A stretch of 40,972 nucleotides of DNA from Thermoguttaceae bacterium (GTDB lineage Bacteria > Planctomycetota > Planctomycetia > Pirellulales > Thermoguttaceae), in NCBI GenBank assembly GCA_025060325.1, contig JANXBW010000035.1, forward strand, positions 1-40,972, in the 5' to 3' direction. Numbering within the stretch: the stretch's first letter is position 1; the number at the start of each line of letters is the position of its first letter. Shown one piece after another: positions 1 to 40,972 of this stretch. Made by a program: the position numbers and the translations under genes. The notes under the pieces were generated by a model. The model saw nothing but the letters and a program-made list of their open reading frames with translations. It was not told the origin of the DNA and made no database searches.

Positions 1-1070
1 AGGTGTGTTCCTCATATAAAAACCGTGTTACGCCGCCGTTGCGTGAAGCTTTGAGCAGATCGGGGAAAAGACGTGGCCACAAGAGTCGGCCAGCGCAAAC
101 TGTTTACTCATCCGCGTTTGTTGACGCTCTGCGCTTCGCCCTAGTGAGGCAATACCTTTCGGCCGAAACGTCTCCGCCACCGCCCGTTGGTAGCCCTCGC
201 CCGGCCCAGTTGGGACGCTGCCCGTAACATCGTCAAAATGTTACTTAAACTCAGTATACCGATTACTTGATCAAGACCGGCGCTCGCCTAACCCACTCCT
301 TGTGGTTAATCACAAAAAGGTTTATCACCCTCGGGAGAAGGCGGAGGAGCATCCTTGGACCCTCTACCCGGAGCCGCTCCAATGCCGTCCACAGTTGGTT
401 GCCGGCCGGGAGTTTGCCCCGGTTGAAGATCAAGGGTCTTTCACTGCGCTTCTTCGCCCGAACGGACCTTGTTAGATAACGATCTGCCCCACATTGAGCG
501 CGCCGTGGGACTGGTGGATAAGTATTGCTTTCGGCTTAATTGTGTTTGCGCCGAGTTTGGGGTTCGACAACAATCGCCTGATGTGCTTAAAGATCATCTT
601 GAGACGAAGATGTTTGGCCTGCGGGCGGTGCTGGCAGAGGAGTAGGAAGTGGACCTTGCCCAGGTGCTCGCAGAATTGCTGGCGTGACGAGCAACTTTGG
701 AAGCCGGCCTCAAAGTAGCTGGTGAAGTCTACACCTCACGTTGCTCAACAATTCTTATAAAGGGGCACCTTATCGGGATGATGTTTAATTGCCAGCCATG
801 TCCATCCGCTAATCAAGGGCGGGTATTCGGTTCCCATCATTTGCCGCTTGTTCAGAAGTCAGCTAACAACAAGTCGCGTCTGCGACCGTTCTTAATTCAA
901 CCCGCAGCCGGGGGAAAGCACGAAGGAAATAAAAACAAAGTCGGAAACCATCGACGATTCGAGAAGTCGGCTAACTACTGAGAAAAGGATTGACGTAGTT
1001 CAGACAGCAGGAAAAAAGATCGAGCGACCGCCCCGGGCAGCGGACAAATCCGTTGATTTGGGAACGTTTC
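1..1070. other. Gap without an intact gene
   Basis: No intact gene could be supported here. The only coding-like signal is the interrupted plus-strand frame around 427-690, listed separately. Just before the end of the lipoprotein gene on the minus strand there is a small GC-rich inverted repeat near 1029-1044, with a run of six A at 1012-1017. Read on the minus strand this is a hairpin followed about 12 nt later by six T, so it could be a poor terminator for that gene. I see nothing else I would annotate. Confidence 0.5.
427..690 (+). pseudogene. Decayed reading frame, unknown product
   Basis: One plus-strand frame reads as protein-like sequence through ...DNDLPHIERAVGLVDKY..., ...SPDVLKDHLETKMFGL... 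and ...RAVLAEE. It then meets a TAG, continues as EVDLAQVLAELLA and meets a TGA at about 690. A TGA at 424-426 bounds it upstream, and I found no start codon with a ribosome binding site. The charged, helix-rich composition looks like real coding sequence, unlike the neighbouring frames. I do not recognise the family. It may be the remains of a gene whose N-terminal part lies in another frame further left, or a chance frame. Confidence 0.3.
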
Positions 1071-1538
1071 CTAAGCGGGCACCGTTCGCGCCACCGGACC
1101 TCCAGACTTCAAATCGAAGTCGAACTTATTGGATTTGCCGGCTTCGACCACGACGGAAAGCTCGGTCTTTACGTTGTATCGCATCGGCACTTTCTCAGGC
1201 ACTGGCGGGATGGGCTTTCTGTCCGGGCCGACGGTCTCTCCCCGTGCTGTGGTAATCTGTACACGGCATGTGCCCACCGGAGCACCTCTTTTGCCGGGCT
1301 CGTACTCCAGGACATAGCGCCCGTTAGAGTCGGTAACCCCCGAAGCAGGCCGACCTGCCTGCGGAATGAAAAGCACGGTTGCATTCGCCAGCGGTTGGCC
1401 ATCCAGGGTCACCCGGCCTTCCACATAAGCGACATCGCTCCTTCCGCCACACCCAAAAAAGGTGGCTATCGCGATTGCAGGCGCGCAAAAGAAAGTCAAC
1501 CTAACGATATCGAGTGAAGTCCTCGTGAAATATCCCAT
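1071..1538 (-). CDS. Lipoprotein with carboxypeptidase-regulatory-like domain
   Basis: A 155-residue secreted protein. The start is placed at the ATG directly before GYFTRTSLD rather than the far upstream start of the open frame, because a hydrophobic signal segment with a lipobox-like ATFFGC follows within 30 residues; the reading frame upstream has no protein character. The mature part, from about residue 35, has the transthyretin/CarboxypepD_reg-like pattern: VAYVEGRVTLDGQPLANATV, then FIPQAGRPASGVTDSNGRYV and an acidic FDFDL near the end. Small lipoproteins of this type are abundant in planctomycetes and often sit next to DUF1559 genes, as here, where it lies downstream on the same strand. 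Its function is unknown; it is probably anchored in a membrane facing the periplasm. The ribosome binding site is weak (GGAAAAAAG). Confidence 0.75.
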   Translation of the reverse strand: MGYFTRTSLDIVRLTFFCAPAIAIATFFGCGGRSDVAYVEGRVTLDGQPLANATVLFIPQAGRPASGVTDSNGRYVLEYEPGKRGAPVGTCRVQITTARGETVGPDRKPIPPVPEKVPMRYNVKTELSVVVEAGKSNKFDFDLKSGGPVARTVPA

Positions 1539-1987
1539 CTTTTTTCCGCCGTCCCTATTTTCGTACGACAGTGGTTGAGTGTACGGCCCGGGTTGTCGGA
1601 GACTAATTCGCCACCCAAACAACGGCTTAAACCGAAACCGCTTTTGAGCTAGATCAACCAAAATCCCGCCGCGGAGTAGCCTACCGCCCGGAGTTGTTGA
1701 AATACCCTGCTGCCCGATCACAAGAAGCTCTGCGCCCTTAATTCCACCACTGATCACCAGCTGGAGAACCCTTTGTTGAGCATAGATATTGAGTGAAGCG
1801 AAATACGAAGATCGCCTTCCATGATCGGCGACGGCCAAAATTGGTGCTGAAGTCTTGAACCCGGGCCCAGAGTTGAGATTTTCCTTGTTGGCCCGCTTTG
1901 CACACCTTGCCAGAGCGTCAAAGATGTACCTGACCGGCCAGAAAACAATCTCGATGCGAATCTACGCAGGAGAATGTGATTCTTCCT
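1539..1987. other. Gap between lipoprotein and DUF1559 genes
   Basis: About 450 bases between two same-strand genes. I see no convincing ORF, no RNA gene and no strong hairpin. It may hold the promoter or leader of the lipoprotein gene. Confidence 0.4.
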
Positions 1988-2979
1988 TTACAGCCCGCTT
2001 ATCACTAGGCCGTCCTGCATGGAGAACAACCGCTGGTAGGTGCCATAATTGGCCCCATTGTTCGGTCGGTCGAAAGCGTTGGCATCGTCGATCCAAGCCG
2101 CAGCCGTATGGTGTATAGTATTGTTGATGAACCGCACAGAACCATCAGCAAATGCGAAATTAGCTCCACCCGGGTGTTCGCTCCCGGCGGTTCTGTTCGG
2201 TTGGGGATTGCCCTGCTGCGCAGTCCAATTGATCATCCACTGTCCGCTGATCATGACGCAATTTGTTGCTCCCTGACACCAGTTTGCCTGATCGGACCCG
2301 CCGTAAATTCGAGCTCGGTTGCGAAGGTTCCCGTCCATTCTCCATTTGACCTCTCCGATCAGGACCTGGTTACTAGTGCCATCGGTGATGTCACTAATTC
2401 GGGCGGGGTATCGGTTGCTCCGGTCAAACACGCCATTCCTTTGCAGTATGTTCACGCCCGCGGGATTTGTGGCAGTCGCAAAACCGTCGTACGAGGAGGC
2501 GCATGCCTGATAGCTACTAGTGGCCGAATTAGGTATCGCGCCGTCGTCATACTGCGGTGGTTTGGTGTCGGACGGACAACTGAAGACCGCCAACGGCGTT
2601 TGCATAAGCGTCCGATTCGGCTCCAGACCGACTGGGATACGCGAGTCAAATCTCTTGAACAGAGGATCCTGCTCCAGGAACGGCAGGATTGCATAGCCCC
2701 AACCAAAACCGGTCCCCCCTACTCGTTGTTAGGATTCCCGTCAAAGATGCCGATGTACATATGGCCCACCGGGAAGGTCTTCCAAATGTCGTGATAGTTG
2801 TGGCAAGCAAGCGCAAGTTGCTTCAAGTTATTCGTACACTGGGCGCTACGAGCCGCTTCGCGGGCTGCCTGGACCGCTGGCAACAACAAGGCGATAAGAA
2901 TCCCAATAATCGCAATGACTACCAGTAACTCAACAAGGGCAAATCCAAACACGCGATGGAAACGTCGAGCTTGCAACAT
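1988..2979 (-). pseudogene. DUF1559 pseudopilin-like protein, frameshifted
   Basis: The N-terminal half (2979 to 2719) starts at an ATG with a good ribosome binding site (AAAGGAG, 7 nt spacing). It carries a type IV pilin-like prepilin/N-methylation segment, [19 protein letters not shown], followed by [17 protein letters not shown] and [15 protein letters not shown], all typical of planctomycete DUF1559 proteins. This frame stops after NPNNE at a TAG (plus-strand 2719-2721). The protein continues in another frame as GGTGFGWGYAILPFLEQDPL and on to the C-terminal motif HPGGANFAFADGSVRF (the H-X9-DG signature), ending at 1988. The two parts join with a single-base change close to a run of six C at 2714-2719, so this is a frameshifted gene or a homopolymer sequencing error. 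These proteins are thought to be exported and pseudopilin-like; their exact role is unknown. Confidence 0.85.
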
Positions 2980-5020
2980 GGTGAAACTCCTTTGAAAAGA
3001 CTTTGCCGCGCCGACCGCCTCTGGATAACCCGAGAGGATAGTGGATACCCCACGGCATCCAATGCATTTAGTTTTCTAAAAAAGAGTAGGCGACAACAAA
3101 AAGAAGACTTTTCCCCTAGTCGTCAATCTCTATGGTCCTCATGTCCCACCAAGTGTCAAGGCGATGGAAAACCAAGATCGGCATGAAAGTTCTAGTGTTA
3201 ACCCTCCCTGCCATATGAAGGAATTAACACAAAAATTGCCGGAGTTGACACGACGTGCAGGGCGAGCCTGTAGCCAACGCCGTCGGCTGTCACGCCCCGT
3301 TTTTTCCAAACCCATTTTGCAAAATTGCCGACCTTTTTTCGAGCCGGGTTTTTACCCAAACATTTACCGGGTCATGAATTGACTGCGATTCGCAAACGCT
3401 AATAAAGCTATGTCGCTAAATTTGCAGGCATTATGCTCGAGACCGACAGCATCAAATGGCTCCAGACGGGAAGATTGGCGTAAGCACCGCGACTCGATAC
3501 TGCCTAACAAAAAGGCTTGCGCTGGCCAACGAGCACGCTGTTGGGCATAAGAGCGGAAACCGAAATAAAGTACATTCGGGGTGCGAACTCGGCCGGGAAG
3601 CCGGAATCTGAGTTTGATTCGCACTCCGCAGCGAAAAGGCCAAGGACTATCACTTCTGCTACGAAAACCACACCCCGAAATCAATTGCCATCGCCGGAAG
3701 AGGTTGTTTTTTATTCACCCTCCGAAGTAACTTCTGCGACTTCCTGCGCTTACCCCCCGGCCTAAGTGGCGCACCCACCGCCTGTGGTGGTGCAGAAGGC
3801 AGAGCCCGCCGTGATGTGGATCTTATAGAAAACTGAGTTTGAACGGCTGGTCCTGAGTGATGAGTCTTACCCTCGGCAGGAGCGGCGCCAGACTGCCGGG
3901 TGTCGATTTACCACCTGCCCGATGGGCCGGAACTGCTGCAGTACGGGCATCAACCTTCCCTGTCGACAAGTTGTCGAGGACCGGCGGCAGACAAGGCGGA
4001 AAAACAGAGTCCGTTGGAAGGACATCACCTCGATACCGGTCGCCCCGCAACATGGACAAATAGCTTGCGTGGACGTTGATGCGGCCCTTATGCCCTTCCG
4101 ACAAACCTGTTGCCAGGGGTTGCAGAGGCTTTGCCCATAGCCTCAATACCTTTTGTAGCGGTCCCTGTTCGGGGGACGTTGTAACCGAAGCGACTAAGCC
4201 CTCGCTTTTAGCCCCGCGTCGTCTAGTTTTCGCCTCTCGCAGGGCCTCCATCTGAGCTGCCGCAGAGAGAAAAGACCCGCCTCCAAGAATTAGCGGGACT
4301 TGAATGGCTACCGAAGATCGCGCTTCGAAGGCGTGCGTTCCCAAGTTGTCCGTCAAACTGGCTTGGGGAAGCATTACCACAGTTGGTTCAGCGTCCCGGC
4401 AAGCTGAACCCGTGGGGTTAACTTCTCTCGGTGGATGTCGTGTCTTAGTGAGAGAGGAGGCAATTTTGTCCGAAGGTAACTGGGCTGAGGCACTAATAAC
4501 CCCCTTGCAGGGACCAAGCTTTCAGCCCGTGGCTTGTCTGTCACGGCCGAAAACGAGCAAATTCCCGTCACGAGTGCCATTTGGGATGCTTGGAGAGTTT
4601 ACTTGCAATTGGTTGCCCACATTGCCAAACCGCAAGCGGGTGGATTTCGCGCTTCGGCCAGCGACGTCTGCAAGATGACGAGCTTCCTTTGCGCAAAGCC
4701 GGCGAACTAATTCACTCGCGTCTTAGCCGGGACTTATGATTGCGACGACATCATTTTGTGAGGTTTTCCCCACTTAGTGAGCTCTCCGCCGGGAATTCGC
4801 CCACCTGAAAAACCGGCCAGCATGGGGGAAATGTTGGGGATGCGAAGTGAGTCTGCTGACAGGTGGATACTGCGTTCAATTGGCGAAGCAGGCCTTCTCG
4901 GGGCCCATCCAAGTATTGAATGCTAATGAGAGGATGACCGAGGTAGAACCTGAAAAGAAACGGTAGAGTTGGAGGGGTTAGGGAGAGGTGTCTTCGGCAA
5001 CTCATCGCTTCCCAAGGAAA
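2980..5020. other. Long gap without a supported gene
   Basis: About 2 kb. Open frames exist on both strands, the longest being 185 codons on the minus strand at 3823-4380. None has a recognisable domain, a ribosome binding site or planctomycete-like protein composition. A short inverted repeat lies around 3774-3794. The first 60 bases probably hold the promoter of the DUF1559 gene. Nothing else can be supported. Confidence 0.4.
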
Positions 5021-5094
5021 TGGCGGCGGAGGGATTCGAACCCCCGACCGACGGATTATGATTCCGCTGCTCTAACCAGCTGAGCTACGCCGCC
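5021..5094 (-). tRNA. tRNA with CAU anticodon (tRNA-Met, possibly tRNA-Ile2)
   Basis: Read on the minus strand it folds as a complete cloverleaf. The 7-bp acceptor stem is GGCGGCG/CGCCGCC with discriminator A. The D arm is GCTCAGCTGGTTAGAGC. The anticodon stem is GCGGA/TCCGT with loop ATCATAA (anticodon CAT), the variable loop is CGGTC, and the T arm is GGGGG-TTCGAAT-CCCTC. The paired first base and the D-arm form argue against the initiator tRNA. A CAT anticodon may be elongator Met or, after TilS modification, Ile; I cannot decide which. No CCA is encoded. Confidence 0.95.
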
Positions 5095-6180
5095 AAACAC
5101 CCGTAACTTTGTCAAAACCTGTTCGTTTTAGCGCTCGGCACGCCTACGCATCTACAAATTCCACCAAGCCTTCGTTTGCTCAATTCGCTAATCGCCTTCG
5201 CGCTTTCGTCTCGCACGAGAAGTGCAATCCACATCAGGAGGCAAGCCCTTCCCCCTACCTATGGGGTGAACCTCAGTTTGCGAACTGCGAATTAAAGCGG
5301 TCCATCTGACCGACTAAAGCTCGACCGCAGACCACCTGCCGCAGCCCTCGCAGGCCCTCAAATTGGAAGCGCCCGGCCAACCCATGCCCAATTCCGGCTG
5401 GCTGACAGGAGAGCCTACTCAAAGCGGATGGAGCCTGCAGCCGCTTGGCTAAAACCAGTAAGGACTCACACCCCCGATCGCGGCTTCGCTTCGGCTTGCA
5501 GTGACATGATGGAATCTTACAAACCCTTCCGGAGCATCCCCCGAAAGCTGAGTCATTTGTCATGATAAAGCCAGCCCACACACCCGACAAGACCGGCCAT
5601 CGCACCCGACGGGCTTAACTAAGCCCTCTGCAACAGAGCCTAGGTAAGTCCAGAAGGGACACCGCCTTCATTCTTAAGCCGCCAAAGCTGGAAGCTACCT
5701 AAGACCTTAAATTCTAGGCCACGCCACTAGTGCCTTTACTTTACCGAAGCACCCCAGTAGGCAAAGCCAAAGGGTCCGCAACTCCGTGGGGAAAACTTTG
5801 CTTTTAGACCAGCGTAGGTCTTCCTGCGAGGTTGGGGCGGGTTACACGGTACGGCCACCCAGCTGTAATTGGGGGCGCATGGCACGGATTCAGAAGCTAT
5901 TGTTTACCGTTCCCCCTGCCAGGCTTGTTAAGGTTGAAAAAAACGTGAAAACTAGTTGAATGGGCAATCTGGATAACATAGCCGCACAAGGTGGGTATTC
6001 CGCTTCTTAATGCCGGCTCCTCCCCGAAAAGGTTGACCAGCACGCACCGCTTACTAGCGGCGGCAGGTGTTACCTTCCCTCACTCGACGGGGTGCTCACC
6101 CCCCCTTATATGGTACCAAAGACCATTCCTCGGATGTGTCGCGTTCTCGCCTAGGGACACGTAGCGTGAAGGCAATCCAG
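5095..6180. other. Gene-free, hairpin-rich stretch
   Basis: No convincing protein gene on either strand. From about 5611 the plus strand has a series of short perfect hairpins: GGGCTT-AACT-AAGCCC (5611-5626), CTCTG-CAA-CAGAG directly after it, AGACC..GGTCT near 5807, CCGCT-TACT-AGCGG near 6050, GGGGT-GCTC-ACCCC near 6090 and ATGGT..ACCAT near 6112. The stretch ends at an intrinsic terminator. A non-coding transcript is possible, but hairpins this small are only modestly more frequent than chance. Confidence 0.35.
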
Positions 6181-6214
6181 CCTGGAGCCCAAATTTGGGC
6201 GGCCTCCCTTTTTT
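6181..6214 (+). terminator. Intrinsic terminator with no gene upstream
   Basis: The plus strand has GGAGCCCAAATTTGGGC, in which GCCCAAATTTGGGC is a perfect palindrome, then GGCCTCC pairing with the leading GGAG, then six T. This is a plausible rho-independent terminator. The nearest plus-strand gene upstream would lie outside the window, so it must end a non-coding or decayed transcript, or insulate the promoter that begins 33 bases downstream. Confidence 0.6.
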
Positions 6215-6246
6215 CGGCGTAGGGTGTAAATTCAGTCTTTCCTTCC

Positions 6247-6274
6247 TTGACTGCTTATGGGCATGCGGTATAAT
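6247..6274 (+). promoter_or_regulatory. Sigma-70-type promoter
   Basis: A -35 box TTGACT and a perfect -10 box TATAAT are separated by 16 bases, giving a predicted start near 6281. It is the best housekeeping-type promoter I saw in the window. The transcript would have a leader of about 160 nt before the 80-residue ORF. Confidence 0.75.
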
Positions 6275-6321
6275 CGATTTTTGAAGCTAAACGGCAAACG
6301 TACTGATTGAGACTAATGGCC

Positions 6322-6367
6322 GGTCGTCTGGCGCTTATGCTGCGCCGAAGGCCGGTCAAATTTTTTC
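6322..6367 (+). promoter_or_regulatory. Leader hairpin with T tract, possible attenuator
   Basis: Within the leader, GGCC..GGCGC-TTATGCT-GCGCC..GGCC can form a two-part stem. It is followed by GGTCAAATTTTTT. This resembles a terminator placed between the promoter and the start codon about 75 nt later, so it may attenuate expression, or the promoter may make a short RNA of about 85 nt. Inferred from sequence alone. Confidence 0.35.
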
Positions 6368-6440
6368 CCGATTCGTGTCAAAAATCGGCTAGGTCTTTGG
6401 GAATTGGGCTTCCTGCAGTAAGGAGAGGGTTCAAACACTT

Positions 6441-6683
6441 ATGAAGTCGCGAAACGTTTTCGAGGCCATCCAGGAATTCGGTAACGACGAAGATTTCACC
6501 CCGGTCGAAACCGAAGAGTTTGTGCCGACCGATGCCCCGGCCGGATCTAAGAAGAAGCTAGAGGTGTTGGCTGAGCGGGTGCGAAAGGGGTTGCCACTTT
6601 GGCATCCTTTAGACCGGACGGACTATAGTGGGCTTTCTGCGTTGGCGGATAGGCCTCGGGTCGGCCGGAAGAAGGCGAGCTAG
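6441..6683 (+). CDS. Small conserved hypothetical protein
   Basis: An 80-residue soluble protein with an acidic N-terminal half (NDEDFTPVETEEFVPTD) and a basic C-terminal half containing KKLEVLAERVRKGLPLWHPL followed by DRTDYSGL. I recall short proteins with this ERV.KGLPL.HP.DRTD.SGL pattern in other planctomycetes, but no function is known to me. The start ATG is preceded by AAGGAGAG at a rather long spacing of about 15 nt. The gene stands alone, between its own promoter and a strong terminator, which points to independent expression. Confidence 0.8.
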   Translation: MKSRNVFEAIQEFGNDEDFTPVETEEFVPTDAPAGSKKKLEVLAERVRKGLPLWHPLDRTDYSGLSALADRPRVGRKKAS

Positions 6684-6743
6684 GGCTTACAGTTACACCA
6701 CGATACAGCAGGGAGATTCGGATAGGTCTGAGCGGAAGCACAC

Positions 6744-6790
6744 AATTGGCCGCCTTGGGTCGGGAGCATCCAGGGCGGCCAATTTGTTTT
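6744..6790 (+). terminator. Intrinsic terminator of the 80-residue gene
   Basis: A perfect 11-bp stem, AATTGGCCGCC/GGCGGCCAATT, with a 19-nt loop, followed by TGTTTT. It lies 60 bases after the stop codon of the small gene. Confidence 0.75.
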
Positions 6791-7391
6791 CCGACCCGGG
6801 GTCAGGAGTTAGCAGGGCAAAATGCAGGGCCGGAGAATCGCTCGCCCTTCCCCCGCGGTTGTCCACTTGCCCAAGGCTGGGGCAAGATAATCTCCTGCCA
6901 ATGTCAGGCGGCCGTTTATGGGACAAAATCGGTGGTAATTCCCTAGGGCCCAACGAGAGCAAGTTCATCGTCAAGGTTAAGAGGCTAAGCCAGGGTGACC
7001 TTCTCGAAACCCGAACCTCTGCTCGGATAAGCCAGGGGGCACTCCGGGTGCTCCGTGCTTGGGGCTTGGCCGGCACTTCCATTCATGATTTAGTCTGCAA
7101 CTTGCAGGTGAGCTCACATGCGCCCCGATTTTTTGGCGGACGATTTGATAAACTCCCCGGGTTGGTTAGCCGATCTACTGGACTGCTTGATCCAGTAACT
7201 GGTCTTTACGGGCAAGTTTCGAGCTTGTCAGAATAGCGAGCCTTTTTCCACCAACAAGCATTAACCGGTCGCGGTTGAGGCACATGCAAACCGGACAGGC
7301 CAGCGCGCCGACTGTGCCCTAACCCTTCGGTTGGCCTCTATTTTCACGAGCAAAGGACTGGCGGCAGCAAAGAGCAAAGGAGTGCAAAGAG
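6791..7391. other. Gap upstream of the OmpH gene
   Basis: About 600 bases. A 202-codon plus-strand open frame crosses it, starting inside the upstream gene and reading through the terminator. It has no domain or ribosome binding site and is rejected. I see no RNA gene and no clear promoter. Confidence 0.4.
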
Positions 7392-8057
7392 GTGAAGCAA
7401 TCTCATCTTCTTGCTAGCGTGCTGCTCGGATGCGTGTTGATTGGGGCGGCGATGCTTGCGCTTGCGCAAGGGCCGGCTGCTTCCCGACCTGTCGCCCAAC
7501 CCGCAGGACCATTTATCGCAATGGTCGACGTGGGCTATATCTTCAAAAACCATGTCCGCTTTAAACAAATGATGGACAGCTTGAAGGCGGAAATTCAGCA
7601 GGCCGATGCGCGCGTACGAGCGGAAAACGACGCCATTCGCCAAATGATGCAACAACTTGAGCAGGAGCGCCCCGGCACCCCGAATTATAAACAGCTTGAG
7701 GAGGCGATCGCCAAGAAACGCGCCGATTTGCAAGTACAAATGGGCCTTCAGCGCAAAGAATTCGTGCTCCGCGAGGCGAAACTCTATCACTCCGTCTACC
7801 AGGAAATTGAGCAGGTTGTTCGTTACTACGCTACGCAAAACAACATCGCCGTAGTGCTTCGTTTTAACGGCGAGCCCGCTGATCCCGATGACCCCGATTC
7901 CATCCTCCGAGAAATTAATAAGCCCGTTGTTTACTTCGCTCCGACGCTTGACCTGACCCCTGTGGTGCTTGAGGCCCTCAACCGCAGTGCTGCGCAAACA
8001 GCTACGCCTCGGCAGCCAGCTGTGTCGACACGGCCGGGCATGACGCAACCATACTAA
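7392..8057 (+). CDS. OmpH/Skp family periplasmic chaperone
   Basis: A 221-residue secreted protein. It starts at GTG with AAAGGAG nine bases upstream. Residues 1-26 form a signal peptide with a hydrophobic core (LLASVLLGCVLIGAAMLALA). From about residue 42 the Skp/OmpH pattern begins (FIAMVDVGYIFKNHVRF), then a long charged coiled coil (about residues 55-130) rich in E, K, Q and R, and finally a beta segment (NNIAVVLRFNGEP) that closes the core, followed by a Pro/Thr-rich tail. Skp proteins form trimeric 'jellyfish' that hold unfolded outer-membrane proteins in the periplasm. The position just ahead of lpxC and lpxA matches the classical link between skp/ompH and lipid A genes. Family call is firm; the exact client is inferred. 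Confidence 0.9.
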   Translation: MKQSHLLASVLLGCVLIGAAMLALAQGPAASRPVAQPAGPFIAMVDVGYIFKNHVRFKQMMDSLKAEIQQADARVRAENDAIRQMMQQLEQERPGTPNYKQLEEAIAKKRADLQVQMGLQRKEFVLREAKLYHSVYQEIEQVVRYYATQNNIAVVLRFNGEPADPDDPDSILREINKPVVYFAPTLDLTPVVLEALNRSAAQTATPRQPAVSTRPGMTQPY

Positions 8058-8268
8058 GTCAACCCATGGAAAAGACTGCGTTGGCAACTACTACGTAGTA
8101 GGGCCGGCGTACACATTCAGCCAATAGTGGGGAAAGGCAGCTGTTTGTTGGCTAAAGCCGGCGGACTGAGCCGCTCGAGATCGAATCGCTCATCTGGTTT
8201 ACGAAATAACGTTTATTTTCTGCTGGGAAGTGCTACCTTTGTTGTGACTTCGATCGAGGAAGCGCCCC
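8058..8268. other. Short intergenic region between ompH-like gene and lpxC
   Basis: About 210 bases with no ORF or hairpin of note. It is long enough for a separate promoter, so the two genes need not form one operon. Confidence 0.4.
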
Positions 8269-9177
8269 TTGCTCCAGCATGGAAGCCAGCGACGGATTTG
8301 GTCTACCCTTCCCCGGCGACAACGGACGATCGCCCGGCCTGTGGTGGTTGAGGGTTATGGATTTTGGTGGGGGCAGGATGTCCGCGTGGAATTTCGCCCG
8401 GCACCTCCAAATCAGGGGATCGTGTTTGTCCGGCGAGATTTACCGGGTTTTCCCCGGATTCCCGCTCGGATTGAATATCGAGTGAACACACCCAGGCGAA
8501 GTTCGCTGCAACGGGGAGAAGTTCGGATTGAGATGATCGAACATGTGATGGCCGCCCTGGCCGGGTTGGAAATTGACAATTGCGAGGTGTGGGTATCTGG
8601 GAGCGAAATGCCGGGGGTGGACGGCTCCAGCGCACCCTTTGTCGCCGCTTTACAGGAAGCCGGAATCGTTGAGCAAAGTGCCCTTCAGCCGCGAATTGTT
8701 GTTGAGCGGCCCATTCGCATCGGCGAAGAGGACCAATGGATTGAGGTTCGCCCCACTCAGTCCGAGCGTTCGACGTTTGTTTACTACTTGGACTATGGCC
8801 CGAGCAGTCCTATCACCCCCCAGGTCTTTGGCTTGACACTCACACCAAATGCTTTTATCTGCCAGCTGGCAGAATCTCGAACTTTTGTACTAAAGGAAGA
8901 GGCCGAACATCTTCGTCAACAGGGGGTAGGACTTCGCACAAGCTACCGCGACTTGCTTGTTTTTGGTCCGGAGGGTCCGTTGGACAATGCGCTGCGTTTC
9001 CCTAACGAGTGCGCACGCCATAAGGTGCTCGACATGATTGGCGACATAGCCTTAGCGGGAATGCCAATCCTTGGGGAATTTGTCGCCTACCGAAGTGGCC
9101 ACCGACATAACGCTCAATTGGTGGAGGCAGTGCTAGCCGAGCAGCGGATGCTCATGGCGGAGCGAAAGTGTGCATGA
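8269..9177 (+). CDS. lpxC: UDP-3-O-acyl-N-acetylglucosamine deacetylase
   Basis: A 302-residue zinc amidase that performs the first committed step of lipid A synthesis, removing the acetyl group from UDP-3-O-acyl-GlcNAc in the cytoplasm. The zinc site is visible: H92 in MIEHVMAALAGL, and H251 and D255 in HKVLDMIGD. The catalytic His is H278 in SGHRHN, where most enzymes have SGHxLN. The loop GSEMPGVDGSSAPFV (about 111-125) is typical. The start is taken as the TTG with GAGGA nine bases upstream; the domain itself begins around residue 18 (QRTIARPVVVEGYGFWWG). Length matches stand-alone LpxC; there is no FabZ domain fused to it, although such fusions occur in some Bacteroidetes. lpxA follows after a 386-base gap on the same strand. 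Confidence 0.95.
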   Translation: MLQHGSQRRIWSTLPRRQRTIARPVVVEGYGFWWGQDVRVEFRPAPPNQGIVFVRRDLPGFPRIPARIEYRVNTPRRSSLQRGEVRIEMIEHVMAALAGLEIDNCEVWVSGSEMPGVDGSSAPFVAALQEAGIVEQSALQPRIVVERPIRIGEEDQWIEVRPTQSERSTFVYYLDYGPSSPITPQVFGLTLTPNAFICQLAESRTFVLKEEAEHLRQQGVGLRTSYRDLLVFGPEGPLDNALRFPNECARHKVLDMIGDIALAGMPILGEFVAYRSGHRHNAQLVEAVLAEQRMLMAERKCA

Positions 9178-9563
9178 ATAGGCTCCCCCGCTTCGCGTTG
9201 CCGAGGACCTATCTATCGCTGAGTACCGAATCCGTCTTTGCCCAACCGGCGCCACACGAATGCTCGCGCACTTTACGACTATCTAGGACAGTTAGTTTTC
9301 CGGTGTATACGACTGCGACAATCGGCCTCAAGCCACTAATCGATTGGGTTGACTAATTTTTAGTCGACTATGCCGCACCCTTGGGAGGCGTCGAAGTATA
9401 GGAGCGACAACTTACTGCCGGGGCCAAACGCTCTCAGTTTAAGAACACCGCCGATCGCACGAGTCAACGGCAAATATCGGAGCACGAATGCCGGTCAATC
9501 CGGTTTTTGTTGAACCGCTCCGCCGCGGTTTCCGAGCGTACCTGTTTAGAAAAGGAGATTCTC
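9178..9563. other. Gap between lpxC and lpxA
   Basis: No ORF is supported. fabZ often lies at this position in lpx clusters but is not here. An almost perfect stem-loop, GTTGACTAA-TTT-TTAGTCGAC, lies at 9348-9368. Near 9490 there is a small CCGG-TCAAT-CCGG hairpin followed by five T, which could partly terminate transcription from lpxC. Confidence 0.4.
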
Positions 9564-10373
9564 ATGCCTGGTCGCATCTCCCATCTTGCTTATATTCATC
9601 CACGGGCTGAACTTGGGGAAGACGTGGAGATTGGGCCGTACTGCTACATTGGCCCCAACGTCCGCGTCGGTGCCCGTACCAAACTTCATAACAACGTCAC
9701 CCTTCTTGAGAACGTCATTTTAGGCGAGGATAACGAGATCTTTCCCGGGGCGGTGATCGGTGGGCCACCTCAGGATATAAGCTATCGCGGCGAGCAAACC
9801 TGGGTGGTGATCGGCAATAACAACATCATTCGGGAATGTGTCACCATCAACCGGGGCACCGAAAAGGAAGAAGGCGTCACCCGAATTGGCGACCACAACT
9901 TCTTGATGGCATGCTCCCACGTAGCCCACGATTGTCAACTTGGCAGCCACATTATCTTGACTAATGGGGTATTGCTCGGCGGGCACGTTCACGTGGAAGA
10001 CTATGCCGTCATTTCCGGCGGTGTGGGGATTCACCATTTTGCCCGGGTAGGTAAATACAGCTTTGTGGGGGGACTCAGTGCGGTACGACATGACGTCCCG
10101 CCATTTATGCTCGTGGAGGGTCACCCCGCCCGACCGCGATGTGTCAACACGGTTGCACTCAAACGTCATAACTTTCCCGCTGAGACAATCGAGTGTCTGG
10201 CGGAAGCACACCGGCTGCTTTACCGAACCCGAGTGGGCCTGGCAAACGCTCGAGAAATCCTCCGCGCTAAAGGCCGGCTTATCCCGGAGGTACAGTATCT
10301 CCTTGACTTTGTGGAGTATCAACAGCAAGGCCGGCATGGCCGTGGACGGGAAGCCATCCGGAGGGCGGCGTGA
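9564..10373 (+). CDS. lpxA: UDP-N-acetylglucosamine acyltransferase
   Basis: A 269-residue left-handed beta-helix acyltransferase that moves a 3-hydroxyacyl chain from acyl carrier protein to UDP-GlcNAc, the first step of lipid A synthesis. The start ATG has an ideal AAAGGAG six bases upstream; longer starts add a non-conserved leader. Hexapeptide repeats run through residues 9-170. The catalytic His is H122 in HVAHDCQLG. The C-terminal helical part begins near EGHPARPRCVNTVALKRHNF. At the position equivalent to E. coli Gly173 this protein has Gly170 (FVGGLSAV), which in known enzymes goes with the ordinary 3-OH sugar substrate rather than the 3-amino analogue. The stop overlaps the start of the next gene by 4 bases, so they are translationally coupled. 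Confidence 0.95.
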   Translation: MPGRISHLAYIHPRAELGEDVEIGPYCYIGPNVRVGARTKLHNNVTLLENVILGEDNEIFPGAVIGGPPQDISYRGEQTWVVIGNNNIIRECVTINRGTEKEEGVTRIGDHNFLMACSHVAHDCQLGSHIILTNGVLLGGHVHVEDYAVISGGVGIHHFARVGKYSFVGGLSAVRHDVPPFMLVEGHPARPRCVNTVALKRHNFPAETIECLAEAHRLLYRTRVGLANAREILRAKGRLIPEVQYLLDFVEYQQQGRHGRGREAIRRAA

Positions 10374-11512
10374 GAAGATTACGGGTTGCTGTCGTTGGCT
10401 GCGGTTATATGGGCAGCCTCCATGCGGAGAAGCTTGCCCAGCTCTCGCAGGCTGATCTGATCGCTGTTGTTGATCCCCTCCCGGAAGCCCGATTGCGGGT
10501 GGCAGCACGCTGTGGTGCTGCGCCGCTGGCGGATTTTCGCCTTTTGTTTCTCGAACGCCTTGATGCGGTGGTGATTGCTGTTCCCACCCCCTTTCACGCT
10601 CGCGTGGCTATGGAATTCCTCGTCCGGGGAATCCATGTACTGGTAGAAAAACCGTTAGCGTCAAGCGTCGACGAAGCGGGCTCTTTGGTAGAAGCGGCCG
10701 AAAAAGCAGGCGTTATCCTCCAGGTGGGTCATATCGAGCGATTTAATCCCGTTTTCGAACTTGCTGCCAGCCAGTGCGAATCCCCAGTGTTTATTAACTC
10801 CGTCCGCTGTGGCAAGCTAGCCCGCCGGACCCTAGCCACCGACGTGGTTATCGATCTGCTTATCCACGACCTGGACCTTGTTCTTGGACTGTCAAGGAGC
10901 CCGCTTGTCGATGTCCAAGCCGTGGGTTGGTCCCTTTTTGGTGAGACGATCGATTTTGCTCAAGCCTGGCTACGGTTTTCGGGCGGGATGGTGAGCATTT
11001 GTGCGGCTTCGCGGGTTAGCGCCCCGTGGGCCCGGCGGATGCAAATATTCCAAAAAGATTCACTCCTGGAACTAGACTTCGCTTCCCGGCGGGTTTGTTT
11101 ACGGCGAAAGGCACCGGAGCTTAGCGCCAACAGCGATGACAACTTTCTAAGACACGTTTTAGCGTCCGAGCCCCCGACGGCGGACCTTTTTGACCGGCTT
11201 CTACCTCCGGAAGTATTCGAGTTTGGAGAAGCTGATCCTTTAAAGGCCGAGCTTGTGGATTTCTTATCGGCCATTAACGATGGCCGGCAACCGCGGGTCG
11301 ACGGATATCAGGGGCTGCGAGCCCTGGCCCTCGCCGAGCAGATCAAGCAGCAAATCCTTTGTCAACTAGCAGAGGCCCCGGCTGCTGGCCAGTTAAAAGC
11401 CGCCGATCTCGCAACAACTCCTTGGCCTGCCGGGCCGCACTGGCCTCTGGTACCTTCTTTTGGGACAAGGAGGCAAGCGGCAGGCAGCCTCCCCGTGGAA
11501 AAATCACGCTAA
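10370..11512 (+). CDS. Gfo/Idh/MocA family dehydrogenase, possibly acting on a UDP-sugar
   Basis: A 380-residue NAD(P)-dependent oxidoreductase starting at the GTG of the GTGA overlap with lpxA. The Rossmann fold is at the N-terminus (RVAVVGCGYMGSLHAEKL), the catalytic EKP motif at VLVEKPLA, and the second domain carries LQVGHIERFNPV and DLLIHDLDLV with the usual H..D pattern. The GHIERFNP motif is the form I associate with UDP-GlcNAc 3-dehydrogenase-like members. Gfo/Idh genes directly after lpxA recur in planctomycetes and other phyla. In Acidithiobacillus, GnnA of this family, with the aminotransferase GnnB, makes UDP-GlcNAc3N for amide-linked lipid A. No GnnB-like gene is in the window and LpxA keeps its Gly170, so that role is unproven here. 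The last 40 residues look unstructured. Confidence 0.85.
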   Translation: MRRLRVAVVGCGYMGSLHAEKLAQLSQADLIAVVDPLPEARLRVAARCGAAPLADFRLLFLERLDAVVIAVPTPFHARVAMEFLVRGIHVLVEKPLASSVDEAGSLVEAAEKAGVILQVGHIERFNPVFELAASQCESPVFINSVRCGKLARRTLATDVVIDLLIHDLDLVLGLSRSPLVDVQAVGWSLFGETIDFAQAWLRFSGGMVSICAASRVSAPWARRMQIFQKDSLLELDFASRRVCLRRKAPELSANSDDNFLRHVLASEPPTADLFDRLLPPEVFEFGEADPLKAELVDFLSAINDGRQPRVDGYQGLRALALAEQIKQQILCQLAEAPAAGQLKAADLATTPWPAGPHWPLVPSFGTRRQAAGSLPVEKSR

Positions 11513-11532
11513 AGGAGTCCCGCTTTCCGCAG

Positions 11533-11577
11533 CCGGGTTCCCCACTTTGGCCCTCCACACCAAACCCGGAGTTTTGC
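11533..11577 (+). terminator. Probable terminator of the lpxA operon
   Basis: Stem CCGGGTT/AACCCGG with a 23-nt loop, followed by AGTTTTG, 20 bases after the stop codon of the Gfo/Idh gene. The T tract is short, so efficiency is doubtful. Confidence 0.4.
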
Positions 11578-11746
11578 TAACTGTCCCGCCGGAGATAAGG
11601 CGCTGGCGATCTAGTCAACGGATGGTCACTGGCGACGGGTACTGCTCCGCAGGCTACCGGAGTCGGCCCTTAACAGACTGTTGACAGCACCAGGCCTCTT
11701 CTTAGACAGAAATGAGGCCGATTGCGTAGGCCGCCTCTTCCCATGC

Positions 11747-12439
11747 TCAGAGCCGACTTGGCAACTCCCAAATCCATCCCAGCCCTGCCAACCATCGCAA
11801 AAAGGTGACCACAAGCACATAAAAGCCAAAGTGAAGGAGTCCGGTGGGAAAATCAAAATCAAATGACGCCAAAGCGGCAATTGCCCCCAGGATGACAAAA
11901 GGCGTTCCAATAATCAGCCAATTCCACAGCTCACCCGACAAATAGCGCGCGCCAAAAAAACAAAAACCTGCCCAAATCGCCACGTAGGCAGCGGTGCAGA
12001 TAGCCCCTCGGATCAACAAGGCCCGACCCTGATATGGTTCAAGCTCTTCGATGTCATAGAGCACGTTGTAGCCGGCGACCACAAGGGGAAATGTCACCAG
12101 CACAAGACCCACACCACTCAGCACGATGTTATCACGGAGAATCCCAGTCATTCCCAGGATCGCCGTGGCGATAACGACCGCAAGTGATCCCAACCCGATG
12201 GCCACGGCAATCGCGGGTGATATCTGCCAAATTCGTCGCGTCAACGGTTTGGCAATAAGCTTACCAGTGACACCGCGTCCGGCAGAGCCGAATTCCTCCG
12301 GCCCGTGAATGACGACCTCTTCTTTTTTGGGAATTTGGATGAGGGTTTTACAATTCGGGCAAGGTCCCGATTTGCCCGCAAACTTGTCGCTTACCGAATA
12401 GCGCTTTCGACAACCGGGACAGACGACAATAATGGGCAT
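11747..12439 (-). CDS. Zinc-ribbon multi-pass membrane protein, function unknown
   Basis: A 230-residue protein. The first 35 residues form a rubredoxin-like zinc ribbon with two Cys pairs (VVCPGCRKRYSV and GPCPNCKTLIQIP). After a linker of about 35 residues come four to five membrane helices: ISPAIAVAIGLGSLAVVIAT, a second around IVLSGVGLVLVTFPLVVAGY, ICTAAYVAIWAGFCFFGA, WLIIGTPFVILGAIAALASF and a final FGFYVLVVTFLRWLAGL. This arrangement, an N-terminal MPI.V.CPGC.KR..V.DK.AGK..KCP.C motif followed by membrane helices, is very common in planctomycetes and has no assigned function. The gene is convergent with the lpxA operon. The ribosome binding site is not obvious. Confidence 0.85.
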   Translation of the reverse strand: MPIIVVCPGCRKRYSVSDKFAGKSGPCPNCKTLIQIPKKEEVVIHGPEEFGSAGRGVTGKLIAKPLTRRIWQISPAIAVAIGLGSLAVVIATAILGMTGILRDNIVLSGVGLVLVTFPLVVAGYNVLYDIEELEPYQGRALLIRGAICTAAYVAIWAGFCFFGARYLSGELWNWLIIGTPFVILGAIAALASFDFDFPTGLLHFGFYVLVVTFLRWLAGLGWIWELPSRL

Positions 12440-12640
12440 AGACCACTCACTTCAGTTTCTAGTCCACAAGTTACCAAGCAAACCTGCTTGACTGCCAATT
12501 TCTGTAGGCACTGATCTCCCCATTAAGAACGCCCGCAATATCAACACGAAAGCTAACCCGGCTCAGTCAACCTGTAGAAACCGTGGCCAGAAGGCGCTTC
12601 CAATCTTACGGTTAATTCCCACCGCTGGATAATTCACGGT

Positions 12641-13123
12641 CTAATAAGCCAGTTCTTCTTCGGACACAATTCGGTAGCCCCTTGCGCGGAGGGCACTTGC
12701 CGCCGCCTCCAAGTCTTCCACCATCACCGCGACGATCAGGCGATTTCGCGATGCGATCGGAAGCGGACAAACATGCACGATCTTAACGTTTGCCTGGAGG
12801 AGCGTCCGGCACAGACCAAGCAAGCTTTGACGGCTTTCGGCCAGCTCGACGGCCAACAGATTAGTTTCAATAATGGCCAAACCGGCTCGCTCCAAGACGT
12901 CCCGTCCCACGTCTGGCTGGGTGAGCAGCAACCGAACCAGGACGCATTCCGGACTTTCAAAAATGGACAAGCCCAGAACCGAAACGCCCCGCTGCTCAAA
13001 ACGATTGAGGAGCTCTGCCAGCTGAAAGTTGCCCCGTTCCATCAAGATAGTAAACTGCCGCAGGTTTCCGCAATGGGGCAAGGGGGCGGAAGTCCCGCGG
13101 TCGTCGGCCCCGGTGTGAGCCAT
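12641..13123 (-). CDS. Tandem ACT-domain protein
   Basis: A 160-residue protein whose start is set by AAGGAGG eight bases before the ATG of MAHTG; the longer open frame upstream is not protein-like. Two ACT domains follow each other: the first from about residue 22 (LRQFTILMERGNFQLAELL, then ALSIFESPECVLVRLLL-type strands, here GLSIFESPECVLVRLLL), the second from about residue 85 (LLAVELAESRQSLLGLCRTL, then NRLIVAVMVEDLEAAASAL and GYRIVSEEEL). ACT domains bind amino acids or other small ligands to control partner enzymes. I recall close planctomycete relatives annotated as ACT or acetolactate synthase regulatory-like proteins. There is no enzyme domain and no biosynthetic neighbour, so the ligand and partner are unknown. 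Confidence 0.9.
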   Translation of the reverse strand: MAHTGADDRGTSAPLPHCGNLRQFTILMERGNFQLAELLNRFEQRGVSVLGLSIFESPECVLVRLLLTQPDVGRDVLERAGLAIIETNLLAVELAESRQSLLGLCRTLLQANVKIVHVCPLPIASRNRLIVAVMVEDLEAAASALRARGYRIVSEEELAY

Positions 13124-13481
13124 CCCCTGGGCCTCCTTCTTGGGTTTGAGGGACCTTGCTCGTCGACACCGTGGGGCCCGGCCACAGTCCTTTGGGCAAG
13201 CCCTCCCCAACTTGGGCATTCTCCTCTCTGAAAGCATACCCGAAAAAAGTCCGTCGTCCCCTTTGGACCCCTGCACTCTGCCCCCAGCATGTGGAGGAGC
13301 TCATGCCCTATACGCACTCGGCAGGTTCGGCGATGATCGCGCAGGTCTTCCCAGAACGATCCCAGTCCCGCGCCCACCCTGGTCGACGGACGGCCGAGCT
13401 CCTCCGATAAGTTCCGCTACTGACTTTCACACCAGCGAGTTGCATTTCAAAACCTCTAAGTCGCCCTCGACGGTTCTCCAT

Positions 13482-13742
13482 TCATGCCCAGTCCAACCCG
13501 GTCTCCCGCCGCAAGCGCTGTTCGAAGTCGCCAAGTAATCCGCCGATAACATCCCAACGGTCCCGGCGGCGCAATTCAATGTCCCCCTGGCGGTTAATCC
13601 TCACGATGCTATCCTCGCGCAACCCCACTTTGGCCAGTTCCTCAGGCGAGGGCTCTCCGTCCGTGAGGATCCGTAGGAGCACTTTGCCGGTTGTCTCGAT
13701 GAATTCCGGTCTCCGCGGAGGCTCATGCAAGAACCGAGACAT
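13482..13742 (-). CDS. Small hypothetical protein
   Basis: An 86-residue, highly charged protein: RRPEFIETTGKVLLRILTDG, then EEDSIVRIN-type strands (REDSIVRINRQGDIELRRRD) and RWDVIGGLLGDFEQRL near the C-terminus. The composition and the alternating helix/strand pattern look like a real protein, and an RBS-like AGAGGG lies about 11 bases before the ATG. I believe similar short proteins occur in other Pirellulales but I cannot name a family. It has no signal peptide and no membrane helix. It lies on the same strand as the ACT gene, 360 bases upstream of it. Confidence 0.65.
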   Translation of the reverse strand: MSRFLHEPPRRPEFIETTGKVLLRILTDGEPSPEELAKVGLREDSIVRINRQGDIELRRRDRWDVIGGLLGDFEQRLRRETGLDWA

Positions 13743-14670
13743 AAGGTGAAGCCCTCTTCGGCGTCGGCCTTTCGGCGTTTATCCCCTCCGTACTGGGCGC
13801 ATCAGCCTGGCCGCAGTGGGCCTAGTTGGCGAATTTTCCACAACATTCCGGAAGCGGAAAGAGGTGCCGTCCCGAGCCGCCCTTGTTAAACTCACCCAAA
13901 ATCGAAGCCCTAGCGACGACTTGGAAAAACCCTCCCCCAGGCCCTCAGAGGCGTAAAAGTTAAGTTCGTTGACCGACCGAGTATGGTTCCCGCACTTGGG
14001 ATTATGTTAATCCCTGCCCAACCCTCCCGCAACCTATCGCGAGGACCACACTGGCGACGAGAAACCCTGTACCACACTTCCTTAGAGCGATAAAGTTTGC
14101 GCCTCGCTCCGCGGGACTGGCGGAGTCCTGGTGACTGCCACCATCGCATCGAGTAGCTTACGAGATGTCGTCAAACCTATAGACAAGGCGACTAGGCGGC
14201 ACAGGTAAGACACGTTGGCGGCGTAAATCAGCTGACTCACACCGGACCATGCCGAGTGCGTACAATCCGGGCCGACCGTCTCAAGCAACATAGTTCTTAA
14301 AATCCCCACAAACGTCGCGGGCCTGGCCCGACAGACAGGTAATGTTTGATTCTGTCCAAGTTGCTGGCGCCGCTATTGGAAGAGCAGAGGGAAGAACCTT
14401 CCTGGGAACATTCCGGCCTGGCCACACTTCACCTTTGGGCGGAGTCACGTAGCCGGATACGAGGGCCGGGAGTCTGTGGGCAACACCCGGGCACGAGTGA
14501 GACGCGCTAAGCGTTGCTCAGTCAGGCAGTTCGGCGGACAAAGTTCACTACCAATGGAATCGCACCAACTCCCCGATGGGGGAGCATCTTTCAAACACCA
14601 GGCACGTGTTTCCGTTAATTTGGAATTTGCGGTGTATGGTACCGACCTTTCGCCAGGGGGGAGAGCTTGT
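13743..14670. other. Gap without a supported gene
   Basis: About 930 bases between divergent genes. The open frames present are short or lack any domain. It must contain the promoters of the minus-strand small gene and the plus-strand Trm112-like gene, but no convincing -35/-10 pair was found. Confidence 0.4.
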
Positions 14671-14943
14671 ATGGTCAGCTACCAGGAGCTTCTCGAGATT
14701 CTGGCTTGTCCCCGATGCAAGGGGGCCTTAACTTTGGCAGACAAAAGCTTGGTGGAAGAGCTCCGGCCGCAATGGCGGGAGAAAATGACCGGGGGGTCTT
14801 CGGCTGGATCCGCACGGCCCGGGCAGTTGGAGGCCGGATTTGTTTGCGTCACTTGTCGGCTCTTTTACGCGGTAGTGGACGGTATTCCGGATTTGGTGTT
14901 GGACGATGCCCTCGCTCTCCCACCACCCGCTATGGAAACCTAG
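14671..14943 (+). CDS. Trm112-family zinc-binding protein
   Basis: A 90-residue protein of the Trm112/YcaR type. The start ATG has GGGGGAG upstream; the longer open frame before it has no protein character. The family pattern is clear: YQELLEILACPRCKGALTL at the N-terminus supplies the first Cys pair (CPRC), and AGFVCVTCRLFYAVVDGIPD supplies the second (CVTC) and the G.PDL strand, here GIPDLVLDDAL. Trm112 proteins are small zinc-fold partners that stabilise methyltransferases in eukaryotes and archaea; in bacteria, YcaR-like versions are often encoded near lipid A or methyltransferase genes. A linker of about 25 residues between the Cys pairs (EELRPQWREKMTGGSS) is longer than usual. The partner is unknown. 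Confidence 0.88.
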   Translation: MVSYQELLEILACPRCKGALTLADKSLVEELRPQWREKMTGGSSAGSARPGQLEAGFVCVTCRLFYAVVDGIPDLVLDDALALPPPAMET

Positions 14944-15216
14944 CTACCTGGAGGTCGGCACCCTGGAGGTAACCACGCCGGCCACCGAGGGAATTCAGCA
15001 AGTTGCTGGAAGGCCGCGTTTTCAGGGGCCTCTCCCTACCCCTCCGGGTCAACAAACTGAAAGGACGGCCACGGCGGCGGGTCAATTGGTGCCACCGCCC
15101 AACCCGCTAGAATATGGGCCCAGGTGATCCAAACCACGTTCCTCTCATAAATTGGGATAAGAGTTTTGCTTGCCTCCCTTCGTGCGAAAATCGTTAGGTG
15201 AGGAGAGACAACCCCT

Positions 15217-15561
15217 ATGACGGCGAAGACTGTTTTTCAGCGGATTATCGATCGAGAAATACCAGCGGACATTGTTTACGAAGATGACCGCTGCATCGCG
15301 TTCAAAGACATCCATCCTGCCGCGCCCGTACACGTTCTCATTGTGCCGAAGCAGCTTATTGCCACCGTAAACGACGTTACCCCCGCAGATGAGCCGGTCA
15401 TGGGCCATCTTTTCTCGGCGGCCAAGGCCGTGGCTGCGAAGCTCGGTTTAGCCGGGGGATACCGGATCGTGATTAACTGCGGCCCCGATGCCGGCCAAGA
15501 GGTCATGCATGTACACTTGCACCTCCTTGGTGGACGAAAATTCGGCTGGCCGCCGGGTTAG
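15217..15561 (+). CDS. HIT-family (HinT-like) nucleotide hydrolase
   Basis: A 114-residue histidine-triad protein of the HINT branch, which hydrolyses AMP-N-linked compounds such as adenosine phosphoramidate in the cytoplasm. The triad is intact: HVHLHLLGG near the C-terminus. Other family hallmarks are TVFQRIIDREIPADIVYEDD at the N-terminus, FKDIHPAAPVHVLIVPK in the middle and GYRIVINCGPDAGQEV. Length is typical. The start has GAGGAGAG about 10 bases upstream. It is followed on the same strand by the ABC exporter after 224 bases, so co-transcription is possible but not shown. Confidence 0.95.
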   Translation: MTAKTVFQRIIDREIPADIVYEDDRCIAFKDIHPAAPVHVLIVPKQLIATVNDVTPADEPVMGHLFSAAKAVAAKLGLAGGYRIVINCGPDAGQEVMHVHLHLLGGRKFGWPPG

Positions 15562-15785
15562 AGGACAAGAAGTAGGTTCCTTTATGTCGACATCGCTCTG
15601 GGTTCGCTCGCTGTCGACGCGGATGGCATGCAGCTTGAAATCCTCCTGGCCAAAACTGCTTGTTCTGCAGAGACGATCTGTCCCAGTGTTGCCGTGAACA
15701 CCGCAGCCGGGCTTTCGGCTTGGCACTTGGTCCACGGTAGGCATCGATCGTAACGGACTACGGGGAGCGGAGGGAACGGACGCCC

Positions 15786-17774
15786 ATGAGGAGTTTTTTC
15801 CGTGTTCTGAGGATCGCCCTTCGCCATCGTTGGACCCTGCTGGGGGCGATCTTTTGTGCGCTCGGTGTCGGGCTTTTTTGGGGTGCCAATATCGGGGCGG
15901 TCTATCCGCTTGCCGAGCTGACCCTTGGCGGAAAAACCCTTGGCCAGCGGTGGGAGGAGAGACTTCAACAGGCTGAACTGGAGCTGGCTTCCCTTGAGGC
16001 CCGTTTGGCCGAGCTTGAACTGGGCCCGGGTGCCACACCGACTGACAATGTGGACCTCCAGTCTCAAAAGGAGGCTCTGCGAGAACGTATCCGCACGCAA
16101 GAGCGACTTCTTTTTTGGCTTCGAGCGTTCCATCCGTGGATTACGCTTCTTGTACCGAATGATCGTTTCCGCACGCTCATCCTCCTGACAGCACTGCTTC
16201 TTGTTGGGACAGGGCTAAAGTGCGTGCTTCTTGTGGCCCAGTCTGTCCTCTCTGCCCGATTTGCCCATTTGACAGCCTATGAACTTCGTCAACGGCTTTT
16301 TGCGCAGGTCCTCCGACTTGACCTTGCGACCTTTCATCGCGAAGGAATCAGCCAAATTATGTCCCGTGCCACCCACGATCTCTCCGCGATAGCGGGGGGG
16401 TTGGAATGCCTAAGCGGCAAGCTCGCCCGAGAACCGCTGAAAATGATCGCCTGCTTGGCGGGTGCGGCCTTGATCTCTTGGAGACTTCTCCTGTTGACTT
16501 TACTGATCACACCGATTGCGGGGCTTACCATTAGGTGGCTAGCCATGACACTCAAACGGGCCCATAGCCGGGCGATGGCCAACATGGCCGAGCTTTATGC
16601 CGCCTGGGAAGCCGCTCTGCGAGGAATTGCCGTTGTCAAAGCATTCACTATGGAGAAACAGGAGGAGAAACGGTTTCATGCCACCAGCAAAAATTACTTC
16701 CGCAACGCCATGCGGATCGCCCGGTACGACGCGCTTCTTCACCCATTGATCGAGATCTTAGGGATCCTCACAATCGTCCTCGGCATTTTGGCAGGCGGAT
16801 GGATAGTCCTCCGGGGTGAAACCCACCTCTTCGGCGTGCGGATAACCGACCAGCCTCTTGAGTTACCCGCCCTCGTTCTGTTTTTTGGCTTCTTGGCTGG
16901 GGCGGCAGACCCTGTGCGCAAACTTTCCGATGTGCTGGGGCAGCTGCAAAAGGCAGCGGCTGCGGCCGACAGAGTCTTTCAGATTTTGGATCGGCCGATT
17001 GAGATTCGCGATCCTGCCCGACCACGGCGACTTCCTCGGCATTGTCGCAGTATTTGCTTCGACAAAGTTCAATTTGCGTATTATCCCGGTCAACTTGTTT
17101 TGAAAGACATTGACCTTGAAATTGCATTCGGCGAGCGACTTGGAATCGTGGGCCCCAGTGGCTGCGGAAAAACCACTCTTTTAAGCTTGATTCCCCGATT
17201 TATGGACCCAACTTCGGGCCGAGTGCTCATCGACGGCATTGACATCCGCTCAGTGCGATTACGCGATTTGCGGAGCCAGATTGGGTTAGTCACCCAGGAG
17301 CCGGTTCTTTTCGATGACACTGTTCTCAATAACATCCGATATGGCTCTCCCTGGGCGACGCGGGAACAAGTGGAGGATGCAGCGCGCAAGGCCCAGGCGC
17401 ATGACTTCATCGTGAACGATTTGCCTCGGGGCTACGATACCCGCATTGGACCGCTTGGATGCCGGCTCTCGGGCGGTCAGCGGCAACGAATTGCCCTAGC
17501 TCGAGCGATCCTCCGAGATCCCGCGATCCTCATCCTAGACGAGGCGACTAGCCAGCTTGATCTAGAAAACGAAAGACTTGTCCATGAGGTGCTTCAGCAG
17601 TTTACCCGGCAGCGGACCACATTGATTGTTAGCCATCGGCTAAGCACGCTCGCATTGGCGGACCGAATTGTGGTCATGGACGATGGCCGAGTGGTCGACG
17701 TCGGCACACACTCAGAGCTTTTGCGAAGGTGCGGGGCTTATCGGGAGCTTTGGGACATCGCTGCCGCCGCATAA
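15786..17774 (+). CDS. MsbA-like ABC exporter (fused membrane and ATPase domains)
   Basis: A 662-residue half-transporter that would act as a dimer in the inner membrane. TM1 is at about residues 19-40. It is followed by an unusual insert of about 80 residues with a strong heptad coiled coil (QRWEERLQQAELELASLEAR and later KEALRERIRTQERLLFWLRA). TM2 (TLILLTALLLVGTGLKCVLL) and the rest of the exporter core follow to about residue 370. The ATPase domain is complete: Walker A GPSGCGKTT near 456, Q-loop VTQEPVLFDD, signature LSGGQRQRIALARA near 560, Walker B ILILDEATS near 580 and H-loop SHRLSTL near 616. It looks like planctomycete MsbA-type exporters, which makes lipid A or lipid export likely but unproven. 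The start ATG has GGAGGG about 13 bases upstream. Confidence 0.92.
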   Translation: MRSFFRVLRIALRHRWTLLGAIFCALGVGLFWGANIGAVYPLAELTLGGKTLGQRWEERLQQAELELASLEARLAELELGPGATPTDNVDLQSQKEALRERIRTQERLLFWLRAFHPWITLLVPNDRFRTLILLTALLLVGTGLKCVLLVAQSVLSARFAHLTAYELRQRLFAQVLRLDLATFHREGISQIMSRATHDLSAIAGGLECLSGKLAREPLKMIACLAGAALISWRLLLLTLLITPIAGLTIRWLAMTLKRAHSRAMANMAELYAAWEAALRGIAVVKAFTMEKQEEKRFHATSKNYFRNAMRIARYDALLHPLIEILGILTIVLGILAGGWIVLRGETHLFGVRITDQPLELPALVLFFGFLAGAADPVRKLSDVLGQLQKAAAAADRVFQILDRPIEIRDPARPRRLPRHCRSICFDKVQFAYYPGQLVLKDIDLEIAFGERLGIVGPSGCGKTTLLSLIPRFMDPTSGRVLIDGIDIRSVRLRDLRSQIGLVTQEPVLFDDTVLNNIRYGSPWATREQVEDAARKAQAHDFIVNDLPRGYDTRIGPLGCRLSGGQRQRIALARAILRDPAILILDEATSQLDLENERLVHEVLQQFTRQRTTLIVSHRLSTLALADRIVVMDDGRVVDVGTHSELLRRCGAYRELWDIAAAA

Positions 17775-17950
17775 AGCCAGGGATCTTTAGCCAAAGCATC
17801 CAATTCCCGCATTTTTCAACTTATTCAGCTACCGGGGAAAGACTGATCGCGGAGTTCTATTCCTGAGGGCCCAATGACCCAGCCCAATTGGCACGCGTTA
17901 TGCTCACACAACCTAACGACTCTGCGCCAGCGGAGAAGTCACCCCCCAGA
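17775..17950. other. Region after the ABC exporter
   Basis: No gene and no clear terminator directly after the exporter stop codon. If a promoter for the hairpin-rich element downstream exists it should lie here, but no good -35/-10 pair is visible, so that element could also be the 3' end of the exporter transcript. Confidence 0.35.
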
Positions 17951-17952
17951 GC

Positions 17953-18185
17953 GTCCGGCGGTCTCCTCAGACTGTGCCGGACAACCGGAAAGAGGTTTGG
18001 GTCCGCCTCCGCGAAGTGCTCCCCCCGCTTCGCGAAAAGGACCTATGTCCTTGAGAAGCCGGGCCTCCTAGTCCTCACTCCCCCGAAAGAGTGCACGGCT
18101 CTCAGGGGCGCGGAAGTACCCACTTCCGAAGGTACAGGCGAGCTGGTTGGTGCGGCCCGAACCCAGCTCGCCTGTATCGTTTTAA
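17953..18185 (+). ncRNA. Candidate structured RNA of unknown class
   Basis: Six perfect stems lie one after another on the plus strand. They are GTCCGGC-G-GTCT-CCTC-AGAC-TGT-GCCGGAC (17953-17982), CGCGAAG/CTTCGCG (18010-18034), AAGGAC-CTAT-GTCCTT (18037-18052), CACTC/GAGTG (near 18075-18092) inside a longer GAG-AGCCG/CGGCTCTC pairing, CGGAAGT-ACCC-ACTTCCG (18111-18128), and a 13-bp stem ending in a T tract. The terminator side fixes the strand. It does not match the consensus I know for tmRNA, RNase P, SRP or 5S RNA. The overlapping 103-codon open frame (17888-18199) has no domain and its sequence is shaped by the hairpins. It could be a small RNA or a structured 3' region of the exporter mRNA. 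Confidence 0.5.
18131..18184 (+). terminator. Strong intrinsic terminator
   Basis: A perfect 13-bp stem, ACAGGCGAGCTGG/CCAGCTCGCCTGT (18134-18146 with 18163-18175), extendable by flanking T-A and G-T pairs, with a 16-nt loop and ATCGTTTT after it. It ends the hairpin-rich element. Confidence 0.8.
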
Positions 18186-19517
18186 TGCAGCATAATTGAA
18201 CACCTGCTCTCTTTTCCATCACCCTTCAGAGGGGAATTGTCTCTTTATCCCCCCTTAATGGTTATTAGAAGGCCTTCACACTCTTACCGGTTAACATTAG
18301 CCCTTCTTCGTAAGGAGCTAGCAACCTAATCGGTCGTTAGTCAGAGTGCAACCGGCAATTTCAGGTTGAGCCAAGCCGGCCCAGATCGCCGGGGTCCCTG
18401 CGCAAGCAACCCTGTTGAGCCCAAACTTCCCGGACTGGGAAGCCGAATCGGGGCGGGAGGGGGTCGCTAGACCATCCAGGCGGGAACTAGCCTGAAACGC
18501 AATTGCCGAATCATTCGAGCGATTTTTACTGCCGGAGAGCAGATTCCCCATTGCCGCGCTTAGTTAAGTGTTCTTATAAGCACGCTGATGAGGTCGGGCT
18601 TTTTGGCAAGCGGTATTTCCGAAGCGAAAGTTTCCTCTGGTTTTTTGTCTACGGCTGGAAGAAGGTAGCAGCAGGCCTCCAGGGCAAGCAGTTCCAACCG
18701 AAAGTCTCCTCCCGGTAGAAGGATTCGGAGTGCTACAAATCCTTATCGGGCTTGGCGTGTCTAGCCGTTTTTTCGTCGCGGATGTTTGTCGGACGCACGG
18801 AGCGGTCCCGCGGAAAATCGCTGTAGCGCCGTTAGTCCGGGAATTGCTTTCCCCTGAACAACACGACGGAGGTTCAGACAAGCTGGGCGAAGCTGTCGAA
18901 GTGGGATTCCCACTTCGCAAGGGCGGCCTGCAACGCGCCTTCCGCCCGACTTCATCCCACTTGAAATGTTAACAATTTGTGTGGTAGGGACATGGGGGGC
19001 CAAATTACAGCGTTGGATGCGGCAGAGCGTATCCCTACCTAACGATCGGAAAGAGCATCCGTTTCGGCTGGTCAAGCCCGCAGGGTCTTTGGCCGCTTAT
19101 TCTTCGACAGAGGTGGTGCAGAACGAATTTCGAACGAGCAATCTCGTCACAGCGGTACTCTTTCCGATCCCAAAGGTAAGCTGCTCAAGGAACCTGCTCG
19201 GGGCACGGACCGCTCCGTCTTGTTGGTACATCTCCCAAGAATCATCCAAGTTGGGATGAAACTGGCTCCGTTTTTACCAAAATCAAGGAACTGGCCTGAG
19301 AAGTTGGTGAACTTTTGGAACAAATGACACTTAAGCTGAATTGCTGGCTACCAAACGTCTCCGTCCTTGCAGGCACTGGCACTCAACGGCGAGGTGAGTG
19401 TCTGGCTAGGATGCTAGCCACCGGGAAATCGCACTTCCGAGCTTGCCGAGTTCGGGGTTAGACTATCAGTAGGAGGGGGAACTAAGCGGCATCACCAATC
19501 AAGCGGAGGATTTCAGG
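18186..19517. other. Long gap upstream of flgM
   Basis: About 1.3 kb without a supported gene. The open frames (up to 118 codons, minus strand near 18564-18920) have no domain, signal or ribosome binding site. I saw no tRNA. The last 60 bases probably hold the flgM promoter, but no recognisable sigma-28 or sigma-70 boxes were found. Confidence 0.4.
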
Positions 19518-19799
19518 ATGCAGGTTTTCGGACCGGGCTCCATCCACGGACCGCAGGGAATCGGGGGACCTCATCTGCCTCGCGGGGTTCAGCAACCGCG
19601 ACCGGCGTCGCCGCCTATTCAAGACGAGCTCCATCTCTCGGAAGCCGCTCAACGCCTGGCGGACATCCAGGATTCGCAGCAGATCCGCTGGGACCGGGTT
19701 CGGCAGATTCGCGCCGAGATCGCCGCGGGCACTTACGAAACGCCGGAAAAGCTAGAGATTGCTCTTAGACGGCTCCTCGAACGTCTTCAAAATAGCTGA
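19518..19799 (+). CDS. flgM: FlgM-like anti-sigma-28 factor
   Basis: A 93-residue protein that in flagellated bacteria binds the flagellar sigma factor FliA and holds it inactive until the hook is complete. The N-terminal half is disordered and rich in G, P and H (MQVFGPGSIHGPQGI, HLPRGVQQPRPASPP). The C-terminal half has the FlgM helices: DELHLSEAAQRLADI, DRVRQIRAEIAAGTYETPEK and EIALRRLLERL. The R...I...I..GTYE...K...A...L pattern is the FlgM signature, and planctomycete homologues share the MQV.GP...HGPQ start. The ATG has GCGGAGGA six bases upstream. No other flagellar gene is in the window. Family call is firm; the partner is inferred. Confidence 0.88.
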   Translation: MQVFGPGSIHGPQGIGGPHLPRGVQQPRPASPPIQDELHLSEAAQRLADIQDSQQIRWDRVRQIRAEIAAGTYETPEKLEIALRRLLERLQNS

Positions 19800-20208
19800 C
19801 TCATTGACATCGCAGCTTGTTGACTAAGACGTTGCGGTCTGTAATTTCTGTAGCGGCACTCTAAAGGCCAACCAGTAAACTTGTGCTGTTCCGCCTTTCT
19901 TTGCCGGCGAAGCTGTGTGGCAAGGCCGCCGCAAATTTTGCGCGCACTTCACGCGCTTCCGTCCGCGTCCCACCAGGGCGTCCCCCTAGGCACACCACAC
20001 CACGCGTTGGTCAAAGAGCGGGCCAGGCAGACCAGGATTAGAATCAAGGGGTTAAGAAGCATACGGTCTGTGGACTTCTGGGGTGGAAAGTACATCTCCG
20101 AGCTTCGGAATGGCAGCAAGCCCCCAATGACTTAACATCCCGGCTTTCGTAGAAGGTTTTCGGAATCGGCGTGCGGCTTGGGTGGGACTCGTCTCCACGA
20201 AAATGTGA
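19800..20208. other. Gap between flgM and the broken fur gene
   Basis: About 400 bases. No ORF, terminator or RNA gene supported. Confidence 0.4.
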
Positions 20209-20683
20209 CCTCATGAGCGATTTGCTCAATACCTGTCGTGTAACGGCGAGGAAATGACGCAAAAGCAAGAGGTGATCTTTCGGCAAATCTTTAGTCATCA
20301 CGATCATTATTACGCGGAGGAGCTGCTAGGGCATTTGCGGGACGGAGGGGGCGAGTGCTTGCAAGTAAATCGACCTACTGTTTACAGTACGTTGGCTGAG
20401 CTAGTCGAGGCCGGTCTTTTGCAGAAAATCACGATTGGTAATCGCGCCGTTTATGAGCACTAATATGGTTATACTGACCATGACCATTTCTTTCGCCAGC
20501 ATTGCGGCGCCCTGATCGAATTTTCAAAGTAAAGAGCTCGAAAAACTTCGGGATCGTCTGGCTAGGGCTTATCAGTTCGAAGCTGTTGGACACCGGATGT
20601 TTATCCTCGGCACATGCCGCGATTGCCGCAAGCAACACACGCCCGCTCACAAGGCTTCCGCGGGCCCCGGCCTTCCCGCGTGA
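20209..20683 (+). pseudogene. Broken Fur-family metal regulator
   Basis: The remains of a DNA-binding metalloregulator of the Fur/PerR type. The reading frame ERFAQYLSCNGEEMTQKQEV, then RQIFSHHDHYYAEELLGHL and VNRPTVYSTLAELVEAGLL matches the winged helix. It is interrupted by TAA at 20461 after AVYEH, where Glu is expected. It goes on in frame as YGYTDHDHFFRQHCGALIEF, meets a second TAA at 20530, and resumes one base over as KELEKLRDRLARAYQFEAVG-type sequence (here AAAGAG onward) and HRMFILGTCRDCRKQH. A TGA at 20206 also removes the native start. The first zinc cysteine is Arg (FRQHCG instead of FCxxCG). So one premature stop, one frameshift, a lost start and a lost ligand all point to a true pseudogene rather than a sequencing error. 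Confidence 0.88.
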
Positions 20684-20708
20684 GTAAATGGCGTCTTGTC
20701 TCCCGAAC

Positions 20709-21200
20709 TTACTTTTCCAACACCACGATCAGATCTTGACCCGCCGGAAGAGGTGTGATTCCTCGCGGCGGGATCTGCAGGCCACTCTCGAACAAGTAGT
20801 CCAAGAACAGGGTGACCTTTCTTGGCCGCCTCTCTTCAACCAATTCTTCGATGGCCGACCATACTGTGCAGAGGAGAAGCTCGCTAGCCCCTGCGACTAG
20901 TCTCGGCACACTAGGGTCCACAGATACAAAACCCACTATCGCCCGATCGCCTAGGCGATGGAGGCTTTTTAACGCCAGCAACCTCCTTCCCTCCACGATT
21001 ATCCATGCGACCTTTTGCCAAAGAGGCTTTCCATCCGGCACTTGGTCATAGTTGAGAATGTGCACAACCGCCAATCCCCCCGGCCTAACCGCCCTTACAA
21101 GATTCGTTGGCGCCTAATCCGCCTGGGCCAACTCGGTCACTGAAGAAAGGGAATTTCCTGCGGCGATCGCCGTTGATGCAACTCTTGAGTTCGGCAACCG
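20709..21200 (-). pseudogene. Truncated SAM methyltransferase, paralogue of the gene at 26.7 kb
   Basis: The minus-strand frame reads AIAAGNSLSSVTELAQAD, TAG at 21114-21116, APTNLVRAVRPGGLAVVHIL and then LWQKVAWIIVEGRRLLALKS to a natural end. It lines up over its length with the C-terminal half of the intact methyltransferase at 26687-27481: GNSLSL, ANLLGAVRPGG, VHVLNYARVP, WVWQKVARCQLEGRQVLALK and RLGDHALMSFIFVDP against RLGDRAIVGFVSVDP. The N-terminal half with the SAM-binding motif is missing; alignment fades beyond about 21200. The in-frame stop and the truncation make it a pseudogene. It lies beside an insertion-sequence remnant that may have cut it. Confidence 0.82.
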
Positions 21201-21435
21201 CCTTAAAAGTTCTTGTTTCTCCTCGTACAGGCATACCTGCCCATGAAAGGATACTTTGGGTCGAGCTCCGGTCTCGAACAGACTGTCTTCAAAATCTTTT
21301 GGGAGGAAATTGGGCAAGGTTTTCGGCCGGAAGGGGCATTTTTCGGATGTGACCCTAGTCGACCAAAAACAATTCGACTTCGCCGTGGGGATGTGGGGAA
21401 GGACATAAACCCTCCAAGGACGGAGTCGCCACTTT

Positions 21436-21863
21436 GGACCGTTTCCCGTACGAGCACATCTTGAGCCGAGAGCAATGGGCGGTGCTGGAGCAGTGGATTT
21501 CGCCACCCAACAGGATTAGCTGGGAGCCTGGCAGGTGTTCGCTCGGCTAGTGGAGAGCTGTCCGGGGGTGCAGATAGTCTTTGGGGAGGCTGCCTACCGG
21601 TGGGAGGGGCTGCTAGAGCAAGTGCGGCAGGCCTTTGGGTGCTGCAGAGGATCCTTCAACCAGTGGGTTTGGACCGGCTTGGGGTCCTACCCAAATGGTG
21701 GACTGTGGAAAGGAGCTTTGCCTGGCTGAGTCACCATCGGCTTCATCGGTGGGACAATGAGCACAATCCTCGCAGCAGCGGAGCGATAATCCTGATTGCC
21801 ATTAGTCAACTCCTGTCCCGCCGCCCCGCCCCTTCAAAATCCCACGCAAAGCAAATTTGAACA
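21436..21863 (+). mobile_element. IS5-like transposase remnant
   Basis: Pieces of a DDE transposase of the IS4/IS5 supergroup in three frames. The N-terminal piece is FPYEHILSREQWAVLEQWIS followed by PP, which resembles the opening Y...L...QW..LEP..PP of IS5 transposases. The middle piece is VFARLVESCPGVQIVFGEAA with YRWEGLL, corresponding to the region of the second Asp, where this copy has Glu and Ala. The C-terminal piece is VLPKWWTVERSFAWLSHHRL, then NEHNPRSSGAIILIAISQLL, containing the catalytic Glu (VERSFAW). Compared with a usual length of about 250-280 residues, the central part including the first Asp is deleted. I did not find terminal inverted repeats. It is inactive. Confidence 0.8.
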
Positions 21864-22342
21864 CAGTCTCTTAAAAGCCCGTGGGCACAACCGCCAGAGT
21901 TCTCGACCAAAATAGCGACACACAGCAAAGCGCCACCCTGGCACCGCTCCGCCAACATTTAATTAGCCCCTCAAGCTGAAATAAACAGCGGCTTCTGTTT
22001 CGGCTGTAGATTGCTATGGCTGCGGGTTCTGGCGAAAAAAGCAAAAGATTTTCCGAATTCTTGGAGTTGATACCCAGGGCTCGGGAGCTAGACTTGTTTT
22101 TTTGACGAATAGAGAACCAAAGGTGGGTAAGAGGTCCACACGTATGATACGCTAGGGATTCGCCTGGTATTGCCGGCAGAGCCCATCACCGCACCGAAGA
22201 ACATCTGAGCACTCGTGATCTGGGAATCTCGAGCCGCCACCAATACGACAGGCATCTGGTTGTAACCGACGTCCCCTAGTTCATAATGAGGGGGTAGAGT
22301 TGGTCCAGTTGTTATCTCAATCCGTTTCGGGATGCGCCGTCA
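21864..22342. other. Gap upstream of the two-domain hydrolase
   Basis: About 480 bases. No gene, hairpin or clear promoter identified. The last part must contain the hydrolase promoter; no strong ribosome binding site is visible. Confidence 0.4.
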
Positions 22343-24670
22343 ATGTGGAAAGCTGGCTTGCGGATTATGACTGCCCTTTGTTTGTTGATCTTACCTTCCT
22401 CACTGGCTCAGGCCGACGCCTTACCAGGCACAGAACCGCTGGAGTTATCCGGCGATCTTCATCTTCGGATTATCGACCAGGCCCATGCTTTTCTCGATCG
22501 CAAATTGGCAGAAGCGGTAGATAAGCGCTCTAGCTACTGGAGCTATGACTTTTCCGACGTTGACGCGTATCGGCGATCCGTCGCCGGAAACCGTCAACGT
22601 TTCCGCAAGATAATCGGACTCGTGGATGAAAGACAGGTACCCCGCTTGGAATATTTCGGCAGTAATGCGCCTTCAAGTGTGGTGGGGGAAACCCCGCACT
22701 ACCGCATTCACCAAGTGAGATGGGCGGTTCTCCGCCAAGTGTGGGGCGAAGGACTGCTTTTGGAGCCCACAAGCCCTCCCAAGGCGCTCATAGTGGCACT
22801 ACCCGACGCCGACCAGACGCCGGAACAGCTGGTGGGACTTGCTCCCGGGGTTCGGCTAGAGCATCAGTTTGCCCGAAGACTGGCCGAGGCCGGATGTCTT
22901 ATAGTCCTCCCTGCCTTGGTTGACCGCGCATGCCTTTTTTCGGGCAACCCGCAGGTGGGGATGACCAATCAGCCACACCGGGAATGGATTTATCGCCAAG
23001 CGTTTACAATGGGACGACACATCATCGGTTATGAGGTCCAAATCGTCTTATCGGTAATTGATTGGCTTAAAAGCGGCCCCTATTCCTGTCTGCCGGTAGG
23101 GATCATCGGCTACGGCGAAGGCGGTTTGATCGCCTTTTATGCAGCGGCGGCCGACGAACGCGTTGATGCCTGCTTAGTCAGCGGATACTTTGACAGTCGT
23201 CAACGTTTGTGGGAAGAACCCATCTACCGCAACGTATGGCAACTACTGCGAGAATTTGGTGATGCCGAGATTGCCTCGTTAATCACGCCGCGCGCATTCA
23301 TCGTGGAATATAGCGCAACACCGTCGGTAGATGGGCCTCCCGGTCTCCCGGGAAAGGTAAACACCGCAGCTCCGGGAAGAATCCGGACGCCAACCTTTGA
23401 CAGTGTGCGCAACGAATTTGCCCGGGCCGGGGCTTTGGACAAAGGTTCTCTCGGTAAACGGGAACTTGTTGCGGGCGCACAAGGGCAAACCATTGGCCCC
23501 GGATCTCCGGAAGCTCTCAAAGCCTTTCTCCGGTCGCTGGGTGTGCCGGAGGTGCAATTTCCCACAGAACACATGCTACCGGAGGATCGCCGGGTTAACT
23601 TCGATCCACAGGCTCGGCAGGAGCGCCTCGTAAGGCAACTGGAGGAAGATGTCCAAGCGTTATTCCGTCAAGGAGAGCTCATTCGACAACAGTGGTTTTA
23701 CGGATCGGTGGACCTTAGTTCGGTCGACAACTTTCAGGCCAGTCAATGGAAATTAAGAGAGTTTTTTCGCGAAGAGATTATCGGGTGGTTGGATGATCCG
23801 CTCGTCGAGCCGGCCGTCCGGTCGCGCACCTTCGAGAAAGACCCGCGGTTTACCGCTTACGAAATTCTTATCCCGGTGCTATCTGACCTAGATGCCTTCG
23901 GAATTCTCTGTGTGCCGACGGACCTTCGCCCCGGCGAAAAACGCCCTGTGGTTGTATGTCAACATGGGCTAAGTGGTACTCCGGCGGACACCTTGGATCG
24001 GAACAATCCCTGGTATCGCGGGTTCGCCAGAGAGTTGGCGGAAAGAGGTTTTGTGACCTTTTCTCCCTTTCATTTGTACAGCGTCAAGCCAGCAGGTGGC
24101 GATCGGGTGCGACTCCTTCGGCGAAAGAGCGATCCGCTTGGTCTGTCGTACTTCTCGATAATTGGCAAACAGCATGAACAAATTCTTCGCTGGCTTCGGA
24201 GTTTGCCCTTTGTTGATGCCGAACGGATCGCGTTTTACGGGCTCAGCTACGGAGGAGTGTCGGCGATGAAACTGCCGGCCTGCCTCGAGGGTTATTGTTT
24301 GTCTATTTGTTCAGCGAATTTCAACGATTGGATCCGCAAGCTGGTAGCGTTGGATTTTGCCGGAAGCTATATGTTTCACGGCGAATGGGAGATGTTCGAC
24401 TTTAACCTCGGCAACACGTTTAATTATGCAGAAATGGGAGGACTTATTTGCCCTCGACCTTTCATGGTAGAGCGAGGCCACGAAGATGCGGTAGCACCCG
24501 ATTGGTGGGTAGCCTATGAATACGCTAAGCTGCGTTTACTTTATACTCGCTTGGGCCTAGAAGACCGCACGGAAATCGAGTTTTTCCGCGGGGGGCACGA
24601 AATCCATGGCTGTGGTACATTTCAGTTCCTGGAAAAGCACCTCGGCCGGCCATGTCCGCCGATGAAGTGA
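22343..24670 (+). CDS. Secreted two-domain alpha/beta hydrolase (esterase family), N-terminal domain degenerate
   Basis: A 775-residue protein with a signal peptide (IMTALCLLILPSSLAQADA). Two alpha/beta-hydrolase units follow. In the first, the nucleophile elbow is GYGEGG (256-261), so the catalytic Ser is replaced by Gly and this unit is probably inactive. In the second, the elbow is intact, GLSYGG with Ser635, with candidate acid Asp715 (GHEDAVAPDWW) and His752 (GGHEIHG). An oxyanion-side VVVCQHGLSGTP precedes it. The general look is of dienelactone hydrolase or acetyl-xylan-esterase-like enzymes, so removal of acyl groups from plant or algal glycans is possible. The Gfo/Idh gene starts 43 bases downstream, which suggests an operon. 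The ATG at 22343 is used; a second ATG at residue 9 is also possible. Confidence 0.85.
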   Translation: MWKAGLRIMTALCLLILPSSLAQADALPGTEPLELSGDLHLRIIDQAHAFLDRKLAEAVDKRSSYWSYDFSDVDAYRRSVAGNRQRFRKIIGLVDERQVPRLEYFGSNAPSSVVGETPHYRIHQVRWAVLRQVWGEGLLLEPTSPPKALIVALPDADQTPEQLVGLAPGVRLEHQFARRLAEAGCLIVLPALVDRACLFSGNPQVGMTNQPHREWIYRQAFTMGRHIIGYEVQIVLSVIDWLKSGPYSCLPVGIIGYGEGGLIAFYAAAADERVDACLVSGYFDSRQRLWEEPIYRNVWQLLREFGDAEIASLITPRAFIVEYSATPSVDGPPGLPGKVNTAAPGRIRTPTFDSVRNEFARAGALDKGSLGKRELVAGAQGQTIGPGSPEALKAFLRSLGVPEVQFPTEHMLPEDRRVNFDPQARQERLVRQLEEDVQALFRQGELIRQQWFYGSVDLSSVDNFQASQWKLREFFREEIIGWLDDPLVEPAVRSRTFEKDPRFTAYEILIPVLSDLDAFGILCVPTDLRPGEKRPVVVCQHGLSGTPADTLDRNNPWYRGFARELAERGFVTFSPFHLYSVKPAGGDRVRLLRRKSDPLGLSYFSIIGKQHEQILRWLRSLPFVDAERIAFYGLSYGGVSAMKLPACLEGYCLSICSANFNDWIRKLVALDFAGSYMFHGEWEMFDFNLGNTFNYAEMGGLICPRPFMVERGHEDAVAPDWWVAYEYAKLRLLYTRLGLEDRTEIEFFRGGHEIHGCGTFQFLEKHLGRPCPPMK

Positions 24671-24713
24671 GTTTGCTTACAGGACGGCAGTTAACAATCG
24701 AGAGGCATTCATT

Positions 24714-26084
24714 ATGTTACACAGTCACGATGTTGGTCAGCATTCCGTGGGGGCAATAAACCGGCGTCAATTTGCGGCTTGGACCACCGCCATAGCAAGC
24801 ACCGCCACTGCCCAAAAGGCCCTCCCTGCGGTTCATGTGGCCGAGGATAACACGATCCGACTGGCGCTTATTGGTTGCGGAGGACGAGGATGCGGCGCCG
24901 TCAGCGATGCTTGCGAAGTGCCGGGCGGCCCTGTCGAGCTTGTGGCGATGGCCGACATCTTCGCCGACCGCTTGGAAAACGCCCTGAAGCAACTCACCCA
25001 GCGATATCCGAAGCAGATGAATGTTCCCCCGGAACGACGATTTATCGGCTTTGACGCTTATCGTCAAGCGATCGATTGCGTATCTCCAGGCGGTGTGGCT
25101 ATTTTGGCCGGGTATGCAGCATTTCGTCCGGCACAACTTGAGTACGCTGTGGAAAAAAACGTACACGTCTTCATGGAGAAGTCCTTCGCCAGCGATCCCC
25201 CAGGCTGTCGCCGAGTGCTGGCTGCGTCGGAGGCTGCAGAGCAAAAGAATTTGAAGATAGCCGCCGGTTTGATGGCCCGCCATTCGCGGAACCGTCAGGA
25301 GCTGATTTGTCGGATCCGGGAGGGAGAGCTCGGCGAGATTGTCGAAATACGAGCCTATCGAATGCATCCTTCCGGCCCCCTACCGCCAAAAGCGCCGAAT
25401 GTCTCCGAACTGATTTGGCAGATCCGCAATTTCGTTCACTTTCTTTGGGTCTCGGGCGGACTGTGGGCAGAAATGGATATCCACCAAGTTGATGAAATAT
25501 GCTGGGTCCTTGATAGTTACCCGATTCGTGCTATCGGCATTGGCGGACGGACGAACCCGGCGATGGATTTCGGGCAAAATTATGACCAGGTTCATGTCGA
25601 GTGGACGTTTAGCGACGGAATCTGTGCCTCGCATACGGCTCGCTGGTTGCCAAACTGTGACACAGATTTCGGCACGTATATCGTAGGCACCAAGCGAGCC
25701 GCCTTGATGCCGTGGCTCTGGGGCCAGAGGGACGCCACGATTATTTACAAAGACCGGCGAGGTGACCCGGAAAACGTGGCCTGGAAAGGGGAAAAAGAGC
25801 AGTTTACCCACTGGCAATGGGAGTGGGTGGATTTACTCGAGGCAATTCGGAAAGATCTTCCCTACAACGAAGGTAAACGCGCCGCTTTGGTCAACCTGGC
25901 CACCATCATGGGCCGGGCGGCCCTCCATAGTGGTAAAACGATCAATTGGGAGCAAGTTTACAACTCCAAATTTCAGTTTTGTTCTTACGTTGATGAAATG
26001 ACCCTCGATTCCGCGGCGCCGGTGGAACCATTGCCCGACGGTCGATATCCCCTCCCGGTTCCAGGCTTCTGGTCCGAGGTGTAA
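24714..26084 (+). CDS. Tat-exported Gfo/Idh/MocA oxidoreductase
   Basis: A 456-residue NAD(P)-dependent oxidoreductase. The N-terminus carries a twin-arginine signal (NRRQFAAWTTAIASTATAQK), so it is probably exported. The Rossmann fold follows (RLALIGCGGRGCGAV), then the EKS form of the catalytic motif (VHVFMEKSFASDP) and the C-terminal domain with WAEMDIHQVDEICWVLD. Tat-signal Gfo/Idh proteins with this EMDIHQVDE motif are strongly expanded in planctomycetes and are linked to breakdown of complex sugars. It is the second gene of a probable two-gene operon with the hydrolase; GAGAGG precedes the ATG. The substrate is unknown. Confidence 0.9.
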   Translation: MLHSHDVGQHSVGAINRRQFAAWTTAIASTATAQKALPAVHVAEDNTIRLALIGCGGRGCGAVSDACEVPGGPVELVAMADIFADRLENALKQLTQRYPKQMNVPPERRFIGFDAYRQAIDCVSPGGVAILAGYAAFRPAQLEYAVEKNVHVFMEKSFASDPPGCRRVLAASEAAEQKNLKIAAGLMARHSRNRQELICRIREGELGEIVEIRAYRMHPSGPLPPKAPNVSELIWQIRNFVHFLWVSGGLWAEMDIHQVDEICWVLDSYPIRAIGIGGRTNPAMDFGQNYDQVHVEWTFSDGICASHTARWLPNCDTDFGTYIVGTKRAALMPWLWGQRDATIIYKDRRGDPENVAWKGEKEQFTHWQWEWVDLLEAIRKDLPYNEGKRAALVNLATIMGRAALHSGKTINWEQVYNSKFQFCSYVDEMTLDSAAPVEPLPDGRYPLPVPGFWSEV

Positions 26085-26686
26085 ACACGCGCCCTATTAT
26101 TTGTGCAACCAGCATCGACCCAAGGATTTCCTCGAGCGGTGTGTGCAGCTCAGCTTCAACGAATTCGCGCACGCAAGCAGCATTCATGGACGCAAAGCGG
26201 CGATGGTTACCAAAGCGGGTGTGACCTGCCGGTGGTCGCTGCGGGCAGTGGTACTAGCTCGGGGTTAAGGGGCAAGTTCGACAAACAAACCCGCGAGGAA
26301 ACTGTATCGCTTTGCCGCATCCGTCGAGAACTCGTTGAAAAACTCAGTCTGATAATTTGTTTAAGAACGCCGTCTGATTGCGAAATCAAAGCGACGGCGA
26401 AAGGCCCTTGGAAAGGCGTTGCAGCGATTCAGCGACTCTGACCCGATGCTTTGGGTGCCCTACCGGTACAAGCGCGGCGAGTCGATCCCTTGGCCCGTAG
26501 CAATGTTGAGGGTGTCCTAGCCTCCAGGGGTTGCTCTCCAGGATCAGGGATAAAACCTTTTCCTGCGAGCCCGCGGCACATTTTTCTTTCCTCGAACGGT
26601 CGAATTTACCCCCCGGCACGACCTTTCTGCTTTAGACTTAATCCACTGGTATTTGGAGACACCATGCGAAAGATCGCGTGTGCCGC
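26085..26686. other. Gap between convergent genes
   Basis: About 600 bases. Open frames up to 112 codons have no domain or ribosome binding site. No clear terminator hairpin with a T tract was seen for either flanking gene. Confidence 0.4.
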
Positions 26687-27481
26687 CTACTTCCGAATAA
26701 AAATAAGAATATCCGTGCTCGCGGAAAACTGTCCCCGTGTTCCCGGTTCGAGCGGAAGGCGGGATGACGGGACATAGTCAAGAAAGAGGTAGGCTTCGGC
26801 GGGCGGTTGCGTCGACAAAAATTCGCCAACGGCCTTTAATACCTGGCAGAATAATACGTCCACGTAGCTTCCCAGGACCTCCGGCTCCACCGGATCAACA
26901 AAAATGAAGCTCATCAGGGCATGGTCGCCCAAGCGGTAGATTCCCTTAAGCGCCAGCACCTGTCGCCCTTCTAATTGGCACCGTGCTACTTTCTGCCAAA
27001 CCCATTTGCCGATCGGAACCCGCGCATAATTGAGCACGTGGACGAGTACGATCCCGCCGGGACGAACTGCACCTAACAGATTCGCCAGGGCGCAACAAAC
27101 CTCGTCCCCATCTTTGGCAAGCGATAATGAATTCCCAAGGCACACCGCCGCATCGAAATTCCCAGGTGTGGGATAAGGTTCGAGAAAGTTCCACAACACC
27201 CATCGGAGCCCCGGTGGCGTGCCGAATTGTTGACGAGCCAGCTCGATCATTTCCGCGTTTACATCGGCACCCTCAACTTCAAGGCCCCAAGAGTGGAACA
27301 ATTGCGCATGCCGACCCGTCCCGCACGCCGCATCAAGGACCCGACGCACCCCACACCTTTCAAAAAGGGCCTGGATAAAGGGTCCCTCCCGCGCAAGGCG
27401 TCTTTCCCAATTGATTAAATCGTCATATATCTTTGGGGGCAGGGTAAAGGTTTTTGCGGCATTGTCCACTTCGCTTCCCAT
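26687..27481 (-). CDS. Class I SAM-dependent methyltransferase
   Basis: A 264-residue cytoplasmic methyltransferase; the target is unknown. The ATG is chosen over an upstream in-frame TTG because AAAGGGA sits nine bases before it. The fold is visible in order: an N-terminal helix region (YDDLINWERRLAREGPFI), motif I VRRVLDAACGTGRHA, motif II acid EVEGADVNAEMIELA, motif IV region NFDAAVCLGNSLSL, post-motif LLGAVRPGGIVLVHVL. The C-terminal beta-rich part contains EGRQVLALKGIYRLGDHALM. A decayed paralogue of the C-terminal half lies about 6 kb to the left. It is divergent from a second, different methyltransferase gene. Confidence 0.88.
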   Translation of the reverse strand: MGSEVDNAAKTFTLPPKIYDDLINWERRLAREGPFIQALFERCGVRRVLDAACGTGRHAQLFHSWGLEVEGADVNAEMIELARQQFGTPPGLRWVLWNFLEPYPTPGNFDAAVCLGNSLSLAKDGDEVCCALANLLGAVRPGGIVLVHVLNYARVPIGKWVWQKVARCQLEGRQVLALKGIYRLGDHALMSFIFVDPVEPEVLGSYVDVLFCQVLKAVGEFLSTQPPAEAYLFLDYVPSSRLPLEPGTRGQFSASTDILIFIRK

Positions 27482-27844
27482 CGCCAAGATTCCCTTTAAG
27501 GCTCAGAGACAACCGCTCCCCTCTTTCTTGCGAGTGCACGGTGGCTAAGGCAAATGTTTTTGGAAGATGCCAAATTCGAATGAAACACGAAATATGCCGA
27601 GAGAACTTACAGGCGGTAGCAACGTCCGGCCCGGATAGCGAGACGCCCAAAAAAAGAATCGAAAGCCAAAAGCCTTCTTTTTGGGGCTAGGGAGTACCAC
27701 TTTCATAGTGACGAATGAGTAAACTTGATCGGCGCGAGACAATTCAAACGCACGCGACGAGTAGGTGAGCGATCGGTTAGGGCCCGCATCAGTGATTCTT
27801 CCCTGTTTTGGATCCCCGACTTTGGGCCTGAACGTCCCAGCGCA
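27482..27844. other. Divergent intergenic region between two methyltransferase genes
   Basis: About 360 bases that must hold both promoters. Near 27664-27688 there is an imperfect stem around AGCCAAAAGCCTTC and TTTTTGGGGCT. No clear -35/-10 pair was found. Confidence 0.4.
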
Positions 27845-28633
27845 ATGACCCGGATAATCCACGCCAATTGGTACGATTTTCCTCAATATTACGACCTTGC
27901 TTTCCGCGACGAGACCAGGGCGGAAGCTGCCTTCTTGCAAGCGGCATTTACCCGCTACGCCGACGGACGTGTGACTACCTTGCTTGAGCCGGCCTGCGGT
28001 AGTGGCCGGCTGGTGCGTGCCCTGGCCGCCAAGGGATTTCGTGTTCTTGCATTCGATCTTAATCAACGGGCCCTGGTTTACTGCCAGCGTCGATTGCAAG
28101 CCAGAGGTCTCCGAGCGACGCTCTTTCGGGCGGACATGTGCCAATTTGCTGTGTCTCAGCCTGTGGACGCTGCCTTTTGCACCTTCGACAGCTTTCGCCA
28201 CCTTCTGACGGAAAAGCACGCCCTTCAGCACCTTAGGTGTATGGCCGAGGCGATTCGGCCAGGAGGTGTTTATATTTTAGGTGTCCATCTCTTGCCCCCG
28301 GACGCCAGTGACGAGTGCGTCGAGCGTTGGCGAGCGCGGCACGGGAGGTTATCGCTGGCGGTCACCTTGCGGGTGCTAAAAGTTGACAGACGCCGTCGGC
28401 GCGAATGGCTGCGGGTAAGCCTCAGGGTACAAAGCCCCCGCCGGGTCGTCCGGATACGTCACGAATTTCCCCTTCGAATTTACACCGCCTCGCAGCTCAG
28501 AAAGACGATCGGCCGCTGTGGGCAATTCGATTTATGCGACACCTTTGACTACTGGTACGAAATCGATCGCCCTAGCCAATTTAATGACGATATGGCAGAT
28601 ACCGTCCTGGTCCTCCGGCGCAAGAGTCGCTAA
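27845..28633 (+). CDS. Class I SAM-dependent methyltransferase
   Basis: A 262-residue methyltransferase, not closely similar to the divergent neighbour. The start is the ATG before TRIIHANWYDFPQYYDLAF, since WYD.P.YYD..F is the usual N-terminal pattern of this methyltransferase group; its ribosome binding site is weak. Motif I is TLLEPACGSGRLVRALAAKG, the motif II acid is VLAFDLNQRAL, the motif IV region is VDAAFCTFDSFRHLL and the post-motif strand is IRPGGVYILGVHLLPP. The C-terminal part is basic (RRRREWLRVSLRV) and ends in TFDYWYEIDRPSQFNDDMAD. The target is unknown. With its neighbour it forms a divergent pair of methyltransferase genes. Confidence 0.87.
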   Translation: MTRIIHANWYDFPQYYDLAFRDETRAEAAFLQAAFTRYADGRVTTLLEPACGSGRLVRALAAKGFRVLAFDLNQRALVYCQRRLQARGLRATLFRADMCQFAVSQPVDAAFCTFDSFRHLLTEKHALQHLRCMAEAIRPGGVYILGVHLLPPDASDECVERWRARHGRLSLAVTLRVLKVDRRRRREWLRVSLRVQSPRRVVRIRHEFPLRIYTASQLRKTIGRCGQFDLCDTFDYWYEIDRPSQFNDDMADTVLVLRRKSR

Positions 28634-28841
28634 GACTCGCCCGCCGCGGGGGACGTTTGCCCCTTGGGGGACAGCACAACGCCTTCTTTGCCACGTTTTG
28701 AACTGACGGGGCTGGCCGAACGAAGTTGTCCTCCCCGCGCAATAAGAGGCGGCAAGAGCTAAGGCAAACTCCGGCGCGGCAAAGTGGGGCGGGTAAAGCG
28801 CCTTCTTCGACCCCGGAACTACATCTGTCAACGATGCGGAG

Positions 28842-30068
28842 CTACGGTGCAAACCCTTCGTTAAAAAGAAGGTACGTTCCGGATTTGCCCGCAACGGCGA
28901 TGTCCGGCTTCTTATCGCCGTTGAGATCGCCGATCGCAATTTGCATCCCCGTACCTACGCCACTGCCAAAGTCGGCAATGGCCAACCGGGTAAACTGCCG
29001 CGTCGACGGATCCCATTTGTAGCACAACAAGGCCGGCGGATCCAAATCGCCGGGATCATGGCCGGCATGAGCCCGCACGCGCTTCCCGGTAATCAGTTCA
29101 GGTTTATTGTCGCCGTCCACATCTTCCCAAACCAAACAATGAACGACAGACCAGCTGTTGTCGATTAGGTGTTCTTTCCAGGTCGTCGTCCCATCTGCCT
29201 TTGGCGGCCCCTGCTCCCACCAGTAGAGGCCATAGTCGTGGGCCTTACCCCAGATGATCTCCCCCCGGCGATCGCCTGTTAAATCCACAACGAGGAAAGG
29301 CACACTTGGGTGCGGCAAAGCAGTCTCCGGGTGGAATGTCCACGGGCGGGCAAACGGGTCACCTTCGGGCCGCTCATACCAGCCGATTTCGGTCGCCAGG
29401 TCCTCCCGCCCGTCGCCGTTGATATCGCCAAAGGCATAACCGTGCCCTGCGCCTTGAGCACCAATGACAATTCTCACCATTTCCGGCGTACCATCTTGTT
29501 TACGAATAATTTTCCCGGAAGAGTCCTTGGCCATCCGCCATACGACGGCTGGAGCCTGCTTCTCCCAGCAGTTGACGAAAATTTCCGGTATCCCATCACC
29601 GTCGAAGTCATGAAGCGCAAACTTTTCGTTTTGGCCCCGGCCTTGAAAGAGCACCCGCCTTTCCCACTTATAGGCTCGCTCAAGACCTTCCTTGCCCGGA
29701 TTACGGAACCAGTAAAGTTCCGGTTCCATCCAGCTGCCGGAGATCACATCGAGCCAGCCGTCACCATCAACATCGTAAATAAGGTCACCATTGGAAGCAT
29801 AGAAATCCCCCATCGTCTGCTCAATGCAGCGAATAGGTCTGGGAATCCACTGTGGAGCCGCGTACCACCGCTCCCCAGCTACCACATCCGGCAGGCCGTC
29901 CCTGTTGATATCGCCAATGGCGCACCCTTCATTAAGATCATGGGCCAGCATGCGTATGCTGAATTTCAGTTGCTTTGACTGCGCCAGCCCTTGTGCCTCG
30001 GTGATCCTGGACGCGCCTCCAATCCCTGCCAAAAGGCAAATCGTCAACAAAGCACATCTTGTCCGCAT
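28842..30068 (-). CDS. Secreted FG-GAP/VCBS repeat protein
   Basis: A 408-residue secreted protein. The ATG at MRTRC is chosen because GGGAGG lies seven bases before it; an in-frame GTG five codons upstream would overlap that site. A signal peptide (CALLTICLLAGIGGASRITEA) is followed by seven calcium-binding-like FG-GAP repeats: DINRDGLPDV, DVDGDGWLDV, DFDGDGIPEI, DINGDGREDL, DLTGDRRGEI, DVDGDNKPEL and DLNGDKKPDI. These fit a seven-bladed beta-propeller of the integrin/VCBS type. Such proteins are expanded in planctomycetes and probably bind or present glycans or mediate protein contacts outside the cytoplasm; no enzymatic residues are evident. It is convergent with the methyltransferase gene. 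Confidence 0.9.
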   Translation of the reverse strand: MRTRCALLTICLLAGIGGASRITEAQGLAQSKQLKFSIRMLAHDLNEGCAIGDINRDGLPDVVAGERWYAAPQWIPRPIRCIEQTMGDFYASNGDLIYDVDGDGWLDVISGSWMEPELYWFRNPGKEGLERAYKWERRVLFQGRGQNEKFALHDFDGDGIPEIFVNCWEKQAPAVVWRMAKDSSGKIIRKQDGTPEMVRIVIGAQGAGHGYAFGDINGDGREDLATEIGWYERPEGDPFARPWTFHPETALPHPSVPFLVVDLTGDRRGEIIWGKAHDYGLYWWEQGPPKADGTTTWKEHLIDNSWSVVHCLVWEDVDGDNKPELITGKRVRAHAGHDPGDLDPPALLCYKWDPSTRQFTRLAIADFGSGVGTGMQIAIGDLNGDKKPDIAVAGKSGTYLLFNEGFAP

Positions 30069-30443
30069 GGCTTTTCCTCCCACTAACGCATGAATGCCAA
30101 ACCTGGACCCTCAACTTCTTAGCCACAACGTGTTGGCCTCGATTATCCACGACGGCCCTCCCAGCAACCGCGTTAGAAGCACAAAACGACGGACAGCGGA
30201 AGCCAATTTCTTAGGCATGAAGGTGGGGATGGCCCTATTCCAAAGCAACGCACGGGTTAGCCTTCCCAATCCCACTCCGGAAAGTACTTTTTAAGGCTGC
30301 AACCGGAACGTCAATAAACTAACGCTGATTGGCCACCGTTGCAACCGGCACACGTTTTCTGGTTAACTGGAAGCGTCAAGTTGGAGACTTCGGAGATCTG
30401 CTGTTCGGCGAGCGCAACCTATGCTGGTACCGGGTTCGTCCAA
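30069..30443. other. Divergent intergenic region
   Basis: About 375 bases that should contain promoters for the FG-GAP gene and the lipase-like gene. CTGCAACCGG near 30297 and TTGCAACCGG near 30339 form a short direct repeat that could be an operator. Nothing else stands out. Confidence 0.35.
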
Positions 30444-31286
30444 ATGCAGCATTCTGGGCAAGAGGTAGCATTCATTCAGGGCGTTTCCGGTCTGCGACTT
30501 CAAACGCTCCGGTGCTTGGCGGCCGGCGCTTCCCCTCTGGCTAGGGTGATTTTCATTCACGGGTTCTTGGAACACTCCGGGCGGTATGAGGAATTCTTCC
30601 GGAAGTTGACCGGAGCGGGGCTAGAAGTTGTGGCCTTTGACCTCCGAGGTCACGGTCGCTCGGAAGGTCCCCGGGCTTGGTTCCGCTCGATGGACGAGCT
30701 TCTTGGTGACCTTTCGAAGGTTGTCAGCTGGGCTTCCGGAGGCAAGCCCGAGCAAAAGCCATTTTTGATCGGACATAGCCTGGGCGGGCTCATTACGGCC
30801 TTGTGGAGCATTGAAAACGCGCCGTCGTGCCGGGGAGTTATCCTCCTGGCGCCGGCCGTTGTCGTCGGTGCTATCCCGGAGTGGATACGCCGGCTGGCTC
30901 CTATTGTGGCGAGCATCCTCCCTTGGGCCAGGATTGTCCGCATGGGAGCCAAAGCCTTATCTCGTGATCCACGCGTTGTAGACGACTTTATGAAAGATCC
31001 ACTTGTTTACCATGGACGAATTCCCACCCGCTCCGGCTATATCATCTTGCACTCAGCGGCTCGGCTGCGGCAGCTCCTGGGAAGAGTAACAGTGCCCTTC
31101 ATGGTCCTTCACGGAAGCGAGGATCGGATCTGCATCCCCACGGGAAGTGCCGAGCTTTTCGCCCGGGCAAGCTCTGTGGACAAAACGTTCCGTCTCTATC
31201 CCGGTCTTTATCACGACCTCCTTCACGAGCCGGAGGCTGGGATGGTGGCCGAGGATATCCTCCGCTGGATTCGCTTTCGTTTATAG
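30444..31286 (+). CDS. Alpha/beta hydrolase, monoacylglycerol-lipase-like
   Basis: A 280-residue serine hydrolase. The oxyanion region is VIFIHGFLEHSGRYEEFF, a strong match to the HG..EHSGRY motif of monoacylglycerol lipases and lysophospholipases. Next come FDLRGHGRSEGPRAW, the nucleophile elbow GHSLGG, the acid in LHGSEDRICIP and the catalytic His in LYHDLLHEP. The start is the ATG of MQHSGQEVAFIQG; further upstream the open frame is not protein-like. The ribosome binding site is weak. There is no signal peptide, so it is probably cytoplasmic. It ends convergent with the oxidoreductase gene. Its likely role is hydrolysis of monoglycerides or similar esters. Confidence 0.9.
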   Translation: MQHSGQEVAFIQGVSGLRLQTLRCLAAGASPLARVIFIHGFLEHSGRYEEFFRKLTGAGLEVVAFDLRGHGRSEGPRAWFRSMDELLGDLSKVVSWASGGKPEQKPFLIGHSLGGLITALWSIENAPSCRGVILLAPAVVVGAIPEWIRRLAPIVASILPWARIVRMGAKALSRDPRVVDDFMKDPLVYHGRIPTRSGYIILHSAARLRQLLGRVTVPFMVLHGSEDRICIPTGSAELFARASSVDKTFRLYPGLYHDLLHEPEAGMVAEDILRWIRFRL

Positions 31287-31357
31287 ATGGGTACCGATCG
31301 GGGATGCCAAAGGTGACCGCTACGTCACTTCCGTCCGCCTTTCCACAAGAGGAAAGA

Positions 31358-32851
31358 TCATCCTCTTCTGGCGGCCATCTTGATCGCTTTGAGCAGCTCA
31401 GCTTCGGGGGAGTTCTTGTAAAAGTCATCCAAGGGATAACATCCGCTTGGCAAGCCATTACGCGGAGCCGTGGTGCAATCGCTGAACGTCCGGCAAATGC
31501 GCTTTGGATCAAGGGGTCGGCCAGCTAAAACGTCAGCCGGCAGATCCCAGTAGCTAAGCACCATTCGCCCCAGTCCGATCGCATCTGCCCAGCCAGCTCG
31601 AAGAACTGCTTGGCCGACGTGGGGAAGATATTCCTGCAAATACGTGTACGCCGACCCAACACACACCACATCGGGTAAAGCTAGTTTGATTTGCCGGACG
31701 GCATCAATTTGTCTTAGGCAACCGAGGAGCGGATCTTCCGGGGGGGCATACGCGTCCGATGGCGGAAAGTAAGCCGGCCGCTGAATGTGCGGGTTGTAAT
31801 AGGGCGATCCTGCCGTCAAGTTGAAAAGCCGAATACCATACCGGTCACGCAAAAGCCGCATAAGTGCGATCGGCTCAGTCAAATCCACGCAAAGCGGTTG
31901 ATCCCGTCGCGCTCCAAAGCAAGGATACGGCGTGGAAAAATCGCAAGGTACTCCTGGACCCGGTTTGCCTGGTTCACTGCGGGCCGGATCCGGCCGAAAC
32001 GGCGGAAAGTCAAACACGGAAAGCCGCACACCGACGAGAAGCCCAGGACACTGAGACTGTACTGCTTCGATGACCATACACAGCCATCGGACTCGATTCT
32101 CAAAATTCCCTCCGAACGGTCCCGGCCGATCGTATGCTGAGAGTGTCTCGTGCCCTAGGTATCCGTGGCAGGCCTTGATGTCGACAAAGTCAAAACCCAC
32201 CTCTTGCGCCAACTTCGCCGCGGCCACGTAATCGTCGACAAGCCGGAGGAGTTCATCGTCGGTCAATACCGGAGCATCATTCCCCGGCCTAATACCCACA
32301 CGGCTATCCAAGAGAGGATGGTGATAAACGATCCGCGGTTCGGGGAGATCCTTTCGATTAGGGCGGCTAAAACGACCCGAGTGGGTAAGCTGCAAGCCGA
32401 CAAGAAGGTCCTCACAAGCGTCCCTGCCGAATCGTTCTTGATGGGCTTCCCGAACCGTACGTAGCAGCGTGAGGAATCCATCGCGATTCTCGGGTCGGTA
32501 GCAAAGTTGATTAGGGTTGGCCCGACCGTCATGCCGAACTGCAACTGCCTCACCACCCCAGATTAGCTTCGCCCCGGAAAGTCCGAAATGCCGCCAACGC
32601 CGAAGCGTCCGCTCCGAAGGCAACCCCGCCAGCGTCCCATCCCATCCTTCCATTGGGTGGATGCAAAAGCGGTTGCCAATCACACGATCCCCCACCCCCA
32701 ATGCCTCAGCCAATGGGGAGTCTTGGTGTGCTGCCAAAGCAGATCGCTCGATCGGCAGAGTCCAGCCAAAATGCTCCTGAGCCAACCCAGTAAAGTGATC
32801 CCAGAAGGCCTCAACGGACCGGAAACTTGCTATTTTCGGATATTCCGACAC
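31358..32851 (-). CDS. Old-yellow-enzyme-family NADH:flavin oxidoreductase
   Basis: A 497-residue FMN-dependent TIM-barrel enzyme. The start is set at GTG (VSEYPKIASF) because AAAGGA lies nine bases upstream; the extra 15 residues before it are basic and not conserved-looking. Family features in order: GNRFCIHPMEGWDG near the N-terminus, LVGLQLTHSGRFSRPN (the QL.HSGR motif), FDFVDIKACHGYLGHETLS (the active-site D.K.CHGYL), and PDVVCVGSAYTYLQ with AIGLGRMVLSYWDLPAD for phosphate binding. The C-terminal Cys cluster ICRTFSDCTTAPRNGLPSGC resembles the iron-sulfur region of 2,4-dienoyl-CoA reductase relatives, but no second NAD-binding domain follows. The substrate is unknown. Confidence 0.9.
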   Translation of the reverse strand: MSEYPKIASFRSVEAFWDHFTGLAQEHFGWTLPIERSALAAHQDSPLAEALGVGDRVIGNRFCIHPMEGWDGTLAGLPSERTLRRWRHFGLSGAKLIWGGEAVAVRHDGRANPNQLCYRPENRDGFLTLLRTVREAHQERFGRDACEDLLVGLQLTHSGRFSRPNRKDLPEPRIVYHHPLLDSRVGIRPGNDAPVLTDDELLRLVDDYVAAAKLAQEVGFDFVDIKACHGYLGHETLSAYDRPGPFGGNFENRVRWLCMVIEAVQSQCPGLLVGVRLSVFDFPPFRPDPARSEPGKPGPGVPCDFSTPYPCFGARRDQPLCVDLTEPIALMRLLRDRYGIRLFNLTAGSPYYNPHIQRPAYFPPSDAYAPPEDPLLGCLRQIDAVRQIKLALPDVVCVGSAYTYLQEYLPHVGQAVLRAGWADAIGLGRMVLSYWDLPADVLAGRPLDPKRICRTFSDCTTAPRNGLPSGCYPLDDFYKNSPEAELLKAIKMAARRG

Positions 32852-33425
32852 TATGATGATTCCTTTTATCGGTCTTCGGTTTCTTGCCCTCACCAAAAAT
32901 TAGTCCCTTCGTAGTGGAGCCCCCCTGAAGCCACTTTGGCCCGGTGAGCAAATTACCAGCGGCCTCCGACTACCGCGGGGCTTTTTAAGTCACACCCAGT
33001 TGCTCGCGGCCCATTTGCCCGCTCTCGAATAGTGGTGTTTAAGCCAGGTAATGTGGAGGGCCTGGCAACCGGTTGAAGCTCTCGCTTAGCCTTACCTCGA
33101 ATAGGGGGGCATTGCCTTCCCTTAAAAGGTATACCCTTGGGCGCTAAATGCCCCTTCAGAAAACCCCATTTGTTCCATCGCGGTCAAAATGTCGGGCGTG
33201 GAAACGTAAGATGTTAAGGGCAAGATACGGAGACTTCGCCCCAAAAACAGTCTTGAAAGGGTCCAACCGCCGCCATACATCATCCGGGGGCCACTTAGGT
33301 CCCATCGGAAGCTGGTATTCCTGGGGCCGGATTGGCTGAAGGCGACCAACCCCTCGGATCAGCGACTCGATCTTTTACAATCGGTTGGGTCTTCCGAAAT
33401 GCCGAATAGTCTAAATGCATTGCAA
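32852..33425. other. Gap upstream of the RNase P RNA gene
   Basis: About 570 bases without a supported gene; a 75-codon minus-strand frame at 33122-33349 has no features. It holds a possible rnpB promoter near its right end. Confidence 0.4.
33385..33412 (+). promoter_or_regulatory. Possible rnpB promoter
   Basis: TTGGGT and TAGTCT are spaced by 16 bases, with a predicted start about 7 bases before the first base of the P1 helix. Both boxes are imperfect, so this is mainly a positional argument. Confidence 0.3.
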
Positions 33426-33888
33426 GCCAAGAGGAGATCGGCGGTGGCTGGGCGGCCGCTGGTTGGCGTTTCGTGGCTGCTTCTGCCATTCAGGCGGTAC
33501 TCGAAGCGTCGGCCAGAGGAAAGTCCGGGCTCCACAGGACACGGTGGTGGGTAATTCCCACCGGCCGCAAGGCCAGGGAAAGTGCCACAGAAACTAGACC
33601 GCCTCCCGATAGGGCCCCAGCCCGTCGGGCGGTAAGGGTGAAAGGGTGAGGTAAGAGCTCACCAGCAAGCCGGGTGACCGGCTTGGCTAGGTAAACCCCA
33701 CCGGGAGCAAGGTCAAGCAGAGGGGAGTGACGGGGCACATAGCCCTGCCGCGAGCTGGTCCGGCTCGCCAGCGACCCTCGGGTAGGCCGCTAGAGGTACC
33801 GGGCAACCGGGACCCTAGATGAATGGCCGCCACCCCCAACGCGGGGTACAGAACCCGGCTTATAGGCCGCCGCCGATCTCCTCTTGGC
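33426..33888 (+). ncRNA. rnpB: RNase P RNA, class A
   Basis: The catalytic RNA that matures tRNA 5' ends. The universally conserved blocks are present in order: AGAGGAAAGTCCGGGCTCC with CACAGG (from 33515), CCACAGAAACTAGACCGCC (around 33586-33604), GGTAAGGGTGAAAGGGTGAG with GTAAGAGCTCACCAG (from 33631), AGATGAATGGCCGCC (near 33818) and ACAGAACCCGGCTTATAG (33848-33865). Ends were set from the P1 helix: the first 19 bases, GCCAAGAGGAGATCGGCGG, pair perfectly with CCGCCGATCTCCTCTTGGC at the end. At about 463 nt it is longer than the E. coli RNA (377 nt). Planctomycete RNase P RNAs are known for extra helices. Confidence 0.95.
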
Positions 33889-33896
33889 GTTTTTTC
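33870..33896 (+). terminator. T tract directly after the rnpB P1 helix
   Basis: The 3' strand of the 19-bp P1 helix is followed at once by GTTTTTT. A long GC-rich helix plus six T would be an intrinsic terminator if the 5' strand of P1, over 400 nt away, can pair in time. Alternatively the T tract is coincidental. Confidence 0.4.
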
Positions 33897-34486
33897 TCCG
33901 TAGTTGCAGCGGAACTGCGCTCGCCCCCGGATTTGCCCCTCTCGTGAGCGCCCCTGCATGCACTCTGTCGGCAGCCACTCTCCGGCTGACATTGGAGAGC
34001 AAAGCGCAAGACCTCGGCTGCCTGGTCCGTCGTTGGCTTCATCTCCCTTGTCCCCGCAGCGCCCCGATCAAGCCCTTCTCTGACCGCGCGCACTTTTCGG
34101 GAAACACTTCTTGAACTCCAACGTGTTTGCAGCTTGCAGGGATCTCGCTCGCGGAGATTTCGTTCTGATCGGCCACTTGCGAAACAGATGCTCGCAGCAT
34201 GGTGGGGAAGCATTCCCTTCCGCCACGAAGTCGGATGCTTCGTCACAACCAGCGGCAAACGCCGCAGGTCTCCACGGATACCACCATTAACGATGATTCT
34301 GGCATAAGAGAGAAACGAACTCGCATAGTCCTGCACTCCGAATTTCGCTACGATGTTCCAGACCGTCGACTAGGAGCCGCAAACCAACCCGCGGCTCGAA
34401 TTGTCTTATCTTTATCTGGCGATCCGCCCAGTCCACCGAAAAGCTAGTTTCCGGAACCGGGCGTGCGCATACTTAAGGGATGATTC
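33897..34486. other. Gap between rnpB and the HEAT-repeat gene
   Basis: About 590 bases without a supported gene. A 158-codon minus-strand frame (33860-34336) overlaps the conserved 3' end of rnpB and is rejected. Confidence 0.4.
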
Positions 34487-35221
34487 ATGGTCGCTTCCCG
34501 CTTGAGGGGGATAATTGTTGCCTTTCAGCTCGCTTTACTTGCTTGCTGTGGCCTTGGATGTAGCCAGCCTGGTCCTTTCGTGAAAGTGCAGCGGTTCTTT
34601 ATCGGAAAGCGTTGGACAGACAAAGTCCCAGGAGTTGTGCCCCCGAGGGAGCGGATACTCGAGGTTCGCAAGCTGGGGCGCGAGTTGGCAGCTGCGGGCG
34701 AGTTTGGCCGGGCGGAAATTGCTCAAAAGCTCCTTGCGGCTTACCAGGCGGAGGATGACCCCAATATTCGCTGGGAGATATTCCGGGCGTTTGGAGAGGA
34801 CCGGTACTCCGAAGCCGAGGCGCTTGTTGAACTTGCATTGCGGGACAGAGATCCCGATCTCCGTTTAGCCGCCTGTCGAAGGTTGGGACGGTGGGGCGGG
34901 CCGGATGCCGTGCGCCGGTTGGCTGAAGTTTTGGCTCGAGACGAATCCCCGCAGGTCCGCCTGGCAGCCATTCGTGCGCTCGGCCAAACGCGAGAGCCTT
35001 CAGCGGCACCCGTGCTTGCGGAAGTGTTGGAGAGTCGTGATCCGGCCTTCCAATACCAGGCGATGGCAGCACTCAGCGAGGTCACCGGGAAAAACTTTGG
35101 CTGGAACGCCGATAAATGGCGACAGTACCTCGCAGCTGCCGGCCTCGCTCCTCATGGTTCGCAACCCGAAACGCCCGCGGTGGCCCAACCCTCTCCAAGC
35201 ACGCCAAATGTCCACCGGTGA
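34487..35221 (+). CDS. HEAT-repeat lipoprotein
   Basis: A 244-residue protein. The start has AAGGGA six bases upstream. A signal peptide ends in a lipobox, LACCGLGC, with a likely lipidated Cys near residue 25. From about residue 60 to 200 there are helical HEAT-like/PBS-lyase repeats, most clearly DPNIRWEIFRAFGEDRYSEA, DPDLRLAACRRLGRWGGPDA, SPQVRLAAIRALGQTREPSA and DPAFQYQAMAALSEVTGKNF. These repeats form a right-handed solenoid for protein binding. The C-terminal tail is rich in P, Q and S. It is probably an outer- or inner-membrane-anchored scaffold facing the periplasm; the partner is unknown. Confidence 0.88.
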   Translation: MVASRLRGIIVAFQLALLACCGLGCSQPGPFVKVQRFFIGKRWTDKVPGVVPPRERILEVRKLGRELAAAGEFGRAEIAQKLLAAYQAEDDPNIRWEIFRAFGEDRYSEAEALVELALRDRDPDLRLAACRRLGRWGGPDAVRRLAEVLARDESPQVRLAAIRALGQTREPSAAPVLAEVLESRDPAFQYQAMAALSEVTGKNFGWNADKWRQYLAAAGLAPHGSQPETPAVAQPSPSTPNVHR

Positions 35222-36143
35222 TTGGCCTGCAACGCGATCCCGCAATTCTCCCTACTCCCCAAAGGTCTATTCCTGGAGCGAGTTGCCAGAAAAGGTGCCT
35301 TCTCCCCTTCGGCCGTGGGGCCGCAGCCCACTCGAGGAATGCTCGAGCCTTCCCTCCCGACGTTCCTTCATTCCGCACGGCATAGAGGCGCTCCCCGGGG
35401 AACATATCGAAACCGCTTCGGCAAAGTAGGAACGCTCCAACAGGCCGAACCGCCCTATGGACCTCGTAAAAAAATACTTTCGCCCACCGCGCCGCCTCTC
35501 AGGGATTACCGTGGGCGAGCTCACGACTCGGCCACCGTGCCGGATCTTAGCAAAAGTCGCCGGCAGATAGGTCTCGAGGGGGAAGCCATCAACCCTCCGT
35601 TGTGATCTCTTCTTGCACACCCGCGGGCCGGGGCCAGCCTCATGAGCTTCCCGAGCGGTTCGAAAGGGATTGTGGTTTGGGAGGGATTGGTGGCAGGGCG
35701 CTTCGGCGCCAAGAGGCCTGGATACCCGCTCGAGAAGTCGGATTCCCCTTTAACGCAAGGGCACGTCGCTTCGGGTAGCGAAGAAGTCTTGGAGGATTGT
35801 AAGGCAGCTCGACGCCCGGAGTAGTTACTTCAATCCTAAATGGCTCCACACGGGAGGGGTAGCGCGAGTACCTGAACCTAATCTCCCGAAATAAAAAGGC
35901 TCGGCTTTCTCTACGACTTTATACCAGCAAGCTGCCTGGCGCTACACTTCCTTTGTGGAGCTATTTGGCCTCCATAACCGCCACGGAGGCACCCAGTTAT
36001 GTAAACAACAAGTTCGGGACCGAGCCGTTTTTTGATACGGCAACCCAAATTCGTGGTTGAGATTTCGGGCGGAAACGCCTAGGATACCGAGGGGAGAAAC
36101 TACGCCGGTTGTTGGAACGGGATACACCGGGAAAGAGCGCCGG
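35222..36143. other. Gap without a supported gene
   Basis: About 920 bases. The open frames (up to 127 codons) have no domain. A GGCGC-TTCG-GCGCC hairpin with an extra-stable UUCG loop lies at 35697-35710. No T tract follows it. The promoter for the diadenylate-cyclase-domain gene should be near the right end, but was not identified. Confidence 0.4.
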
Positions 36144-37181
36144 ATGACACCATTCCGCCTCACCGATACGTTTCGCAACCTTCTAGTGGCGGCCGGTGAA
36201 CTGGCAGCCAAGGAATCGGCTGACGCACTTTTGATCCTGGTTGACGGGAACGCAGATTGGGAGCGACTAAAGCAGCTGTCCGATGCAGCCATCCTTTGCA
36301 GTAATGACAAGTCGCCGACGGTGCCGCGGGTGCTAGTAGCGGTCACTAAGAAAGACCACCTTCGCGAGGCTAGTGACGCCGGTCTGAGCGGGGTAATAAT
36401 TCCCGTCGAAAACCTGCCCATCCACGACCGAATCACTCAGGCCCTTTTGGAAGCAGTGGCCGACGATCTTATCCCCTCCAGCGGAGTCGTGGTCGTGCTT
36501 TATAGCGGTTTTGAAGCCGAGGAGATCGATTCCGTCACGATCGTCGATCTAGCCGATCGGCTCCGGCGGTTTACGGGGCGGCACCTCCGGGAGTTAGAGA
36601 CCGCAGTCCCACTTCCGCTTCTGAAAACGGTTGTAGATCTGGCCGTGGAAATCGGCCGAGAAGGTCGTGAGGGGAAGCCCGTGGGCACCATGTTTGTTGT
36701 GGGCGATACGCGGCGCGTGCTTACCCATAGTCATCCTTTGGGATTTGATCCGGTTCGCGGCTACAGTCGAAAAGAGCGCAACCTTTTTGACGCAAAGGTT
36801 CGCGAGGCGGTCAAAGAAATTGCGCAACTTGACGGAGCCATTATCATCGCAGCGGACGGCACCGTAGAGGCCGCTTGCCGGTTCATCAACGCGCCGGCCG
36901 AGAACATCACTTTATCTAAGGGTTTAGGTGCCCGGCATTGGGCAGCGGCCGCTATCACAAAGGCGACCAAAGCTGTTGCTGTGACGGTGAGCGAGTCCAC
37001 CGGCACAGTGCGAATTTTCCAAAACGGCGAGGTGGTGCGGCGTATTGAACCCTCCCACCGCAGGCCCCTTGTGTGGATGGATGCCGAACGGGAGCCGCCG
37101 CCTTTCGTAGCTGGCAGCCATACAAAATCCGAGGCGCAGGCCGAAGCGAAAGGGGACGGCTCCTCAGCCGGTTCGGCTTAG
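36144..37181 (+). CDS. Diadenylate cyclase (DAC/DisA_N) domain protein
   Basis: A 345-residue protein predicted to make the second messenger c-di-AMP from two ATP. The C-terminal DAC domain spans about residues 180-300: GTMFVVGDTRRVL, then the DGA motif at 230-232 (LDGAIIIAADGTVEAACRF), the second motif at 262-266 (LGARHWAAAAITK) and VTVSESTGTVRIFQNGEVV. In well-studied enzymes the second motif reads RHR; here the third residue is Trp. The N-terminal 115 residues form a separate alpha/beta domain (ADALLILVDGNADW, then VLVAVTKKD and GVIIPVENL), similar in placement to the N-terminal domain of archaeal DacZ-type proteins. There is no membrane helix. The ATG before TPFRLTDTF is chosen; the upstream TTG start is less likely. 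Confidence 0.88.
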   Translation: MTPFRLTDTFRNLLVAAGELAAKESADALLILVDGNADWERLKQLSDAAILCSNDKSPTVPRVLVAVTKKDHLREASDAGLSGVIIPVENLPIHDRITQALLEAVADDLIPSSGVVVVLYSGFEAEEIDSVTIVDLADRLRRFTGRHLRELETAVPLPLLKTVVDLAVEIGREGREGKPVGTMFVVGDTRRVLTHSHPLGFDPVRGYSRKERNLFDAKVREAVKEIAQLDGAIIIAADGTVEAACRFINAPAENITLSKGLGARHWAAAAITKATKAVAVTVSESTGTVRIFQNGEVVRRIEPSHRRPLVWMDAEREPPPFVAGSHTKSEAQAEAKGDGSSAGSA

Positions 37182-37262
37182 CCATTAATTCGCGGCGCCC
37201 ACCCCTCCCTCGCGTAATTATCTCGGCGCGAAGCAATTTCCCACAGGGAAAGGAAACGCCCA

Positions 37263-38462
37263 ATGTGGACAGTGCTTGTCGCCTCAGCTCTGGCCGCGAT
37301 TTCCGCTGGCCAAACCGGGAAAGACAAACCGCTTGTGGAGCTGGCCGGGCCTTTGGAAAGTTTCTTCGGGCCGCCACGATTTGAAACCCAAAGACTTTTC
37401 TTGGGCGAGCGTTTTCCCAACATAGTTGTTAGCGTTCGGGGTACAGTTTTGGCCACTTGGGGATCGAGGCGGTTTCAAGTCCGCCGAAGCGAAGATGGCG
37501 GGGCAACTTGGGGTGAGCCGATCGTGGTGGCGGAACCGGGATTCCACGGAGGTGGCGTAACGGTCGACTTGTTCTCGGGAAGAATTTACGCGTTTGTGGA
37601 AAGTCAACACCCGCCCGCACTCTTGACTGTTTACACCAGCGACGATGATGGAAAGACTTGGCAGCCGTTTCCAGTTGTCATCCAACCGGACAGCCGGGGC
37701 AATGTGCCTTCGATGCACATGTGCGAAGCGGGATTAACGTTGACAAAGCCGCCTTATCGCGGCCGGCTTATTCGACCCGCCCGTGTGTACCAAGCCGACC
37801 GGGGGTACAACACGGCCATCTTCAGTGACGATGGTGGCAAAACATGGGTGCCAAGCGAGCCATTTCCGGTCGAGGGCACGGGCGAAGGTGCCATCGTGGA
37901 ACTCTCCGACGGCCGGCTTTATTACAGCTCCCGGAAGCACTGGTTCCCTGAGCCGCCGTACCGTTACGAGCGACTTTTCGGGTGGAGCAGTGACGGGGGC
38001 AAATCCTGGGCGGAGACCGGCTATTCGTCGATTCTTCCCGACGGACCGCGGTACCGGGGACTTGAGCCACGGGGTGCCAATTACAATGGTCACTTCGGGA
38101 TGATGGCCGGACTGACCCGACTCCCGATAGCTGGCCACGATGTCATTTTGTACAGTAATGCCGATTGGGACGGGCACGAACGAGTGCGACTGACCGTTTG
38201 GGCCAGTTTTGACGGTGCCCGGACGTGGCCCGTCAAGCGGTTGGTTCACTCCGGTCCAAGCGCTTACAGCTCCCTTGCTGCGGGCCGGCCTAGGACTCCA
38301 AGCGAAGGTTGGATCTACCTCCTCTTCGAAGGCGGGGACAAGGGTCCGTCCGAAGGAGGCCATCTTGCCCGGTTTAATCTCACCTGGCTTTTGCAGGGTG
38401 AATCTACTGGCGACGGGCAAGTCCCTGCCGACATCCTCTCGAAGCTCCCCACACAGAAGTGA
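37263..38462 (+). CDS. Secreted sialidase-family (BNR/Asp-box) protein
   Basis: A 399-residue secreted protein with a short signal peptide (TVLVASALAAISAG). The rest is a six-bladed beta-propeller of the sialidase type. It has the Asp-box repeats SEDGGATW, SDDDGKTW, SDDGGKTW, SSDGGKSW and the looser SFDGARTW, plus an early Arg in the first blade. Such proteins remove terminal sialic acid or act on related glycans; in planctomycetes many are only distantly related to proven sialidases, so activity is uncertain. The ATG has AAAGGA eight bases upstream. It starts 81 bases after the diadenylate-cyclase gene on the same strand, so the two could be co-transcribed, although no functional link is evident. 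Confidence 0.88.
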   Translation: MWTVLVASALAAISAGQTGKDKPLVELAGPLESFFGPPRFETQRLFLGERFPNIVVSVRGTVLATWGSRRFQVRRSEDGGATWGEPIVVAEPGFHGGGVTVDLFSGRIYAFVESQHPPALLTVYTSDDDGKTWQPFPVVIQPDSRGNVPSMHMCEAGLTLTKPPYRGRLIRPARVYQADRGYNTAIFSDDGGKTWVPSEPFPVEGTGEGAIVELSDGRLYYSSRKHWFPEPPYRYERLFGWSSDGGKSWAETGYSSILPDGPRYRGLEPRGANYNGHFGMMAGLTRLPIAGHDVILYSNADWDGHERVRLTVWASFDGARTWPVKRLVHSGPSAYSSLAAGRPRTPSEGWIYLLFEGGDKGPSEGGHLARFNLTWLLQGESTGDGQVPADILSKLPTQK

Positions 38463-39765
38463 GCGCCCCAACTTGGAGTGGCGCCCCAGCCGGTGGCGTG
38501 GTAGTCGCCCACAGTAGCTCGGGTGGGTTCGTTTTCTCTGGGGCTTAGTTTGCTCTGTCTGAGGCGGGACAGTAGGCGGAGTTAGCCTCGGAACGGCTCC
38601 ATCCGATCGAAGCCCCGGAGACCTTACCAGGGTGAATAGACGAGCGACATTCCGCCACGCCCTCACGGTACCGGTTTTGGCTGAAGACCGGCACTATGTC
38701 CGGAGGCGGTGGCGGGGATTTTCTCGGCTGGCAAAAAGAACCCTTTGGGCATACAGGTGGGCTTGACCAGGTGATTTGGCTATCTGCAGTCAATGCTGTC
38801 TGAAAAAGACGGGTATCTTGATTAACATCATAATGTTCGTAATGTTCTTCATCGTGAACGGTTTGCCCTTTCTTCACATCACCCCCCAGAAAGGGAATTT
38901 CACATATCAACTTGCGACGGTTTTTCAAAAACGCGAACTTTCGGCCATGGGAGGGGCTTCTTCCCAGCGAACTCACTCCGCGCCTTGACCGGAGAAGCTG
39001 GGTTCACTGCCATTGCCTTCGAAAGTCAGTCCTCGTAAATCACGTGGCCCGCGGCACTCGCTTATTCTCACCGACAGCTGAAAAACGCCTCGGAGTCGGG
39101 CTCCGCCACTTCCGGGAGTGTCCCCACACGGGCCAGCTCTCTTTAGGGACAATAAGGTTAAGTCAAGAGCTGCCCGATTCTGTTCGGAGTCTTCCAACCT
39201 CCATCTGCATCTTGCGTCGGGGCCTTTAGGCCCCCACTAGCAGGGGCTTCACTTGGCCGGCCTTTTAATTCGCGCGACAAAAGCCACAACGGCCCTCTAC
39301 GCGCTACCCCCCAGGAGAGTAAGCGTCAATGTAGCCCAAAAGGCGGTCCGGCAGATCGGGTCGTGCGACAAACAGCCCAAAACACTCAGGCGACTCCGAA
39401 CTCCCTCGCAACTCGAAGTGACTGGGGGTAACAAAATCGTGTCCCCCGATTGGCGGCCGATAAGTAAAATGCCCAAAAGCCAAAAGCCGCCCGCCGGCTG
39501 AGCCAATTTTGTTTTAACGGTAAGAACTGCAGTGCCGCCTTTGAGTGCCACGGGTTGGTGGGTCTGAGACCCGGCGAGATATGCGGCTTGCCCCTTTTTC
39601 CCGGGAAAGGAGAAAGCCAACAAAGTGGTCTTTCAACCAGGGGTTCGAACAACGGGGAACTGTCCGAAGGAAAGCTCGTTTGGAGGTTGTAGGACGCAGT
39701 GTGCTCCGCGTTAGTACGTAAAATCCTTTGGAAAGATTCGTCTGTACGCCTCTTTTGAGCGTTGG
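38463..39765. other. Long gap upstream of tRNA-Arg
   Basis: About 1.3 kb without a supported gene. Open frames up to 143 codons (minus strand near 38545-38976) have no domain. A compact GC hairpin, GGGGCC-TTTA-GGCCCC, lies at 39219-39234 without a T tract. Confidence 0.4.
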
Positions 39766-39838
39766 GCGCCCGTAGCTCAAAGGATAGAGCATCGGATTTC
39801 TAATCCGACGGTTGCAGGTTCGAATCCTGCCGGGCGCA
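39766..39838 (+). tRNA. tRNA-Arg (anticodon TCT)
   Basis: A complete cloverleaf: acceptor GCGCCCG/CGGGCGC with discriminator A, D arm GCTCAAAGGATAGAGC, anticodon stem TCGGA/TCCGA with loop TTTCTAA (anticodon TCT, reading AGA and AGG), variable loop, and T arm GCAGG-TTCGAAT-CCTGC. No CCA is encoded. The antisense open frame across it is the usual artefact. Confidence 0.96.
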
Positions 39839-39867
39839 GTTCTCTCAGGGTGTCACAAACCTTGATT

Positions 39868-39927
39868 TGCTGGAAACTCTGTCCTGCCGGCGTTAATTGC
39901 TGCAAACTCTGTGCTGGGGGCGTTAAG
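39868..39927 (+). repeat. Two tandem copies of a 30-bp repeat
   Basis: Units 39868-39897 and 39898-39927 agree at 25 of 30 positions; shared blocks are AAACTCTGT and GGCGTTAA, with TGCTG at each start. The second copy is followed by GTTTTTCGC. The repeat lies 29 bases after the tRNA. Confidence 0.7.
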
Positions 39928-39989
39928 TTTTTCGCGGCTGGGCGCGCATCCTGCAACTTAGGGGGCAACGGTGGTGGTCGGCGGCGCGT

Positions 39990-40048
39990 CTCGGCTAGCC
40001 GAAGCCTCTTGCGGGGTGCGGGATAGCGGGGGTCTCGCAAGAGCCGAG
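39990..40048. repeat. Long inverted repeat downstream of tRNA-Arg
   Basis: A perfect 8-bp arm pair, CTCTTGCG (40006-40013) with CGCAAGAG (40036-40043), is extended by CTCGG near 39990 with CCGAG at 40044-40048. A nested CGGCTAGCCG palindrome sits in the left arm. No T tract follows directly; CCTTTT occurs some 25 bases later. Confidence 0.45.
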
Positions 40049-40622
40049 CATCCCTTTCAGGCCGCTTCGCCTTTTCCATTCGCTAAGGTCTCCGGCTATC
40101 CGAGCGGGCTTTACGAGGAGATCTACTGATCGCGCCCTCCCGGGTCGTTTAGAAGACTCTGTTCAAACTCTATGGATCAGTGCCGGTTTTCGCCGCTAGG
40201 AGGGGATCCGCCTTTTTGGCCCTCGGGCCTGGTCGAGATTCTCGTAAACGCACCGGGTTTTCAATTCGGGGCTACCCTTCAGGGGAAGGACCACACTGAA
40301 CTCGTAAGAGCCAATTTAGCGTTCTAGATTTTGGAGACGGTCTGTGAGGTGCGATTCCAGTCGGCCCCCCGCAAAAGTTCGCGACAATACAACTTAGCCG
40401 AAGCTGAATCCCCTTAGGGCCTGAGTGTTCGAAAAAGGGCATCAAACAGGGAACTGCTTGTGGGCAGCTCTCACCGAGCAAGGCAGGCCCACGTTCGGCT
40501 CGACGCCGGCCCGCTGGACGAGCTTCAGGCGGTCTGCAGGAACAAAGTCATCTTGCAATAAAGCCCAAAGTGGGTACTGACAACTGACCGAGGTCTCGGC
40601 CACACCCCGCCCGACTGACGCA

Positions 40623-40972
40623 CTACTTCTTTACGTGTGTTATTTCTAGGGCGCATTCATCGAAGATTGCTGCCCCTTGCTGCCAGGAGCAGTTGATGCG
40701 GCTAAGGAGCGTGTAGCGAACTTTGACGGTGCTCGGGCCCGTCGTAAACGTGAAGGAGACCCACTGAAAGTCCGGCGTCGATTTACGGATGCCGACCATT
40801 TCATGGCGCCGCACGATTCGGCCTTCGATGTCCAGTTCCTCAATCAGCAGGCCAGCGAAGTCGGTGTCGGCTGCGCCGAAGCCCCTACCGTTTCCTTGGA
40901 CATCGAGCCCTTGAATCCACGCTGAGGCCCTCAGTTCCGTATTTGGGTCGACGGCCACCTCTTGCCAGAGCC
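40623..40972 (-). CDS. C-terminal part of a probable carbohydrate-binding-like protein, cut by window edge
   Basis: The minus-strand frame is open to the right edge (LWQEVAVDPNTELRASAWIQ at the cut end), so the gene starts outside the window. The visible 116 residues look like the last strands of a jelly-roll carbohydrate-binding module of the CBM4/9/22 kind: V.VDPNTELRASAWIQGLDV-like opening, then FAGLLIEELDIEGRIV, FQWVSFTFTTGPSTVKVRYT and a final AAIFDECALEITHV, where xxxFDxxxL is the usual closing motif of these modules. The upstream part could be a glycan-degrading enzyme or a binding protein; this cannot be seen here. It is the end of the protein, with a stop at 40623. Confidence 0.7.
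   Translation of the reverse strand, partial: LWQEVAVDPNTELRASAWIQGLDVQGNGRGFGAADTDFAGLLIEELDIEGRIVRRHEMVGIRKSTPDFQWVSFTFTTGPSTVKVRYTLLSRINCSWQQGAAIFDECALEITHVKK

Follow-up and report, generated by a model that had tools for sequence, protein, structure and literature searches.

A conserved, probable small RNA gene of Pirellulales with a predicted σ54 promoter and putative activator-binding sites behind its terminator

We identified a conserved structured RNA, absent from the Rfam catalogue and usually found once per genome in many Pirellulales bacteria, which we interpret as an independent small RNA gene that appears to be switched on by the alternative sigma factor σ54 from paired, putative activator-binding sites lying just behind the gene. 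The analysed DNA, referred to here as the window, is a stretch of 40,972 nucleotides from Thermoguttaceae bacterium (GCA_025060325.1, contig JANXBW010000035.1, forward strand). A sequence-only reading had pointed to a compact chain of six perfect hairpins ending in a strong terminator at positions 17953-18185, and had proposed a candidate new structured RNA on the plus strand, either a free small RNA or a long structured 3' UTR of the upstream MsbA-like exporter. The hairpins are real and lie where that reading placed them. Its interpretation as a new structured RNA is likewise supported, and of its two options the free small RNA is favored, whereas the 3' UTR is not supported. The unit is, however, larger than described, since those coordinates miss a 5' hairpin, the promoter, and the conserved DNA that follows the terminator.

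The 233-nt stretch 17953-18185 folds at -119.9 kcal/mol, against -86.1 +/- 4.7 kcal/mol for 200 dinucleotide shuffles (z -7.2), none of which was as low. Folding of 17915-18185 placed helices at 17953-17982 (12 pairs in two parts), 17983-17997 (4 pairs), 17998-18045 enclosing 18010-18034 (7 and 9 pairs), 18047-18109 enclosing two small helices (13, 4 and 5 pairs), 18111-18128 (7 pairs) and 18131-18178 (20 pairs in two parts), the last followed by GTTTTAA. The earlier yardstick, that only about one perfect 5-bp stem with a 3-7-nt loop is expected by chance in this length, proved weaker: four such stems are present against a mean of 1.4 in mononucleotide shuffles, with a maximum of 8 in 500, so that significance rests on energy and conservation and not on that count. 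The stretch encodes no protein, as the copy of a genome of the same genus (G001), 79% identical, aligns with single-base gaps. No Rfam 15 family (tmRNA, SRP, RNase P, 6S and others) matched at the RNA at gathering thresholds in the window and 10 further loci; at relaxed E-values only a sub-threshold miRNA match appeared in the window, and none at the RNA in 6 loci.

In the window, the unit begins with a predicted σ54 (-24/-12) promoter, TGGCACGCGTTATGC, at 17889-17903 (+), in which GG at 17890-17891 and GC at 17902-17903 are separated by N10, and which fits 11 of 12 consensus positions. From the usual promoter geometry, with a start 12 nt after the -12 element, and from the terminator T-tract, the small RNA is predicted to span 17915-18185 (+), about 270 nt. 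A 5' hairpin at 17916-17939 (core CTCTGC/GCGGAG) is followed by a C-rich motif, AGTCACCCCCCAGAG, at 17937-17951, which is similar in many relatives. Hairpin 1 (17953-17982) is followed by a small hairpin at 17983-17997 holding CCGGAAAGAGG, probably a remnant of the GAAGAGG motif of relatives, as GAAGAG itself is absent here. Hairpin 3 (17998-18045) has an inner stem at 18010-18034 with a C-rich loop, and is followed by the branched hairpin 4 (18047-18109) and by hairpin 5 (18111-18128, CGGAAGT/ACTTCCG), which is recognizable by eye in about 18 of the 23 sequences of one alignment (A2, from which locus L032 was left out). The intrinsic terminator hairpin, with core ACAGGCGAGCTGG, lies at 18131-18178, and the putative downstream enhancer at 18173-18221, all on the plus strand.

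A first DNA search of 60 relatives matched in 12 genomes, the window's own included: the G001 copy aligned at 79% identity over 17910-18234, and the rest mostly over the last ~90 nt. A terminator-plus-tail pattern made from these family copies gave 21 stretches in 84,980 species genomes, all titled Planctomycetota or groups within it, and no exact match in viral contigs. A covariance model of the 3' module hit 45 of 119 genomes of the window's family (29 of 40 genera) and 116 of 396 genomes of its order (66 of 144 genera), almost always once per genome. A model rebuilt from 85 sequences hit 10 of 392 genomes of the phylum, the window's own included, all in the same order. The almost always single copy per genome and the absence of exact pattern matches in viral contigs led us to reject an origin from a mobile element or phage.

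The counts that follow rest on 87 extracted loci, which are not a random sample: found by the 3' module and fetched, they cover 44 of the 45 family hits, 41 of the 74 hits in other families of the order, L032 (from the terminator-plus-tail pattern) and one duplicate (L036 = L065), and are thus 86 unique loci. L092 and L095 were dropped as duplicates.

Covariation supports the terminator. Over 84 distinct sequences, 97% of the cells of its helix are paired and 11 of 12 pairs show two-sided changes, which 0 of 500 shuffles reach, while slid versions of the helix fall to 31-44%. In the window's genus (three sequences, alignment A5), 14 of 95 pairs have two-sided changes against a shuffle mean of 4.9, although several helices also have pairs that break in one sequence. 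In a 12-sequence subfamily (alignment A4, without L019), 22 of 73 pairs have two-sided changes (shuffle mean 15.1, 1 of 500 as high), with 74 cells against 26.4, but the number of further pair types is not beyond shuffles (51 of 500 reach it). As these two structures came from RNAalifold on the same alignments, the fraction of paired cells leans towards them. By helix, the 5' hairpin (helix 1 of A4) has 97.7% of cells paired and one of four pairs with two-sided changes, and none in A5; hairpin 1 has two-sided changes at 2 of 12 pairs in A5 helix 5, where 8 depart only by unpaired cells, and at 8 of 13 pairs in A4 helices 6-8; hairpin 3 has them at 3 of 9 pairs (A5 helix 8), and hairpin 4 at 4 of 21 pairs, with 9 that depart only by unpaired cells (A5 helix 9). 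The 5' part differs greatly between subfamilies, and a 13-sequence set from other families gave little consensus fold beyond the terminator, so one full-length structure for the order is not established. L032 and L116 were left out of a further alignment (A3).

Upstream of the copies, a -24/-12 element is a constant feature. Scored against the σ54 consensus, all 87 loci reach >=9 of 12 and 86 reach >=10, whereas only 26 of 2314 control windows of the same loci reach >=10. The scored windows were 440 nt (580 nt for L086, for which 700 instead of 560 nt upstream were used) against 370 nt for the controls; the control windows of six loci came from the opposite orientation and some of them hold true promoters, which makes this control conservative. 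The rpoN gene is present in 110 of 119 family genomes, including the window's own.

Conservation continues past the terminator. The conserved block is a tandem of 17-bp TGT-N11-ACA dyads, resembling NtrC-type sites in length and half-site, although TGT-N11-ACA also fits LysR-type sites. The best-scoring pair has a 2-bp gap in 75 of 87 loci, and 59 of 87 loci score >=10 of 12, against 10 of 4561 control windows and 0 of 172 windows just upstream of the promoter; the score was devised after the tails had been seen. In the window the dyads are of the TGY-N11-RCA type and degenerate (9 of 12): R1 at 18173-18189, an extra dyad that overlaps the terminator's T-tract, R2 at 18186-18202 and R3 at 18205-18221. 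A strict two-dyad pattern matched in 8 of 40 genomes, always at the RNA locus, with a reversed-pattern control of zero; as it missed the other 32 genomes, the window's own among them, exclusivity is shown only for good matches. The tail does not appear to serve a second σ54 promoter, as only 1 of 21 loci examined (L123) has a match >=10 after it, and three more reach 9, one of them inside the terminator. RNA pairing in the tail gets no support either, since the predicted tail helix in A4 (helix 14) has two-sided changes at 0 of 11 pairs and 6 pairs that depart only by unpaired cells. From the dyads we infer a putative enhancer, placed behind the gene and dedicated to it.

The window's genome (G000) has six strong matches to the σ54 activator domain and three weak ones; of the six, four have receiver domains and two have GAF domains. 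One of them, chosen by guess, a 466-aa response regulator at G000:C18:59177-60574 (L144) with no kinase noticed beside it in 5 kb by inspection, was examined for co-occurrence in 45 genomes. An orthologue (best hit >=57% identity, a cut-off set after the search results had been seen) is present in 32 of 33 RNA-positive genomes, the exception (G013) being 68% complete, and in 5 of 12 RNA-negative genomes (Fisher p 1.2e-4, not corrected for kinship). Two of the positive genomes, G040 and G050, were negative with the first covariance model but were found with the second, G050 only at E 0.00102, and have promoter and motifs; counting G050 as RNA-negative gives p 2.6e-4. With one activator of six examined, this co-occurrence is a lead. 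Near another NtrC-type regulator of this genome, and ORFs that look flagellar, there is a good σ54 promoter match (TGGCACGATGTTTGC, L145:3544, G000:C11).

As for INDEPENDENCE, the MsbA-like ABC exporter (15786-17774, +; PF00664 and PF00005) is a neighbor and not part of the unit. It lies 117 bp upstream on the same strand in the window, where the promoter lies after its stop codon, but it is the adjacent upstream gene (44-499 bp) in only 25 of 87 loci, the duplicate counting twice. The remaining 62 lack it there, although in L066 and L091 less than 500 bases of upstream DNA were covered. L046 follows a tRNA gene, L017 by eye likewise, and others have other neighbors. The RNA keeps its promoter in all these settings, so we treat it as a gene of its own. 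Just upstream of the exporter, a HIT-domain protein is encoded at 15217-15561 (+), and a similar ORF precedes the exporter in L016. After the RNA, from 18222 to about 19500, only short ORFs are listed, none over 118 aa.

Two motifs are enriched in the RNAs. GAAGAG occurs in 73 of 87 loci and at least twice in 54, and totals 151 against 23.0 in shuffles; GAAGAGG totals 108 against 7.0. GAAGAG is unpaired at a mean of 0.63 against 0.37 overall. The consensus around it is ggGgccgg.acagaGAAGAGGc, and a GGGGYCGG-like box occurs in 64 loci and twice in 21. CCCCCC occurs 58 times against 12.2 in shuffles and is unpaired at 0.56. The window's genus has lost GAAGAG, leaving CCGGAAAGAGG in the window, but has several C-rich segments. 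Among the 14 loci without GAAGAG is a related subgroup (L024, L034, L047 and L078) that keeps promoter, terminator and tail, and records of two of its members name buffalo omasum and goat reticulum. A search for Hfq (PF17209) found it in 0 of 20 relatives, the window's own genome included. CsrA was found in 20 of 20 relatives with 2-11 matches each: 10-11 in genomes G004, G007 and G008, against 2 in the window's genome and 2-3 in the other two of its genus.

The explanation that we consider best supported, with fair confidence, is a stand-alone small RNA gene of Pirellulales, normally single-copy. In this view, σ54 RNA polymerase would start at about 17915 and stop at the terminator at 18131-18185, while an NtrC-type activator, most likely a response regulator and possibly the L144 orthologue, would bind the tandem dyads behind the terminator and loop back about 300 bp to fire the promoter. 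The RNA would then act in trans, and in most relatives its exposed GAAGAG(G) segments probably bind a partner, more likely a protein than a base-paired mRNA, since no Hfq was found. Our computations establish the structure, the conservation, the promoter match, the dyads with their confinement to this locus where they match a strict pattern, and the co-occurrence with one activator, whereas transcription, activator binding, the identity of the activator, and the trans-acting role are inferred from sequence alone. The binding-motif idea rests on relatives, given that the window's own RNA lacks GAAGAG.

Among the alternatives, a σ54-driven antisense RNA that pairs with mRNAs near ribosome-binding sites through C-rich or GAAGAGG segments, without Hfq, remains possible but doubtful. 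Both motifs are enriched and more often unpaired, and the window's genus keeps C-rich segments; however, no Hfq was detected, and the consensus around GAAGAG extends over about 22 nt, more than a seed needs. It is unlikely that the tail belongs to something else, such as an operator of the downstream gene or a recombination site. In several other families (L110, L112, L122, L129, L131 and others) a protein that looks alike by eye begins after the tail on the same strand, but the tail stays with the RNA when neighbors change, no recurrent σ54 promoter follows it, the strict pattern lies nowhere else in 40 genomes, and the tail pattern has no exact match in viral contigs. A CsrA-titrating RNA of the CsrB/RsmZ kind is also unlikely: CsrA is present in the relatives and the purine-rich motifs are repeated and largely unpaired, but GGA (550 against 655 in shuffles) and ANGGA (116 against 160) are depleted, and GGA is no more unpaired than average (0.38 against 0.37). 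A structured 3' UTR that stabilizes or processes the exporter mRNA is very unlikely, given the 62 loci without the exporter and the predicted promoter before the RNA in all loci. A more speculative reading, which we regard as improbable though not excluded, is a two-part module peculiar to Pirellulales, in which an NtrC-type response regulator has this small RNA as its main or only target, activated through an enhancer behind the terminator, and the RNA sequesters an RNA-binding protein, possibly one of the many CsrA paralogues by a non-GGA motif, through exposed GAAGAGG elements, doing in a lineage without detected Hfq what CrcZ or CsrB do elsewhere.

Small RNAs under σ54 control are already known. 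CrcZ/CrcY of Pseudomonadaceae are σN-dependent, directly activated by the response regulator CbrB, and bind the Crc/Hfq complex (PMC8871633); the present RNA differs in phylum and motif, in the lack of detected Hfq, and in its putative enhancer behind the gene. CrcZ carries A-rich Hfq-binding repeats. GlmY/GlmZ of enterobacteria are also under σ54 control (PMC3162934); their activator is GlrR. The RNA described here has no Rfam match and no known target. The Qrr sRNAs of Vibrio are σ54 sRNAs under a dedicated NtrC-type regulator, LuxO; they are Hfq-dependent, about 100 nt long and have upstream LuxO sites, while here there is normally one copy of about 270 nt. The E. coli glnA enhancer has 17-bp NtrC dyads of TGC-N11-GCA type, and R1 to R3 in the window are 32 bp apart start to start, the glnA spacing; here, however, the dyads lie downstream of the terminator, the half-site is about TGTWKCA, and across the order the regular pair is R2/R3, 19 bp apart. 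Literature searches combining Planctomycetes names with small-RNA terms, judged mostly from listings of open-licence papers, showed no regulatory sRNA described in Pirellulales, and the passages of PMC3930126 that we consulted gave nothing on downstream enhancers. The one Planctomycetes RNA candidate seen, the Rhodopirellula-1 motif (PMC2864571), with which the present RNA may or may not be identical, is a predicted motif reported from Planctomycetes and Proteobacteria, marked there as ambiguous RNA and probably cis-regulatory, without an Rfam accession in Table 1. If our reading is correct, the order gains a conserved regulatory RNA with a predicted promoter, enhancer and candidate activator, all directly testable in species with complete genomes that carry it, a case in which the activator sites of an sRNA are held behind its terminator, and an entry to post-transcriptional control in bacteria with no detected Hfq but up to 11 CsrA matches per genome.

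The only gathering-level Rfam matches in the window lie elsewhere: a bacterial RNase P class A RNA at 33440-33878 (+), with 290 bits, and the genes for tRNA-Met (CAT) at 5020-5095 (-) and tRNA-Arg (TCT) at 39766-39838 (+).
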